Positions 1 to 64,000 of a stretch of 64,000 nucleotides of DNA are shown one piece after another. The stretch's first letter is position 1, and every line of letters starts with the position of its first letter. The position numbers were made by a program, and so were the translations under genes. The notes under the pieces were generated by a model, which had not been told where the DNA came from, did not search any database, and worked only from the letters and a program-made list of their open reading frames with translations. The DNA is from Prochlorococcus sp. MIT 0603 (GTDB lineage: Bacteria > Cyanobacteriota > Cyanobacteriia > PCC-6307 > Cyanobiaceae): contig NZ_JNAW01000001.1 in the NCBI RefSeq assembly GCF_000760215.1, forward strand, positions 248,001-312,000, written 5' to 3'.

Positions 1-206
1 TCAGCATCTTTTTCCCTGTCATCATCATCTGAATCAGTTATTGCTTTTTGAAGTTCATTTTCAAACTCAGAAGATGCTTTCTGAAGACTTTTAAGAGTTT
101 TCCCAATATTCCTGCCTAGCTCTGGAAGCTTTTTTGGTCCAAAAACCACCAAAGCAAGTGCAACTATGACTGCAATTTCAGGCAGTCCCACACCAAAGAT
201 GTTCAT
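1..206 (-). CDS. tatA: Sec-independent translocase TatA/E family protein (3' end outside window)
   Basis: The reading frame starts at ATG 206 and runs off the left edge after 68 codons, so the stop is not seen. It begins MNIFGVGLPEIAVIVALALV, one short membrane helix, followed by FGPKKLPELGR, the hinge and amphipathic-helix signature of TatA/TatB/Hcf106. A charged tail rich in Asp, Glu and Lys follows. The family forms the membrane pore of the twin-arginine pathway, which exports folded proteins into the thylakoid lumen or periplasm. TatA and TatB cannot be separated from this fragment; cyanobacterial genomes usually call it tatA. It lies 32 bases downstream of psbH on the same strand and may be co-transcribed. 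Confidence 0.88.
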   Translation of the reverse strand, partial: MNIFGVGLPEIAVIVALALVVFGPKKLPELGRNIGKTLKSLQKASSEFENELQKAITDSDDDDREKDA

Positions 207-238
207 ACTCTTAAAATATTAAGTCAGATTTCTATGAC

Positions 239-442
239 TTAATTAACACCATTCCAATCAACTGAGAAGCCTTGTAAAAGGAGAGATTGATTGTAAATCT
301 GGAGCATTATCACAAGAAAAACAAGAAGTAGAGAGCCAATTAAGGCCATTACAGGTACGGCTCCCCAACCTGCTACAACTTTGCCTTGCCCTGAATTACC
401 AATGGATTTAAGGAGAGAGCCAAGAGCAGTTTTTTGTCCCAT
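239..442 (-). CDS. psbH: Photosystem II 10 kDa phosphoprotein PsbH
   Basis: This 67-residue protein has the PsbH pattern: a soluble N-terminus with [20 protein letters not shown], one membrane helix (about residues 29-48) and a short lumenal tail ending FSVDWNGVN. PsbH is a one-helix subunit of the photosystem II core next to CP47 and is needed for stable QB-site function. It is transcribed away from psbN, the classical divergent psbH/psbN arrangement of cyanobacteria and plastids. The psbB gene that accompanies it in plastids is not in the window. Length and sequence are normal for the family. Confidence 0.97.
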
Positions 443-528
443 TTTTAGTTTCTAGCCTCGGTTAAAGAGTAATTTTGGATATTGTATGTGAAATAGCCTC
501 TAAGATTGGCAACCTTTCAAAAGATTTG

Positions 529-669
529 ATGCAAACTTCAACTCCCGCTCTTTCTATAGCAGTTTCTGTCCTGGTAGTTTTATTGGGCTTGACTGGGTTT
601 GGGGTCTATACAGCCTTTGGTCCGCCCTCTAGAGCCCTTGAGGATCCATGGGATGATCATGACGATTAA
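529..669 (+). CDS. psbN: Photosystem II assembly protein PsbN
   Basis: I start the gene at ATG 529, giving 46 residues that match the usual PsbN length; the frame is open back to TTG 475, but those 18 codons have no counterpart in the family. One membrane helix is followed by the hallmark GFGVYTAFGPPS and an acidic end, DPWDDHDD. PsbN is now regarded as an assembly and repair factor for photosystem II reaction centres rather than a subunit. It is encoded opposite psbH, with 86 bases between the start codons. Confidence 0.95.
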   Translation: MQTSTPALSIAVSVLVVLLGLTGFGVYTAFGPPSRALEDPWDDHDD

Positions 670-796
670 TAACTATATGAACATCGGCTTTTTAGATAAA
701 CAGCATAGAAACATTTCAATCCAAGGTAATAATTGGGGCAAACAGGGTACAACTGCCCATAAGATACATTTGTTTCTATAGTCAATTGAGCTAGTT

Positions 797-925
797 ATGC
801 TTGCCCTAAAGATTTCGGTATACACGGTCGTCTTCTTTTTTGTTGGTGTTTTCCTCTTTGGCTTCTTAGCTAGTGACCCAACAAGGACACCAGCCAGGAA
901 AGACCTAGAAGGCCCTCAAGATTGA
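797..925 (+). CDS. psbI: Photosystem II reaction center protein PsbI
   Basis: This 42-residue gene begins [20 protein letters not shown] and ends [10 protein letters not shown], the typical PsbI sequence: one membrane helix, then [12 protein letters not shown]. PsbI sits beside D1 at the edge of the photosystem II monomer and helps early assembly. Start ATG 797 and stop TGA 923-925 are clear. It lies 127 bases after psbN on the same strand; that gap holds no other convincing gene. Confidence 0.95.
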
Positions 926-1024
926 GAGATTAGTCTGACTTCCCCTAAAAACAACTAAATATTGGTGCAAATTAGGCCAGTATTATTAGGTTATGCAATT
1001 ATTTTCTTCGTCGGCAAGTAGATT

Positions 1025-3016
1025 TTGGCGGCGATAGTATCTATTGGCTGGCTTGCAAGTTCAGCATCTGTGGCCTTTTTGCTTCTTTCTCCTTCAGAGG
1101 CTTGTTTGGCATTCTCAAAATCTTTAGGTGAGATTGCTCAAAATAATCAGGACGTAAAACTAGAAAAAGATGATATATTTTTAGAATTGCAAATTCTTGC
1201 TGATAGCCAATATTGGGAAAAAGAAAACTTATTTGTTGCAGAAGGCAATGTTAAAGCACTAATTCATGGAGGTAATATTAAGGCCGATAGAATTGAAGTT
1301 GATAGATTAAATAAAACTATAATAGCTACAGGTAATGTTGTTTTTAATACTAAAGGTAATTATTTAGAGGCTAGCTCATTTAAATATGACCTTGTTCAAA
1401 ATAAAGGTGAAGTTTATGATGTTTATGGTGTAATTGATATAAAACTAATCCCTAAAGATCTAAATTTAAATAAACCAATTTCTTTAAAACAATCTAAGGA
1501 TAGAGAAAATAATCAGACTGATTTTGGAGATGTTCGGTTAGTAGATGGCTTCCTTATCCAAGGTGGCTTTAGGCTTGATATGGAAACAATAGAAAATTTT
1601 GATGAAGAAAGTAATTCTGTCAATAAATGGCGCATAAAAGCATCCAAGTTGCTTATTTATAAAGATGGCTGGAAAGCTGAAAAAGTAAGCTTTACTAATG
1701 ATCCTTTTAACCCTGCTCAAATTCGTATTGAATCTTATAAAGTTGAACTTAAGAAAAATAACTTAGGTTTAAAGAATGCAAATATTACTGCTCAAAAGAG
1801 TTATCTTCTATTAGAAGACTTTTTAAGAATACCTATCGGAAATAGAAGGTTTCAAATAGGTAAAGAAGAAAAACCTCAAAACTGGATTCTAGGAGTTGAT
1901 GGAAAAGATAGGGATGGTGTTTTTATTGGCAGGCAACTTAGATCTGTACAAATTGGTGATAAATACTCTTTATCACTTCAGCCTCAGTACTTACTACAAC
2001 GCTCAATAAGTGGAGAGACTTCAGCATATCCTGAGAATGGTAAAACATTTAATAGTTCAAAAGTAACTACTTCTACAAACTTAGAAGACTTGTTTGGATT
2101 AGAGGCGGAGATAGATGGTAGTTTTCTAAATTGGAATAGTAAAATTGAGGCTGATATTACTACTTTTAATAGAAAAAAATTTGCAAATGGTGCAAGGTAT
2201 GCTGCAAATTTTTCGAAGGAAATTAATTTAAATGAGATAAAAGATTTAAGGGCTAATATTTTTGCATTGTATCGCGAGAAAGTATGGAATGGCTCTTTGG
2301 GTAATACAGATATATATACAGCATTTGGAATAGATTTTGATAAAAATGGATCTTCAAAATTTGGTAAGATTAAATATGATTATAATTTCAGAATTGGATT
2401 AGGCGAATATCAGGCTGAAAGGCTTGACTCTTTAGAACTTATGTCTTCTTTGAGGACAAATTTCTCTTCAGAGTTTAAATTTAATTACCCAATATTTACC
2501 TCATTAAATAATTTACCTGCTAAATACATTGCCTCTCCTTTTTCAGCAGAAAATATACAAACTGGAATTAATTTAAATGCTATTATGAATACATCTATTA
2601 GCTCTTATAACAATAATAAATATCAGACTAGCATAACATTTGGGCTGGGACCAGAGTTGATTTTGGGTAATTTACGGAGAAAATATTTTGATTATACAAA
2701 GTTATCTATTCTGCCTAGCTATACATTTAAAAGTGGGGATAGCCCATTTAAGTTTGATAATGATAGGGATTTAGTTAAATTAAAGATTGATTTAACACAG
2801 CAATTATTAGGACCAATTATTATTAAAAATATCAATGAATATAATATAGACACTAATTCTGCGAATTATGGCGATTCAATATCTTCTAAGCTAGCAATTA
2901 TGTGGCAACGTAGGGCTTATGAATTTGGTTTATTCTATGATTATAAGAATGAATCAGGTGGCTTAAGTTTTCGCTTGAATGGATTTGACTTTAAAGGTAA
3001 TCCTAGTTCCTTTTAG
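1025..3016 (+). CDS. LptD/OstA-like outer-membrane protein (DUF3769 type)
   Basis: A 663-residue protein with an N-terminal hydrophobic segment that looks like a signal peptide (about residues 4-28). It is followed by an OstA/LptA-type region (about 50-140) with repeated motifs such as FVAEGNVKALIHGG and ATGNVVFNTKGNYLEA, then a long beta-rich C-terminal half with alternating polar and aromatic residues and a final Phe, as in outer-membrane barrels. This is the cyanobacterial DUF3769 layout, thought to serve in lipopolysaccharide delivery like LptD; the role is inferred. The start is uncertain. TTG 1025 follows an in-frame stop at 1019-1021, while an ATG at 993 opens another frame that ends 15 codons later. 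It converges on leuD with 25 bases between. Confidence 0.75.
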   Translation: MAAIVSIGWLASSASVAFLLLSPSEACLAFSKSLGEIAQNNQDVKLEKDDIFLELQILADSQYWEKENLFVAEGNVKALIHGGNIKADRIEVDRLNKTIIATGNVVFNTKGNYLEASSFKYDLVQNKGEVYDVYGVIDIKLIPKDLNLNKPISLKQSKDRENNQTDFGDVRLVDGFLIQGGFRLDMETIENFDEESNSVNKWRIKASKLLIYKDGWKAEKVSFTNDPFNPAQIRIESYKVELKKNNLGLKNANITAQKSYLLLEDFLRIPIGNRRFQIGKEEKPQNWILGVDGKDRDGVFIGRQLRSVQIGDKYSLSLQPQYLLQRSISGETSAYPENGKTFNSSKVTTSTNLEDLFGLEAEIDGSFLNWNSKIEADITTFNRKKFANGARYAANFSKEINLNEIKDLRANIFALYREKVWNGSLGNTDIYTAFGIDFDKNGSSKFGKIKYDYNFRIGLGEYQAERLDSLELMSSLRTNFSSEFKFNYPIFTSLNNLPAKYIASPFSAENIQTGINLNAIMNTSISSYNNNKYQTSITFGLGPELILGNLRRKYFDYTKLSILPSYTFKSGDSPFKFDNDRDLVKLKIDLTQQLLGPIIIKNINEYNIDTNSANYGDSISSKLAIMWQRRAYEFGLFYDYKNESGGLSFRLNGFDFKGNPSSF

Positions 3017-3041
3017 CTTTTTATTCATAGTCACGATTTTC

Positions 3042-3665
3042 TCAATAAGAACCAAATTGAAAATTTTTTAAGTAAGGAAGATTGCTTCTTACTATATTTA
3101 TTTTCTCTTTCTCTTCTAGTAAAGTTGATGTTGCATCCCATCTTCCTGATATCAACATCTCCATAGCTCCAATATCTATTTTTAAAGGTATATTAATTTC
3201 TTTAGATGTAAGTAATTTCTTTTTAATATCCAATTGAAACTTTGCTTTTTCTCTATTTTGAATACTGGCAATCAAAGTTTTTTGCTGTGATTCCGAAATG
3301 CATGCACATGGAATCCCAATTGATAAACAATTTCCGAAGAAGATTTCAGCAAAGCTTTGACCAATTATTGCTCTAATTCCCCATCTCATAAGGGCTTGTG
3401 GTGCATGCTCTCTACTAGAACCACATCCAAAGTTTCTATCAACAATAAGTATTGACTTCATTTTATCTTGATCAAAAGGGTGTAATCCATTTTTTTCTTT
3501 ACGATCATCGGCGAAAACGTTAGAACCAAGTGAATCAAAATTGATGCACTTTAAAAAACGTGCAGGGATAATTCTATCGGTATCTATATCATTTCCCTTC
3601 AAGTAAAGACATTCACCTTCGATTGTTTGAACAGGACCTGAGGGAAAAGGAGAAATGTGCTGCAT
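3042..3665 (-). CDS. leuD: 3-isopropylmalate dehydratase small subunit LeuD
   Basis: The 207-residue protein has the aconitase swivel-domain signatures of LeuD: GNDIDTDRIIPARFLK near residues 24-39 and the GCGSSREHAPQAL loop. Together with LeuC it isomerises 2-isopropylmalate to 3-isopropylmalate in leucine synthesis. It lies 5 bases downstream of leuC on the same strand, so the two are surely co-transcribed as heterodimer partners. Length is normal. Confidence 0.96.
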   Translation of the reverse strand: MQHISPFPSGPVQTIEGECLYLKGNDIDTDRIIPARFLKCINFDSLGSNVFADDRKEKNGLHPFDQDKMKSILIVDRNFGCGSSREHAPQALMRWGIRAIIGQSFAEIFFGNCLSIGIPCACISESQQKTLIASIQNREKAKFQLDIKKKLLTSKEINIPLKIDIGAMEMLISGRWDATSTLLEEKEKINIVRSNLPYLKNFQFGSY

Positions 3666-3670
3666 TTATT

Positions 3671-5086
3671 TTATGATTTTAAGGAAAAAAGTTTTCTGAC
3701 ATCTATTACAGCTCCTGTTACTGCAGCCGCAGCAACCATTGCAGGACTCATTAATAACGTTCTTCCTTTGGCTGATCCTTGCCTGCCTTTGAAGTTTCTG
3801 TTGCTTGAACTTGCGCTTATTTGATTCTTTTCTAGCTTGTCTGGATTCATGGCAAGACACATTGAACAACCTGGCTTTCTCCATTCGAAACCAGCTTTTA
3901 TAAAAATATCGTGTAACCCTTGATCTTCAGCTTCTTGAGCAACTTGTTCTGAACCAGGTACTACAAAAGCTTTGACTCCTTTCGCAACTTGTCTCCCTTT
4001 GACTATTTCTGCTGCTTTTTCTAAATCGCTTAAGCGACCATTTGTACAACTACCTATAAAGCAAACATCTATAGGTAGGCCTTCGATAGGTTTCCCTGGT
4101 TCTAGATTCATGTATTCATAAGCTTCCAAAGCAATTTGCTGGTCAATTTTATCTAGTGATTCTGGTCTGGGAATCGATGCATTGACTCCTATTGCTTGGC
4201 CAGGCGTAATGCCCCATGTGACTGTAGGAGGTATTTTTGAAGCATTAAATCTTACTTCGTCATCGTAGATTGCATTTGTATCGCTTTGCAGAGATTCCCA
4301 CCATTTAGTGGCTGCATCCCAACTTTGCCCTTTTGGTGAATAGCTCTTCCCTTTTAGATAGTTGAAAGTTGTTTTGTCAGGGTTTATGTACCCGCATCTT
4401 GCACCTCCTTCAATTGCCATGTTGCAGATAGTCATCCTTTCTTCCATTGAAAGGCTTTCTATTGCAGGCCCAGCAAATTCATATGCAAAACCAACACCAT
4501 CTTTTACTCCAAGTATCTGAATAACGTGGAGAATTAGATCCTTTGCAAATACTCCAGGTCCTAACTGACCGTCAAACCACAACCGTCGAACTTTGAGTTT
4601 TTTCATTGTTAAAGTTTGACTTGCAAGGACATCTCGCACTTGGCTGGTCCCTATCCCAAATGCAATTGCTCCAAAAGCTCCATGAGTAGAGGTATGAGAA
4701 TCGCCGCATGCAATCGTCATGCCAGGTTGGGTTAAGCCTTTTTCCGGGGCAATTACATGAACAATGCCTTGATTGCCAGAACCTAAACCGAAAAATTTTA
4801 TTGAGTGTTTTTTGCAATTCAACTCAAGAGTTTGCAGCATTTCTTCTGCAAGAGAATCAAGGAATGGTCTTTCTTGAGTTGTAGTAGGGACAATATGATC
4901 AACTGTTGCGATTGTTCTTTCTGGGCAGGAAACGCTTAATTTTTTTTCGTCTAGAGCAGCAAATGCTTGCGGACTAGTGACTTCATGAATCAAGTGCAAT
5001 CCTATAAATAGTTGAGTTGCTCCACCAGGAAGTTCTGTAACCCTGTGTAGATCCCAAATCTTGTCGTAGAGCGTATTTGAGCTCAA
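3671..5086 (-). CDS. leuC: 3-isopropylmalate dehydratase large subunit LeuC
   Basis: A 471-residue aconitase-superfamily enzyme of leucine biosynthesis. The three cysteines that bind the 4Fe-4S cluster are visible: Cys347 in [12 protein letters not shown] and Cys407 and Cys410 in [30 protein letters not shown], also typical, lies around residues 126-140. It works as a heterodimer with LeuD, encoded immediately downstream. Upstream on the same strand are cinA (25 bases away) and glyA, making a four-gene run. Confidence 0.97.
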
Positions 5087-5111
5087 GTTGTAACCCCAAT
5101 AGAAAGAAAGA

Positions 5112-6380
5112 TTAGCTTTGCTTAAGCAAAGCTAATCGAAGTTTGTCTAGTGCTCTCACAACACTCAATTTTTGTATACCTTCTCTTGCTCTGTGCACTC
5201 CGAAATTCTCTTGGGTTGATTGAATTCCTTTTGGCGATGCTATGCATAGCTCTACTAACCCTATAGGTTTGGTAGGTGTGCCTCCGCTTGGTCCGGCAAC
5301 CCCACTTATAGCAATAGACCAATCAGCTTGGAACTTCTGAAGTGCCCCTAATGCCATTTCTTTAGCTACTTGTTCAGAGACAGCACCATATTTATTTATT
5401 AGCTCATTAGGAACTCCCAAAACCTTTTGCTTGATGGAGTTGTTATATGCGATCACTCCTCCAAGGAAGACATCTGAGGATCCTGGAACACTGGTTAGGG
5501 CTGATGCGATCCTCCCTCCTGTGCATGACTCTGCAATAGTGAGAGTTTCTGAACGTTTGCGTAATAAATCAATCACAACTGACGCTAAGGTTTCATGATT
5601 CTTCCCAAAGGGATTTAAACCAATGCGATCACATAACTCTGATTCGATAGGAATTATTAACTTAATTGCTTCTTCATTGGTCTTTGCTTGAGCTGTTATT
5701 CGTACTTTGACTTCTCCTAAAGATGCATAAGGTGCAATTGTTGGATTCTTTTTTATTAATAAAGTTGGTATCTTTTCTGCAAGACTAGACTCTGATATTC
5801 CAGAGAATTTAAGGACTGTACTTCTTATTATTCCTTTTTCTTTGAACTGATTACTGAGCCATAACTCTAGTGTATCTTTCCACATTCGTTTCATTTCAGC
5901 AGGTACTCCTGGCAATGTAATTATAGTGAAGTCTTTTTTGGGGCTCCAGATCATTCCTGGAGCTGTTCCTATTTTGTTTGGGATAACAGTTGAATCTTTA
6001 GGAAATAGTGCTTGCTTAAAATTGCTCTTAGGAAAACTATCTTGGTCATTGAATTTCTTTTTTATCTCTTCTAAAATTTTTTGATCTTCAATTAAGTTCT
6101 CACCAAAAGCTTTTACGATTGCTTCGGTGGTTAAATCATCGATTGTTGGGCCTAAACCTCCTGTTGTTATTAAAACCTGACTTCTTTGAGATGCTTCAAC
6201 AACAATTTCCTGTAAACGCTTCGAGTTATCACCAATTACACCCTGTCGATAATGAGGTAATCCAATTAGCGCTAATTGCTCTGCTAGCCACTGTGCATTG
6301 CTATTTAAAATGTTGCCTAGTAACAACTCTGTTCCAATACAAAGGATTTCAACCCCTTTATTTTTTATATTTTCAGCCAA
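5112..6380 (-). CDS. cinA: CinA-like protein (competence/damage-inducible, PncC domain)
   Basis: A 422-residue two-domain protein. The N-terminal part is a MoCF-type domain ([13 protein letters not shown] and [13 protein letters not shown]). The C-terminal part is a CinA/PncC domain with [18 protein letters not shown] and [16 protein letters not shown], the signature of nicotinamide-mononucleotide deamidases that recycle NAD. In some bacteria CinA is induced at competence; nothing here suggests that role, and NAD recycling or ADP-ribose hydrolysis is likelier. It sits between glyA and leuC on the same strand with gaps of 16 and 25 bases. Confidence 0.93.
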
Positions 6381-6396
6381 AGGACTATTCTTTTTT

Positions 6397-7638
6397 TTAA
6401 CTATAAAGAGGAAAACGATTACATAGACGGATTACTTTTTCTTTGCAGGCTTTCTTAATTGATAGATCTTCTGGGTTTAACAGACAATCAGCTATAACAT
6501 CAGCAACCTCAATAAATGCAGCCTCTGTAAAGCCTCTGGTTGTTAAGGCAGCTGTACCTAACCTTAGGCCACTAGTTACAAATGGGGATTCAGGATCAAA
6601 AGGCACAGTGTTCTTATTGGCTGTTACGTTTATTTCGCTAACAAGATAATCAGCTTTTTTCCCTGTCATGCTAATGCTTCTTAAATCTAATAGAACAATA
6701 TGATTGTCCGTGCCTTTGCTAACTACTGCTATTCCTCTCTCTTGCAAGCGCTTAGCTAAAGCTTTTGCGTTAGTTACTACTTGATAACTATATTTTTTAA
6801 ATTTAGGATCTAATGCTTCTCCAAATGCAACTGCTTTAGCAGCAATTATGTGCTCTAAAGGACCTCCTTGGTTCCCTGGAAATACAGCTTTATCAAACTT
6901 TTTTCCAAACTCTTCATTTCTACAAAGTATTAATCCACCTCTGGGACCTCTTAGTGTCTTATGAGTAGTAGTCGTTACCACATCGCAATATGGTATTGGA
7001 TTAGGATGGATACCACTAGCAACTAAGCCTGCTATATGAGCCATGTCTGCTAGTAAATAAGCTCCTACTTCATCTGCTATAGATCTAAAAGCCTCGAAAT
7101 CAATAGTTCTTGGATACGCAGAATATCCACAGATAATTAGTTTTGGCTGACTTTTTATAGCAACTTCTCTAACCATTTTCATATTCAGCATTTCTGTCTC
7201 TGGATCAACTTCATAATGAACAGCGTTAAACCATTTCCCACTAACATTTACTGGAGATCCGTGGGTTAAATGTCCTCCATGGGATAAATCCATTCCCATG
7301 ATTGTGTCTCCTGGTTTTAGCAGTGCAAGTAAGACTGCAAAATTTGCTTGTGCTCCACTATGAGGTTGAACATTTGCCCAATCTGCATTGAAAAGTAACT
7401 TTGCTCTTGAGATAGCTAATTCTTCAATGGCATCAATATGCTCACAACCACCGTAGTAGCGTTTTTTAGGAAGACCTTCAGCATATTTATTAGTTAATAC
7501 ACTACCTTGAGCTTGCATAACTGCTTGAGATGCAAAGTTTTCACTAGCAATAAGTTCCAAGTGAGTTTGCTGTCTTAATAGCTCTTTATTTATTAAAAGT
7601 GAGATATCAGGATCGGTATTTTCTAGTTTTGAATTCAT
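6397..7638 (-). CDS. glyA: Serine hydroxymethyltransferase GlyA
   Basis: A PLP enzyme that interconverts serine and glycine while loading tetrahydrofolate, and also serves photorespiratory metabolism. The active-site lysine lies in [23 protein letters not shown] near the N-terminus and YYGGCEHID are also diagnostic. I start at ATG 7638 (413 residues), where similarity to the family begins. The frame also allows GTG 7680, which would add 14 polar residues. It is the first gene of the run glyA-cinA-leuC-leuD and is preceded by tRNA-Arg. Confidence 0.96.
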
Positions 7639-7766
7639 TGAAAACAAATGACTATTCCCCTTATTGGAGTGATTACTCACCGGATAGTAATCAAAGGTTG
7701 CCTCTGAGTACTTAAAATCTTTTTTTAATTTTTCTTTTGTGTGTGGATCACATTAAAAACTAGTAA

Positions 7767-7840
7767 CGCGCCTGGAGAGATTCGAACTCCCGACCCTCTG
7801 ATCCGTAGTCAGATGCTCTAATCCGCTGAGCTACAGGCGC
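7767..7840 (-). tRNA. tRNA-Arg (ACG)
   Basis: The minus strand folds into a full cloverleaf of 74 bases. The 7-bp acceptor stem GCGCCTG/CAGGCGC is perfect, the anticodon loop reads CTACGGA, and the T loop is TTCGAAT. The anticodon ACG identifies tRNA-Arg, with A34 presumably edited to inosine. CCA is not encoded. It is transcribed towards glyA. Confidence 0.97.
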
Positions 7841-7917
7841 ACATAATTTAATTAAGAGATTTGAGATCCTCTTAGTCAACTATAAGATGGGATAAAGATC
7901 ACATTAATACAAAAACA

Positions 7918-8175
7918 ATGCCTCTTAGGTGGTACGGCAATGGAGATCAAAATGATCCCATTTATTTGCATTTTTCTAGAATAGTCAACTTCACTATTCA
8001 TGCTATGGCCTTTGCTGCTGTTAATACAGGCCTTTGGCTTGCTCAGCAGATAAGGCATGGTTGGACACATTTGGAATTATTTACTGGGCTTTGGCTTTTT
8101 GTAGTAATTTGCCATTTGATTTTTGTGATCATTCGACGACCTCCTTCGTCAGAAGACTCTCCATTGAAGGAGTAG
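7918..8175 (+). CDS. Small protein with two membrane helices
   Basis: An 85-residue protein starting MPLRWYGNGDQNDPIYL. Two hydrophobic stretches, about residues 25-44 and 53-72, are separated by a short polar turn (QQIRHGWTHLE), and the C-terminus is charged (RRPPSSEDSPLKE). This suggests a two-helix membrane hairpin. I do not recognise a characterised family; small 2TM proteins of this kind are common conserved hypotheticals in marine cyanobacteria. It lies 38 bases before the next gene on the same strand and may be co-transcribed with it. Confidence 0.7.
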   Translation: MPLRWYGNGDQNDPIYLHFSRIVNFTIHAMAFAAVNTGLWLAQQIRHGWTHLELFTGLWLFVVICHLIFVIIRRPPSSEDSPLKE

Positions 8176-8213
8176 ACAAATTTGTTCTCACCCACTTAAT
8201 TAGTTATTTCAAT

Positions 8214-8495
8214 ATGGATACGGAACAACTTCGAGATCTTCAGCTTGCAATTGCAGATCGTCTATATATTCAAATTGAAAATTGGAACCTTTATTTGGGC
8301 GATGCAGGTTTATCAGAAGCTCTAGCAATTGAATGTAAAGTTCATATGAACAATGGCGCTAAAATTGCCGCTAGAAGGGCAATAGACAGTGTTCAAGTGA
8401 AACTTGGGGGTGGGAGTACTGAATTACCCTTGTCTAAATTGATTTCTTCCGCTCAGGTTTTTGCATTAGAAGACATTCTAGAGACTTATTGCTGA
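8214..8495 (+). CDS. Cyanobacterial DUF3181-like protein
   Basis: A soluble 93-residue protein starting MDTEQLRDLQLAIADRLYIQ, apparently all helical with a conserved-looking middle (NWNLYLGDAGLSEALAIEC). It resembles the cyanobacterium-restricted DUF3181 family of unknown function. I start at ATG 8214; the frame is open further upstream, but that stretch overlaps the two-helix gene. It converges on murJ. Confidence 0.72.
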   Translation: MDTEQLRDLQLAIADRLYIQIENWNLYLGDAGLSEALAIECKVHMNNGAKIAARRAIDSVQVKLGGGSTELPLSKLISSAQVFALEDILETYC

Positions 8496-8557
8496 TTAAG
8501 TGAGGCTTCGCTTTTTTACACTTTCAAGAAAATTATCAATGCTTTCAGATATAGAAC

Positions 8558-8586
8558 CTAAAAAAATAACTCTTTTTATTTTTTAG
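8558..8586. terminator. AT-rich hairpin between convergent genes
   Basis: An inverted repeat, CTAAAAAAATAA on the left and TTATTTTTTAG on the right, with a short loop. It lies between the 3' ends of the DUF3181 gene and murJ, and both strands end in T or U runs. It could serve as a weak two-way terminator, but the stem is nearly all A-T, so function is doubtful. Confidence 0.3.
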
Positions 8587-8613
8587 AAACATATCAGATA
8601 ATGCATCTTAGGT

Positions 8614-10221
8614 TTAATTCAGTTTAATTTTTAACCTTAATATTTTTACTATCTCTTTCACCTCTTTAATACCTAACAGATTAGAAAAAATGCAGAATGA
8701 CAATGTACTTATTAAAAGTGCTGAACAGAATTTAAAAATTTCAACAACTTGATTGCTTTCATTTAAAGATATTAGGTTTATATTTGATGCAATTAAACCT
8801 GAGATTAAACCGCAAAATAAGAGTTTTAAAAAGTCAATAGCTAATTTCTTTAATAAGAGATTCTTGATCTTTAACTTGAGCTTTAATAAAAGTACGAGGC
8901 AAGTAAAAATATTTACACCTACAGTGGCTAGAATCAACCCTTTTGCACCAAAGTTTATAGTAAGCTCATTTGTCCAAGGTAAAGGTGCCCCAATGAAAAA
9001 CCAATCTAAAAAGATGTTTAAACCAATTCCAATGACTGATATTTTGAATGGCGTATGACCGTCTCCAAGTGAATAAAAGATACGGACTAATAAATCTCTT
9101 ATTAGGTAAGCAGGCATGCCTATCCCATAGCAGATTAGAAGACCTGAAACAAGATTAATTGCGTTACCATCAAATACACCTCTCCCAAATATTATTTTAG
9201 TAATTGATACACTGAGAGCTATGAAAATTGCTCCTAGACAAATCATACTTGCAGATGAAAATATAAAACCTTGTCTGACACGTTTTATTAGATCAATTTG
9301 TTCTTCCTTGTCTTTAAGCTTTGAGAATGTTGGCAATAATGGTAATAATAAAGCATTGGAAATTAATCCTAATGGTGCTTGTATTAGGAAATTCGCATAA
9401 CTCAGACCAGAGGCTGCACCAACTATGCTCGAAGCAAAGAAGAGATCTGTTATAACATTTATTTGCAGCATTCCAGATGAAAGAGTTGCAGGTACAATTA
9501 TTTTCCAAACTTCTTTTACCCCAGAACTTTTCCAATCAAATACTAATTTAAACTGTAATAGGCCTTCTCGTCTTAAGAATGGAATTTGAATTATCCATTG
9601 GATTATTGCTCCAATTAAACTAGCTATTGCTAAAACAATTCCACCTTTTAAGGCAAAATCAATTGACTGAATATCTTTATTCTGATATTGCCCAAAAGCA
9701 CTAACTGCAATTATTAATACTAAACTTGAAATTATTGGAGATATAGAAGGTATTAGAAACTTATCCCTAGCATTTAGTGCCCCAAAACCTATCCCAATTA
9801 GTCCAGCTAATAGTGTTATAGGTGACATTATTTTTAATTGTTCTACCGCAATAGCATGAGTCTTTATATCTAGCCCTGGCCCTACAATACTTATAATTTG
9901 ATCTGCTCCTAAGACTAAAACTATAGTGCAAATAATTAGGACGAAAGAAATGGAAGTATTTATTGAGCTAAGGATATATCTTCCTTCTTTTGGACTTTTT
10001 CTACTTAAAACACTAACTATTGCATTATGCAAAGGACCATTAATTCCTCCTATAAGGACTAGAAAAAATCCAGGCAAAATATATGCATAATTATATGCGT
10101 CATATGCTGAGCTAATACCAAAGACGCCAGCAATTACAATTTGCCTTACCATCCCTCCGGCCTTGCTTAGGAGAGTGCCAAGGCTAATTAGAGCAGAAAT
10201 GCTTTTGAGAGACCTTTTCAT
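8614..10221 (-). CDS. murJ: Lipid II flippase MurJ (MviN family)
   Basis: A 535-residue polytopic membrane protein with about 14 hydrophobic helices. The MviN/MurJ signature GMVRQIVIAGVFG appears near the N-terminus, with conserved loops such as LPLLPTFSKLKD and REGLLQFKLVFDW. MurJ moves the lipid-linked peptidoglycan precursor across the inner membrane. Start ATG 10221 gives the expected N-terminal helix. It is divergent from sfsA, with 83 bases between the two starts. Confidence 0.94.
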   Translation of the reverse strand: MKRSLKSISALISLGTLLSKAGGMVRQIVIAGVFGISSAYDAYNYAYILPGFFLVLIGGINGPLHNAIVSVLSRKSPKEGRYILSSINTSISFVLIICTIVLVLGADQIISIVGPGLDIKTHAIAVEQLKIMSPITLLAGLIGIGFGALNARDKFLIPSISPIISSLVLIIAVSAFGQYQNKDIQSIDFALKGGIVLAIASLIGAIIQWIIQIPFLRREGLLQFKLVFDWKSSGVKEVWKIIVPATLSSGMLQINVITDLFFASSIVGAASGLSYANFLIQAPLGLISNALLLPLLPTFSKLKDKEEQIDLIKRVRQGFIFSSASMICLGAIFIALSVSITKIIFGRGVFDGNAINLVSGLLICYGIGMPAYLIRDLLVRIFYSLGDGHTPFKISVIGIGLNIFLDWFFIGAPLPWTNELTINFGAKGLILATVGVNIFTCLVLLLKLKLKIKNLLLKKLAIDFLKLLFCGLISGLIASNINLISLNESNQVVEIFKFCSALLISTLSFCIFSNLLGIKEVKEIVKILRLKIKLN

Positions 10222-10304
10222 CTCTTAGGTCTTGAAAATTTCATAAATTATTGAATATTTCTTATATAGCTTCTTTGAATATATTGAAAAGAGATTTTCT
10301 TTTC

Positions 10305-11054
10305 ATGCTTGGCAAGACTATTAAAACTTTTCCCACTCTTGTAGAAGGAGTTTTGCAAAAAAGATATAAACGTTTTTTAGCTGATGTGCAATTAGATACA
10401 GGTGAAATCGTTACTGCGCATTGCGCTAATACAGGACCAATGAAAGGAGTTTTGTATCCAGGTGGTCGAGTCAGATTGAGATATGCACCTTCTCCCACTA
10501 GAAAGTTGTCTTGGTCTTGGGAACAAGCTCAGGTTCCCAGTGAAAAAGGTTATTGCTGGGTTGGTGTTAACACTTCATTGCCAAATACACTTGTAAGACT
10601 TGCTATTGAATCAGGCTTTTTAAATAAACAGTTGGGAGATATCAAGGAAATTAAAAATGAAGTTGTATATGGTATGGAAAGAAAAAGTCGAATTGACCTG
10701 CTCTTAATTCCAAATTCCAAAAATTTAGATACACGCAAGATCTTTTTGGAAGTTAAAAATACAACTTGGACTAAAGAAAATAAAGCCCTTTTCCCTGACT
10801 CGGTTACAAAAAGAGGGCAAAAACATTTGAAAGAAATGATGAGGGAATTGCCTTCTTCAAGGGCGGTTCTTGTTCCATGTATCAGCAGAAATGATGTAGA
10901 TATATTTGCTCCTGGTGATTCTGCAGATCCATCGTATGGGGATCTTTTTAGACTTGCCTTGTCTAAGGGCGTAGAGGTTTTTCCATGTGCCTTTAACTTC
11001 TATCAAGACCATATAACTTGGGAAGGAGTTAAGCCTTTTGTAACAAACGAGTAA
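10305..11054 (+). CDS. sfsA: SfsA family DNA/RNA nuclease-like protein
   Basis: The product resembles SfsA, a protein named for sugar fermentation stimulation in E. coli, with an N-terminal OB-like region and a PD-(D/E)XK-like core. Diagnostic stretches are HCANTGPMKGVLYPG, YCWVGVNTSLPN and IFLEVKNTTW. I start at ATG 10305 (249 residues, normal length); the open frame extends 18 codons upstream without family similarity. The biological role is poorly known; nucleic-acid binding or cleavage is inferred from the fold. Confidence 0.9.
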   Translation: MLGKTIKTFPTLVEGVLQKRYKRFLADVQLDTGEIVTAHCANTGPMKGVLYPGGRVRLRYAPSPTRKLSWSWEQAQVPSEKGYCWVGVNTSLPNTLVRLAIESGFLNKQLGDIKEIKNEVVYGMERKSRIDLLLIPNSKNLDTRKIFLEVKNTTWTKENKALFPDSVTKRGQKHLKEMMRELPSSRAVLVPCISRNDVDIFAPGDSADPSYGDLFRLALSKGVEVFPCAFNFYQDHITWEGVKPFVTNE

Positions 11055-11070
11055 TTCTTTATGAATTTTT

Positions 11071-11226
11071 TCAGATGATTTTTGTTCGAATAACGAATGC
11101 AAGCAATCCGATAGAAATCAGTGCAAGCAAAGTTCCCAGTATGATCATTGGATTTGATCTTTGAGACTGTCTTGGCTGATCAGGCTTTTTTGTCTTACTA
11201 ATTTTCTTTAAGCTATTTTTATTCAT
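11071..11226 (-). CDS. 51-residue single-span membrane protein
   Basis: An unlisted small gene from ATG 11226 to TGA 11071. The first 25 residues are basic and polar (MNKNSLKKISKTKKPDQPRQ), followed by one strong membrane helix (about residues 27-46, MIILGTLLALISIGLLAFVI) and a short RTKII tail. The lysine-rich front and single span are typical of small membrane proteins, with the N-terminus in the cytoplasm. It fills the gap between sfsA and the ammonium transporter promoter and is transcribed towards sfsA. Function unknown; called from its protein-like pattern only. Confidence 0.6.
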   Translation of the reverse strand: MNKNSLKKISKTKKPDQPRQSQRSNPMIILGTLLALISIGLLAFVIRTKII

Positions 11227-11262
11227 TGATTTTTATTAGAACGGCAATCAATTTTCCATTAT

Positions 11263-11276
11263 GTATTAACGATTAC
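11263..11276 (+). promoter_or_regulatory. NtcA-binding site upstream of the ammonium transporter
   Basis: The sequence GTATTAACGATTAC is a perfect GTA-N8-TAC NtcA box. An AT-rich candidate -10 (TATTTAT, from 11301) lies about 24 bases downstream, close to the 22-base spacing usual for NtcA-activated promoters. The start codon at 11365 is 88 bases beyond the box. NtcA is the global nitrogen regulator of cyanobacteria and commonly activates amt genes when ammonium is low. Confidence 0.8.
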
Positions 11277-11364
11277 CAGAGGGTGAATCTAAATTGCCCA
11301 TATTTATATGCGTAATAGCTGTTTTCTTGAAAATCAGCTCATCTTGCAGAATTTTAATTTTTTT

Positions 11365-12858
11365 ATGACAACTGCTTTGCAATCGCCATCAGGGCGTCGC
11401 ATTGCTCGTCTACAGGAAGCAAGTCTTCTTGATGGACCAATGCTTCTCCTTAATAGCATTCGCGGCTTTAGATCAAATCAGACTCTGACTTGGTTGGCTA
11501 CTGTCCCTTTGGCTCTTATGGGCTTAGGTGTTTTTGGCTTCGCTGCTCGTGCTGAAGTAGGTCTTTCTGATCTGACAGGAGCTCAAGCTGCGACTTTCTT
11601 GGCAGATAACCTTTGGCTATTTATTGCCACCATACTCGTCATATTTATGAATGCTGGCTTCGCAATGGTTGAAGCTGGGATGTGTCGTTCTAAGAATGCT
11701 GTAAACATTCTTGCTAAAAATCTTTTTGTATTTGCGCTTGCTGTAACTGCTTATTGGTTTATTGGCTATTCATTAATGTATGGAGATTCAATAGCTGGCG
11801 GATGGCTTTATTTTAAGGGATTATTCTTTGATCCCGATCCTTCAGGAGCGCTTGCATGTGCAGCTGAAGGAGGAACTGGTTGTCTTGTTCCAGCTGTTGA
11901 CTTTCTTTTTCAAGCTGCATTTGCAGGTACAGCAGCAACTATTGTTTCTGGACTTGTTGCTGAAAGAGTTAAGTTCGGCGAATTTGTAGTTTTTTCATTG
12001 ATATTAACTGCGTTCATCTATCCAATTTCAGGAAGCTGGCAGTGGAATGGAGGTTGGCTTAGTGAATTAGGTTTCATTGATTTCGCAGGCTCTTCAATTG
12101 TTCATTCAGTAGGAGGATGGGCTGGTCTTGTAGGAGCAATGCTTTTAGGACCAAGAATTGGAAAGTTTGTAGATGGTAAAGCTCAAGCAATGCCAGGTCA
12201 TAACATGGCGCTTGCAACACTAGGTGCTCTAATCCTTTGGATAGGTTGGTATGGCTTCAATCCTGGATCAGAGTTAGCTATGGATCAGTATGTTGCTTAT
12301 GTTGCTGTAACAACAACTCTGGCAGCTGCTGGAGGCGCTATTGCAGCCACAGTCATTTCTACCTTGACTTCTGGTAAGCCTGATTTGACTATGATCATTA
12401 ATGGAATTCTTGCAGGTCTTGTAAGTATTACAGCTGGTTGTGGAAACATGACTCTTTCAGGATCTTGGCTTGCAGGATTTGTAGGTGGGGTAATAGTTGT
12501 ATTTGCAGTTTCAGCATTGGATTCATTAGGTATTGATGACCCTGTAGGCGCTTTCTCAGTTCACGGTGTATGTGGAATTTGGGGAACAGTTGTAATTGGT
12601 TTATGGGGAGTTGATGGAATGGATCCAGGAGCAGCAGGAATTGGCTTGCTCAATGGAGGAGGTTTCTCAATCTTGCTTGTTCAGGTAATTGGAGCAGCTG
12701 CTTATGCAATTTGGACAATAGTCACTTGTTTTGTTGCCTGGTCAATTATTGGCCAATTATTTGGTGGCATTCGTGTGAGCGAAGAAGAAGAGACTTTAGG
12801 TCTTGATATTGGTGAGCATGGAATGGAGGCATATCCAGACTTTGCTTCTTCTAATTAG
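11365..12858 (+). CDS. amt1: Ammonium transporter (Amt/MEP/Rh family)
   Basis: A 497-residue membrane protein with a long N-terminal leader and then the Amt core of about 11 helices. The family signatures are present: MNAGFAMVEAGMCRSKNAVN, the pore histidine in HSVGGWAGLVGAMLLG and its twin in FSVHGVCGIWGT. The C-terminus is short and acidic (SEEEETLGLDIGEHGMEAYP). It takes up ammonium, the main nitrogen source of Prochlorococcus. I start at ATG 11365 because the alternative ATG at 11308 lies inside the predicted NtcA promoter. A terminator follows directly. Confidence 0.96.
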   Translation: MTTALQSPSGRRIARLQEASLLDGPMLLLNSIRGFRSNQTLTWLATVPLALMGLGVFGFAARAEVGLSDLTGAQAATFLADNLWLFIATILVIFMNAGFAMVEAGMCRSKNAVNILAKNLFVFALAVTAYWFIGYSLMYGDSIAGGWLYFKGLFFDPDPSGALACAAEGGTGCLVPAVDFLFQAAFAGTAATIVSGLVAERVKFGEFVVFSLILTAFIYPISGSWQWNGGWLSELGFIDFAGSSIVHSVGGWAGLVGAMLLGPRIGKFVDGKAQAMPGHNMALATLGALILWIGWYGFNPGSELAMDQYVAYVAVTTTLAAAGGAIAATVISTLTSGKPDLTMIINGILAGLVSITAGCGNMTLSGSWLAGFVGGVIVVFAVSALDSLGIDDPVGAFSVHGVCGIWGTVVIGLWGVDGMDPGAAGIGLLNGGGFSILLVQVIGAAAYAIWTIVTCFVAWSIIGQLFGGIRVSEEEETLGLDIGEHGMEAYPDFASSN

Positions 12859-12874
12859 ATCGTTTTCTTACAAA

Positions 12875-12900
12875 AACCTGGCTTTATGCCAGGTTTTTTT
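12875..12900 (+). terminator. Rho-independent terminator of the ammonium transporter
   Basis: A perfect 8-bp stem AACCTGGC/GCCAGGTT with loop TTTAT, followed directly by a T run. It begins 16 bases after the amt stop codon, as expected for an intrinsic terminator on the plus strand. Confidence 0.9.
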
Positions 12901-12954
12901 GTGCTTTTTTCTTCTTCCTAATAGAGTCGTATGAATAATGCAGCAAAATAGTTA

Positions 12955-14157
12955 ATGGATACCCAGGCTTTTAAGCGATCGCTGCACCATTCTGATCGTT
13001 ATAACCGAAGAGGCTTTGAGTCTCCAGCAAAAAGGGCTCAGGCTTTAGAAAAAGCTTATCAAAGTAATTTGATTGGCTCAATTCGTGATAATGGATATTT
13101 ATTGGAACATGGACGATTAACAGTCAAACTTGCTGAAGCATTTGGTTTTTGTTGGGGAGTTGAGCGTGCTGTTGCAATGGCCTATGAAACACGACGGCAT
13201 TATCCATATGAAAGTATTTGGATAACTAATGAAATTATTCATAATCCTTCTGTGAATGACCATCTAAGAAATATGAATGTTCGTTTTATCTCTGCTGAGA
13301 AAGGTGTGAAGGACTTTTCTTCAGTAAAGGAAGGAGATGTTGTTATTTTGCCTGCTTTTGGAGCAACAGTTCAGGAGATGAAACTTCTTCATGAGCGTGG
13401 TTGTCATATCATTGACACAACATGTCCATGGGTTTCAAAAGTTTGGCACACAGTAGAGAAACATAAAAAGCATGAATTCACATCTATTATCCACGGAAAG
13501 GTTAAGCATGAAGAGACCTTGGCAACTAGTTCTTTTGCAGGAACATACCTTGTCGTTTTGGATCTTGAAGAAGCGCAATATGTTTCTGAATACATTTTAG
13601 GTAATGGGAATCGAGATGATTTTTTAAGAAAGTTTTCCAAGGCTTCTTCTAAAGACTTTGATCCAGATAGAGATCTTCATCGATTGGGGGTTGCTAATCA
13701 GACAACCATGCTTAAGAGTGAAACGGAAGAAATCGGAAGACTTTTTGAAAAAACTATGTTGAGTAAATATGGACCTGCAGAATTGAATGAGCATTTTCTA
13801 GCTTTCAACACTATTTGCGATGCTACAGAAGAAAGACAAGATGCAATGTTCTCCTTAGTTGATGAAAAGCTTGATTTATTAGTGGTTATCGGTGGTTTTA
13901 ACTCTTCTAATACCACTCATCTTCAGGAAATTTCACTTTCTAAGGGGATACGCTCGTTTCACATAGATACGCCTGAAAGAATTGGAGAAGAGGATAATAC
14001 AATTACTCATAAGCCCTTAGGAGATGATTTGAAAGTGGAATCTAATTTCTTGCCAGCTGGAAACATTAATGTTGGAATCACTTCAGGAGCTTCTACTCCA
14101 GACAGAATTGTTGAGCATGTGATTCAAAAACTTATCAATCTCAGTGAGAAAGAATAA
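12955..14157 (+). CDS. ispH: 4-hydroxy-3-methylbut-2-enyl diphosphate reductase IspH
   Basis: The last enzyme of the MEP pathway, making isopentenyl and dimethylallyl diphosphate for carotenoids, phytol and quinones. The three Fe-S cysteines appear in [22 protein letters not shown] and [11 protein letters not shown]. At 400 residues it is the long cyanobacterial/plastid form, with an extra N-terminal extension before the first cysteine compared with E. coli IspH (about 316). It needs reduced ferredoxin in phototrophs (family knowledge). It stands alone after the amt terminator. Confidence 0.96.
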
Positions 14158-14306
14158 TTTTATAAGACTTATTGCTTTTTGATATGCAATCAGACAATTT
14201 ATAGAGTTGTGATTTATTTGATTTAACTTTCTTATCTCATCTCATCAAAACAAATTTCTAACGCAATACCTGATCAACAACTAATATGTAGGTCTAATGC
14301 ATAAAG

Positions 14307-14867
14307 ATGATGATTGACTCAGGTAGTAATTCTCAATCAGCGGGTTCTTCTTCATCTAACCAGCCTCAGAAGGTTGAAGTTGTTGTTGCAAGTCCTACCG
14401 AAGGGGACGTAAATATTTTAGGAGAGCTAGCAATATTTCTTCTTAGAGTGGTCTTCAGTTTATTTATGATTCATCATGGCCTTGAGAAATTACAAGACCC
14501 TCAGGGCTTCGCGGAATTTGTAGTGGGTAAATATTTTGCTTTTCTTCCTGGCGATCCCATTATATGGACTTTTGCAGCAGGAGTAACTCAGATTTTGTGT
14601 CCAATAGGCCTAGCCTTGGGTGTCTTGTCAAGACTTTGTGCACTAGGCCTGCTGAATACAATGCTGTTTGCGGTTTATTTTCACCTTGTTGATACAGGTT
14701 TAGAAGGATTTCCCTTTGCTGTAGTAGAAGCCCATAATTATGCTTTTGAGTTGTCTGCAATTTATGCTGGGATATCATTGTACTTTTTGTTTGCCGGACC
14801 AGGCAGATTGGCTATTTTTAAAAAGAAGAATAAAGTAACTTATTATCCTAAAGGAAATAAAAACTAG
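14307..14867 (+). CDS. DoxX family membrane protein
   Basis: A 186-residue protein with a Ser/Gln-rich soluble N-terminus (about 35 residues) followed by four predicted membrane helices. The DoxX-like motif FSLFMIHHGLEKLQDPQGFA lies at the first helix, and a basic tail (KKKNKVTYYPKGNKN) ends it. DoxX-family proteins are linked to quinone or thiosulfate redox chemistry in some organisms, but no specific role can be assigned here. Two adjacent ATG codons (14307 and 14310) are equally possible starts. It converges on purH. Confidence 0.8.
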   Translation: MMIDSGSNSQSAGSSSSNQPQKVEVVVASPTEGDVNILGELAIFLLRVVFSLFMIHHGLEKLQDPQGFAEFVVGKYFAFLPGDPIIWTFAAGVTQILCPIGLALGVLSRLCALGLLNTMLFAVYFHLVDTGLEGFPFAVVEAHNYAFELSAIYAGISLYFLFAGPGRLAIFKKKNKVTYYPKGNKN

Positions 14868-14904
14868 TTTTGAATTAATAACTTTTTCAGGGAAATTTCA
14901 ATTT

Positions 14905-16461
14905 CTAATGTAAGAAATGTCTTTGACCAGTAAATATCATTGAGATGTTTAATTCATTACAAGCTTTTATAGATGAATCATCTCTAATGCTTCCTCCAGG
15001 TTGAATAATAGCAGCAATACCATGTGTAGCTGCTATTCGAACTGTGTCATCAAAAGGGAAAAAGCCATCACTGGCCAATACTGCTTGATTTGCTTTGTCT
15101 CCAGCTGCTGCTAGAGCTATCTTTGCAGCACCAACTCTGTTCATTTGTCCAGCACCTATACCAATAGTTTGACCTGAACAAGCAATAGCTATTGCATTGG
15201 ATCTGACATGTCTTACTACTTTCCAAGCAAATTCTAAATCTTCCTTTTGCATAGAGTTTGGTTGTGTGTTTGTTACGACCTTCCAGTCGTTACTATTTAT
15301 TGAAATATCGTCACTTTCTTGAATGATTAGGCCCCCAAGAATGCTTCGAATACTTACTCTTTGAGCTTGATTTATAAAGCTTTTATTGAGTTGAATAACT
15401 CTTAGGTTTTTTTTCTTTGAAAGGACTGATTTTGCTTCATCGTCGAAGTCTGGAGCGACCACACATTCTAGGAAAAGATTTTGTATTTGATTTGCTGCTT
15501 CTAAGTTTACGGAACTATTAAGTGCAATTATTCCACCAAAGGCACTGATTGGGTCTGCGTCAAGACTTTTTTTTAATGCTATAGATATAGAATCACCTAT
15601 CGCAACACCGCATGGGTTGGTATGTTTAATAACTACAGAAGCATTTTTAAATGAGGGATTATTAATAGCTTGCCCATATTCAAACTCTCTTATTGTTGAG
15701 ATAGCAGCTTCTAAATCTAAAAGATTATTTGTACTAAGTTCTTTGCCTTGTAATTGTTTTGCGCCTCCCCATCCCAGATTGCTTGAGCTATACCATGATG
15801 CTTTTTGATGAGGGTTCTCTCCATATCTTAAGGTTTGTTTGAGAGGGATTGCTTCGAGCCATTCTGATGCTTCCTTTGAAGATTGTTTTCTCATCCATCT
15901 ACTAATAGCAATGTCATAACTTGCTGTATGTTCATAAGCTTCTAGGGCAAGTTCTTTTCGCATATCTAAGGAGACTTCTCCTTCGCTCAATACTTTTAGG
16001 AAGGGCTCATATTGGTTTGGACTAGTAAGGACTATTACAGAATCATGATTTTTTGCAGCCGCCCTAACCATTGTTGGCCCACCAATATCAATGTTTTCAA
16101 TGGCTTCTTCCCAGGACACAGAAGGATTGGCAATGGTTTCTTTAAATGGGTATAGATTCACAATGACTAAATCAATATTATTGATCCCATGCTTTAGAAG
16201 ATCACTTTGATGAGATTCATCATTTCTTTTTGCGAGTATTCCCCCATGAACTTTTGGGTGAAGCGTTTTAACTCTTCCTCCTAGGATCTCTTGAGCACCT
16301 GTGTAATCGGATATTCGAACAACAGGAATAAACTCTTTCTCAAGTGCCTTGGCAGTCCCGCCACTGGAAATAATTGTGAAGCCATGATCATTGCTTAGCT
16401 TTTTAGCTAATGGAATTAATCCTTGCTTGTTTGAAACGCTTAATAATGCAATTGGTGGCAT
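14905..16461 (-). CDS. purH: Bifunctional AICAR transformylase / IMP cyclohydrolase PurH
   Basis: Catalyses the last two steps of IMP synthesis. The N-terminal MGS-like cyclohydrolase domain shows [12 protein letters not shown] and [17 protein letters not shown]; the C-terminal transformylase domain shows [15 protein letters not shown] with the catalytic Lys-His pair. I start at ATG 16461 (518 residues, [12 protein letters not shown]), where family similarity begins; the frame is open 8 codons further. It is divergent from the esterase gene, with 58 bases between the starts. Confidence 0.97.
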
Positions 16462-16519
16462 AAGAAAAAAATAAAGGCATCTCAAGAGTTAACTTACGCA
16501 TCATGATGCAATTTGATTG

Positions 16520-17152
16520 ATGGAAGAGGAACTCTTTTGTTTTCCTTCTAAAACAGCTAGCCATCGATTGGTCTTGCTGCATGGATGGGGAGCTGATGCT
16601 GAAGATTTACTTCCTTTAGGTCAAAGTTTGGTTGAATCTCTTCAAACAAGTATTGAATTAATTGCTCTTCGTGCTCCAGACCCACACCCTGAAGGTGTTG
16701 GAAGACAATGGTATGGTCTTTTCCCTCCAGATTGGAATGAAGCCGGAAAAGCTATTAGCGAACTTTATATTCGACTTAAAAAGCTAGATTCAACTCAAAT
16801 CAGTTTAAGAAAAACTATTTTAATGGGATTTTCTCAAGGAGGGGCTATGGCTATTGCAACAGGTGCAAAACTTCCTTTGGCTGGATTAATTGCTTGTAGT
16901 GCATATCCTCATCCTGATTTTATGCCGCCTTCAAACTTACCTCCAGTTTTAATAACACATGGAATTCAAGATCCTGTTGTGCCTATCAATGCATCAAAAA
17001 ATCTTTTTGAATTATTAGAGAGAAAAAACAGTAAAATTGAACTTGAAATTTTTGATGGAGTTCATGAAATCCCACAAGAAATAAATCTCAGGATTCAGCT
17101 TTTTATAGAAAAATGCTTTGAGAATTCTATAGAGAAAGAAATACTTGCCTAA
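16520..17152 (+). CDS. Alpha/beta hydrolase, carboxylesterase/phospholipase type
   Basis: A 210-residue protein of the Abhydrolase_2 (acyl-protein thioesterase-like) family. The nucleophile serine is in MGFSQGGAMA, the acid in HGIQDPVVPI and the histidine in DGVHEIPQE. The oxyanion-loop segment LLHGWGADAEDL follows the family pattern. The substrate is unknown; short-chain esters or lysophospholipids are usual. I use ATG 16520; TTG 16517 just before it is possible. Its stop codon overlaps that of the convergent DUF3155 gene. Confidence 0.87.
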   Translation: MEEELFCFPSKTASHRLVLLHGWGADAEDLLPLGQSLVESLQTSIELIALRAPDPHPEGVGRQWYGLFPPDWNEAGKAISELYIRLKKLDSTQISLRKTILMGFSQGGAMAIATGAKLPLAGLIACSAYPHPDFMPPSNLPPVLITHGIQDPVVPINASKNLFELLERKNSKIELEIFDGVHEIPQEINLRIQLFIEKCFENSIEKEILA

Positions 17153-17517
17153 ACAAAAGCATATTCATACTCTTCAATTTCTTCCCAATCATCTGCAGTA
17201 AGTTCTAAGCCTTCAAACATATTATGTTCTCCTACTGCTTCAACAATTGTTCTTAAAGAAGGAAAAAGAAAATGGTTTTCTTCGGCATATTGAGCACTAA
17301 ATAATCCTTTTTCACCCCAAAAGAATCTATCTGTAGTGTGCTCGTTCCTACGGACATTAACCACTGCAGGTGCATTGATAGTGGTTTCTGCTATGTAGCG
17401 TCTAGCGGCTGTTACTGGTTTGTATTCCCCAGTTTCCAGATGAAAAGTTGGAACATGAGCCATAACTCTTTGCCCAGCCAATCGTCTGCGACTAATCCTC
17501 TTGCGCTTTTTTGACAT
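17149..17517 (-). CDS. Cyanobacterial DUF3155 protein
   Basis: A 122-residue protein with a very basic N-terminus (MSKKRKRISRRRLAGQRVMA) and an acidic C-terminus (DDWEEIEEYEYAFV). The central part contains RRYIAETTINAPAVVNVRRN and RFFWGEKGLF. It fits DUF3155, a family confined to cyanobacteria with no known function; the basic head suggests nucleic-acid contact, which is inference. Its 3' end overlaps the esterase stop codon by 4 bases (CTAA gives stops on both strands). Confidence 0.82.
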   Translation of the reverse strand: MSKKRKRISRRRLAGQRVMAHVPTFHLETGEYKPVTAARRYIAETTINAPAVVNVRRNEHTTDRFFWGEKGLFSAQYAEENHFLFPSLRTIVEAVGEHNMFEGLELTADDWEEIEEYEYAFV

Positions 17518-17575
17518 GAGAAAACCTTTGAGGAAGTAAGAAAATGAATTAAGATTGAACAGCTAAAAACCAATT

Positions 17576-17627
17576 AAAAATTCGCCAGCTAAATTAAAAA
17601 TTTGGCAAATTTAATTGGCGGATTTTT
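17576..17627 (-). terminator. Long hairpin in the 17518-17868 gap
   Basis: Bases 17576-17595 pair with 17608-17627: 20 positions with one mismatch and two G-T pairs, around a 12-base loop. On the minus strand the stem is followed by GGCGAATTTTTAATTGG, i.e. a T tract, and on the plus strand by TTTTTT, so it could terminate in either direction. It lies upstream of DUF3155 and 57 bases after the stop of the proposed 48-residue minus-strand gene, whose transcript it would end. The rest of this 351-base stretch holds only that small reading frame. Confidence 0.55.
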
Positions 17628-17684
17628 TAATAAAAGCTTTTTCAAAACTCAGTTGAAAAAAACTCAAATCAAATTAGCCAGACT

Positions 17685-17831
17685 TTACTCAGGGGACCCA
17701 TCAACCTCTGATATAGCCTTGTTAGCAAGTGTTTGTGTGACTGTTGTGATAAGACCTTCTAAGTATGCTTTTACAAAGCAACTAAAATGGCCCTTAGATA
17801 TCTTAATACTTTTTTCTGATTTTTCAAGCAC
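17685..17831 (-). CDS. Possible 48-residue protein
   Basis: A minus-strand frame from GTG 17831 to TAA 17685, reading VLEKSEKSIKISKGHFSCFV and then a helical, Thr/Ala-rich second half ending SEVDGSPE. The composition looks protein-like: amphipathic, few rare residues and no low-complexity stretch. A terminator-like hairpin follows. There is no ATG and the ribosome site (AAGAAAG) is weak. A plus-strand frame across the same bases (17602-17856) has a poorer composition and starts inside the hairpin. Function unknown. Confidence 0.35.
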   Translation of the reverse strand: MLEKSEKSIKISKGHFSCFVKAYLEGLITTVTQTLANKAISEVDGSPE

Positions 17832-17868
17832 TTTCTTTTGGCGCTGTGTATTTTAAGATTGAAAAATA

Positions 17869-18990
17869 ATGATGAAATTTTCAGATAGGTTTCTCAGTCT
17901 TGTTGATGAGCAGTTGAGTGGTTTCGAATCAGACGCGGAGCTTGAGACTGTTGTAGCTTATGTTGCTCAAGCCAATCAGCAAGATGCACCTACTTTGGAA
18001 GTTGTTGGACAAAGGCCAAAACAGATCCAAAAAAAATTAGCTCCGATTGAAAATGATCCAGATTTGCGAGTTCCTTCATCTAATAGGCGGTGGTATCCCT
18101 TACAGGAAGGATCGGATTTATTAGGTGTGCTTCGGGCTGAAAGATTTCCTACAGATAGACAATGGCCTGATTCTCTGGATCAAAGATTGCAGATAAGTGC
18201 TTCTATCCTGGGAAATTATTTGAGCTTGGAGCTTGATCGCGAAAAACTTCTAAATGAATTAAGTGAGCAAAAAGATCAAATTGGTGTTTTGGTTCATCAA
18301 TTGAGAAACCCTCTGGCTGCTTTGAGGACTTATGCTCAACTCCTTTTGCGTAAATTGGGCCCCGATAGCAAACAGCGAAGTCTAGTAGAGGGATTGCTCA
18401 GTGAGCAGCAACAGGTAGATAAGTATTTATTAGCATTGGATGAAATCTCCCGGCCTAAGCTGGCCCCTCAGCCTGCTGCTCCAGCAAGATTACTTTTACC
18501 ACCTTTAATCCAGACTGAAGAGCCTTTAGATCTTATGCAATTATTAGATCCATTGATTGACCGTGCTAAAGCGACTGCGAAGTTGCAAGGCAGGAAATGG
18601 CAGGGACCAGAGAAATTACCTTCCTGGATCCAAAAAACACGACCTGCTTCTGAAGGTGTGATTGCTGAAATAGTTGCCAATCTTTTAGAAAATGCATTTA
18701 GGTATGCTTCGAAATCGTCGGAAATTGGCATTTGTATTAATGAACAAGGAATTTCTGTTTGGGATGCTGGAATCCCTATACCTATAGATGAAAGAGAGGA
18801 AATATTTAATACTGGTTTTAGAAGTCAAAAAAGCAAAGGTTTCAAAGGTTCAGGCTTAGGCTTAAGTTTGGGTAGGAAGCTTGCGCGGCAATTTGGTGGA
18901 GATTTAACCTTAAGTGTTTCCCCTTCTGAATTTGATGATGCTCTCCCTAAAGAAGGTAATGCATTTTTAATTAGTTTGCCGGCAAAATGA
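17869..18990 (+). CDS. Two-component sensor histidine kinase (Hik2/CSK-like)
   Basis: A soluble 373-residue kinase. Residues 1-130 form a GAF-like sensory part without membrane helices. The H box LVHQLRNPLAALRTYAQLLL carries His143, and a HATPase domain follows with the N box NLLENAFRYA (about 271-280), a G1-like box VWDAGIPIP and the G2 box GSGLGLSLG. The HQLRNPL..LRTYAQLLL pattern resembles cyanobacterial Hik2 and plant chloroplast sensor kinase, which respond to redox or salt; this match is from memory. No response regulator is adjacent. Its 3' end overlaps cobS by 20 bases. Confidence 0.83.
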   Translation: MMKFSDRFLSLVDEQLSGFESDAELETVVAYVAQANQQDAPTLEVVGQRPKQIQKKLAPIENDPDLRVPSSNRRWYPLQEGSDLLGVLRAERFPTDRQWPDSLDQRLQISASILGNYLSLELDREKLLNELSEQKDQIGVLVHQLRNPLAALRTYAQLLLRKLGPDSKQRSLVEGLLSEQQQVDKYLLALDEISRPKLAPQPAAPARLLLPPLIQTEEPLDLMQLLDPLIDRAKATAKLQGRKWQGPEKLPSWIQKTRPASEGVIAEIVANLLENAFRYASKSSEIGICINEQGISVWDAGIPIPIDEREEIFNTGFRSQKSKGFKGSGLGLSLGRKLARQFGGDLTLSVSPSEFDDALPKEGNAFLISLPAK

Positions 18991-19747
18991 TTGCAAGCAT
19001 CAATAGGGTCAAAGTTTCGACCAGGACGACGCAAGCTCCATATGAATCTCCAGAGTGACCACCAAGTTTATTAGCTAAGAACCTTGGTATTGCAATGGCA
19101 GGTGCTAGACCTGTAAAAGTTCCTATTATTAGATGTAATTTAAACGAGTTAATTATATTTAGATTATGTATTGCAGATAACATAATCAAAATACAAACTA
19201 TTGAAGGAATTGATTCCTTTAAAGTACCTTTCCACTTGTTTTTATGGAATTTAGAAGAGACACTTTTTTGAATTGAAGGGTAATTTCCAATAGCTATTAT
19301 TTGAGAATATCTTCCCCAGAAATATGCTAGTGGAATTGCAACTATACAAAGTGATTTTAGTTTAATTAGAGCAGCTATTTGTAGGAAGATATTAATAGAT
19401 AATGCAATGATCGCACTTGCACCAACTCTACTATCTTTCATTGCTTCATAACATCTTTGCTGGCCTGCGGAAATCCCATCGGCTGTATCCATTAAGCCAT
19501 CTAAATGAATCCCACCTGTAACCCATAGCCCAAAAGCTATTGAGATGAAGGGGAGTGACAGATCAGGCCACTTTGAAAAACTGAGACTTGCTATTAATAA
19601 TGCTTGTAAAACTCCTATTCCCAAGCCTATGCAAGGGGCGAAACGAGCAATCCTTTGAAACCGTGGTTTTATTACTGGCCATTGAGGCAACACAGTATAA
19701 AAGGTCCAGGCCCCAGAAAGTTCTTTTAACCAATTAGGTGAATTCAG
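18971..19747 (-). CDS. cobS: Adenosylcobinamide-GDP ribazoletransferase CobS
   Basis: Joins alpha-ribazole phosphate to adenosylcobinamide-GDP, the last stage of cobalamin assembly, in the membrane (about 6 helices). GGIHLDGLMDTADGISAG is the diagnostic Asp-rich motif. The frame contains a standard start only at GTG 19693, but the codons upstream encode NWLKELSGAWTFYTVLPQWP, which matches the conserved CobS N-terminus. The real start is therefore probably a rare codon, CTG 19747 or ATT 19750, just after an in-frame stop at 19766-19768. It overlaps the kinase gene tail to tail. Confidence 0.88.
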   Translation of the reverse strand: MNSPNWLKELSGAWTFYTVLPQWPVIKPRFQRIARFAPCIGLGIGVLQALLIASLSFSKWPDLSLPFISIAFGLWVTGGIHLDGLMDTADGISAGQQRCYEAMKDSRVGASAIIALSINIFLQIAALIKLKSLCIVAIPLAYFWGRYSQIIAIGNYPSIQKSVSSKFHKNKWKGTLKESIPSIVCILIMLSAIHNLNIINSFKLHLIIGTFTGLAPAIAIPRFLANKLGGHSGDSYGACVVLVETLTLLMLAIILPAN

Positions 19748-19842
19748 AATTAAAACCTTTGATGATTAGCTAATTAACAACGTAGGTTGGATGAAGGCTT
19801 AGTGCTCTAATTGCTTTTAAGTTTTCTTTTATAGAGCTATAT

Positions 19843-20961
19843 ATGTTTGATTTTCAGATCAAATCTCAATGCCCTAAAACCTTGGCGAGAGTAGGCACTT
19901 TCTCTACTCCCCATGGTGTAGTAGATACCCCTCGATTTATGCCTGTGGGGACTCTGGCTACAGTTAAAGGAGTATCAATTAATCAATTAAAAGAAGTTAA
20001 TGCTCAAATGATACTTGCGAATACATATCACCTTCATATTCAACCTGGTGAGTCAGTTATTAAAGAGGCAGGCGGTTTACATGACTTTATGAGTTGGGAA
20101 GGACCAATACTTACTGATTCGGGTGGGTATCAAGTATTTAGTTTGGGCAGGCTTAACAAAATAGATGATGAGGGTGTTGCATTTAAAAATCCGCGTGATG
20201 GAAGAGATATTGAATTATCTCCTGAAAAAGCAATGCAAATCCAAATGGACCTTGGTGCAGATATAGCAATGGCTTTTGATCAGTGCCCGCCATACCCAGC
20301 ATCTGAAGCTGATGTAGAGGCTGCTTGTAAACGAACAAACCTTTGGTTAGAGAGGTCCGTTCGAGCTCATACCAAAAAAGATCAGGCGCTTTTTGGAATT
20401 GTTCAAGGGGGCTGTTTTCTTCATTTGAGAGAACAAAGTGTTAAAGATATTGAAAGCTTTGGCTTGCCTGGAATAGCAATTGGAGGGGTAAGTGTTGGGG
20501 AACCTGCTTCAGAAATTCATAAGATTGTTCGTTACTTAGGACCACTTTTACCTAAAGAAGTTCCAAGATATTTAATGGGAATTGGAACAATTAGGGAAAT
20601 GGCAATTGCGGTTGCAAATGGTATTGATCTTTTTGATTGCGTTCTTCCCACTAGATTAGGTCGGCATGGAACTGCTTTGGTACGAGATGAGCGTTGGAAT
20701 TTGCGAAATGCTCGTTTTAGGAATGATTACCATCCTTTAGATGAAACATGTCTGTGTGAAGCTTGCACTGGCTATAGCAGAGCATACATTCACCATTTGA
20801 TTCGTAATGATGAATTGCTTGGTCTAACACTCTTGAGCTTGCACAATCTCAGTCATTTAATGCGTTTTTCACGTGCTATGACCCTTGCGATTAAAGATGG
20901 ATGTTTTTCAGAAGATTTCGCTCCGTGGCAGAAAGACTCTATTGCGCATCACACGTGGTAA
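19843..20961 (+). CDS. tgt: Queuine tRNA-ribosyltransferase Tgt
   Basis: A 372-residue enzyme that exchanges guanine 34 for preQ1 in tRNAs with GUN anticodons. Visible signatures are the active-site loop [27 protein letters not shown], the nucleophile aspartate in [15 protein letters not shown] and the zinc ligands in [16 protein letters not shown]. Length and start ATG 19843 are normal. It is followed 33 bases later by psbK on the same strand, a common neighbour in marine cyanobacteria. Confidence 0.97.
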
Positions 20962-20994
20962 CGTCATTTGCAAACGTCAAAGGATTCTTTAGGG

Positions 20995-21138
20995 ATGGCA
21001 CCGCTTACCCTCGATTTGCTTGCTCAGTTGCCTGAGGCTTATCAAATTTATGCACCAACGGTAGATGTGCTTCCGTTGATTCCACTTCTTTTCTTTTTGC
21101 TTGTCTTCGTTTGGCAGGCTGCTGTTGGGTTTCGCTAA
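20995..21138 (+). CDS. psbK: Photosystem II protein PsbK
   Basis: This gene encodes a 47-residue precursor starting [20 protein letters not shown]. The mature part begins near [12 protein letters not shown] and has one membrane helix ending VWQAAVGFR, the PsbK signature. The first 10 residues or so form a leader that is removed. PsbK lies at the edge of CP43 and stabilises plastoquinone and PsbZ binding. A strong terminator follows. Confidence 0.95.
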
Positions 21139-21173
21139 AGTTTTTTAGTTCATTCTCATTAGCTTGATATTAG

Positions 21174-21213
21174 AAATCTCCCTAATTGGTTTGTAACCTG
21201 TTAGGGAGATTTT
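21174..21213 (+). terminator. Terminator after psbK
   Basis: A perfect 12-bp stem, AAATCTCCCTAA and TTAGGGAGATTT, with a 15-base loop and a short T tract (TTTTCT). It begins 35 bases after psbK and would also end the tgt-psbK transcript. It may also serve the minus strand in part, since A residues flank the other side. Confidence 0.85.
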
Positions 21214-21260
21214 CTAGTTACGATTAATGATTTTTGTTATTCAGGTACGAGCGAGTAGTT

Positions 21261-22265
21261 TTATATTGGCTCATCAATAGAGATACTTTGAGCAGGACTC
21301 TCCAAAGCTTTCTCAATTAAATCAGCAAGTAGTAAGGCTCGGGATGCTTGTAATCCATCTACAGCAGGTACTTCTAAGCCTCTAACGCATTGAAGAAAAT
21401 GCTCGAGTTCAGCATAAAGTGGTTCTATAGATGTTGTGCTGACTTCTTCTACAAAGCCATCTGTGCGATAAAGCAATTCTCCATGATCAGCTGAATACCA
21501 TTCATGAGCTTTTCGGTGTATATGAAGCGTATGATTTAAAAAATCTGTTTCTACTAAACTTTTCTTGCAGTGAGCACTGAGGGTTCTAATTTTTCTGTGA
21601 CTCATTTTGCTTGCAGTAAGACTTGCTATTACACCATTGCTAAATCCGAGAGTTGCATTCACGTAGTCAATAGGATCATTTAAGCTGCAGCCTCCTACAG
21701 CAGCAAGCTTTACAACAGGAGCATTTGCTAATTCAAGAACTAGATCCAGATCATGGATCATAAGATCTAAGACTACCGAAACATCATTTGCTCGTTCAGG
21801 ATGGGGACTATGTCGCCTTGCTTCTAAAACAAGGACTTCCTCATCAGTAACTACTTTAGTAAGCTCTTTAAATGCTGGATTGAATCTTTCTATATGACCT
21901 ACTTGAAGCAACCTACTTGCATTATTTGATGCTTCTATGAGATCAGAGGCTTCTTTTTGACTTGCAGCTATTGGCTTTTCTATTAAGACATGCTTGCCTG
22001 CTTTTAAACAGTTGATTCCAACTTTATGATGGAACAAAGTTGGCACAGCAATGCAAACTGCTTCAACATTGGGAAGAAGATCTTCGTAATTTGCATGCCA
22101 ATGGCAGTTGAATTGATCTTGTGCTAGATGACCGCGTTCTGAATCAAGATCTGCTACCCCAACTAATTCTGCATCTTTTAATAGACTCAAAACTCTTGCA
22201 TGGTGCCACCCCATGTTCCCTATACCTATTACACCAACCTTCACCGGAACCATGGCGAGGGTCAT
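21261..22265 (-). CDS. Gfo/Idh/MocA family oxidoreductase
   Basis: A 334-residue NAD(P)-dependent dehydrogenase. The Rossmann motif GVIGIGNMGWHHARVL is at residues 10-25, and the family signature HVLIEKPIAASQKEA carries the EKP lysine. The C-terminal domain is the alpha/beta sheet used for substrate binding (HDLDLVLELANAPVVK). Members act on sugars, inositols or biliverdin; the substrate cannot be told from sequence. ATG 22265 is the first start, though ATG 22253 (MVPVKVGVIG) is equally good. It lies 34 bases before the CorC-type gene in the opposite reading order, both on the minus strand. Confidence 0.85.
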   Translation of the reverse strand: MTLAMVPVKVGVIGIGNMGWHHARVLSLLKDAELVGVADLDSERGHLAQDQFNCHWHANYEDLLPNVEAVCIAVPTLFHHKVGINCLKAGKHVLIEKPIAASQKEASDLIEASNNASRLLQVGHIERFNPAFKELTKVVTDEEVLVLEARRHSPHPERANDVSVVLDLMIHDLDLVLELANAPVVKLAAVGGCSLNDPIDYVNATLGFSNGVIASLTASKMSHRKIRTLSAHCKKSLVETDFLNHTLHIHRKAHEWYSADHGELLYRTDGFVEEVSTTSIEPLYAELEHFLQCVRGLEVPAVDGLQASRALLLADLIEKALESPAQSISIDEPI

Positions 22266-22299
22266 TTTGAATTCATTGCATTTTAAATGAGAATATCCT

Positions 22300-23586
22300 C
22301 TATACCCCTTCTTTTGAAACTTTTTGCTTGAACATTACTTCTACTGTTTCAATTCTAGGACCTTTCATTGAAGAAATTTTAAAGGAAATATTATTAATTA
22401 TAAGACGATCTCCCTTAGAAGGTACTTTTTGGAATTGTTCTAAAAGCAATCCTGCCAGAGTATGGTAATCATTCGCTTCAGGTAATGAAATATCTAATTG
22501 CCGATTTATTTCAATGATTTCAAGATCACCTGCAGATAGCCAAATATCAGGATTGCTCCCAATTTGCTTTAAAAAAGGATCTTTCTTTAACTCAATTTCA
22601 TCACCAACTATTTCGCCAGTAAGATCAGCAGAGGTAATAAGGCCTTCCGTACCCCCATGCTCATCAACTACTAATAAAAATGGATTTCCTTTTTTTATTA
22701 AAGGAAGTATTTTCTCCAGGGTGCATGTTTCTAGAACTTTAGGGACAGGTTGGATGTATTTTTTTAAAGGTGTATCTAATTTCATAGTTCCTTTTGATAT
22801 TGGATCTGCTAGTTGACGAAGATCTAATACACCAATTACATCATCGAGTGATTTATCAGTCACTAGGAAGCGAGCATGCCTGCTGAGGTGTACTTCTTTC
22901 ATTAGTTGAGAGAATTCAACATTAATTGGCAAAGTAACCATCCCTGACCTTGGAACCATTATTTCTCTAACTTGCGTGTCTCGTAAGGAGAAAACACCTT
23001 CTAAAATATTTTTTTCATCTGGATGTAAACCAGTTACTCTTCCTCTCTCGATTAAAGTCTCTAATTCTCCTGCTGACAATGCTGATACTAATGAGTCCCA
23101 TCTAGAATTTAGCCCGAGTATTTTCAGTAGAGAAGATGAGATTTTTTCTAATAAATAAATAAATGGCCAAAAGCTGTTCATGATTACTTCGAATATTGGC
23201 GCAATTCTTAGAGCTGTTGACTCAGTTCTATTAAGCACAAATGCCTTAGGTATTAGGCCTCCCAGGAGAGATGCAAGTAATGCAAAGATAAATAAAAGGC
23301 CTAAATTCCAAATATTGTCTGTTTTGAGTTGATTGGGCGAAGTATGCTTGGAAAAACTATCTATTAGCCACCCAAGAGTTATCAGAGAAAGTGTTACTCC
23401 TAGTTGAGTAACCATTAGAACTCTTCGAAGTCTTCTTTGTAATCTCAGAATTGAATTAGCTCCTGGGGCTTTTTCTTCAACCAGGACTTCTACACGACTG
23501 GGTCGTAATCTGAGCACAGCTAGCTCTATTCCAGCAAAAAAGGCTGGCAACGCAATTAATATGCCTATTAGAAGAAATTGCATCAA
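22300..23586 (-). CDS. CorC/HlyC-type membrane protein (CNNM, CBS pair, transporter-associated domain)
   Basis: A 428-residue protein with an N-terminal DUF21/CNNM membrane domain (about residues 1-160, with the motif ELAVLRLRPSRVEVLVEE), two CBS domains (about 200-325; REIMVPRSGMVTLP and FLLVVDEHGGTEGLIT) and a C-terminal CorC_HlyC domain (NDYHTLAGLLLEQF). Such proteins are linked to magnesium or cobalt efflux; the older name hemolysin is misleading. It begins 12 bases after the 3' end of the tRNA on the same strand. Confidence 0.87.
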   Translation of the reverse strand: MMQFLLIGILIALPAFFAGIELAVLRLRPSRVEVLVEEKAPGANSILRLQRRLRRVLMVTQLGVTLSLITLGWLIDSFSKHTSPNQLKTDNIWNLGLLFIFALLASLLGGLIPKAFVLNRTESTALRIAPIFEVIMNSFWPFIYLLEKISSSLLKILGLNSRWDSLVSALSAGELETLIERGRVTGLHPDEKNILEGVFSLRDTQVREIMVPRSGMVTLPINVEFSQLMKEVHLSRHARFLVTDKSLDDVIGVLDLRQLADPISKGTMKLDTPLKKYIQPVPKVLETCTLEKILPLIKKGNPFLLVVDEHGGTEGLITSADLTGEIVGDEIELKKDPFLKQIGSNPDIWLSAGDLEIIEINRQLDISLPEANDYHTLAGLLLEQFQKVPSKGDRLIINNISFKISSMKGPRIETVEVMFKQKVSKEGV

Positions 23587-23597
23587 TGAACTTGGTA

Positions 23598-23670
23598 TGG
23601 GGGTGGCGAGGATCGAACTCGCCTAAGGCGAATTATGAGTTCGCTGCATTCACCAGATTGCTACACCCCC
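23598..23670 (-). tRNA. tRNA with CAU anticodon (Met, possibly Ile2)
   Basis: A complete 73-base cloverleaf on the minus strand: acceptor stem GGGGGTG/CACCCCC, anticodon loop CTCATAA, T arm GCGAG-TTCGATC-CTCGC and discriminator A. CAU can mean elongator Met or, with lysidine at C34, tRNA-Ile for AUA codons. The acceptor stem is not that of initiator Met (position 1 pairs). I favour elongator Met but cannot exclude Ile2. Confidence 0.85.
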
Positions 23671-23785
23671 TTCAGGAATGGATCCTTGAAATGGCCTTTG
23701 GTGAATTTGAAGACCTTTAAGAGCAATAATAATTAGAAGATAAGTGGATTACCTAAGTCAATGTTCCAAAGATTTAACTTTCCTC

Positions 23786-24370
23786 ATGAATTTACCTTCT
23801 GAATCTAGTGAAGCTTCTCGAGAAAAGCTCCTAACTCTTTTAGCTACGAAAGCCTATAGGTATGGTGATTTCAAATTAGCCTCTGGTCAAAAGAGCCATC
23901 ATTACGTTAATTGCAAGTCAGTAAGTCTGAGTGGAATCGGATTGTCTTTATTGAGCAGAATGCTTCTTGAAAGGATTGAATCAGATTCTGTAGCGGTGGC
24001 AGGTGTAACTCTTGGCGGTGACCCATTGGTAAGTTCAGTAGCCATGGCTGCAGCCCAACTCAGAAGGCCTTTGGATGCCTTAATCGTCCGAAAAGAGCCA
24101 AAAGGTTATGGGACGGATGCTTGGCTAGAAGGACCGCTGCCTCAAAAGGGTTCATTGATAACTGTTTTGGAAGATGTTGTTACTACAGGAGGTTCTGCTT
24201 TAAAGGCCGTAGAGCAACTTAAGCAAGCAGGGTATTTTGTGAACAATATTATTTGCATTGTTGATAGACAGGAAGGGGGAGCAGAAAAAATTGAAAAAGC
24301 TGGCTTGAATTTGAAAAGTCTTTTCTTGCTCGGTGAGATTTCTGAAAGATTTAATGAGATGGCCTCATGA
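23786..24370 (+). CDS. pyrE: Orotate phosphoribosyltransferase PyrE
   Basis: Forms orotidine 5'-phosphate from orotate and PRPP in pyrimidine synthesis. The PRPP loop [18 protein letters not shown] and [18 protein letters not shown] are diagnostic. I start at ATG 23786 (194 residues, normal length); an in-frame GTG at 23744 would add 14 residues of poor similarity. Its stop overlaps the next start in ATGA, so it is translationally coupled with ygfZ. Confidence 0.95.
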
Positions 24371-25203
24371 TTTTTACAAGAGATTATTTATGGGATTCTT
24401 CATTTCCATTATTTAGATTAGAAGGCTTAGATAGTCGAAAGTTCCTTCACGGACAAACTACTTCGGATATCCTAGGAATCAAAGAAGGAAGTCTTATAAG
24501 AACGTGTTGGCTTTCTCCAACTGGAAGGTTAAATGCACTATTAGAAGTCAAACTTATCAATGAAAATTTATATTTTATTGTACTTGGAGGTAATGCTCAT
24601 GAGTTGATTAATGGACTTGGTAGGGTTATATTTCCTTCAGATAAAGTAGAAATTATAGCTTGTGAAAATATAAGAAGAATTCAAATTATTAATAATGAAG
24701 AGTCATGGAAAGCAAGTACAACTGAATGGATATTAGGCGATAAAAGTTTTCCTAAAACCTTTAACGACTATTTGAAAGCTGATACTCTAAAAGTTAGAGA
24801 ATGGATGCTCAGACAAGGTTTTTTAAATGGTTCTAATGAGGTAAATGGAGTCAATAATCCCTTTGAGTTAGGCCTTTCAGATTTAGTCAACTTGGATAAG
24901 GGTTGTTACTTAGGGCAGGAGACACTGTCTAAATTAAAGAATATTGGGAAGCTTAAACATCAGCTAAGATTTTTCAAGTCTACAAGAGAATTTTCTTTAA
25001 ATGACACTTTGGATGTCTCTTCTGAAGATGGAAATACTATTGAAAAAGCTGGCTTTATTACTTCAGTTTTAAATCAAGCACCATCTTTGACAATAGGCCT
25101 TGCTTTAATAAAAAGAAAATATTTGTCTTTAAAGTGTCTTAATTTAATTAATGATTTAGGAACTGTTCATATAGATAAACCAATTGGATTTGTTGATTTG
25201 TAG
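24367..25203 (+). CDS. ygfZ: Folate-dependent protein YgfZ/GcvT (Fe-S cluster repair)
   Basis: A 278-residue protein of the YgfZ/IBA57 group. The defining motif [15 protein letters not shown] (K-G-C-Y-x-G-Q-E) is at about residues 178-192, and the N-terminal [18 protein letters not shown] is typical. It uses tetrahydrofolate to help assemble or repair certain Fe-S proteins. Its ATG overlaps the pyrE stop by 4 bases. Confidence 0.9.
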
Positions 25204-25222
25204 AAATACTTTTAAGTTCACC

Positions 25223-26680
25223 CTAGTTATTATTGATAATCCACTCAGCTATTTTCCAGGTTGCAATGCAGTCATCATGATTGTATCTTAATATAGATTT
25301 TAACTTCTTTGCTGCTTCCCCCCCGGCTTTTAGTTTTTGCGATTGCCTCCACCAAAGTAATGCTTGTGCTCCATTTGCATCTTTTTGATTCCAATTAAAA
25401 TTTAACCATTTAGCTACAACTTTTAAGCTATAACTGTGAACTGGTAGCAACCAACCTTCCTTTAGTCTTGAATGAATATCGATAAAATTACTTATAATCT
25501 TTTTTACTTCCTCTACATTTTCGCCTTGATTTTTACCTAGTTGTGAAATCGATAGAAGTTCGGTTTCACCATAATGAAGTATTGGAAAATCTGAAAATGA
25601 ATTTAATTTATTTTTGATTTTCTTCCAAGCAAGTGATTCACTTTTTTTGTTCAAATTAAGGATGGGTTGATATTCGCTATCTTTTACAGACCACTCTCCA
25701 TTCTCTTTTCTTTTTATAAATATGAAGCCATGAAGGAATTCATGCCTAGCGTCAGGATCAGATTCAATATCATAAATTAGCACTCCTTTTGCAGATATTA
25801 GCTCTGGTAAAACCATATTTGGGGTTAATTTTTCTGGCGATAGATCCCTTTGGACTTTGGCTTGTCTGATTAGTTGAGATGCAATATTTTCATGATTTGT
25901 TCCATAAGCACTTAACTTGCTTCTAAGATAGTCTTCGCTAGTTGATGCAAGTTCATTAAGGTTTTGAATACCTATTTCTTGAAGGATATTCTTTCTCTTT
26001 GCTCCAATTCCATTCACTTCACTTAAGTCACCTTCTTGGGCTGCCTTTTGATCACAATAATTTTTCCATGAGCAGAGAGTGCATTTCTTTCTATCCGAAG
26101 TTAGTCCAGGCTGATCTTCTTTAGATAAGTCTTTCTGAAATTTCTTCAATGCTTCGAATAATTCAGCTTTGATCTTTTTTGTAAAAGCTATTTTTTGTAC
26201 TTCTAGTCCATTTTTACCGGTTGAAATCACAAGGCCATATTGCACTTGAACTTTTTGAAATTGTTCTAATAAATAACCCCAGAGCGCTAAAGAAAGGCGG
26301 TTTTCTCTTGTAAGCCTTTGGCCTTGTTTTATTGCTACTGGTACATATAAGAAATCTCCCCAATTGCTTTTGCCTTTTATTTTTTTAAGTAAAGGGGGAT
26401 GAGCTTCGATATCTAAACCTAAAGGAGTAATACCTTTAAGTCGCATTCCAATGACCTCTGCTGCACCTTCTTGCAATGCGGATAGTCCTCTTCTAGGCTT
26501 TTCACTAAGAAACTCAGATAGGCTTTTATGTTGATGATCGAGTTGTAGTGCTCTGTGGGCTGACCAAATTCTTTCCTTACTGTTTTGATTAAGATCTAAC
26601 CAAGCTTTTCTTTTACAGCGAATCCAACTGCAAAAGACCCTATCAGTTATTGTTTTACTTCCTAATATGGGAAATGTCAT
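25223..26680 (-). CDS. RecB-like nuclease of the TM0106 family
   Basis: A 485-residue protein with two parts. The first half resembles the RecB-type PD-(D/E)XK nuclease domain and ends with a cysteine cluster, CTLCSWKNYC, which may bind a metal or Fe-S cluster as in AddB/Cas4. A helix-hairpin-helix-like stretch (VNGIGAKRKNILQEIG) follows. The second half is an RNase H-like exonuclease domain with IYDIESDPDARHEFL and, near the end, YNHDDCIATW. This is the TM0106 architecture; a role in DNA or RNA processing is inferred. It is divergent from the phosphohexomutase. Confidence 0.82.
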   Translation of the reverse strand: MTFPILGSKTITDRVFCSWIRCKRKAWLDLNQNSKERIWSAHRALQLDHQHKSLSEFLSEKPRRGLSALQEGAAEVIGMRLKGITPLGLDIEAHPPLLKKIKGKSNWGDFLYVPVAIKQGQRLTRENRLSLALWGYLLEQFQKVQVQYGLVISTGKNGLEVQKIAFTKKIKAELFEALKKFQKDLSKEDQPGLTSDRKKCTLCSWKNYCDQKAAQEGDLSEVNGIGAKRKNILQEIGIQNLNELASTSEDYLRSKLSAYGTNHENIASQLIRQAKVQRDLSPEKLTPNMVLPELISAKGVLIYDIESDPDARHEFLHGFIFIKRKENGEWSVKDSEYQPILNLNKKSESLAWKKIKNKLNSFSDFPILHYGETELLSISQLGKNQGENVEEVKKIISNFIDIHSRLKEGWLLPVHSYSLKVVAKWLNFNWNQKDANGAQALLWWRQSQKLKAGGEAAKKLKSILRYNHDDCIATWKIAEWIINNN

Positions 26681-26747
26681 AAGCTCACATTAATTTGCTT
26701 TGTTGGCAAACTTGCTTAATTGATTTTTCTGCATGCTTAAACAAACC

Positions 26748-28193
26748 ATGAAATTGCGAGCAGCACCAATTCAATTTGGCACTGATGGATGGAGAGGTGT
26801 TTTAGGTGTTGATATCACTATTGAAAGACTTTTGTGTGTAGCCTTGGCTGCCACTCAGGAAATGGTTGCCAGACGAGGTGATAATAATTCAGCTAATAAG
26901 GTCGTCATTGGTTATGACCGAAGGTTCTTAGCTCCTGAATTTGCAGAGGCAATAGCATCAGCCGTAAGAGCATGTGATGTAGAGCCGCTTTTAGCAGATA
27001 CTTCGGTGACTACCCCTTCATGTAGTTGGGCAGTCGTCCAAAACAATGCTTTAGGGGCACTAGTTATAACAGCTAGTCATAATCCGCCGGAGTGGTTGGG
27101 CTTAAAAATAAAGGGTCCTATGGGGGGATCGGTTAAAGAAGACTTTACAAAATCTGTTGAAAAGAGACTTTTAATAGGAGGGGTAACAGTTCCTGTTGAA
27201 GGGGGGACGAAGAGGTTCCCTTGTCGAAAAAATCATTTAATTGGATTAAAAAGAAAAATTGATATCACTTACCTTATAGATGGAATTAAGAATATGGGAT
27301 TAAAGGTCATAGTTGATTCAATGCATGGTTCAGCAGCAGGTTGTATGAAAGAAATTTTTGGAACAGGTTCATCTGATTTTCTACACGAAATACGTACCAA
27401 AAGAGATCCATTATTTGGTGGAAATTCACCTGAGCCATTGGAGAGAAATTTGTCAGAGCTTATTTCGACGATTAAGACTCTGTCGATTGAAGGCCATTCT
27501 TCGATAGGTTTGGTTTTCGACGGGGATGGTGATCGTATATCAGCTATTGATGAAACAGGCCGATTTTGCAGCACGCAATTATTGATCCCACTTTTAATTG
27601 AACATATGGCAGGAGCCAGGGGAATGCCTGGTTGTGTTGTTAAAACGGTTAGCGGTTCTGATTGTATTAGTTCAATGGCTAAAATATTTGGTAGGGAAGT
27701 TATTGAAAGACCAGTGGGGTTTAAATATATTGCTGAAGAAATGCTTGGTAGAAAAGTTTTACTTGGCGGTGAAGAGTCAGGAGGTATAGGTTTTGGCGAT
27801 CATTTGCCAGAAAGAGATGCCTTATATGTAGCCTTGTTATTGCTTGAGGCGATTGTTTATGGAAATAAGCCTTTAGGAGTTCGTTTAAGTGAGTTAGAGA
27901 ATCGTGTTGGAATTAGTTTTTATGATCGGATAGATCTTTTACTTGCAGATAACGATTCAAGAAAAAGATTCGAAGAGCTATTGCAGCGAGAACCTCCTAC
28001 TTTTGTTAGGAACAAAAAAGTAGAAGAAATAACAGTCTTAGATGGATGCAAATTACGATTTGGAGAACGAAATTGGTTGATGTTTCGCTTTTCAGGTACT
28101 GAACCTTTATTGAGAATTTATTGTGAAGCTCCCACCAAGGAGGAGGTTGTAGTAACTCTGAATTGGGCTAAGGAATTTGCCTCTAATTCATGA
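26748..28193 (+). CDS. Phosphomannomutase/phosphoglucomutase family enzyme
   Basis: An alpha-D-phosphohexomutase with all four signatures: N-terminal IQFGTDGWRG, the phosphoserine loop ITASHNPPEWLGLK, the metal site FDGDGDRISA and the substrate loops GEESGGIGFGDH and RFSGTEPLLRIY. It interconverts hexose 1- and 6-phosphates for polysaccharide or glycogen synthesis; the sugar is not decided by sequence. I prefer ATG 26748 (MKLRAAPIQFG, 481 residues) over ATG 26733. Its stop overlaps the rdgB start by 4 bases. Confidence 0.92.
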   Translation: MKLRAAPIQFGTDGWRGVLGVDITIERLLCVALAATQEMVARRGDNNSANKVVIGYDRRFLAPEFAEAIASAVRACDVEPLLADTSVTTPSCSWAVVQNNALGALVITASHNPPEWLGLKIKGPMGGSVKEDFTKSVEKRLLIGGVTVPVEGGTKRFPCRKNHLIGLKRKIDITYLIDGIKNMGLKVIVDSMHGSAAGCMKEIFGTGSSDFLHEIRTKRDPLFGGNSPEPLERNLSELISTIKTLSIEGHSSIGLVFDGDGDRISAIDETGRFCSTQLLIPLLIEHMAGARGMPGCVVKTVSGSDCISSMAKIFGREVIERPVGFKYIAEEMLGRKVLLGGEESGGIGFGDHLPERDALYVALLLLEAIVYGNKPLGVRLSELENRVGISFYDRIDLLLADNDSRKRFEELLQREPPTFVRNKKVEEITVLDGCKLRFGERNWLMFRFSGTEPLLRIYCEAPTKEEVVVTLNWAKEFASNS

Positions 28194-28795
28194 ATCAATT
28201 TATTAATAAGGATCTTTCCCATTCTCTTGTAATAGCGAGTACTAATAAAGGAAAGATTCAAGAATTTGAAAAGCTTTTTGTAAGTTATCCGTTAATCATT
28301 ATAGGGCAACCTAATGAATTGGAGATTGAAGAAACAGGGAAAAGCTTTGCAGAGAATGCATCTTTAAAAGCTTTGGCGGCTTCCAAAGCGACTGGGAAAC
28401 TAGCACTAGCAGATGATTCGGGGTTATGCGTTGAATGCTTGGACGGAGCCCCGGGTGTTTATTCTTCCAGATATGCAAATAGTGATCAGGAGCGCATTCT
28501 TAAGTTGTTGCGAGAGTTAAATGGTTCTGAAAATCGTAGAGCTTTTTTTTCTGCTGCTCTATGCATTGCTTCGCCAGAAGGAAAGATCTTATTAGAAGTT
28601 GATGGTCGTTGTGATGGACTCATTGTAAAAGAACCTAGGGGAGATAAAGGTTTTGGATATGATCCAATTTTTGAGGTTCTTGGAACAGGATTAACATTTG
28701 CAGAAATGACTTCCTTGGAGAAAACATATTTCAGTCATCGTGGAATTGCCTTTAAAGCATTGCTCCCAGGGATTAAAAAAATTTTTAAATTTTAA
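28190..28795 (+). CDS. rdgB: XTP/dITP pyrophosphatase (HAM1/RdgB)
   Basis: A 201-residue house-cleaning enzyme that hydrolyses inosine and xanthosine triphosphates. Motifs are ASTNKGKIQEFEKLF near the N-terminus, ADDSGLCVECLDGAPGVYSS with the catalytic Asp pair, and GFGYDPIFEV. It is translationally coupled to the upstream hexomutase by an ATGA overlap. Its stop overlaps that of the convergent carotenoid oxygenase gene in TTAA. Confidence 0.95.
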   Translation: MNQFINKDLSHSLVIASTNKGKIQEFEKLFVSYPLIIIGQPNELEIEETGKSFAENASLKALAASKATGKLALADDSGLCVECLDGAPGVYSSRYANSDQERILKLLRELNGSENRRAFFSAALCIASPEGKILLEVDGRCDGLIVKEPRGDKGFGYDPIFEVLGTGLTFAEMTSLEKTYFSHRGIAFKALLPGIKKIFKF

Positions 28796-30279
28796 GAATT
28801 GACCCAACTTCCATGTAAACCATGAGGAATTTTTATAGGTAAATCTAACGTTGCCTGATGACTGAGGTCATTAGCTTTTAAAATAACCAATTGAGTTGAT
28901 TGAAGCTGCCCATTCCATATCAAAACTAATACCCATCCATCGTCTTCATTTTGAGATTTATTATTAGGTATCATAAGAGGCTCGCTAACAAAACCTCTTG
29001 GTGCAGCACTCCAATAATCTGATTCCAGATTGATTAGATTTAATTTTTTGATTGCTTGTAATGGTCCGTTCCCATTATCTTTTTGCGCAGTAGCCATCCA
29101 GCTATATTTAGCGGCTTGGCCTAATCGTTTGGGATTCACCATGGCAAATTCACAGCATTGATTGCTTAATGTTTCTTCCTGAACCTGTTGGGTTTTTAAA
29201 TTAATGCGACACCTTTTCAAAATCCCCTCAGGAAGTTCTTCAAAGTTGATTTTTTTAAAATCTTTATTTGGAGCAATTGTAGGAAAATCTCTATAAAAAA
29301 TACTTTCTATAATTACTTCTTCAGCTTTTTCCCATGCATTTACATGATGAAAAACAAACCCAGCAGGAGCATCAAATGTTTTAGGTGCCTGCTTAGAAAA
29401 GCTACCGGAGTTCCTTGGAATTAACCAGAATTTTCCTGTCTCTTTTGGGTTGGATTGTAAACATTGTGCGGCTCCTTTTTGCCCAAGAATGAAAGGCAAA
29501 GGATTGAATCTTATAGAGTTCTGCAAAAATATTGCCCAATTTGGAGTAATTGCAAAATCATGGAGGAATGCGAATCCATTGAAGGTGTCTTTTCTATCAC
29601 TTATTAGTTGACCGGCTAGTTTCCCTTGGGTATCAAATTCCATTAAGCGGATAGTGCTTTTTGGGCCTGTTTTGACTCCAAAAGTAACCATTCTTGGGTT
29701 TTCATAATGACCAGGATCAAAGCGAGGATGAGCGCTAAATGCTTCGTTCTCTGAAAGAACACCATTTAGATTAGATAGACCATAGGTCTCTAAGGTGTCA
29801 GGGTTTAATGCATGGGGGCTTGCAGCCTCCCAAAGGGCGAGAAGTTCTTCACCCAGTTTGACTACATGAGTATTGGCAATATTTTTCAAACGAATATCAA
29901 ATGCATTTGTTATTAATGCACCCGATTTCTTGGTGCCAAATACTCCTCGATAAAGAAATTTCCCTGCTTTTTCTTCTTCTTCCCAAGCTTTTGTTTTTAT
30001 AAAACGATTGCATAGAGTAACTGCGCCATTGTTGAAACGCATTGAGGAAATCATTCCATCACCATCGAATGGATGATGAACCCAATGTCCATTTCTTTCT
30101 AATCGACCTGGTCCATTTCTATAAAAAGTTCCATTTAGATCCTGCGGTACTTGACCATCAATTACTTTTAATTGGATATTCCTACATTCCTTTTCAACAT
30201 TGCAATAAGCGCTAGACCAATCTCGTTGATTAAACCCTGTGTAATTTTGAGCCTTTTTAGTATCCACTTTATTTTGCAT
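28792..30279 (-). CDS. Carotenoid cleavage oxygenase (RPE65 family)
   Basis: A 495-residue beta-propeller oxygenase. The four iron-binding histidines are visible in order: SAHPRFDPGHYENP region, FLHDFAITPNW, FVFHHVNAWEKAEE and, at the end, PHGLHGSWVNS. HHPFDGDGMISSMRF is the usual N-terminal blade. The family cuts apocarotenals or carotenoids to give retinal or similar aldehydes. The substrate is unknown; the cyanobacterial apocarotenal oxygenase (Diox1) is the nearest type I can name. A GC-rich inverted repeat lies 28 bases upstream of the start. Confidence 0.92.
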   Translation of the reverse strand: MQNKVDTKKAQNYTGFNQRDWSSAYCNVEKECRNIQLKVIDGQVPQDLNGTFYRNGPGRLERNGHWVHHPFDGDGMISSMRFNNGAVTLCNRFIKTKAWEEEEKAGKFLYRGVFGTKKSGALITNAFDIRLKNIANTHVVKLGEELLALWEAASPHALNPDTLETYGLSNLNGVLSENEAFSAHPRFDPGHYENPRMVTFGVKTGPKSTIRLMEFDTQGKLAGQLISDRKDTFNGFAFLHDFAITPNWAIFLQNSIRFNPLPFILGQKGAAQCLQSNPKETGKFWLIPRNSGSFSKQAPKTFDAPAGFVFHHVNAWEKAEEVIIESIFYRDFPTIAPNKDFKKINFEELPEGILKRCRINLKTQQVQEETLSNQCCEFAMVNPKRLGQAAKYSWMATAQKDNGNGPLQAIKKLNLINLESDYWSAAPRGFVSEPLMIPNNKSQNEDDGWVLVLIWNGQLQSTQLVILKANDLSHQATLDLPIKIPHGLHGSWVNS

Positions 30280-30306
30280 TACTCAATTGATCTTAGGTTG
30301 GCTAAT

Positions 30307-30335
30307 ACTCGCGTAATTATTAGGAAAACGCGAGT
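30307..30335. repeat. Inverted repeat ahead of the carotenoid oxygenase
   Basis: The perfect 8-base arms ACTCGCGT and ACGCGAGT enclose 13 AT-rich bases. The site lies between the hisB stop and the start of the carotenoid oxygenase gene, both on the minus strand. No T run follows on either strand, so it is not a standard terminator. The GC-rich core stands out against the AT-rich surroundings and could be an operator or an RNA hairpin. Confidence 0.6.
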
Positions 30336-30366
30336 GATCTATTCGTTTGCCTATTGTTTACTCTAT

Positions 30367-30975
30367 CTATCCTGCTTGTTCCAAAACTCCTTTACTGCTG
30401 GGGATGTCTCCTTCTCTTCTTGGATCTAATTCAATAGCCATTCTTAATGCTTTTGAAAATGCTTTGAAGCAAGCTTCCACGATATGGTGAGAATTTGTTC
30501 CATTTAATTGTCTTATATGAAGAGTTAAACCGCTGTTGTTTGCTACAGCAACAAAGAACTCTTTAACTAATTCTGTGTCATAGGTGCCAATTTTTTGAGT
30601 AGGTATATCTAATTCATAATTAATATGAGGTCGACCTGAACAATCCAGTACAACTTGAACTAAGGCTTCATCTAATGGAGCAATAAAATTACCAAATCTA
30701 TAAATTCCACGTCTATTACCTAATGCTTTGGAAATAGCTTGTCCAAGAGCAATCCCTACATCTTCATTAGTGTGATGATCATCAATATGTGTATCTCCTT
30801 TTGCTATTACTTCTAGGTCTATTAAACCGTGGCTAGAGAGTTGATGAAGCATATGATCTAGGAAGGCAATCCCCGAAGAAATTTTGTTTTTTCCAGAGCC
30901 ATCAAGATTCACCTGAACATTTACGTCAGTTTCATTGGTGATTCGATGAATGCTACCTTGCCGATGAAGATTCAT
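30367..30975 (-). CDS. hisB: Imidazoleglycerol-phosphate dehydratase HisB
   Basis: The sixth step of histidine synthesis. The two metal-binding histidine clusters are plain: [13 protein letters not shown] with [11 protein letters not shown], and the later repeats [10 protein letters not shown] and [16 protein letters not shown] start at ATG 30975 (202 residues); the frame runs on to 31041, but that would overlap fabI and has no similarity. It follows fabI on the same strand after 37 bases. Confidence 0.96.
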
Positions 30976-31012
30976 ATATTTAGTTGATCTATAAGATATG
31001 GTGACATCAAAA

Positions 31013-31795
31013 TTACATTCCGTTAATGCAATATCCAGCATCTACGTAAATCGTTTGACCTGATATACCACTTGAGAGATCACTTAGAAGGAATGCGGCA
31101 GTATTTCCGACTTCTTTTTGAGTCACTGTTCGTCGCAATGGTGCTTTTTCTTCAACATTGTGGATCATGTCAAGTATCCCACCAATTGCAGAACTGGCCA
31201 AGGTCCTAATAGGACCAGCACTTATTGCATTTACTCGAATTTGTTTTTCAGGACCTAACTCTGCGGAAAGATAACGCACAGATGCCTCTAGAGCTGCTTT
31301 CGCAACTCCCATAACGTTGTAATTGGGGATTGCTCTTTCTGCACCTAAATAGGTCAAAGTTACAACGCCTGCATTTTCACTGAAGAGAGGTTTTGCATAC
31401 CTACAAAGTGGCGCAATTGAATATGCACTTATGTTTAATGCCCTCTCAAAACCTTCTGAAGTGGTAGCACTATAATCTCCAATTAGCTCTTCTTTACCAG
31501 CAAAAGCAAGGCAATGCACCAATCCATCTAATTTGCCCCATTTGGTTTTAATTTCATTGAAAACTTCTTCAATTTGGTTATTGTTTTGAACGTTAAGAGG
31601 TAAAAATAGGCTTGGCTTGAGTGGAGCAGTTAATTCTCGTACTTTACTTTCAAATCTTCCCTTATCGTCTGGTAGATATGTGATTCCTAATTCTGCTCCA
31701 CCCGCATGAAGTTGTTGGGCTATACCCCAGGCTATAGAGCGATTATTGGCAATTCCTGTTACAAGGATTCTTTTGCCACTGAGATCTAGAAGCAT
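31013..31795 (-). CDS. fabI: Enoyl-[acyl-carrier-protein] reductase FabI
   Basis: A 260-residue short-chain dehydrogenase that completes each fatty-acid elongation cycle. The N-terminal [20 protein letters not shown] is the FabI form of the cofactor site. The active-site Tyr and Lys lie in [20 protein letters not shown], and the triclosan-sensitive-type loop [15 protein letters not shown] follows. Start ATG 31795 is clear. It is first in the pair fabI-hisB and divergent from the thioredoxin-fold gene. Confidence 0.96.
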
Positions 31796-31906
31796 CTTTT
31801 CGAGGATGATTGAAAAGGGTTTGTTAATTCTCTCTTACTGAGGGTGCATTGAGGAATATAAATAAGAAACTATTTTTATTACACATAGCAAGAAGCCTTT
31901 GGAATT

Positions 31907-32527
31907 ATGACTAAAACTTCATCAACCATGCTCCCTTTAGGGTCTGTTTTGCCAGATTTTGATTTGCCTTTAGTAAAGGTAGATGATCCGAAAGATAATT
32001 CTATTGATGACTCTTCTGACCGAATGAATATACATATGCTGAACAGTAAACCTGTCTTGGTAATGGTGCTTTGTGCACACTGCCCTTTTGTAAAACATGT
32101 TGAACACCAAATTACTCAGTTGAATGATGATTTTGGAGATACTATTCAATTGGTTGGAATAGCAAGTAATTGCTTAGAAACACATCCCCAAGATGGACCT
32201 GAATATTTAGCTAAACAAATAACTGAAAATCGATGGACTTTCCCTTATTTACTTGATTTAGAACAAGCTTTTGCAAAATCTTTAAAGGCTGCTTGTACTC
32301 CAGACTTCTTCCTTTTTGCTACTTCTTTGAATGGGGAACATAGATTGATTTATCGTGGTCAGCTTGATAGCAGCAGGCCGGGTAACAATATCCCTTCGAC
32401 TGGGTCTGATATAAGGAGTGCACTAGACGCTATCTTGAATTCTCGAAAGGTTTCGATTGTTCAGAAGCCTTCAATAGGATGCAATATTAAGTGGAAGCCT
32501 GGGTTGGAACCACCTTGGTTTCAATGA
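31907..32527 (+). CDS. Thioredoxin-fold protein (AhpC/TSA-Redoxin like)
   Basis: A 206-residue protein with a peroxiredoxin/thioredoxin core. The redox motif is CAHCPFVKHVEHQI (CxxC) at about residue 59, preceded by LPLGSVLPDFDLPLVKVDD, the usual redoxin N-terminus. A second cysteine-containing segment, KAACTPDFFLFATS, matches resolving regions of the family. It probably reduces disulfides or hydroperoxides; the partner is unknown. Start ATG 31907. Confidence 0.85.
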   Translation: MTKTSSTMLPLGSVLPDFDLPLVKVDDPKDNSIDDSSDRMNIHMLNSKPVLVMVLCAHCPFVKHVEHQITQLNDDFGDTIQLVGIASNCLETHPQDGPEYLAKQITENRWTFPYLLDLEQAFAKSLKAACTPDFFLFATSLNGEHRLIYRGQLDSSRPGNNIPSTGSDIRSALDAILNSRKVSIVQKPSIGCNIKWKPGLEPPWFQ

Positions 32528-32580
32528 ATAGCAACTCAAGATTATTCAAAGAAAGTACTTGAGGCCTTAAGGTGAAGTTT

Positions 32581-33777
32581 ATGCAGATACCACCTTTTAC
32601 TCTTGAAAAACAACTGTCCAAAATCGGACAGGATCTTGATTCAGCTGTGTTGAGGGTTTTAAATAGTGGTAATTACATTGGTGGTTTAGAAGTAACTGCT
32701 TTTGAGAAATCATTTTCAAAAGCCATTGGTGTTAGTTATTCAATAGGCTGTAATAGTGGGACAGATGCACTGATACTTGCGTTAAGAGCACTTGATATAG
32801 GACCTGGTGATGAAGTAATCACAGCCTCTTTTGGCTTTTTTGCATCAGCTGAGGCAATTAGTAATGTAGGAGCAAAGCCAGTTTTTGTTGATGTTGATCC
32901 AGAAAACTATTTGCTAGATATAAATCTAATTAAGGGGGCCATCACTTCTTCAACAAAAGCTATTTTGCCAGTCCATCTGTTTGGTTGCCCTGTAGATATG
33001 ACTCAAATACTTTCTTTGGCTAAAGAATATGGATTAAAAGTCATTGAAGATTGTGCACAAGCTGCTGGATCTCAATGGGAAGGGCATCCAGTAGGAAGTA
33101 TTGGAGATATTGGTTGCTTTAGTTTTTTCCCCACGAAGAATCTCGGTGCGGCTGGTGATGCTGGAGCGGTTACTACAAATGACCCAGAACTTGCTCAAAG
33201 GATTAAAGAACTTGCTGTTCATGGAATGCCTAGAAGATATTTTCATACAGAACTTGGCTATAACAGTCGACTGGATGCTATTCAGGCGGCAATATTAAAT
33301 GTCAAATTACCAATGCTTTCAGAATGGATCAAAAAGCGAAAAGAAATTGCATCTATTTATAAAGAGTTGCTAAAAGACTTGCCTGGGTTAGGATTGCCTC
33401 ATGACTTTATAAATAATAGTCAGATTCATTCCTGGAATCAGTTTGTAGTAAGAGTTCAACCTTTTAGCAATGATCGAAAAAAAACTTTGGAATATCAATT
33501 TGATGAGAATATAGAAAAAAATTACCCAGCTTTGCCAGATAGTTTTGCTCGTAATTGGTTGAAAGCAAACCTCTTTGAAAAAGGAATTAATACAATTATA
33601 TACTATCCAATACCTATACATTTACAGCCTGCCTATAACAATTTTGGCTATGAAAAATCCATACTGAAAAATACGGAGATGCTTTGCAGCGAAGTTCTTA
33701 GCCTGCCAATTTACCCTGAATTAGAACTTAATGAGCAAGAGTATATTGCGAATGTAATTAGAGAATTATTGTCATAA
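32581..33777 (+). CDS. DegT/DnrJ/EryC1/StrS family aminotransferase
   Basis: A 398-residue PLP-dependent sugar aminotransferase. The PLP lysine is in FSFFPTKNLGAAGDAGAV, and the segments SGTDALILALRALDIGPGDE and IEDCAQAAGSQWEG are typical. Family members transfer an amino group to keto sugars of cell-surface polysaccharides; the sugar cannot be told. I start at ATG 32581; GTG 32572 is possible. No other polysaccharide genes adjoin it, so its context says little. Confidence 0.9.
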   Translation: MQIPPFTLEKQLSKIGQDLDSAVLRVLNSGNYIGGLEVTAFEKSFSKAIGVSYSIGCNSGTDALILALRALDIGPGDEVITASFGFFASAEAISNVGAKPVFVDVDPENYLLDINLIKGAITSSTKAILPVHLFGCPVDMTQILSLAKEYGLKVIEDCAQAAGSQWEGHPVGSIGDIGCFSFFPTKNLGAAGDAGAVTTNDPELAQRIKELAVHGMPRRYFHTELGYNSRLDAIQAAILNVKLPMLSEWIKKRKEIASIYKELLKDLPGLGLPHDFINNSQIHSWNQFVVRVQPFSNDRKKTLEYQFDENIEKNYPALPDSFARNWLKANLFEKGINTIIYYPIPIHLQPAYNNFGYEKSILKNTEMLCSEVLSLPIYPELELNEQEYIANVIRELLS

Positions 33778-33801
33778 ATAATAGTTATTTAATAATACTC
33801 T

Positions 33802-34362
33802 TTAAAGATTTAAGAATTGACATGCTCTATGCCAAGCTGTAATGCTCTTTCCGTCAAGCGGCTCCTCCCCGCTTGCAATGCAATTCTCAAGTTCTTCCTT
33901 AGTCATTTCTAAAACCTCAATATCTTCATCTAGATCTCCTTTTGGCTTATTAATTAAGGCTTTGATTGTTCGAGCTAGAAACATATGAATTACTTCGTCT
34001 GAGTAGCCTGGACAAGGAATCATTAACCCTAAAGAATCCCATTGAGAAGCTTTATATCCAGACTCTTCTTGTAATTCTCTCTTGATTGATGCAAGGGGTT
34101 CTTCATTTGTTTCAAGAGTTCCTGCAGGAAATTCAAGAATTCTTCTAGATACTGCAAATCTATATTGCCTCAAAACAATTATTTTTCCATCCTCTTTAAT
34201 TGGGACTGCTAAGGCTGCTCCTGGATGCCGAATCATCCCAAAGGTTCCTTGAATACCAATAGGAAGCTCGACTTTCTTAATTTCAAAATTAAGTTTTTTT
34301 GAGTTTACTGAGTGTATGGTTTTTATAATTTTTGATGGTTCTGTTGGTGCTAAGGGTGCCAT
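33802..34362 (-). CDS. Nudix hydrolase, ADP-ribose pyrophosphatase-like
   Basis: A 186-residue protein with a complete Nudix box, GTLETNEEPLASIKRELQEE followed by SG, matching GX5EX7REUXEEXG. FGMIRHPGAALAVPI precedes it, as in ADP-ribose pyrophosphatases, and the acidic C-terminal part DLDEDIEVLEM is also typical of that subgroup. It probably hydrolyses ADP-ribose or nucleotide sugars. It follows folK on the same strand after 69 bases. Confidence 0.88.
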   Translation of the reverse strand: MAPLAPTEPSKIIKTIHSVNSKKLNFEIKKVELPIGIQGTFGMIRHPGAALAVPIKEDGKIIVLRQYRFAVSRRILEFPAGTLETNEEPLASIKRELQEESGYKASQWDSLGLMIPCPGYSDEVIHMFLARTIKALINKPKGDLDEDIEVLEMTKEELENCIASGEEPLDGKSITAWHRACQFLNL

Positions 34363-34431
34363 AACTTAATAGTTCCTAAAAGGCTCTAGATATTTTGATC
34401 ATATTCTTTCTATTTGATTATTTGAAAATTG

Positions 34432-35025
34432 TTAGTCTTCCCACCCATGCTGAGGAGAGATCTTGATTGGTCTATTTGATTTTTTTTGGAGTGCTTCAGC
34501 CAATGGAATAATAACAAAATCTCTTTCTGATAGACGAGGGTGAGGAAGAGTTAATTCTGAACTTTGTACTTTGAGATTCCCCCAAGAAAGAAAATCTATA
34601 TCCAACGATCTAGGCCCCCAATGAATTGAGGCATTGCTTCTATCTCTACCAAACATTTTTTCTATTTCCAAAAATCTCTTTAAAAGATCTTTTGCTGCTA
34701 ATACAGAAGGATTTAGTTTTTCAAGCTCTCCCCCCTCCGCAACTAATGCAGCATTAACAAAGTTGGGCTGTCCTTTTGGACCACCTATGGGTTCGGTTAG
34801 ATAAAGGGGAGACCAGTGAAAATTGATTTTTAAATCCACCCCAAGATTTAGTGAGTTCTTACTACCATTTGATTCCAGGAATGTATCAGTCCATACATTT
34901 ATAACTTGTTCTATATAAGGCTTTGCCTTAATTAAAGTTAATTCTGGTGGACCAATCGGACTGTTAATGTTTCCACCTAATCCAATTGAAAGACTTTTCG
35001 GAATTGAATTGTTTTGGGAAGACAT
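34432..35025 (-). CDS. folK: 2-amino-4-hydroxy-6-hydroxymethyldihydropteridine pyrophosphokinase FolK
   Basis: Activates the pterin for folate synthesis. The HPPK signatures are SIGLGGNINSPIGPPELTL, PNFVNAALVAEGG and the catalytic WGPRSLDIDFLSWG with two metal-binding Asp. At 197 residues it is a little longer than E. coli FolK (159), mostly from an insertion between the first strand and FVNAAL. It is divergent from chlD, with only 48 bases between the start codons. Confidence 0.94.
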   Translation of the reverse strand: MSSQNNSIPKSLSIGLGGNINSPIGPPELTLIKAKPYIEQVINVWTDTFLESNGSKNSLNLGVDLKINFHWSPLYLTEPIGGPKGQPNFVNAALVAEGGELEKLNPSVLAAKDLLKRFLEIEKMFGRDRSNASIHWGPRSLDIDFLSWGNLKVQSSELTLPHPRLSERDFVIIPLAEALQKKSNRPIKISPQHGWED

Positions 35026-35073
35026 GCTCTAATGAGTCAAAATGATGATGAATGATCCACATTGAGAGATTCG

Positions 35074-37197
35074 ATGGTTTCTACAGGAGCAGAAGCAAAG
35101 GGTATTGCTACCGATCTTCCTTCATTGGAGGAATCTAAAAGAGCTTTCCCATTGGCAGCAATCACTGGCCATGGGACTTTGAAATTAGCTTTAATGCTTG
35201 CTGCAGTTGATCCTGGCTTAGGTGGAGTTATTATTGCAGGAGGTAGAGGGACTGGTAAATCAGTTTTAGCAAGAGGTTTACATGCTCTTTTGCCTCCCAT
35301 TGAGGTTTTAGATGTTGATGGATTGGCAAGCTTAAATAGCACTAGACCTTTTGGCAGAAATCTTGATCCTAATTTCCCTGATGAATGGGATGATGCTACA
35401 AATAAGCTCATTAAAGAAAGTAGGACATTAAAGGTTTCTGGAAAAGACTTAGAACTACCTACAAAAGTCATTCAAGCTCCTTTTATACAAGTTCCACTTG
35501 GGATTACAGAAGATCGACTAGTTGGGTCGGTAGATGTTACTTCTTCGTTAGAGAGCGGTTCTGCTGTATTTCAACCAGGTTTATTAGCAGAATCACATAG
35601 AGGTGTTCTTTATATAGATGAACTAAATCTTTTAGATGATGGAATAGTAAATCTTATGTTAGCGGCAGTTGGAGCAAGGGAAAACCAGGTGGAACGGGAA
35701 GGCCTAAGCCTTAGTCATCCTTGTCGACCACTTTTAATTGCTACATACAACCCTGAGGAAGGAGCTGTTCGAGACCATCTCTTAGATCGTTTTGCGATTG
35801 TGTTGTCTGCTGATCAGATTATATCTACTGAGCAAAGAGTAGAGATTACTCAATCTGCAATTGCTTTTGGCACAAGTACTGAGGATTTTTCGAAGCAATG
35901 GGAGGAATCAACAGAAGCCTTGGCTACTCAGTTGTTATTGGCTAGGCAATGGCTTCCTGATGTAGTACTTGGTAAAGAACAAATAGAATATTTGGTTAAC
36001 GAAGCAGTTCGTGGTGGTGTTGAAGGTCATCGTTCGGAACTTTATGCTGCTCGAGTAGCAAAAGCTCATGCTGCTTTATGTGGAAGAGACAAGGTTGATG
36101 CTGAAGATTTGCAAATAGCCGTTCGTTTGGTTATTGCACCTAGAGCATTGCAGCTGCCACCAGATGAAGAGCAAATGGAACCTCCTCAACCAGAAGATCA
36201 GCAGCAGCCTCCGCCGCCTCAAGATGACTCTATAGATGATGATTCAGATGATGAAGAGATTGAAGACGAAGACACACCTGAAGATCAGTCGGCTCCGCCT
36301 GTTCCAGAGGAATTTTTATTAGATCCTGAAGCTTGCGCAATTGATCCTGACCTGCTGCTTTTTTCTGCTGCAAAATCAAAAAGTGGAAGTAGTGGAAGTA
36401 GATCAGCAGTTTTTAGTGATAGCAGGGGTAGGTATGTAAAGCCAATTATTCCCCGTGGACCTGTTTCGAGAATTGCTGTTGATGCAACTTTAAGAGCAGC
36501 TGCGCCATATCAGAAAGCACGCAGGGAGCGTGAGCCTGGTAGGAAAGTTATCGTTGAGGAAGGAGATTTGCGAGCGAAGCTTCTTCAAAAGAAAGCAGGT
36601 TCTTTGGTTATCTTTTTAGTTGATGCAAGTGGGTCAATGGCATTAAATCGTATGCAAAGTGCTAAAGGTGCATTAATCAGACTATTAACAGAAGCGTATG
36701 AAAGTAGAGATGAAGTTTCTTTGATTCCATTTAGGGGAGAGCAAGCTGAGGTATTGCTTCCGCCTACCAGATCTATTACTGCTGCAAAACGTAGGTTGGA
36801 AACTATGCCTTGTGGAGGAGGCTCTCCTCTTGCGCATGGCTTAACTCAAGCAGCAAGAGTAGGAGCAAATGCATTGGCTACTGGCGATTTGGGTCAGGTT
36901 GTTGTTGTTGCAATAACTGATGGGAGGGGAAATATTCCTCTTAGTAAATCTTTAGGACAACCTGAATTGGAAGGAGAACAGGCTGTGGACTTAAAACAAG
37001 AAACGTTAGATGTTGCGGCTAGATATCGCACTTTAGGGATAAAGTTATTAGTAATAGATACAGAAAGAAAGTTTATAGCTAGTGGCATCGGTAAAGAACT
37101 GGCAGATGCTGCTGGGGGGAAATATGTTCAACTGCCTAAAGCAACTGATCAAGCACTTGCTTCTATTGCTATGGATGCAATTAATACTGTAAAATAA
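35074..37197 (+). CDS. chlD: Magnesium chelatase subunit ChlD
   Basis: The 707-residue D subunit of the enzyme that inserts Mg into protoporphyrin IX for chlorophyll. It has an AAA+ domain with the nucleotide loop [19 protein letters not shown] near the start. A very acidic, Pro/Gln-rich linker (about 365-415) follows, then a C-terminal von Willebrand A domain with the MIDAS motif [11 protein letters not shown]. It acts with ChlI and ChlH, not in the window. I start at ATG 35074; TTG 35062 is also in frame. Confidence 0.97.
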
Positions 37198-37214
37198 TAT
37201 TTCGGGTATTCAAT

Positions 37215-38060
37215 CTATTCGTATATATCTTTGAACAACTTGCCTACACCAATTGCTGCATCTTTTATTGCATTAGTTAGATCTTCGTCATTTATTAGCT
37301 CATCAACTTTGTCACTTATCTTGTCAATCTTTGCTGTAAAAGAACGAATTGAATTAGTGCTTGATTTTATATTCCCAAGTACCTTTGGATCATCTATTGA
37401 ACCTAAGATGTTATTCATATGATCCACTGTTCTTTTAAGATCTTCTACTATTGGTTTTGCTTTATTAAGCTCTTGCTTTGAGAGCCTAATCAATTCATCT
37501 AGATTTTCTTGGGTACTATCAAATTGTTCAATAGAAGCAACAATTTTCTTTATAACCTCATTGTTTTCAGCTTCATTTAGAAGTTTATTTATATCACCAG
37601 TTAGTCTTGATATATTCGTAAGGTCGGCTCCTTGTATATAGTCTCCTTCGCAAAGAATTAGTTTTGGTAAACATTTTTTCCCAATTGGTTTTAAATCTAA
37701 TTTATCAATTGGTTTGCCTTGGCTAATAATAGAGATTTGAGCATCACCTCCAAGGAGTGAACTTGTCTCAATTTTTGCAGAAACTGGTTTAAATAAAATA
37801 ATATCCTTGCTATTAATTCTTATTTTTGCTTGTACATCTTTTGGTGTAATAGTGATTTGCTTTACATTTCCTATTTGAATCCCTCTAAAAGTAACTGGTG
37901 TCCCTTCAGATAGACCTGTTGCATCTGTAAATTTTGCAGTAATAGACCATGTCCCTTTGCTCACTTTTATTCCTTGAAGCCAAAAAGTTAGACCTGAAAA
38001 AATTACCACCCCTCCTATAAGGGAGAAGCCGACAATGGCATCACGGTAGCTGCGACGCAT
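37215..38060 (-). CDS. Mce/MlaD domain protein (lipid transport)
   Basis: A 281-residue protein with one N-terminal membrane helix (about residues 10-28) and a MlaD/Mce domain (about 35-115; GTWSITAKFTDATGLSEGTP and FRGIQIGNVKQITI). A long helical C-terminal half with heptad-like leucines follows. Such proteins carry lipids between membranes as part of an ABC system; the plastid equivalent is TGD2 and the algal one Ycf22. The ATPase gene lies 2 bases upstream on the same strand; no permease gene is near. Confidence 0.87.
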   Translation of the reverse strand: MRRSYRDAIVGFSLIGGVVIFSGLTFWLQGIKVSKGTWSITAKFTDATGLSEGTPVTFRGIQIGNVKQITITPKDVQAKIRINSKDIILFKPVSAKIETSSLLGGDAQISIISQGKPIDKLDLKPIGKKCLPKLILCEGDYIQGADLTNISRLTGDINKLLNEAENNEVIKKIVASIEQFDSTQENLDELIRLSKQELNKAKPIVEDLKRTVDHMNNILGSIDDPKVLGNIKSSTNSIRSFTAKIDKISDKVDELINDEDLTNAIKDAAIGVGKLFKDIYE

Positions 38061-38062
38061 AA

Positions 38063-38878
38063 TTATGAAATCTCTTTAGGTTGCATTGGTCCTTCAAGAC
38101 TACCTGTTCGGAACTGTTTAATGAAGGGGTTTTGAGTATTTTTAAAATCTTCCATAGATCCATCCCATTGAAATTCACCCCCATATAGCATTACAACTCT
38201 TTCAGCAGCTCTTTCTATAGTGCTCTTTACGTGACTAACTACTATTGAACAACCTTTTGCCAAAGTTGTAGTTTTAACTATTAAGTCTTCGATTCTTGTG
38301 CTTGCTACAGGATCTAATCCTGCTGTTGGTTCATCAAATAGTAATAGTGGCATTGATGTTGATGGCTTTAAAGGGTCATTGATTAAAGCTCTTGCAAAAC
38401 TTACTCGTTTTTGCATTCCGCCACTTAGTTGTCCTGGAAATTTATCCGCAACATCATATAAACCAACTTCTTCAAGACATGAAGTCACAATATCTTTGAT
38501 TTTCTTTTCACTAATATTTGAATTCTTGTGTAAAAGAAATCCTACATTTTCTCCAACTGTTAGAGAGGCAATTAGCGCTGGATTTTGAAAAACTAATCTT
38601 ACATCAGGTGGTAAATCTTGGTCTAGCCTTAGATAATTTTGGAGAATTCCAAACAATCTTAAATCTCCAGCTGATGGCAGTAATAGCCCTGCTAATAATC
38701 TCAGGACTGTTGATTTGCCTGAACCAGATGGGCCAATAATTGCTATCCTTTCTCCTGGCTTCATTTTGAGAGTTACTTTGTTTAGTACAGAATTTGAACC
38801 CCAACCCATTGATAAATTATCCATCTCCACTACTGGTGAGATTTGTTTTTCTAACGTCTTAGTTGATAAATCTTGCAT
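38063..38878 (-). CDS. ABC transporter ATPase (MlaF/TGD3-type)
   Basis: A 271-residue ABC ATPase: Walker A GPSGSGKSTVLRLLAGLL, signature LSGGMQKRVSFARALI, Walker B LLLFDEPTAGLDPVAST and the switch histidine in IVVSHVKSTIERAA. The MQKRV form of the signature is typical of MlaF/TGD3 lipid transporters, consistent with the Mce-domain gene directly downstream. The permease (MlaE/TGD1) must be elsewhere. Confidence 0.93.
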   Translation of the reverse strand: MQDLSTKTLEKQISPVVEMDNLSMGWGSNSVLNKVTLKMKPGERIAIIGPSGSGKSTVLRLLAGLLLPSAGDLRLFGILQNYLRLDQDLPPDVRLVFQNPALIASLTVGENVGFLLHKNSNISEKKIKDIVTSCLEEVGLYDVADKFPGQLSGGMQKRVSFARALINDPLKPSTSMPLLLFDEPTAGLDPVASTRIEDLIVKTTTLAKGCSIVVSHVKSTIERAAERVVMLYGGEFQWDGSMEDFKNTQNPFIKQFRTGSLEGPMQPKEIS

Positions 38879-38974
38879 ATCAATATTTGTTTGATTGGAC
38901 TATAAAGTAGTTTCTCTTAGAGTTCATTTAAATTCAATCATTTAGATTCTGAACGTGTCCTCTCTCTTAGACTA

Positions 38975-40381
38975 TTGAAAGAAAGGATTTCTACAAAGCG
39001 CAAATCTTTAAGATGGCGTAAAAAGAATTCCCGACGAGCTGGGAAATTAAGTTTTCTATGGCGAATTCAAAGACCACTTGGATGGCTTGTGCCGGGATTG
39101 GTCGTTAAGAGATGGATGCTTACATCAGGCTTTGGATTAATAGTTGCATTGTTTGGAGTCACTATATGGGCTGATTTACGACCGATTTATTGGCTCATAG
39201 AAGTAATGTTTCTTTTAATAGGAATGATTACTAAGTTTTTGCCTGGAAGTATTACTGGACCAATAGTTTTGCTTGTTGGTATTTCACTTTTGATTTTAGG
39301 TCAGAGTAGAAGCTTTAAATCAATTCAGAAGGCGGTAGCACCTGAAAAAGATGATGTTTTAATAGATGCTTTGCTGGCAAAAAGTAAACTTAACAGGGGA
39401 CCAAATATTGTAGCCATAGGAGGGGGTACGGGCCTTTCAACATTGTTGCAAGGCTTGAAAAGGTATAGCAATAGGATTACAGCCATTGTTACCGTTGCTG
39501 ATGATGGAGGCAGTAGTGGAATATTAAGGCGAGAGCTTGGCGTTCAACCTCCAGGGGATATACGGAATTGTTTGGCAGCTTTATCAACCGAAGAGTCTCT
39601 TCTTACAAGACTTTTTCAATATCGTTTTTCTTCTGGGACAGGTCTTGTTGGGCATAGTTTTGGCAACCTTTTCTTATCTGCTTTAACTTCGATTACAGGT
39701 AATTTGGAAACAGCAATTACTGCTTCCAGCAGAGTTTTGGCTGTACAGGGACAGGTGGTGCCTGCTACTAATGCTGATGTGCGTTTATGGGCAGAGCTTG
39801 AGAATGGGGAAAGAATTGAAGGTGAGTCAGCAATTAGTCAAGTTCGTTCTCCAATTGCGAGAATCGGTTGTTACCCAGAACAACCCTCTGCTCTACCAAG
39901 TGCAATTGAAGCTATAGAGAATGCTGAACTAATTATATTAGGTCCTGGAAGTTTATATACTTCACTTTTGCCTAATCTATTAGTCCCTGAGATTGTTGAA
40001 GCGATTCAACGGAGTAAGGCTACAAAGCTATATGTATGTAACTTAATGACCCAGCCAGGCGAAACTGATGGTCTTGATGCAACAGGACATGTCAGAGCCA
40101 TTGAAGCTCAATTAGCAAGCTTTGGAATTACAACAAGAATTTTTAATTCTATTCTTGCTCAGAAGGATTTAGCTCCATCAGCTTTGCTTGAGTACTATCT
40201 TTCCAAAGGAGCTGAACCGGTTCAATGTGATTTGAATAGTCTTAGAGCAAAAGGGTATAAAGTTTGTACTGCATCACTCCAAGAATTTAGCGCTTCTTCT
40301 ACATCAGTCCTAAGGCATGATCCTAGGCGTCTTGCAATGGCTGTAATACGTGTTTATAAAAATGATAGAAAAGATCTTTAA
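38975..40381 (+). CDS. yvcK: YvcK/CofD-like protein (gluconeogenesis factor family)
   Basis: A 468-residue protein with a basic N-terminus, two membrane helices (about residues 48-67 and 72-112) and then the YvcK/CofD domain with [20 protein letters not shown] and [17 protein letters not shown]. In Bacillus, YvcK binds UDP-sugars and is needed for growth on gluconeogenic carbon and for cell-wall synthesis; the membrane-anchored form is usual in cyanobacteria. The start, TTG 38975, is uncertain; the open frame extends upstream without a better start codon. It overlaps ndhJ tail to tail by 4 bases. Confidence 0.87.
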
Positions 40382-40938
40382 TAAGCATCTTGCATTTCAT
40401 AAAAATCTGGTTGTACATAATCTTTTCTTAAAGGCCATCCTTTCCAGTCCTCAGGCATTAATAGCCTTTTGGGATGAGGATGCCCCACAAAGTTGACGCC
40501 AAACATGTCATATGTTTCTCTTTCTTGCCAATCGCAGCCTCGGAAAATCTTATATAGAGAAGGGACTTTTAAGTCTCCATCTCTTGATAGAGATACTTTT
40601 ATACGAACTTCTCTGGGATGAGAATTGTTTTTATAATCTTCAAGTGAAATTAAATGATAAAAACAAACGATATTCCTACCAGGACCTTCGTCATAGCCGC
40701 CTTGGCAAGAAAGGTAATTGAATCCATCGCTTTTTAGTTTCGAGACAATTGCCAATAGGGATTCTGGTTTTACATGAATAATTTCAACCCCAATATGATC
40801 AGGCTCAACAATCTCGTGTTCAAGGCATTCTTTCGTGAGTAATTTGCTTACATACCCAGCTTGAGGTTGAATTGAGACTTCTTCCTGAGGTTTATTCTCA
40901 GGGATTGTATTGTCTTGATCTTGATTGTTCTCAGTCAT
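40378..40938 (-). CDS. ndhJ: NDH-1 subunit J
   Basis: A 186-residue subunit equivalent to the 30 kDa (NuoC) subunit of complex [21 protein letters not shown] and [17 protein letters not shown] are the signature. The first 35 residues are polar and probably disordered. NDH-1 drives cyclic electron flow and respiration on the thylakoid. It is the last gene of ndhC-ndhK-ndhJ, 10 bases after ndhK. Confidence 0.97.
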
Positions 40939-40948
40939 AGCAAATAAT

Positions 40949-41707
40949 TTAATCTTGTGTTGTTTGTCTTTCTTGAAGCTTTGTTTGAATTGCTTCTTCT
41001 TTCCCTTCTTTTAAAGCTGCTTTCTGACTTGCTGATTGGAGATAGGCACCAGTTACTAATGGATCTATTCTTATCATTTGATGAGAGACAGTGAAATAAC
41101 GATGACTTGGAGCTATTTGTGCCCTTTCAGTAAATGATTCATTTCCTACTTTTTTGCGTAACTTGATAACTGCATCGAAAATCGCTTCTGGTCTTGGAGG
41201 ACAGCCTGGTAAATAAAGGTCTACTGGGATGAGCTTGTCTACACCACGTACTGCCGTAGTTGAATCTGCACTGAACATTCCACCAGTAATCGTGCAAGCC
41301 CCCATTGCAATAACATATTTAGGTTCAGGCATTTGTTCGTAGAGTCTTACTAAAGCAGGCGCCATTTTCATGGTTACTGTTCCTGCAACAATTAGTAGAT
41401 CTGCTTGTCTTGGAGAACTTCGAGGGACTAGTCCAAAACGGTCAAAATCAAATCTAGAGCCAATTAGTGCAGCGAATTCAATAAAACAACATGCAGTTCC
41501 ATACAGTAGCGGCCATAAACTGCTCAACCTTGCCCAATTATGTAAATCATCGAGGCTCGTAAGAATTATGTTCTCGCTTAATTCGTTTGTCACTGTAGGG
41601 GCCCCAATAGGACCACACGTGGCTGAACGAATATCTCGAATTGTTTTTGGTGAAGAAAAGTTAGTCAAAGGATCAGCTCCATTCAAGTGCACCTTTTCGC
41701 CATGCAT
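40949..41707 (-). CDS. ndhK: NDH-1 subunit K (Fe-S cluster N2)
   Basis: A 252-residue subunit equivalent to PSST/NuoB. The four cysteines that hold cluster N2 are visible: [23 protein letters not shown] and [16 protein letters not shown]- and C-terminal extensions of about 35 residues are normal for cyanobacteria. Its start lies inside the end of ndhC (35-base overlap), as in plastid genomes, so translation is probably coupled. Confidence 0.97.
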
Positions 41708-42035
41708 ATGCTAATGCAACTATCAGAATTGAAATAAAAATAAGTGCTTCTATAAATGCAAGTAAGCCTAATTTATGAAATGCTACCGCCCAGGGATAAA
41801 GAAAAACTGTTTCAACATCGAAAATAACGAAGACAAGCGCAAACATGTAATAACGAATATTGAATTGAATCCATGCCCCTCCAATAGGTTCCATTCCAGA
41901 TTCATATGTGAGTTCTCTTTCTCCTGGCTCGCTTTTTGGAGAAATAAGTTTATTAGTTGTTAAAGCAAGAACTGGAACAGCCGCCGATATTAAGAGAAAT
42001 CCAAGAAATGCGTCGTAACCCTCAAGAGCAAACAT
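41673..42035 (-). CDS. ndhC: NDH-1 subunit 3 (NdhC)
   Basis: A 120-residue membrane subunit with three helices. The conserved loop [20 protein letters not shown] holds the redox-sensitive region near the quinone site, and [20 protein letters not shown] is the second helix with its acidic residues. It starts the operon ndhC-ndhK-ndhJ and is divergent from the rubredoxin gene. Confidence 0.97.
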
Positions 42036-42105
42036 GATGCATTAAATACTTGTTTATTAGTCTTACACTCACTTAAGCGCACTTTCCTCGATAGAGTTAG
42101 GTTGT

Positions 42106-42552
42106 GTGAAACTCCAAACGGTGAGCGATGAACAAAACCCTGCATTAGATCCGACAAAAGCCGAGGCAATTGGTGAAAGTCCTATCCGTGCAGATGAAAT
42201 ATCAGATCAGGAACTTTCTGGCCTACAAGAGGACTTTTCCTTGAATAGGTTTCAGTGTATTTCCTGTGGTTATATTTATGATCCTAAGGAAGGCCTTCGT
42301 AAATATCAAATCCCTTCAGGAACTCCCTTTTTAGAAATTAATCAGGAGAAGTTCCGATGCCCAGTATGTAGAGCTAGGTTTGCTGCTTATAAAGATATTG
42401 GCGCTAAATTTAAACCTTCTGATGGATTTGAAGATAACGTTATATATGGGTTTGGGTTTAATACTCTTCCTCCTGGTCAGAAGAATGTACTTATATTCGG
42501 CGGTTTAGCTTTTGCTGCTGCTTGCTTTTTGTCCCTTTACTCCTTGCACTAA
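42106..42552 (+). CDS. rubA: Membrane-anchored rubredoxin RubA
   Basis: A 148-residue protein with an acidic N-terminal extension (about 45 residues), a rubredoxin domain and a C-terminal membrane helix. The iron ligands are the two CxxC pairs, [15 protein letters not shown] and [15 protein letters not shown]. Membrane-bound rubredoxins are needed for photosystem I and II assembly in oxygenic phototrophs. GTG 42106 or GTG 42121 ([10 protein letters not shown]) could be the start. It heads rubA-ycf48-psbEFLJ, a very conserved block. Confidence 0.94.
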
Positions 42553-42559
42553 CTTCTTC

Positions 42560-43579
42560 ATGAATCGTTTAATCAACTTTTCCTTGAATTTAATTCTGAT
42601 CTTTGCTCTTGGAATAACACTAACTGGTTGTGTTACAACAACAAGACTGCCTTTTGAAACTGTCAGCCCTTGGGAAGGGATTGAATTATCAAGTAATGAT
42701 AATCCTCTTGATATCGCGTTTGTAGATGACAAGCATGGTTTCTTAGTAGGTGCTAATAGGTTGATTCTTGAAACTTCTGATGGCGGATCAACTTGGGAAG
42801 AGAGAAGTTTGGAAATTCCAAGTGAAGAGAATTTTAGATTAATCAGTATTGACTTCAAGGGTGATGAAGGGTGGCTTGTTGGTCAACCTAATCTTGTTAT
42901 GCATAGTGAAGATGCCGGAAAAAACTGGACCCGTTTGTCTCTTGGAAATAAATTACCAGGAAACCCTTATTTAATAACTACGCTTGATAAAGGTTCAGCA
43001 GAGTTGGCTACTACAGCAGGCGCAGTATATAGAACTAATGATGGTGGTGACAATTGGGAAGGAAGGGTTTCAGAAGCATCTGGTGGTGTCCGTGATCTTC
43101 GTAGAAGATCTGATGGATCCTATGTGAGCGTTAGTAGTTTAGGGAATTTCTTTGTCACCTTGGATAAGGAAGATCAAACTTGGCAGTCTCATCAAAGAGC
43201 TAGTAGTAAAAGAGTCCAAACATTAGGTTTTCAGCCTAATGGTCAATTGTGGATGCTTTCAAGAGGCGCAGAGATTCGCCTTAATGAAAAACCAGATGAT
43301 TTGGAAAGTTGGTCTAAACCGATAGTTCCATTAGTAAATGGTTATAACTATTTGGATATGGCATGGGATCCGCAAGGGGGTATTTGGGCGGCAGGAGGAA
43401 ATGGAACACTTTTAGTCAGCAAAGATGATGGGAAAACTTGGAAAAAAGATCCAATTGGTTACGCAACCCCAACAAACTTTATTCGCTTGCTTTTTGTAGA
43501 AAATTCTTCGGGCAATCCTTCTAAAGGCTTTGCACTAGGGGAAAGAGGGCATGTTTTGCGTTGGACAGGGCATGCATAA
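42560..43579 (+). CDS. ycf48: Photosystem II assembly lipoprotein Ycf48
   Basis: A 339-residue protein with a lipoprotein signal peptide whose lipobox is LTGC (Cys at residue 24), followed by a seven-bladed BNR-type propeller. Repeats such as [36 protein letters not shown] and [11 protein letters not shown] mark the blades. Ycf48 (HCF136) binds newly made D1 and reaction-centre complexes. I start at ATG 42560, seven bases after rubA; the frame is open 16 codons earlier but overlaps rubA. Confidence 0.96.
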
Positions 43580-43678
43580 AGATGGTCTTAATCCACAACG
43601 CTCTGTAACCATGCTGATACACCAGACCTAACTTTAGTTACACCCTTGTAGGATCAAGCAGCTAATACGCGAAAGGCT

Positions 43679-43927
43679 ATGGCTGCCGGCTCCACCGGGG
43701 AACGCCCGTTTTTTGAGATCATCACCAGTGTCCGTTATTGGATTATCCATGCCGTGACTCTGCCAGCGATCTTTATTGCAGGATTTTTATTTGTATCTAC
43801 AGGCCTTGCCTATGATGCATTTGGAACTCCTAGACCAGACACCTATTTTCAGGCTTCTGAAACTAAGGCTCCAGTAGTGTCACAACGCTTTGAATCCAAA
43901 GCTCAACTTGACCTGCGCCTGAAATAA
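43679..43927 (+). CDS. psbE: Cytochrome b559 alpha subunit PsbE
   Basis: An 82-residue photosystem II subunit. The heme-binding histidine lies in [19 protein letters not shown], the single membrane helix, and [14 protein letters not shown] is the conserved lumenal part. It shares heme iron with PsbF. First gene of the psbE-F-L-J operon; only three bases separate it from psbF. Confidence 0.97.
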
Positions 43928-43930
43928 CCA

Positions 43931-44077
43931 ATGACAAACTCTTCTTCTCCTTTACAGGCTGTTGAAGTCCGCACCTATCCAATATTTACGGTGCGTTGGC
44001 TTGCAGTTCATGCATTGGCAATCCCAACAGTATTTTTCTTGGGTGCTATTGCAGCAATGCAGTTCATCCGTCGTTGA
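43931..44077 (+). CDS. psbF: Cytochrome b559 beta subunit PsbF
   Basis: A 48-residue one-helix subunit. The second heme histidine is in [19 protein letters not shown], and it ends AAMQFIRR as in all PsbF. The N-terminus ([19 protein letters not shown]) is on the stromal side. It is second in psbE-F-L-J. Confidence 0.97.
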
Positions 44078-44098
44078 TTTACGACTTATTTTTTAGCT

Positions 44099-44218
44099 AT
44101 GCAAGTTAATCCAAATCCAAACAAGCTTTCGGTTGAGCTGAACCGAACAAGCCTTTATTTAGGGCTTTTGCTTGTTTTTGTTCTAGGGATTTTGTTCTCA
44201 AGCTATTTCTTTAATTAA
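44099..44218 (+). CDS. psbL: Photosystem II protein PsbL
   Basis: A 39-residue one-helix subunit, [20 protein letters not shown] then a membrane helix ending SSYFFN. The motif [20 protein letters not shown] is diagnostic. PsbL lies at the dimer interface and prevents back electron flow. It lies 21 bases after psbF. Confidence 0.97.
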
Positions 44219-44232
44219 ATTCTTCTTTAATC

Positions 44233-44430
44233 ATGAGCGCTAAATTAAAGGGGCCTGATGGTCGCCTTCCTGACAGGCTCCCTGATGGCCGCCCAGCAGT
44301 TTCTTGGGAGCGCCGTTGGACAGAGGGGCAATTACCATTGTGGTTAGTAGCAACTGCAGGGGGAATTGCAGTGATCTTTGTATTAGGGATCTTCTTCTAT
44401 GGTTCTTATACTGGTGTTGGTTCTGCCTAA
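44233..44430 (+). CDS. psbJ: Photosystem II protein PsbJ
   Basis: A 65-residue one-helix subunit with the long cyanobacterial N-terminus ([20 protein letters not shown]) before [18 protein letters not shown] and the conserved end [10 protein letters not shown]. PsbJ affects plastoquinone exchange. Last gene of the psbE operon; mtnP converges 27 bases later. Confidence 0.97.
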
Positions 44431-44457
44431 TCTCTAGGTTGGTTCTTAACAGTGATT

Positions 44458-45402
44458 TTATTTATTGAATTTACCCCAGTAATTTTCTGTAAATAAGTTA
44501 ATTTTTTTGCGTGTTTTTTCTGAGACTTTATCTTTAGAAGTCATTAGGCTGTTTTTTAAAGCTTTATGAGCTTCGCTTTTAGGTCTTAAGGATGAGATGC
44601 GTTTAGCCATAGCTTCTACTATATTTTTTGCAACTTTTGCATTTGCATAAAGGTTATCTATAACCATATCTACACTTACATTTCCAAAGGCTTCATGCCA
44701 GCAATCATAGTCTGTAACCATAGATAATGATGTATATGCTATTTCAGCTTCTCTAGCTAATCGTGCTTCAGTATGATTTGTCATACCTATGACGTTGCAT
44801 CCCCAACTTCTATACAGTTGTGATTCGGCACGAGTCGAGAATGCAGGCCCTTCCATAGCAAGATATGTTCCACCTTTATGCAGCTGACGAGCTTCAGGCA
44901 TTAGCAATTCTCCTTCTTCCGCAAGTAATCTTGAAAGTGTTGGGCAAAATGGGTCTGCCATTGTGACATGAGCAACAGCACCTTCACCAAAGAAAGTTAA
45001 TGGCCTTTGATGTGTTCTATCAATAAATTGATCAGGTATAACCATATCTAAAGGCCGGACTTGTTCTTGTAGCGATCCCACTGCTGATGGAGAAAGTATC
45101 CATCGAACATTGAGTGAACGTAATGCCCAAATATTTGCTCTATAGGGGACTTCTGTTGGAGTATATGTGTGATCTCTTCCATGCCGAGCTAAGAAAACGA
45201 CTTCCATTCCTCCTAAATCACCTATGCGCAAACTGTCAGAAGGTTTTCCATAAGGTGTTTCTATGACTATCTCCTTGATATTTTCAAGACCATCTATTGA
45301 ATAGAGCCCACTTCCCCCCAAAATTCCTAGCCTTGCATTCGTTAAGAAACAAAAATCATTATCTTGTTCCTGAATTTCTGAAGGTAAATGTTGATTGATC
45401 AT
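44458..45402 (-). CDS. mtnP: S-methyl-5'-thioadenosine phosphorylase MtnP
   Basis: A 314-residue purine-nucleoside phosphorylase of the MTAP branch, recycling the by-product of polyamine synthesis. The motifs are LGILGGSGLYSIDGLEN, FLARHGRDHTYTPTEVPYRA and IGMTNHTEARLAREAEI. The C-terminus is about 35 residues longer than in most bacteria. Its ATG at 45402 lies inside the start of the selD fusion gene on the other strand, giving a 15-base head-to-head overlap. Confidence 0.94.
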   Translation of the reverse strand: MINQHLPSEIQEQDNDFCFLTNARLGILGGSGLYSIDGLENIKEIVIETPYGKPSDSLRIGDLGGMEVVFLARHGRDHTYTPTEVPYRANIWALRSLNVRWILSPSAVGSLQEQVRPLDMVIPDQFIDRTHQRPLTFFGEGAVAHVTMADPFCPTLSRLLAEEGELLMPEARQLHKGGTYLAMEGPAFSTRAESQLYRSWGCNVIGMTNHTEARLAREAEIAYTSLSMVTDYDCWHEAFGNVSVDMVIDNLYANAKVAKNIVEAMAKRISSLRPKSEAHKALKNSLMTSKDKVSEKTRKKINLFTENYWGKFNK

Positions 45403-47568
45403 CTTGTTTTAGCAGGAGGTGGTCATACCCATGCACTTATTCTGCAGCGTTGGATAATGAATCCCCATTTAAGACCAAAGTGTTTAATCACTTTGATAAA
45501 TAGAGATAGTTCAACGATTTATTCTGGTATGTTCCCTGGACTTGTTTCGGGCTTGTATCAGTTTGATGAGGTAGCAATAGATTTAAGGAAATTGGCAGAT
45601 AGAGCAGGGGTTTCTTTTATTCTAGGTGAAATTAATTCTCTAGACCTTTATGAAAAGAAATTGGTGTTAAATAATCGTCCTTCTATAGCTTTTTCATTAT
45701 TAAGCCTTGATGTTGGTTCTGAAACTAATCTCGATAAATGCAATTCTGAAATTAGAAATAACAACCTTGTGATGCCTATCAAGCCTTTTTTAAAAGCTTA
45801 TGAATGGATAAAGCAGTTTGATGATGAGTCTTTAATGCGAAGCTATGAGTCATTTACTGTTATTGGATCAGGCCTTGCTGCGTTTGAGATTTCATTTGCA
45901 TTGAGAAATAGATGGCCTTCAAGAAAATTAAGATTGCAGGCTTTTCCTAAGAAATTAAATAAACGTTTGAAGAAATCATTGGATTTAGCAAATATTCATT
46001 TGATAAATCCTAAAGAGGTATTATCTGGACCTGCCATAATTTGCACAGGAAGTAAAGCCCCACACTGGCTTCAGCGCAGTGGCCTTAAGGTAAATAATTT
46101 TGGAAGAGTTCAAACTTCTTCCGCCTTCGTTACATCTTTTGGCCCAAATGTTTTGGCAGCTGGTGATTGTGCTGCGCTATGCAATAACCATCCTCCCCCA
46201 TCGGGTGTTTGGGCGGTTAAGGCTGCAAGGCCTTTGGCAAAGAACATTGAAGCTTCTTTGCGCGGAAGTTTAATGATGCCTTGGCAGCCTCAAAAATTAG
46301 CTTTGAAATTAGTTGGTGCGCAAAGCACTTTGACTGCAGCTAGAGCATTCTTGATTTGGGGACCTTTTTTGATAGGACCTCACTCCTGCTTTTGGCAATT
46401 AAAGAAAACTATAGATATTAGTTTCATTAGAAAGTTTCAGAAGACTTCAATTATGAAAGATCAGGCTTATAACAAATTGGCCTGTAGAGGTTGTGCTGCA
46501 AAAGTTGCTTATCAAACTTTGACAGCAGCTTTAAAAGAATCCGAGCTTTCTGAGTTATCCGATAATCCAGTAGATGCTGCCTTAATTGATTCTTCTCAAG
46601 AAGGACTCTCATGGCTACAAAGTGTTGATGGTTTCCCTGCTTTGATTAGTGACCCTTGGTTGAATGCTCGCCTTACAACATTGCATTCTTGTTCTGATTT
46701 ATGGGCAAGAGGTGCTTCTGTTTCCTCTGCACAAGCTGTGATTACACTTCCAGCTGCTGATGGCTCTTTACAGAAAGAAATTTTGACCCAATGTCTATTA
46801 GGTATTCAGTCCGTTTTAGGCCCTCAAGGCGCCAAGCTGATAGGAGGACATACGTTTGAATCAAGATCCGGTTTAGATGAAAATATTGCTATGGGAATCG
46901 AATTGTCTCTTTCTATGAATGGATTGCTTCCTAAGAATCGTAAGCTTTGGGGAAAGTGTGGATTGCAACCTGGTGATGACATTCTTATTAGTAGAGCAAT
47001 TGGTAGTGGTGTTGTTTTTGCTGCAGCAATGCAAGGATCATTACCTTCTAGATACGTTGACAGTGCATTGCTAGAACTTTCTCAGAGTCAAGATTGCCTA
47101 GTAGATAGCTTGCAGGAAAAAACGTCAAATAGTTCTGGGATTCACGCTTGTACCGATATCACTGGCTTTGGTTTGCTTGGACATTTAGGTGAAATGATTC
47201 AAGTAACAAATAAAAGAAATTCTGCGCAAAACTTGCCTTTAATTAAAATAAACCTTTTCGCTAGTTCAATACCAAGTTTTCAAGGAGCAATGAGTCTCCT
47301 TAAGTCAGGTTATGAAAGCTCTCTTTCTCCTGCAAATAGCCATTACTTGGCTTTGCTAAATCCAAATAACCAACTTCCTGCTTGTATAAATCTTGTTCCT
47401 GATGCAAGTTCATCTGACGTTGGGGATCTGAATGTTGTAAAGAAGTTATTGATAGACCCTCAAACATGCGGCCCATTAGTGATCTCTTGTCAATCTGATT
47501 TGGCCGAGGAACTGATGTATGAGTCTAATTATTGGTATCGAATTGGCTTTGTTACCTCCTTGATTTAG
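45388..47568 (+). CDS. selD: Fusion of pyridine-nucleotide oxidoreductase and selenophosphate synthase (SelD)
   Basis: A 726-residue two-part protein. Residues 1-345 form an NDH-2-like FAD oxidoreductase (HLVLAGGGHTHALIL at the N-terminus, GSGLAAFEIS and NVLAAGDCAAL later). Residues 365-726 form selenide, water dikinase: ACRGCAAKVAYQTL holds the catalytic Cys and Lys, LIDSSQEGLSWLQSVDGFPA and GFGLLGHLGEM are domain motifs. The product selenophosphate is used for selenouridine or selenoprotein synthesis. The same fusion is known in other cyanobacteria. It starts inside mtnP. Confidence 0.92.
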   Translation: MLIDHLVLAGGGHTHALILQRWIMNPHLRPKCLITLINRDSSTIYSGMFPGLVSGLYQFDEVAIDLRKLADRAGVSFILGEINSLDLYEKKLVLNNRPSIAFSLLSLDVGSETNLDKCNSEIRNNNLVMPIKPFLKAYEWIKQFDDESLMRSYESFTVIGSGLAAFEISFALRNRWPSRKLRLQAFPKKLNKRLKKSLDLANIHLINPKEVLSGPAIICTGSKAPHWLQRSGLKVNNFGRVQTSSAFVTSFGPNVLAAGDCAALCNNHPPPSGVWAVKAARPLAKNIEASLRGSLMMPWQPQKLALKLVGAQSTLTAARAFLIWGPFLIGPHSCFWQLKKTIDISFIRKFQKTSIMKDQAYNKLACRGCAAKVAYQTLTAALKESELSELSDNPVDAALIDSSQEGLSWLQSVDGFPALISDPWLNARLTTLHSCSDLWARGASVSSAQAVITLPAADGSLQKEILTQCLLGIQSVLGPQGAKLIGGHTFESRSGLDENIAMGIELSLSMNGLLPKNRKLWGKCGLQPGDDILISRAIGSGVVFAAAMQGSLPSRYVDSALLELSQSQDCLVDSLQEKTSNSSGIHACTDITGFGLLGHLGEMIQVTNKRNSAQNLPLIKINLFASSIPSFQGAMSLLKSGYESSLSPANSHYLALLNPNNQLPACINLVPDASSSDVGDLNVVKKLLIDPQTCGPLVISCQSDLAEELMYESNYWYRIGFVTSLI

Positions 47569-47580
47569 TCAGAAGGTCAT

Positions 47581-48831
47581 TCAATATTTTTCAAGTTCTA
47601 TATCTCTAAGCCTTTTTAATTCTTTTCCTAAAAGTGGACCTTCTGGCCATCCATTTGCAAGAAGATCTTTTGCTGATGTTTTTGCTTTGACTAGACTCCA
47701 TTTAGCCCACCATCGTAATAAAGGCTTCCAAACTGGTATGCCTAAGCATATTGCAATACCTATAGATTCCTTTTTCCAATTAGAAGATTCAATCTCATTA
47801 CACCATCTTGCTGCTCCCCATTTTTGAATTGTGTTTGACATGTTTAGCGAATGAAAGTGCTTGGTAATTTGAGAACTTTCAAGTAAAAAGTTTTTCTGGC
47901 ATTCTGGTATTTGTAATCTCGTTGCTATATGTAATGGATTTGCTGCCCCTGCAATAAATGCAGTTAAGGGATTGATTCCCAATCGAACTGCCCAGTGAAC
48001 TCTCCGTTTCCATTGATTATCATTTTGAATATTTTCGTCAAGCAATATTAATGCACCCCATTGCTGCAATAGTTCAATGCCTTTTTCCCAATTCTCTTCT
48101 TTCTCTAATAAAAGTCTAAGCTCCATCTCAAGCCTTTTGGCGAGAGCTGGAGGAGTATTCTTACTTGAATTTTCAAGTACAGACAACCAAGGCCATGTCT
48201 TGATTGTAGAGGTTATTTGGTGTAATGATTCTTTAGAGAGGTCAAAATTTAGTCTTGCTGAATAACGTGCAGCTCTAATTATTCTGGTTGGATCTTCTGC
48301 AACACTTTTATGGTGTAGAAATTTAATTTCCCCCCTTAATATTGAATCGCTCCCTTCAAATAGGTCTATTAGTTTATTATGCCTAAGATCGAATGCCATA
48401 GAATTAATTGTGAAATCGCGTCTTAATAAATCTTTCTCAATAGAACTGGGCTCTATTTCGGGATTATCTGCAAGTATTAGATAATTCTCTATTCTTGCTC
48501 TCGCAATATCAAAGGAAACATCATCAATTTTTAATTCAACTGTTTGAAAATCTGGATTTAAACGAATGATATCGACTCTGGAATCACCAAGAAGGCTTTT
48601 TATATTTTTTGCAAGAATTTCTGCAGAGCCTTCCACGACAAGATCTACATCATGAATTTTCTCGATTGATTTGTTTTGAGTTAGAGCAATAATATGATCA
48701 CGAACAATCCCGCCAACTAAGGCAATTCTTTGGATTCCAGCTAAATCTGCAGCTGTAACTAAATCTTTCAAAAGATCCTTAAGTACACCTGGAAGATTAT
48801 TTTTTAACTCCCGATTTTCACGGGTCCTCAT
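47581..48831 (-). CDS. cca: tRNA nucleotidyltransferase / poly(A) polymerase family
   Basis: A 416-residue class II nucleotidyltransferase. The N-terminal motif ALVGGIVRDHIIAL and the metal site HDVDLVVEG (DxD) are clear, followed by DLLRRDFTINSMAF and RIIRAARYSARLNF, the base-recognition region. It adds or repairs the 3' CCA of tRNAs; tRNA-Arg and the CAU tRNA in this window do not encode CCA. It lies 40 bases downstream of the helicase on the same strand. Confidence 0.93.
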   Translation of the reverse strand: MRTRENRELKNNLPGVLKDLLKDLVTAADLAGIQRIALVGGIVRDHIIALTQNKSIEKIHDVDLVVEGSAEILAKNIKSLLGDSRVDIIRLNPDFQTVELKIDDVSFDIARARIENYLILADNPEIEPSSIEKDLLRRDFTINSMAFDLRHNKLIDLFEGSDSILRGEIKFLHHKSVAEDPTRIIRAARYSARLNFDLSKESLHQITSTIKTWPWLSVLENSSKNTPPALAKRLEMELRLLLEKEENWEKGIELLQQWGALILLDENIQNDNQWKRRVHWAVRLGINPLTAFIAGAANPLHIATRLQIPECQKNFLLESSQITKHFHSLNMSNTIQKWGAARWCNEIESSNWKKESIGIAICLGIPVWKPLLRWWAKWSLVKAKTSAKDLLANGWPEGPLLGKELKRLRDIELEKY

Positions 48832-48871
48832 GTGATTACGAAATTAGAGTCTTTACTTATCATTTCCAATA

Positions 48872-51319
48872 CTAATTGCTTTGGTCATTAGGATGCTCTT
48901 GCTGGATTAGTTCAATTGGTGCAAGCCTTGGATCAAGAATCTTTGGACTCATTCCATCAAATTTAATAGCAATTGATATTTTTTCTCCGCTCCCAAAAAT
49001 ATGAGTAATTTCTCCTTTGCCAAAGCTTGAATGAATAACTAAATCTCCTTTTGACCATGACTTGCCAGGAGCTGGACCGGAGTGACGACGTCTAATTGAA
49101 TTCTTTGGTTCCTGCTCAGAGTCAATATGGGGTTTTGATGAATGTGGAGATCTGTCTAGACGGGTTAACCTCTCAAGGTGATTGTCTTTTCTTAGAGCGG
49201 TCCCCCCTGAAAGTGGCAAGTCACCCTCAAGAAGTTCAGAGGGAATTTCGGAAAGGAATATTGACGCAACAGCAGGCTCTCTCATTCCGCCCCATAGTCT
49301 TCTTTCAGTAGCATGAAAGAGGCACAACTTTTCTTTTGCTCTAGTTAAGCCCACGTAACATAGCCTACGCTCTTCCTCTAAAGAAGCTGGTTCATTTAGA
49401 GAACGATAGCTTGGGAATAACCCTTGTTCCATTCCAACAAGACAAACCACTGGGAATTCAAGTCCCTTGCTACTATGCAAGGTCATTAGAGTCACCCGAT
49501 CAACAGAGTTTTCTTTGTTGTCTGCATCACTGGCAAGAGCAGCAGTAGCTAGAAAACCCTCTAAGTCAGAGCCTTCATTCTCTTCTTGATATTGAAGAGC
49601 AGCATTTACTAGCTCCTGAAGGTTTCTCCTCCGTTCTTCAGCTTCATCAGTTGCCGTTGCAATTAGTTCTTTTAAATACCCACTTTTCTCTAAAACTAAT
49701 TGAATGATTTCAGAAGGATCTAAGTTGTTTGCTTGTGCCTGCAAACTTTGAATTATTTCTCTAAAAGCCAATAATCCTTTAGAAGACCGTCCTCCTAGAG
49801 TGCGGATGGCTTCTGTGTCTGTAACTATTTCCCATAACGGAATACCCAATTGACCCGCTGCATCTGTAAATTTTTGAATAGTTGTTTTACCAATTCCTCT
49901 TTTGGGTACGTTGATAACTCTTAGCAAGCTTACGCTATCTGATGGATTAATTAGCAGTTTTAAATATGCCAAAACATCCTTTATTTCTCTCCTGTCATAA
50001 AAGCGTAAACCACCAACAACAATATATGGAATATTCCAACGCACTAAAGATTCTTCAATAACTCTTGATTGAGCATTAGTTCTATATAAAATTGCAATAT
50101 CTCTCCAATTAATATTATTATTAGCTGCATCAATAATCCTTAGCCTATGAACTACAGCTTCTGCTTCAGATATTTCATCATCACACTTTGTAAGCTTTAT
50201 TAAGTCACCACTATTGCGCGTAGGTTTTAATACTTTATCGATCCTTTCTTTATTATTAGAGATTAATGAGTTTGCCGCTTCAAGTATATTTGAAGTGGAC
50301 CTATAATTATCTTCAAGTTTGATAATGTTTGAGGAAGAATTATCAGTAACTGTGTTACTAAAGTCCTCTTGAAAACCCATTAATATTCTGAAGTCAGCGG
50401 CTCTAAAGCTGTATATGCTTTGATCCGCATCTCCAACTACAAAAACAGAACGCTTTATCCACTTTTTAAAAAGAGAGGGCTCTTCTCCATTGGTAACTAA
50501 TAATTTGATCAATTCATATTGAGTCCAGTTAGTATCCTGGTATTCATCTACTAATAAATGTTTGAACCTATTATGCCAATATTCTCTAACCTCTTTATTT
50601 TGCTGTAGTAGTTGTACAGGGAGTAAGAGAAGATCATCAAAGTCTAAAGCATTGTTAGCAGCAAGAGCCTTCCTGTAAATACTATAAACTTGGGCAGTTA
50701 TCTTACCTATTTGGCCTTCAGCTTTTGCCATTAATTCAGTTGGAAGAATACCTTTGTTTTTTGCATTACTTATTGCCCAACGAATCTTTTTAGGCTCAAA
50801 TCTTTTGTGATCCAGTTGCATGTCCTGAGTCACTATTTCCTTTATTAAACTCTGAGCATCAGTTTCATCATAAATAGAGAAATGACGAGTCCATTTTAGT
50901 CCTTCGTTGTCTATGAACTTTTCAATGTCTAAGCGTAGTAATCTTGCAAATAATGCATGAAATGTTCCTATCCATAGATCTTTAGTTATTTCCCTGTAAA
51001 TGCGATTGCGAAGTTGTCCTTGTATTGATATATGTAATGTTTCTAATGGTTGAGTGAATTCATTCTCAGAGAGCTTTTTAGTGAGTAATATCTCTAGCCT
51101 TTCTTTCATCTCCCTTGCAGCTTTATTTGTAAAAGTAACTGCAAGAATTTCTGTTGGATCAACGTTATAATCTGTTATTAAATGCGCTATCCTATGAGTT
51201 AAAGCCCTTGTTTTCCCACTTCCTGCACCGGCAACAACAAGCAATGGTCCTTCATAGTGATTTACTGCTTTAGATTGCTCTTCGTTAAGACCATTAAGGA
51301 AAGAAAGTGTATTGTTCAT
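48872..51319 (-). CDS. pcrA: UvrD/PcrA-type 3'-5' DNA helicase
   Basis: An 815-residue superfamily 1 helicase. Motifs in order: Walker A VVAGAGSGKTRALTHRI, Ia TFTNKAAREMKERL, II LVDEYQDTNWTQYEL, III GDADQSIYSFRAADF, V TLMTLHSSKGLEFPVV and VI RRLCYVGLTRAKEK. The C-terminal WSKGDLVIHSSFGKGEITHI is the Tudor-like module that contacts RNA polymerase in PcrA. It works in nucleotide-excision repair and plasmid or fork unwinding. UvrD and PcrA names are used for the same family in cyanobacteria. Confidence 0.94.
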   Translation of the reverse strand: MNNTLSFLNGLNEEQSKAVNHYEGPLLVVAGAGSGKTRALTHRIAHLITDYNVDPTEILAVTFTNKAAREMKERLEILLTKKLSENEFTQPLETLHISIQGQLRNRIYREITKDLWIGTFHALFARLLRLDIEKFIDNEGLKWTRHFSIYDETDAQSLIKEIVTQDMQLDHKRFEPKKIRWAISNAKNKGILPTELMAKAEGQIGKITAQVYSIYRKALAANNALDFDDLLLLPVQLLQQNKEVREYWHNRFKHLLVDEYQDTNWTQYELIKLLVTNGEEPSLFKKWIKRSVFVVGDADQSIYSFRAADFRILMGFQEDFSNTVTDNSSSNIIKLEDNYRSTSNILEAANSLISNNKERIDKVLKPTRNSGDLIKLTKCDDEISEAEAVVHRLRIIDAANNNINWRDIAILYRTNAQSRVIEESLVRWNIPYIVVGGLRFYDRREIKDVLAYLKLLINPSDSVSLLRVINVPKRGIGKTTIQKFTDAAGQLGIPLWEIVTDTEAIRTLGGRSSKGLLAFREIIQSLQAQANNLDPSEIIQLVLEKSGYLKELIATATDEAEERRRNLQELVNAALQYQEENEGSDLEGFLATAALASDADNKENSVDRVTLMTLHSSKGLEFPVVCLVGMEQGLFPSYRSLNEPASLEEERRLCYVGLTRAKEKLCLFHATERRLWGGMREPAVASIFLSEIPSELLEGDLPLSGGTALRKDNHLERLTRLDRSPHSSKPHIDSEQEPKNSIRRRHSGPAPGKSWSKGDLVIHSSFGKGEITHIFGSGEKISIAIKFDGMSPKILDPRLAPIELIQQEHPNDQSN

Positions 51320-51352
51320 AATATTACTTTTTCTTGATAGATAGTTGAATAA

Positions 51353-51619
51353 TTAAGAATCAGTTAAATCTTGATTTGCACCTAAGTTGTTATTTGGATT
51401 AGAAATCTTTTTTTGTTCATTTATTAGAACTTTAATTGCTTCGGCTATATTTTTTAATTCCAAATTTTCATTTATTGATGCTTGTATTTTTTCTTTTGAT
51501 ATCCGCAGTTTCTGCGACATAGTTGTAATTTCTTTCGTAAGCCTATTACTATAATTCCTCAATTCTTCTATGGAGTCATTGAGTTCCTTTTGAGATGCTT
51601 TCAAGGTTTCTTGAATCAA
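51353..51619 (-). CDS. Small coiled-coil protein
   Basis: An 88-residue protein that is nearly all helical, with heptad-like hydrophobic spacing from about residue 10 to 70 (KELNDSIEELRNYSNRLTKE). It is rich in Lys, Glu and Asn, with a polar tail. It lies 33 bases upstream of the helicase gene on the same strand and may be co-transcribed with it. No family recognised. Confidence 0.6.
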   Translation of the reverse strand: MIQETLKASQKELNDSIEELRNYSNRLTKEITTMSQKLRISKEKIQASINENLELKNIAEAIKVLINEQKKISNPNNNLGANQDLTDS

Positions 51620-52400
<781 letters not shown>

Positions 52401-52437
52401 TGGTGATTTTATGATTACCACATTTGTTTTTTATTTT

Positions 52438-52443
52438 GGAGGA
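52438..52443 (+). promoter_or_regulatory. Strong ribosome-binding site of cpeA
   Basis: GGAGGA lies 8 bases before the cpeA ATG (52452). Most genes here have only weak Shine-Dalgarno sequences, so this one stands out; it supports the chosen start and suggests efficient translation of the alpha subunit from the cpeBA transcript. Confidence 0.8.
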
Positions 52444-52451
52444 ATCGGAAA

Positions 52452-52925
52452 ATGAAATCAGCAGTTACTACAGTAATTTCATCGGCTGATGCGGCAGGTA
52501 GATTCCCTACTCTTAGCGACATCGAATCTGTTAAAGGATCTTTTGATAGAGCTTCTTCTCGATTAGAAGCAGCTGAAAAACTTTCTATTCATATAGATAG
52601 ATTTACTTCTGAGGCTTTAGATCATGTTTATTCTGGAGAAGGTGAATCGTATAATCAGGCAAATAAAGATAAATGCTCTCGAGATATTCATCATTATTTG
52701 CGACTGATTAATTACTGTTTAGTTACTGGTGGAACAGGTCCACTAGATGAATGGGGAATAGCTGGAATGCGTGAGGTAATTCGAGCTCAGTTACTTCCAA
52801 CTACAGCTTATATTGAGGCATTCACTTTTATTAGAGATAATTTAGATGTTCCTAATGATATGGGCCAACAGTCTGCGGCAGAGTTTAAGAACCTACTTGA
52901 TTATTTGATAAATGCATTAGCTTGA
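52452..52925 (+). CDS. cpeA: Phycoerythrin III alpha subunit, one bilin site
   Basis: A 157-residue phycobiliprotein (ppeA). It keeps the first chromophore cysteine (Cys75, aligned to Cys82, in NKDKCSRDIHHYLR) and the core LINYCLVTGGTGPLDEWGIA. The second bilin cysteine (Cys139 of other phycoerythrins, in RDRLCVPRDM) is replaced: RDNLDVPNDM has Asp132. About 7 residues are missing before Cys75. The chain should therefore carry one bilin, not two. Low-light Prochlorococcus is known to have such a reduced alpha chain. Co-transcribed with cpeB. Confidence 0.95.
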   Translation: MKSAVTTVISSADAAGRFPTLSDIESVKGSFDRASSRLEAAEKLSIHIDRFTSEALDHVYSGEGESYNQANKDKCSRDIHHYLRLINYCLVTGGTGPLDEWGIAGMREVIRAQLLPTTAYIEAFTFIRDNLDVPNDMGQQSAAEFKNLLDYLINALA

Positions 52926-52949
52926 TAAATAGTTCGAATATTTTTAGAA

Positions 52950-53564
52950 ATGTCAGATAAGGAGGAAATACCTTCCATAGATAATATTTTTGTTGATTTT
53001 GTTCACCCAAATCCCAATATTAATCAACAAGCATTTTCAAATATGAAGAAATTTTGGCCAGAAGAGTCTATAGCCATATTGACAAAAAATTTAGATAGTA
53101 AAAATGTTGTGCTTAGGAGGAAATCTGTTAAGGCACTTGCTTCTTTTGGGAAAGCAATTGTAAAAGAGATTATTCAATTATATTTTCTTAGCAAAGAGAA
53201 TATTCAAAGAATTAGTTGCTTAAAAATCCTAACAATAGTTGCATCTTCAAATTCTCTTGATGATTTAAGAGAAGAAATCAAAAGCTTAATTGAAATTGCT
53301 ATAAAGGACGATTCAGTTGAATCTATATTAATAACAGTTTCTTTGCTCAGGCAGCTTGGAAATCAATCTCTGCCATGCTTGAAATCATTATGTAGGGATA
53401 ATAATGTATTAAGAGCAAAAGCTGCAATAACTGCATTATCTGAGATAACTGCATTATCTGAGATAACTGATCCTAGTATTAAGGATTTCCTTGTTATGAT
53501 TGCAGATGATATATCTTTGGATTCAATTGTTAGAGAAAGTGCTTTGGATGTTCTAAATAAATGA
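52950..53564 (+). CDS. cpeZ: CpeZ, phycoerythrin lyase partner/chaperone
   Basis: A 204-residue HEAT-repeat protein of the CpcE/F lyase clan. The N-terminus IFVDFVHPNPNINQQAF matches the LF.DL.HPNPN start of CpeZ, and its length equals that of CpeZ (about 205) in other cyanobacteria. In Fremyella CpeZ acts with CpeY on the alpha-82 site and as a chaperone. It lies 24 bases after cpeA on the same strand. An 18-base in-frame tandem duplication (residues about 160-171, ITALSEITALSEIT) is unusual. Confidence 0.82.
   Translation: MSDKEEIPSIDNIFVDFVHPNPNINQQAFSNMKKFWPEESIAILTKNLDSKNVVLRRKSVKALASFGKAIVKEIIQLYFLSKENIQRISCLKILTIVASSNSLDDLREEIKSLIEIAIKDDSVESILITVSLLRQLGNQSLPCLKSLCRDNNVLRAKAAITALSEITALSEITDPSIKDFLVMIADDISLDSIVRESALDVLNK
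53427..53462 (+). repeat. 18-base tandem duplication inside cpeZ
   Basis: ATAACTGCATTATCTGAG occurs twice in a row (53427-53444 and 53445-53462), with a partial third copy ATAACT. It keeps the frame and doubles the hexapeptide ITALSE. Such perfect repeats often arise by replication slippage and may vary between strains. Confidence 0.9.
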
Positions 53565-53576
53565 TTATAAATATCA

Positions 53577-54482
53577 TTATTTTGATTTAGACATGCCATC
53601 AAGATTTGATATGCATAGTTTGAGAATATTTTTCACATCTGTATCTTTTTCTTTTAAAAGTATATTATTCATGATGGCAATATGATTGATTGCTTTTAAT
53701 TTCATGAGAGTCAATGCAGACTGTCTTCTGATTTCCGGACTTGCTTCATTTAATTTTGAAGCTATAAGATTGATATCCCATTCATGATCATTAAGGAATC
53801 CTATTAATTTAATAGCTTCTATCTGTACTTCTATTGAAGGATCATTTACAGCATCGCAGAGAATTTTTTTTGCCTCTTTATCAGAAAATAATTGAATTTG
53901 GTCTCCTAGAGCAGCAATAGAAGATGCACGTACTTTCTTATTTGTTGAAAGAGCTGATCTTTTAAGCACTCTTCCTGCTCTTGCTCCAATAAAAGAAATC
54001 CCCCAGCTTGCAAGTCCGCATTGTAATTCAGAGGAATTTGGTTTCGCCAAAACTTCTATTAAAAGTTCTGCTGCTTCTTCCCCAAAGATTGCCATAGCTC
54101 CTACGGCTGAACCTTGTACTACTGGATCATGGTCATGAAGAAGTGCTTGCAGCAGGTCAGGTAAGGCAGATGGATCCCCAATAAGTTTTAGTGTTTTAGC
54201 TGCTGCTCTTCTAACCGTTACATTGCAGCTATTCAGTAAGGCATATCGAAGTTCTGGCAAAGCAGACTTGCCAATCATGCCAAGACTTTCTGAAAAAGTT
54301 CGTCTTAGGAGGCCTCTCTTGTCTCCTAGACCAGTAACTAGTTTCTTGATTAAAATTGTATCTGTTTCAGGTTTTTCTCCATCCCTTAGTTTTTTTTGCA
54401 ATTCCAAAGCAAGCTCGGAAGCTTCTTCTTCGCTCAAATCAGTTCTTTCCGGAAATTTTTTTTGGCTATTGATTTCTTTCAA
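53577..54482 (-). CDS. cpeF: CpeF/MpeX-like HEAT-repeat bilin lyase
   Basis: A 301-residue HEAT-repeat protein of the CpcE/F clan on the strand opposite to its neighbours. The stretch GLGDKRGLLRRTFSESLGMI and later NVTVRRAAAKTLKLIGDPSA and HDPVVQGSAVGAMAIFGEEA match the CpeF/MpeU/MpeV/MpeX group. CpeF attaches the doubly linked bilin to the beta subunit (Cys50/61) in Fremyella. MpeX is the name used in some Prochlorococcus annotations; which subgroup this is cannot be settled by eye. It converges on cpeZ (12 bases) and diverges from cpeY (77 bases). Confidence 0.75.
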   Translation of the reverse strand: MKEINSQKKFPERTDLSEEEASELALELQKKLRDGEKPETDTILIKKLVTGLGDKRGLLRRTFSESLGMIGKSALPELRYALLNSCNVTVRRAAAKTLKLIGDPSALPDLLQALLHDHDPVVQGSAVGAMAIFGEEAAELLIEVLAKPNSSELQCGLASWGISFIGARAGRVLKRSALSTNKKVRASSIAALGDQIQLFSDKEAKKILCDAVNDPSIEVQIEAIKLIGFLNDHEWDINLIASKLNEASPEIRRQSALTLMKLKAINHIAIMNNILLKEKDTDVKNILKLCISNLDGMSKSK

Positions 54483-54559
54483 TTGTTTTTATAAGTAGTG
54501 ATCTATTAAAAATCTTAATTTTAATCATATATTTATACTTGGCCTGATTTCCTTAACTG

Positions 54560-55888
54560 ATGAACTTAGGGGCTTTTGATACTCTTCCAAAATTAAGCAA
54601 AAATGATGCTCTAAGTATTTTAAAAACCCCTTTACAAGATTTAAATCTATCTAGTGATTATTATAAAGCAGTTTTTCATCTTGCAAAATACCCCTCTCCT
54701 GAATCCGAAAAAGCTCTTTTGGATTTAGTAAAATCCCAATCTGCTGAGAAGCCTATTCTTCTTGCAAAAAGAAAAGCGATTGAAATTTTAGGACGAATGG
54801 GATCAAAAAAAGCAATACCTCATATAGCAAAAAACCTTAAGAGCTTAGACCCTTATATTGTTGAGAATTCAGCTTGGGCATTGCAACAAATTGGTTGCGA
54901 TAATATAGAAATTCATAATCTTATTGGATCTTTATTGGAGGAAAATAATCAAAACCATAGAGTTCTAATTCAGAGCTTGGCAAAGATGGGGGCAACATCA
55001 CAGTTATCTAAAATAAATGCAATTCTTAGTAGTGAGGTAATACCTATAGGTGTAAAAGGTGCTTCTATAGCAGCAATTAAAATCCTGACAGGCAAATCTC
55101 AAAATGTTGACCTGTTAAGGGATCACTTGAGTTCTGCTAATCAAAATGATCGCCAATGTGCAGTTCAAGATATTATTGATGCTAAAGAATATGACTTAAT
55201 CGAAAGCATTATTCAAACTCCAATATCTCCGTTTTTCAGATTACGAGCTATAGATTTACTTTGGCCTGAAATTAGTGATGATCGAGGAAAATCAAATGCT
55301 TTAGATTTAATTGATCTTGTTTTATTAGATAATCCAAAAGCAATAAGACCTGCTAACAAGTATCAAAAGCAAAATGAAATTAAAACATTGATAAAAAGAC
55401 TATTTAGTACAGACTTTTGCAAAGCATACTCTTCCTTGAGCTCTCTATTAGATATGAGATTTGATTATATATTCCCAGCTTTGCAAGATGAATTAAAGCG
55501 ATTTAAAAAGGATTATGGAGCCATTTACTTTCTTTTAATACTCTTAAGAAATGCTCAAATTAGTGTAGAAATACAAAGGAAAAAAAGTATGGAATTAGTA
55601 GACTATTGTTTAGATAAGTCGTGGCCTGATTTTATGAAATTTAAACCTCAAGCCATATTATTGTCTATGGAAATTGACATTGAATTCTTTACTCAAAATT
55701 TAGAATCTTGGTTAAACGAGAAGGAAACACCTTATTGGGCTTGTAGATATGCAGCGTTGATATGTGTTGAGAAACTGGTCAAGAATAATATGCTTAATAT
55801 TGATATAAAGCATGTCATTGAAAGAGTATATGATGAAAATAAATTTGTCTGCTTAAAAGCTAAGAAATTCCAATCAAAATATATTTAA
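54560..55888 (+). CDS. cpeY: CpeY, phycoerythrobilin lyase for alpha-Cys82
   Basis: A 442-residue HEAT-repeat lyase subunit; length and N-terminal domain (KAIEILGRMGSKKAIPHIAK and YIVENSAWALQQIG) fit CpeY. In Fremyella CpeY, helped by CpeZ, attaches phycoerythrobilin to alpha-Cys82, the only bilin site left on the alpha subunit here. The first half keeps the conserved repeats; the second half is more diverged. It converges on cpeT with 8 bases between the stops. Confidence 0.85.
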   Translation: MNLGAFDTLPKLSKNDALSILKTPLQDLNLSSDYYKAVFHLAKYPSPESEKALLDLVKSQSAEKPILLAKRKAIEILGRMGSKKAIPHIAKNLKSLDPYIVENSAWALQQIGCDNIEIHNLIGSLLEENNQNHRVLIQSLAKMGATSQLSKINAILSSEVIPIGVKGASIAAIKILTGKSQNVDLLRDHLSSANQNDRQCAVQDIIDAKEYDLIESIIQTPISPFFRLRAIDLLWPEISDDRGKSNALDLIDLVLLDNPKAIRPANKYQKQNEIKTLIKRLFSTDFCKAYSSLSSLLDMRFDYIFPALQDELKRFKKDYGAIYFLLILLRNAQISVEIQRKKSMELVDYCLDKSWPDFMKFKPQAILLSMEIDIEFFTQNLESWLNEKETPYWACRYAALICVEKLVKNNMLNIDIKHVIERVYDENKFVCLKAKKFQSKYI

Positions 55889-55896
55889 TATTTAGA

Positions 55897-56472
55897 TTAA
55901 CGTATTTTTTCAAACTCGAAAAAGCCATCCTCTAATCCCCATAATCTTTTATTTGTTTCAATATCGAATCCTTGATCTATAGTTTTGAATTTGCTCTTAT
56001 TAAACTTCACCTTGCTCACTAAATATGTTTTCCTACCATCTCTCTCTACAATACATTTACCAGCTTTTTTTAAAGATCCAACATATGTTCCTTTGCTTAT
56101 CTCTTTAAATTTCATTTGGCAATTTTTTCTAATTAAGAGATTTTCTTTTTTAATTGATAATAGAATCTGTTTGTTAAAGCCTGCACCTGCAAATCTTTCC
56201 GATGGATATATTTCATAGTTCTCTAATAACAAATTATTTTCATCAGTTGATAATTTATGGACAGCTTGTCTATACGGTGACCAAGGTGAATAGTTATAAC
56301 TTTGCTCCGAATATAAGCTAATACTTTGAAACAACTCCCATGGTAGAAGTCTAAAGTATATGTTGATATGTGCGTATACTTTAGGCTGTTTTTGAGCTTG
56401 TTTCTTATTACTATAACTCCCACAAAGTGTATTCAGAAACCTAGTAATTTTCTTATCATGCTCTCCATTCAT
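55897..56472 (-). CDS. cpeT: CpeT, bilin lyase for beta-Cys165-type site
   Basis: A 191-residue lyase of the CpcT/CpeT family. The hallmark series is LCGSYSNKKQAQKQPKVYAH, then FRLLPWELFQSISLYSEQSY and SPYRQAVHKL. In Fremyella CpeT attaches phycoerythrobilin to beta-Cys165; the matching cysteine here is beta-Cys163. It lies 10 bases after cpeS on the same strand. Confidence 0.93.
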   Translation of the reverse strand: MNGEHDKKITRFLNTLCGSYSNKKQAQKQPKVYAHINIYFRLLPWELFQSISLYSEQSYNYSPWSPYRQAVHKLSTDENNLLLENYEIYPSERFAGAGFNKQILLSIKKENLLIRKNCQMKFKEISKGTYVGSLKKAGKCIVERDGRKTYLVSKVKFNKSKFKTIDQGFDIETNKRLWGLEDGFFEFEKIR

Positions 56473-56482
56473 GGCTTCATCC

Positions 56483-57010
56483 TTATTCGTTAATTATACG
56501 TATTTCTGAGGCAAAGGAAGTTTGAAGAATTCCCTTTGATTCTTTTGAAAAAAGAACGGAGGAACGGCATCTTGTATTTGAGTTAATGAACCAAATACGT
56601 TCTTCTGCAATTATTTGCTCGTATTCGGTTGATAGAACGAAAGTATGATCTGAAAGAAATTTGTATTTTGAGATTGCACTTCCTTTTTCAGCATATCCTG
56701 CGCTCCTTAAAATAATTCCTTCATTATTAGAGTTTGGAATAGGAATCAATAGGCTTGATCCACTTAAAGTATCATCATTGCCATCCCAGTTAGATTCTCC
56801 TTCCCAAAAAATTTCGAATGGAGATGGAGTCTCGCGTTCTGAATATCCATTTTTTTTCAAAAAATCTATAACTTTTGAGTCTTCTTTTGGAATTTGTTTG
56901 ATTTTGATAGTGCTAATAACTTCTTCAAATTGTTTAAATGCTAATGAGTGCCCACTTCTCATTGAAACCCATTCTCCTTGGCTTTTAGCTACAAATGTCT
57001 CAATCTCCAT
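56483..57010 (-). CDS. cpeS: CpeS, bilin lyase for beta-Cys82-type site
   Basis: A 175-residue lipocalin-like lyase of the CpcS/CpeS family. Signatures are FVAKSQGEWVSMRSGHSLAF at the N-terminus and EERIWFINSNTRCRSSVLFS and LQTSFASEIR at the C-terminus. CpeS attaches phycoerythrobilin to beta-Cys82. The start ATG 57010 overlaps the end of the 62-residue gene by 11 bases, so the two may be translationally coupled. Confidence 0.93.
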   Translation of the reverse strand: MEIETFVAKSQGEWVSMRSGHSLAFKQFEEVISTIKIKQIPKEDSKVIDFLKKNGYSERETPSPFEIFWEGESNWDGNDDTLSGSSLLIPIPNSNNEGIILRSAGYAEKGSAISKYKFLSDHTFVLSTEYEQIIAEERIWFINSNTRCRSSVLFSKESKGILQTSFASEIRIINE

Positions 57011-57188
57011 TTGTAGTATTTAATGACTCTTCAGAATCTAGTGAGGTTTTATTATTACTACCTTTTTGAATCATTCTTACCATAGAGTTAACCATCATTG
57101 ACATGGCCATAGGGACTTTTTTCCCTGAAGGTGTTTGTGATGATCTATTTCCTGGCCTTTCGTTGGAAGAAGTCTTTTTTATAGTCAT
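57000..57188 (-). CDS. 62-residue basic protein of the phycoerythrin operon
   Basis: A small polar protein, MTIKKTSSNERPGNRSSQTP at the start, a Met-rich middle (VPMAMSMMVNSMVRMIQKGS) that could form one amphipathic helix, and an acidic end. It sits between ppeC (15 bases) and cpeS (11-base overlap) in the same orientation, which supports a real gene. No family recognised; a linker or assembly role is only a guess. The 15 bases before its ATG carry CCTCCTCC on the coding strand rather than a ribosome site. Confidence 0.6.
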   Translation of the reverse strand: MTIKKTSSNERPGNRSSQTPSGKKVPMAMSMMVNSMVRMIQKGSNNKTSLDSEESLNTTNGD

Positions 57189-57203
57189 GCGGAGGAGGCT
57201 TGC

Positions 57204-57998
57204 TTAATAAGTTACGTTATCACTGGAAGCAGAACCTATCCTAAAGGAGGTTGTCTTTTTAAAGATTGATGTAGTGCTGCCACATGGTGAGTTCCAGAAT
57301 CTTGGATATGGGACAATATCTTCTCCAAATATTTCCTGATATTCTAAAGAATCAATTAAAGAATCAATATGACGTTCAAAACCTTCCTCATTAATTAGTT
57401 TGATATTACTTTCAAACTCTTTGTTATCAATTAAAGGCCTTCCTAGAAGATGCATAAAACTAAGCTCTATACATTTACTTTGATTAACGTTCTCTAAATA
57501 ATACTTTTTATAGAAGTCTGACTTACATATATTTCTAAGAAACTCTCTTATTGAGATATCACCATTCCTCAATCTTCTTTCAATGTCTTTTGGCCGCTCA
57601 CTTTCCATTGGCCGTAAATTGCCAAAGACTTGTATATATACAGCTTGAATAGCCATAAGAAGTGCTTCATCACTATGTGGGTGGAATTGTTCGTAGGTAA
57701 ATAGATCTTTAGAGTTTTGGGTTGATTTTTCTCCAATTACATTGTTTTCTTTTACATAATTGGCAAGCTTAAAAGCATCCCTAATCTGCGACATTCTATT
57801 TTTGCTTACTTCTCTTGGTTTAGAATTAGGATTATTTGTAAATAGACTTTGTTGGCCAGGCATGCATTTACTTCTGCAATGCATGATATATGTTTTCATT
57901 TTGCTCCCTGATAATCTTCTCTTGCTGTAACTAGTAGATCCTGAATTATATATATAAGAAAGGCGATTCTCTAGGTCATTTTTTGAGATCATTTTCAT
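57204..57998 (-). CDS. ppeC: Phycoerythrin gamma-like linker PpeC
   Basis: A 264-residue protein with a phycobilisome linker domain at about residues 110-235 (EALLMAIQAVYIQVFGNLRP, RRLRNGDISIREFLRNICKS and LEYQEIFGEDIVPYPRFW). The first 100 residues are unlike standard rod linkers and include a cysteine pair, Cys41 and Cys45 (MHCRSKCMPGQQ), where gamma subunits of marine Synechococcus carry a bilin. It probably organises the small amount of phycoerythrin III in the thylakoid. It follows the PucC gene on the same strand after 43 bases. Confidence 0.9.
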   Translation of the reverse strand: MKMISKNDLENRLSYIYNSGSTSYSKRRLSGSKMKTYIMHCRSKCMPGQQSLFTNNPNSKPREVSKNRMSQIRDAFKLANYVKENNVIGEKSTQNSKDLFTYEQFHPHSDEALLMAIQAVYIQVFGNLRPMESERPKDIERRLRNGDISIREFLRNICKSDFYKKYYLENVNQSKCIELSFMHLLGRPLIDNKEFESNIKLINEEGFERHIDSLIDSLEYQEIFGEDIVPYPRFWNSPCGSTTSIFKKTTSFRIGSASSDNVTY

Positions 57999-58041
57999 GA
58001 GGATAATTATTAAAATAAAAGGTATCTTGAATTATTTTTAT

Positions 58042-59427
58042 TCATTCTAGCTCCGACATTATTAACGTTTCCATTTTAGCAGAAGTTTCCTTTTTGAATT
58101 TGTTAACATTTACATAGTTAAGTATTAATATTGAAGATAAAACTATAATTATTTCTACAGTGAATACAAATGCAAAGGCAGATAAAGGATTGTCCTGACC
58201 GCTGAAAATTCTACCTAAATCAAGTAGTCCACCTCCCATTAGCTTCCCCATCGCTCTTGACAAGGCTTGTGCTAGACCCCATACGCCTACGAAGGTTCCT
58301 GCTACTTGAGGAAGGGTAAGATCAAGCATCAAAGATAATGCACTGTTTGTTGCTATTCCAGCAGCTATGCCAAATATAAATAAGATGCCAAATAGTAAAT
58401 TACTATTGCCAATAACACCACTAAGTATTATTAGTCCTAAAGAATAAGCAATCATCCAGCATCCAAGCTTTGCTGCTGAATATTTACCTATTCTAGGTAT
58501 TATTAATAACCCACCAATTAATAATCCTACTAATGTGCCTATACCCCAATAGGCATTAAGCAATGTAGTTTTTGAAATAGGCAAACTAAATACTTCAGCA
58601 CCGAAGCTTTCTAAAATTGGATCTTGAAGAAAAAGACCTAACGTATAAAAGATTAAGAAACTAAAGAAAATAAATATTTGTTTGCTTGAAGTAATTAGAG
58701 ACCATGCATCTCTTAATCCTATCTCTTTGCTTTTACTAGTAAGAGTTTTATATGCCTTATGTTCACTTTTTTCTATGCCCCAGCATGAAAGTATTGCTAT
58801 TGCGAAAATAATCCCACTAACCTTAATCATAAATTGTTGAAGTGTTGGTTGGAGCAAACTTGGATCTGTAATCCCATCAAGGTTCTTGGTTGTAATAGAT
58901 ATCGCTATTGCCCCAATTACAATTCCAATCGTTAGCATGCACCAAATCACACCAACAGCTTTAGGCCTTTCCTTTTCATTAGTCAGATCAATAATTAGAG
59001 CCAAATAAGGTGTTGTAGCCATTGAGATTGCTAACCCATATAAAGCAAAAAGAGAGCAAAGACCAATCACACTTATTGCAATTGCTGTTAACGAACCCTG
59101 TGTTAACGATCTTTCAGTTAAGAAAATTATGGGTATTGATAAAACAGCTAAAAAACAGAAACCTGCTGAGCCTAAATAAATATATGGGGTTCTTTTCCGA
59201 CCTTTTATTGGCCAGCTATCTGAAATGTTTCCAAATAGGACCCTTGAAGGTGCAACCAACTGTTCAAAAGCTAGCCCACCTCCCACAAGAATAGCTGGGA
59301 ATGCGAGTTCAGTAATCATTATGCGATTAAGCATCCCAGCAAAAATTACTGCTAGGCAGCCTAAACACCCTTGAAATAAGCTAAGCCTAAAGAGCTGAAG
59401 GTTTGGTAATTGTTTTGTGTTTTCCAA
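58042..59427 (-). CDS. PucC/BCH2-family major facilitator transporter
   Basis: A 461-residue membrane protein with about 12 helices and the PUCC-family hallmarks FEQLVAPSRVLFGNISDSWP and KGRKRTPYIYLGSAGFCFLA. The family, found in phototrophs, is tied to light-harvesting complex assembly and chlorophyll delivery (PucC, LhaA in purple bacteria). It reads into ppeC, cpeS and cpeT and thus probably belongs to their operon. The substrate is unknown. Confidence 0.9.
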   Translation of the reverse strand: MENTKQLPNLQLFRLSLFQGCLGCLAVIFAGMLNRIMITELAFPAILVGGGLAFEQLVAPSRVLFGNISDSWPIKGRKRTPYIYLGSAGFCFLAVLSIPIIFLTERSLTQGSLTAIAISVIGLCSLFALYGLAISMATTPYLALIIDLTNEKERPKAVGVIWCMLTIGIVIGAIAISITTKNLDGITDPSLLQPTLQQFMIKVSGIIFAIAILSCWGIEKSEHKAYKTLTSKSKEIGLRDAWSLITSSKQIFIFFSFLIFYTLGLFLQDPILESFGAEVFSLPISKTTLLNAYWGIGTLVGLLIGGLLIIPRIGKYSAAKLGCWMIAYSLGLIILSGVIGNSNLLFGILFIFGIAAGIATNSALSLMLDLTLPQVAGTFVGVWGLAQALSRAMGKLMGGGLLDLGRIFSGQDNPLSAFAFVFTVEIIIVLSSILILNYVNVNKFKKETSAKMETLIMSELE

Positions 59428-59514
59428 AAGAATTTGACCGAAATTAAATTATCTCACTGATAGAGATTAATAATTTATAAATTATGGTATTTAAAATCAA
59501 AGAATTGATTTTTG

Positions 59515-59736
59515 TTATTGAAGCTGTAGCAAACGTAGGCGAAACTTTGCAACATTGAATGCTTCTGAAGGAGAGCTTTTTATATATGGATGCTCTTTAT
59601 TTTGGTCGATGATCATGCGTATCTTTTCTTCGACAGTTAATTTTTCATCATTTACAAAATCACTGGACCTCCAAGCCTCATCAAAAACTATGGCAAAACT
59701 ATCAGCATTATTATAGTAGGAGTTAGGGTTTAGCAT
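59515..59736 (-). CDS. Small conserved-looking protein of 73 residues
   Basis: A soluble protein starting MLNPNSYYNNADSFAIVFDE and ending VAKFRLRLLQLQ, with mixed charged and helical segments (LTVEEKIRMIIDQNKEHPYI). The composition is protein-like and the start ATG clear. It precedes the PucC gene by 87 bases on the same strand, so it may be the first gene of that transcript. No family recognised. The 242 bases between it and tRNA-Phe show no further gene. Confidence 0.55.
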   Translation of the reverse strand: MLNPNSYYNNADSFAIVFDEAWRSSDFVNDEKLTVEEKIRMIIDQNKEHPYIKSSPSEAFNVAKFRLRLLQLQ

Positions 59737-59978
59737 TTTCAGTTAATTTTAATCTGATAATAGATCATGTGATTAGAAAAGGATAATCTATAGATTTGAT
59801 TTTAAAGACCTTGCTTTTAATACCTTCTTGGAAGATTAGTTTGAGATTGAAAATATTTTTCAAATAAGTATATTACTTCGTTTAGAAATTAAGGTTGTTT
59901 CACTTCTAGGGGCAATATTAATAAATATACCTAGATATTTCTAGAATCATCTATTCTTCTGAAATTAAGAATTAATGG

Positions 59979-60051
59979 TGCCAGGACGCAGATTTGAACT
60001 GCGGACACGGCGATTTTCAGTCGCCTGCTCTACCAACTGAGCTATCCCGGC
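59979..60051 (-). tRNA. tRNA-Phe (GAA)
   Basis: A 73-base cloverleaf on the minus strand with acceptor stem GCCGGGA/TCCTGGC (one G-T pair), anticodon loop CTGAAAA and T loop TTCAAAT. Discriminator A is followed by an encoded CCA (59976-59978), unlike the two other tRNAs of the window. Confidence 0.97.
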
Positions 60052-60137
60052 TTAGAGCTAAAAAATAAGTAGCCATTATTTATCTTATATCAACACTTAT
60101 TCCTATAAAAGAAATTCTTCCATTTTCGAATCCTCGG

Positions 60138-60162
60138 TTAATGAAAAAAGATCTTTCATTAA
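60138..60162 (-). terminator. Palindrome downstream of the sugar kinase
   Basis: The arms TTAATGAAA and TTTCATTAA (9 bp) enclose AAAGATC. It begins 8 bases beyond the stop of the kinase gene on the minus strand. A T-rich loop side (GATCTTTTTTC) is present but no T tract follows the stem, so it is a weak terminator candidate. Confidence 0.35.
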
Positions 60163-60169
60163 TGCCTGG

Positions 60170-61399
60170 CTATATAATTCCTTTCCATGCAAGACGTGCA
60201 ACCCCTTCTGCTGCTTGCCTTGAGCAGCTATGAATGGGTATGCCAATTTGTCTTTCCCTAATTCTTCTCCATTGAGGGTTCTTAGCACCTCCACCAATAG
60301 TAATTATTTTTGTTGGCTTTCCTAACTGCATTTCCTTCATTTTTTCCCAACCTTGTGCTTCGATTCTTGCAAGACCTTCAAGTAGTCCATGAAGATATAG
60401 AGAGTCACTAACTGGTCTTGGCTCAAGAATTGGTTCTAAATTGGGGTCATCAATAGGGAACCGTTCCCCTTTGTATAGAAGAGGTAGCAGCGTTAAACCA
60501 CTATCTGATTCGGGATTAATTTGTCTACTCAATTCAATTAAACTTTTATCATTAAAAAATTTTTTAAGAACTGAGCAACCTGCATTGGAAGCTCCTCCTA
60601 CTAGCCATTGCCCAGCAACTAAATGGTTTGTAATTCCTTTGCCTTTAAGCGGAAACTCTGCAAAACGTTTGATTACAATAGTGCTGCCTAAAATGGTAAT
60701 ACCTTCAGAAGCAGCTGCATCTGTTGCAAGTACAGCAGCATTGGAGTCAGTAGTTCCTGCTATGATTTGTAGTTTTTTAGGAAGATTTAATTCTTTTGCT
60801 CTGATTGATGAAATTTTCCCAATTATTTTTCCACTAGAGACAATTTTTGGAAGAGCATTTAGCCAAGAAAGCTTCTTGAAACTTTTTGGCCATGATTTCT
60901 TTAAAAGATCCCAGCCAAGTTTGATATTGTTTCCTTCCTCTCCCCATGTCCAATCATCTAGTAACCATCCGCTAATCCAGTCTGCCTGATGTCTTAGTAA
61001 GATTTCTTCTCCAAAAATATTAATCAAGTGAAATGCTCTTCCAATACCATCTGGAAGAGGAATGTTTGTGGAATGCTCTTGCAAAAACTTGTTTTTTACG
61101 ATGTATTTTTTGAAATATGGCAATGCTTTCCCAAGAGCATTGCCTGCATAATCACACCCCATTAGTGTCCCTGAAGTACCAGCAATAGAACATCCAATTA
61201 GCCTTTCTTTTATCTGAGAAGGTATTTCATTAATTAGTATCATGCAGCTTTTTTTCCAGCCCTCGCAGTTCTCTAAACCATCTAAATAATTAATGGATGA
61301 AAAATGTTCTATCTCATATCTATTATTAATTAAAGCTATACGAACACCACTTGTGCCAAGGTCTATTCCTAGCACAAGTGGTGCATTGGATGACATCAA
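60170..61399 (-). CDS. FGGY-family carbohydrate kinase
   Basis: A 409-residue sugar kinase of the actin-like ATPase superfamily. The phosphate loop is LGIDLGTSGVRIALINN at the N-terminus, with AGTTDSNAAVLATDAAASEG in the middle and the FGGY adenosine motif IITIGGGAKNPQWRRIRERQ near the end. It is shorter than xylulokinase or glycerol kinase (about 480-500), as in the plant and cyanobacterial D-ribulose/xylulose kinases. The sugar is unknown. It lies 4 bases downstream of metK on the same strand. Confidence 0.88.
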   Translation of the reverse strand: MMSSNAPLVLGIDLGTSGVRIALINNRYEIEHFSSINYLDGLENCEGWKKSCMILINEIPSQIKERLIGCSIAGTSGTLMGCDYAGNALGKALPYFKKYIVKNKFLQEHSTNIPLPDGIGRAFHLINIFGEEILLRHQADWISGWLLDDWTWGEEGNNIKLGWDLLKKSWPKSFKKLSWLNALPKIVSSGKIIGKISSIRAKELNLPKKLQIIAGTTDSNAAVLATDAAASEGITILGSTIVIKRFAEFPLKGKGITNHLVAGQWLVGGASNAGCSVLKKFFNDKSLIELSRQINPESDSGLTLLPLLYKGERFPIDDPNLEPILEPRPVSDSLYLHGLLEGLARIEAQGWEKMKEMQLGKPTKIITIGGGAKNPQWRRIRERQIGIPIHSCSRQAAEGVARLAWKGII

Positions 61400-61403
61400 T
61401 GAC

Positions 61404-62636
61404 TTATTTATGATTTTGGTTTAATTCTCTCGATTTTTGAAGGACATCTTCCCATGGCAGAGTTAGATCTGGCCTCCCAAAATGTCCATATGATGCAATG
61501 TCTCTATAAAAACGCCCTTCTCTTTGCATTGGGAGTTTCCTCAGATTAAATTGCTCAATAATTGCTTCAGGACGAAGGTCGAAATTCTTTATTACTAAAT
61601 CGGTTAATTCTTCATTCGATAACTTTGCAGTACCAAATGTTTCTACCAAAATTGAAACTGGGTTTGCTACTCCTATGGCATAACTAAGTTGTACTTCTAC
61701 ACGACGAGCAAATTTTGCAGCAACAAGAGATTTTGCTACAAATCTTGCTGCATATGCCGCTGATCTATCAACTTTCGTAGGGTCTTTCCCTGAAAAAGCA
61801 CCACCTCCATGTCTTGCATATCCTCCATATGTATCTACGATAATTTTTCTGCCAGTAAGACCAGCATCTCCTTGCGGACCACCGACTACAAACTTTCCAG
61901 TTGGATTAACTAGAAAACGGGTTTTATCTTTGATTGGTTTTAGGGAAAGGTCTTTTGTTGCTGGCTTGACAACAAATTCCCATAGGTCTTTACTGATTTG
62001 GCTTCTTATCCCTTCTTCAGTTGAAATCCCATCAACTTGTTCTGTGTGTTGGGTTGAAATAACTATGGTATCAATTGCAACTGGTTCATTATTTTCGTAA
62101 ATAACACTGACTTGTGTTTTTCCATCAGGCAGAAGATACCCTAATTGCTTTTCATGTCTTACTTTCGCAAGTTGCCTAGACAGACGATGCGCAAGACTTA
62201 TTGGTAATGGCATGAGTTCAGGTGTTTCATCACAGGCAAATCCAAACATTATCCCTTGATCACCTGCACCTGTTTTGTCAAAAGGGTTTCCACTATGATC
62301 ATCCGCATTATCAACACCTTGAGCGATATTTGGAGATTGTTGATCTAGGGCAATAAGAACAGAGCAGCTATTAGCATCAAAGCCTCCTGCTTTTGCATCG
62401 CAATAACCAATTTCTTTAATCACTTCTCGTGCAAGATTAATAAAATCTACGTTTGCTTTCGAAGTAACTTCCCCAGTAATTAAGCATAATCCTGTATTGA
62501 CGATAGTCTCACAGGCAACTCTGCTGCTTGGATCTTGTTCTAACAATGCATCTAATATTGCATCGCTAATTTGATCGCAAATTTTGTCGGGATGCCCTTC
62601 CGTAACTGACTCGGAAGTAAAAACGAAGTTGCTCAA
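61404..62636 (-). CDS. metK: S-adenosylmethionine synthase MetK
   Basis: A 410-residue enzyme making SAM from methionine and ATP. The motifs are [38 protein letters not shown] and [20 protein letters not shown]. Length and start ATG 62636 are normal. SAM supplies the methylation steps of chlorophyll and cobalamin synthesis. It lies 35 bases after the HAD gene in the run rpsA-HAD-metK-kinase. Confidence 0.98.
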
Positions 62637-62671
62637 AGCTATTTATTTACTTGTATTTTTATTTTATAAGC

Positions 62672-63448
62672 TTAATGGAATCCTAATTCATTCCAATGGC
62701 TGATTAGTTGATCATGTTCATAGAGTAAAGGTGGCTCCTTCCAGCCAGCTGTATATCCAATAGCCAGTGAAATGCCTGCATCATGTGCCATTCTCATGTC
62801 TGTATCGGCATCACTAATTAGAGCGCATTCTGATGGGCTTAAACCCATTGATTTGCATAGTTCTATCACAGCATTTGGATCAGGTTTTGCTGGTTGATTG
62901 TCAGAACTCCAATAAAAAAGAAATTGATTCTCAAGTTGATTATATTTTAAAAACTCTCTTATTCCTTCATTTGAGTCATTGCTAATAATGGCTAGCTTGA
63001 TCTTTTTAATTTGAGAGTCTTTGATTAAGTTTTTGAATCCTGGGAGAAGGCTACCACTTTTGCTTTTAATAGTTGATTTTGATATCTCTTCTAATGTCTT
63101 TTCAAAGACATTAGTTGCCATTTTTAAAGAGTTTGCCCATGTTTCTCCAAATATTGAAAATATAGTTGCAGTAGAAATTAAATTATCTCTTTCTGAAGCT
63201 ATTGCAATTAAACCATTTGGATTAATATTATTTTGGTCTAATCCATATGAATTATATAGCATTTTCCTTAGAGAACTTATGTCATTTGCGTGATAATTTG
63301 AATCCCTAAATATATTCTCAGCTTCTTTTACTCTTAATCTAGCTATGGCAATTAAGTATTCTTCTCTGTTAACTAATGTTCCATCTTTATCGAAGATAAC
63401 GCCACTTACTTTTTTGATTGGCTTCCCTCTAAGAAGGATCTCTTGCAT
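62672..63448 (-). CDS. HAD-superfamily phosphatase
   Basis: A 258-residue HAD hydrolase: motif I GVIFDKDGTLVNREEY with the nucleophile Asp, motif II region IISNDSNEGI, and motif IV ALISDADTDMRMAHDAGI. The helical cap (about residues 30-110) marks subclass I, as in phosphoglycolate phosphatases. The substrate is not determined; phosphoglycolate is possible in a photosynthetic cell but the first motif has Lys (DKDGT) rather than the usual Leu. It lies 14 bases after rpsA. Confidence 0.85.
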   Translation of the reverse strand: MQEILLRGKPIKKVSGVIFDKDGTLVNREEYLIAIARLRVKEAENIFRDSNYHANDISSLRKMLYNSYGLDQNNINPNGLIAIASERDNLISTATIFSIFGETWANSLKMATNVFEKTLEEISKSTIKSKSGSLLPGFKNLIKDSQIKKIKLAIISNDSNEGIREFLKYNQLENQFLFYWSSDNQPAKPDPNAVIELCKSMGLSPSECALISDADTDMRMAHDAGISLAIGYTAGWKEPPLLYEHDQLISHWNELGFH

Positions 63449-63462
63449 TTGAGATTCCTAAT

Positions 63463-64000
63463 TCAGACTTCCATTGATGCTATTGGGTTTTCTCCTTCTT
63501 CAGCTTGCTCTAATAGCATTTCCTTGTACTTAGCTGCCATCTCTTCTGCCTTGTCAAATACTTTTTGAGGATCTGTAAGCATATCTCCAGGCTCAGGTTC
63601 TAAGGCTTTTGTTGAAAGAGAAATTCGACCTCGCTCTGCATCTAGGTCAATAATCATTACTTTCATTTGATCATTCACATTGAGGACAGAATGAGGGGTC
63701 TCAATATGCTCGTGACTGATTTCTGATATATGGAGAAGTCCACTCACTCCTCCTATGTCAATAAAAGCTCCATATGGTTTTATGCCACGAACTGCGCCAA
63801 CTACAACTTCACCTACTTCTAGACGATTCATTTTCCTTTCAACAAGCGCTCTGCGATGGCTAAGAACTAATCTGTTCCTCTCTTCGTCAACTTCAAGGAA
63901 TTTGAGAGGTAGAAAATCTGCAACTAGCTCTTCTTTGGGTTTTCTGGTGCTGATATGAGATCCAGGGATAAAACCTCGCAACCCTTCAACTCTTACTAAT
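63463..64000 (-). CDS. rpsA: 30S ribosomal protein S1 (5' end outside window)
   Basis: The frame is open to the right edge (LVRVEGLRGFIPGSHI before residue 1 of any start in view), so this is the C-terminal part of a longer gene. It contains the end of one S1 domain (LPLKFLEVDEERNRLVLSHR) and a complete one (EVVVGAVRGIKPYGAFIDIG, then GLLHISEISHEHIETPHSVL). A Glu-rich tail ends it. S1 brings mRNA to the ribosome; the cyanobacterial form has about three S1 domains. Confidence 0.93.
   Translation of the reverse strand, partial: LVRVEGLRGFIPGSHISTRKPKEELVADFLPLKFLEVDEERNRLVLSHRRALVERKMNRLEVGEVVVGAVRGIKPYGAFIDIGGVSGLLHISEISHEHIETPHSVLNVNDQMKVMIIDLDAERGRISLSTKALEPEPGDMLTDPQKVFDKAEEMAAKYKEMLLEQAEEGENPIASMEV

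Follow-up and report, generated by a model that had tools for sequence, protein, structure and literature searches.

Repeated loss of the alpha-139 bilin cysteine of Prochlorococcus phycoerythrin beside an unchanged set of lyase families

Phycoerythrin III, in which phycourobilin is the major chromophore, was reportedly described by Hess in 1996 from strain CCMP 1375 (SS120) with a single bilin site on its alpha chain. An excerpt of a later paper repeats, citing Hess 1996, that the alpha chain of phycoerythrin III bears only one chromophore, and a legend in the same excerpt gives no chromophore on the beta chain for a high-light strain (PMC2327270). Excerpted text of another study treats ppeA together with cpeFTZY as one low-light-specific phycoerythrin III module (PMC10119275). 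With regard to the enzymes, the hypothesis that each bilin site has its own lyase is reported in an excerpt that also lists MpeX, from low-light Prochlorococcus, as a still uncharacterised protein of the MpeV family (PMC7948978).

Here we analysed a 64,000-nucleotide stretch of the genome of Prochlorococcus sp. MIT 0603 (the window). A previous sequence-only reading of this DNA had noticed an alpha-phycoerythrin with one bilin site left and had added that such a reduced phycoerythrin III is known from low-light Prochlorococcus; the excerpts of PMC2327270 and PMC10119275 agree with it on this point, and the core finding, an alpha chain reduced to one bilin cysteine, is already known as phycoerythrin III. 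What the comparison with relatives adds is a sharper, testable question of how the second alpha site, alpha-139, gets charged.

The phycoerythrin cluster of MIT 0603

The cpeB gene was found upstream of cpeA, followed downstream by cpeZ, mpeX, cpeY, cpeT, cpeS, a linker gene and a pucC-family gene (Table 1), and the five lyase-type genes (CpeY, CpeZ, CpeF type, CpeS and CpeT) were present as had been described from the letters. The cpeZ product gave no NCBIfam match, and its name rests on position and similarity; CpeY did not reach its equivalog cut-off (227.8 bits against 600) and was called CpeY-like by similarity and cluster position. A 62-aa open reading frame directly upstream of cpeS (window 57000-57188, minus strand) occupies the place of unk6 and gave no NCBIfam match; unk6 is a tiny gene said, in an excerpt of PMC2246261, to be present in all Prochlorococcus strains. 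Promoter and terminator scans of the DNA returned about what shuffled sequences give.

Table 1. Features of the phycoerythrin cluster, in positions of the window
Feature	Position	Strand	Evidence
cpeB, beta-phycoerythrin, 182 aa; bilin cysteines Cys50/61, Cys82 and Cys163 (standard 165) all present; Ile141	51852..52400	+	NCBIfam CpeB 311.7 bits, cut-off 275
beta-Ile141 codon	52272..52274	+	Ile in 84/84 distinct Prochlorococcus-type loci; Synechococcus-type His 6, Leu 4
cpeA (ppeA), alpha-phycoerythrin III, one bilin site; open reading frame of exactly this span, 157 aa plus stop	52452..52925	+	NCBIfam CpeA 259.3 bits, equivalog cut-off 225
shortened stretch before Cys75, about residues 59-69, common to Prochlorococcus with and without Cys139	52626..52658	+	
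Cys75 codon (standard alpha-82), remaining alpha bilin site	52674..52676	+	Cys in 84/84 distinct Prochlorococcus-type loci
Asp132 codon, replacing bilin cysteine alpha-139	52845..52847	+	alignment with Synechococcus-type CpeA
cpeZ, HEAT-repeat chaperone-like lyase partner	52950..53564	+	HEAT_2; 25-34% identity matches in 9/10 Synechococcus-type loci
mpeX, CpeF/MpeV-family lyase, predicted for beta-50/61	53577..54482	-	family match, tree, pocket residues
cpeY, predicted lyase for alpha-82 (Cys75)	54560..55888	+	best NCBIfam model CpeY, E 1.7e-67
cpeT, predicted lyase for beta-165 (Cys163)	55897..56472	-	Pfam CpeT 184.9 bits; sole CpeT match genome-wide
cpeS, predicted lyase for beta-82	56483..57010	-	Pfam CpeS 179.7 bits; sole CpeS-family match genome-wide
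phycoerythrin-associated linker (PBS_linker_poly), 264 aa	57204..57998	-	Pfam PF00427 144 bits
PucC-family membrane protein adjoining linker	58042..59427	-	Pfam PUCC 443 bits

The alignment with Synechococcus-type CpeA set Cys75 against Cys82 and Asp132 against Cys139, which confirmed Asp132 as the replacement of the second chromophore cysteine. The only other cysteine of the alpha chain is Cys89; as it is also present in 9/10 two-site Synechococcus-type chains, it is no new anchor, and the single-site reading stood after this check for an alternative cysteine. A single bilin-binding cysteine on alpha with Asp at the 139 equivalent, and a sole phycobiliprotein without phycocyanin or allophycocyanin (the two PF00502 matches of the genome being cpeB and cpeA), place the complex in phycoerythrin III. 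The predicted CpeA structure (mean pLDDT 84.6) matched phycoerythrin alpha chains in a fold comparison (best Z 20.9), in confirmation of the phycoerythrin alpha fold.

The deletion of about 7 residues before Cys75 that had been noticed earlier was found as well, since the chain has 157 aa and all ten Synechococcus-type loci have 164 aa, seven more; full-length phycoerythrin alpha chains listed in the PDB are also 164 aa. A short alpha chain (155-157 aa) is, however, equally present in loci that keep Cys139, so the shortening was rejected as a part of the site loss. Most distinct Prochlorococcus-type CpeA (79/84) have 155 aa, and MIT 0603 has two extra residues before Cys75 (52626-52658).

The whole MIT 0603 genome (G000, 1.75 Mb) gave two phycobiliprotein matches, one CpeT, one CpeS and three bilin reductases, so that the proposed genome-wide search for further S- or T-type lyases ended with one of each. 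HEAT-repeat frames above the Pfam cut-off were three in the cluster and one elsewhere, and a 136-aa HEAT frame scored below it. The frame elsewhere encodes the 269-aa HEAT protein above that cut-off (G000:C4:150285-150848; locus L004 1111-1920, minus strand) with weak matches to CpcF (33 bits, cut-off 220) and to NblB, the latter also far below its cut-off. The four high-light genomes examined also have HEAT frames of this size class (256-278 aa), so this protein does not seem to follow alpha-139.

MIT 0603, a low-light Prochlorococcus, has one phycoerythrin III cluster, and it lies in the window. The alpha chain offers room for one bilin, at Cys75, and the beta chain for three, namely a doubly linked one at Cys50/61 and those at Cys82 and Cys163. 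By analogy with other organisms, CpeY with CpeZ would charge alpha-Cys75, MpeX beta-50/61, CpeS beta-82 and CpeT beta-163, and the correspondence between these lyases and the four remaining kinds of site held good for MIT 0603.

The alpha-139 site and the lyases in relatives

Overlapping sets of 60 genome stretches and 67 named picocyanobacterial loci gave, with the window, 128 loci, 94 of them distinct. Sorted by CpeA length, these were 84 Prochlorococcus-type loci (short alpha chain) and 10 Synechococcus-type loci, and a tree from which cpeA had been left out separated the two types with support 100. Two loci of filamentous cyanobacteria (L244 and L245) were left out of all counts. L233 and L235, whose contigs end in or near cpeA, were left out of the trees and column scans, and L235 also of the residue counts around Cys139, where the loci without this cysteine (losers) therefore number 51 and not 52 as elsewhere; loci with it are called keepers. 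The low-light or high-light assignment of clades is our assumption, made from genome size and gene content. The 84 rows are distinct sequences and not independent events, as 28 of them belong to one clade with a cysteine at position 47, which we take to be NATL-like. This Cys47 clade includes L092, L095, L100, L191, L200 and others, and in L092 (AG-409-D09) a further cysteine stands at 131, immediately ahead of the lost position.

Alpha Cys75 and beta Cys50, Cys61, Cys82 and Cys163 were present in all 84 distinct Prochlorococcus-type loci. The alpha-139 equivalent was Cys in 10/10 Synechococcus-type loci and, among the 84, Cys in 32, Lys in 25, Asn in 9, Asp in 8, Gln in 3, Glu, Ala and Ser in 2 each and Val in 1. 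The same five lyase-type proteins (CpeZ, MpeX, CpeY, CpeT and CpeS) were found in the 32 keepers and the 52 losers wherever the contigs reach; at least one was unmatched in 3/32 keepers and 4/52 losers, every case at a contig end. Thirty genomes were searched whole; the 22 low-light ones among them (8 with Cys139, 13 without, 1 untyped) all had one CpeS and one CpeT. In each of the four Synechococcus-type genomes the CpeS family was matched three times in full and once in part, and CpeT twice; the Synechococcus CpeS family includes CpeU according to an excerpt of PMC2246261. When 7 keepers were compared with 7 losers, no HEAT-type frame above the Pfam cut-off was confined to keepers, the frames being matched by length only, among the matches listed (E up to about 0.03).

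It had been proposed from the window that site loss and lyase content evolved together, with an alignment of cpeA across Prochlorococcus and Synechococcus as the check. That alignment went against the proposal: 32/84 Prochlorococcus-type loci keep Cys139 with the same five proteins wherever the contigs reach, so lyase presence does not follow the site across relatives, and coupled evolution fails for alpha-139. Because keepers and losers share the lyase set, the agreement of four lyases with four kinds of site in the window does not record a lyase lost jointly with alpha-139; it is the remainder after one site was lost from a system of four lyases and five sites. The reduction in S- and T-type lyases preceded the alpha-139 loss, since keepers have one CpeS and one CpeT among the same five proteins.

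In order to follow the site through time, the cysteine label was placed on a tree built from CpeB together with the five lyase-type proteins, without cpeA, where it needed five changes, two of the changes being forced by well-supported branches. A second IQ-TREE tree of 70 rows, thinned by removing most near-identical rows of the Cys47 clade, gave six changes, four of them forced. We read the changes as losses, because Cys139 is retained both in the Synechococcus-type rows and in the deepest Prochlorococcus branch, that of MIT 0701 and its relatives. The largest loss takes in the clade of the window and the Cys47 clade; on the second tree the keeper L223 sits in an unresolved fork at its base, and support is weak for the deeper forks in either tree. 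On this reading the Prochlorococcus ancestor had alpha-139, and several losses followed, among them one in the lineage of MIT 0603, with subsequent change of the surrounding residues and a constant lyase set. A site switched off more than once while the lyase families stay constant is a natural experiment, in which the loss of a chromophore site is separated from the loss of its enzyme.

Around the site, Arg130, Pro134, Arg135 and Asp136 (standard Arg137, Pro141, Arg142 and Asp143) were each invariant in 32/32 keepers; among the 51 losers, Arg130 was found in 5, Pro134 in 21, Arg135 in 2 and Asp136 in 15. Arg128 and Met137 were invariant in keepers and losers alike. CpeA outside this stretch (residues 59-70 left out) diverges alike in the two classes (0.144 vs 0.139), so the change around alpha-139 is local. 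A column scan was then applied, in which a column counted if 70% or more of the large losing clade, and two or more of the four single-row losers, had departed from the keeper residue; columns 47, 51, 54 and 135 of CpeA changed with Cys132 in this sense. With column 132 itself set aside, none of 500 random draws of four keepers gave four such columns, the maximum being three, and columns 47, 51 and 54 lie on the long second helix of the predicted CpeA model. The same scan, which has low power, found no such columns in CpeB or the five lyase-type proteins.

Branch lengths without Cys139, relative to those with it, were 0.87-0.98 for the lyase-type proteins (0.98 for MpeX against 0.87-0.90 for the others), 1.07 for CpeB and 1.30 for CpeA, and a shift in lyase rate after the alpha-139 loss was sought in these branch lengths without result. 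The four single-row losers retain most of the neighbouring residues (Arg130 3/4, Pro134 4/4, Asp136 3/4) and differ mainly at 47, 51 and 135; the heavy erosion thus stems for the most part from a single old loss. All in all, alpha-139 looks maintained wherever its cysteine is, which would be best explained by bilin attachment, and no enzyme other than CpeY, MpeX, CpeS and CpeT, with CpeZ, came to light for it.

The linker protein measured 260-281 aa in most rows without Cys139 (43/47) and, in the 23 keepers whose linker was matched over its full length, 285-326 aa; no linker match was obtained in the MIT 0701-like loci L106-L109.

How alpha-139 may be charged

Taken together, we consider it highly probable that alpha-139 was lost repeatedly, with local decay around the lost site and unchanged lyases, from a system that probably had no dedicated alpha-139 lyase. 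If each site instead had its own lyase and that of alpha-139 disappeared with the site, the four lyases and four kinds of site of MIT 0603 would be expected, as would the additional CpeS-family and CpeT matches of the four Synechococcus-type genomes and the joint absence of lyases and sites in the high-light clade. The 32/84 loci that keep Cys139 and its neighbouring residues next to the same five proteins, and the single CpeS and single CpeT in 8/8 Cys139 genomes checked, already contradict this for the known lyase families and leave it improbable; keepers may have a lyase of another family. It is also rather unlikely that the cysteine of the keepers is an uncharged left-over, drifting since an alpha-139 lyase was lost in the Prochlorococcus ancestor. 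The repeated loss of the cysteine and the failure to find a dedicated lyase would suit such a history, but drift would have eroded the four neighbouring residues in keepers too, and these are invariant in 32/32 keepers that span the deepest and many other branches.

Some losers might have moved the second alpha bilin to the new Cys47. This cysteine occurs in 28/51 losers, which form exactly one clade, and in 0/32 keepers and 0/10 Synechococcus-type rows, and position 47 changes together with Cys139. Against such a move, which we regard as very unlikely, Arg130, Pro134, Arg135 and Asp136 are each found in 0/28 of the Cys47 rows, a single origin and close relatedness can explain the fixation, and MIT 0603, with His47, lies outside its reach.

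Before the loss, and to this day in the relatives with Cys139, four lyases face five sites. Judged from the conservation around it, Cys139 would bear a bilin in keepers, which probably use the site without a dedicated lyase: one of the four lyases would take it as a second target, or its bilin would need no enzyme for attachment. We give about even chances to the full form of this proposal, in which CpeY, MpeX, CpeS and CpeT with the helper CpeZ are all that the five sites have, so that either one of these enzymes handles two different kinds of site or the alpha-139 bilin attaches spontaneously. No assignment of an alpha-139 lyase was found in the portions of the literature that were searched, and CpeS is said to have attached bilin very poorly at Cys139 of Fremyella CpeA (work of Biswas, 2011). 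If true, the proposal breaks the working hypothesis of one lyase per site, and the keeper strains become a very small natural system for finding the alpha-139 enzyme, the search for which narrows there to four candidates.

Comparison with described lyases and phycoerythrins

The MpeX of the window belongs to the MpeX branch, one branch (support 99) by which 81 Prochlorococcus-type rows are set apart from 10 Synechococcus-type rows. The pocket residues R57, R89, D116 and S122 of modelled MpeV correspond to R60, R92, D119 and S125 of MpeX, which were conserved in 80/82 (R60) and 82/82 (each of the others). MpeX therefore shares the pocket-lining residues with the MpeV/CpeF lyases of Synechococcus and Fremyella, but forms a separate clade. 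According to an excerpt of PMC9705338, His141 of WH8020 CpeB blocks the formation of phycourobilin at beta-50/61 by MpeV, and Leu allows it. By this analogy MpeX is predicted to attach the doubly linked bilin at beta-50/61, and phycourobilin is the likely chromophore predicted there, because beta-141 is not His (it is Ile) and the MpeX pocket is conserved.

We rejected a reading of mpeX as a decayed pseudogene in certain relatives, as the seven stops in G003 arose from two overlapping matches in two frames. One frame change splits mpeX in G003 and likewise in G010, both single-cell genomes, and a sequencing error is as likely as a pseudogene for the split gene. The loci with mpeX split by one frame change are L066/L179 and L075/L186 (AG-363-C02 and AG-436-M02), and beta-50 and beta-61 are kept in them. 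Single apparent stops in L077, L096, L105 and L091 were end codons that lie within the match or close to where it stops, and cpeZ ends some residues early in L105 and L091.

High-light Prochlorococcus gave a different picture, with one phycobiliprotein match in 35 of 41 genomes, none in 6 and two in 0. At the 25 loci where CpeB was read, out of the 35 genomes with a match, residue 50 was Ala in 25/25, Cys61 and Cys82 were kept in 25/25, and residue 163 was Leu in 24 with a gap in 1. CpeT was found in 0/41 high-light genomes; CpeS was retained in 4/4 examined, and HEAT frames of the size of CpeY, CpeZ or MpeX were absent from these four, where only frames of 256-278 aa occurred. Lyase loss therefore does go with site loss in the high-light clade, where CpeS is kept and CpeT, beta-50 and beta-163 are absent, in agreement with the excerpt of PMC10119275. 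The beta-only phycoerythrin of these strains is of the same family as that of MIT 0603 and shares CpeS, beta-82 and beta-61 with it; it differs in having at most one phycobiliprotein gene, Ala50, Leu163 and no CpeT. This suggests an order in which the short alpha chain and the reduction of S- and T-type lyases came before the loss of alpha-139 in several branches, and the high-light strains last lost their alpha chain along with beta-50, beta-163 and every lyase except CpeS.

Compared with the phycoerythrin III of SS120, MIT 0603 has the same single alpha bilin site and two residues more before Cys75 (157 vs 155 aa), which is no difference in kind; its nearest relative in our set (G001, alpha chain 89% identical), presumably SS120 itself, also has Asp at the lost site. 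The beta chain of MIT 0603, with all bilin cysteines present, does not fit the missing beta chromophore in the legend of PMC2327270, nor do its low-light relatives fit the high-light strain given there. The phycoerythrin I (CpeA/CpeB) of marine Synechococcus shares alpha-82, all beta bilin cysteines and the families CpeY, CpeZ, CpeF/MpeV, CpeS and CpeT with MIT 0603, and differs by Cys at alpha-139 and a 164-aa alpha chain in 10/10 loci, by His or Leu at beta-141, and by more CpeS- and CpeT-family proteins in 4/4 genomes. The two-site phycoerythrin of other low-light Prochlorococcus, such as MIT 0701 (locus L240), has the same short alpha chain and the same five lyase-type genes as MIT 0603, and differs from it in that Cys139 and the adjoining residues are kept.
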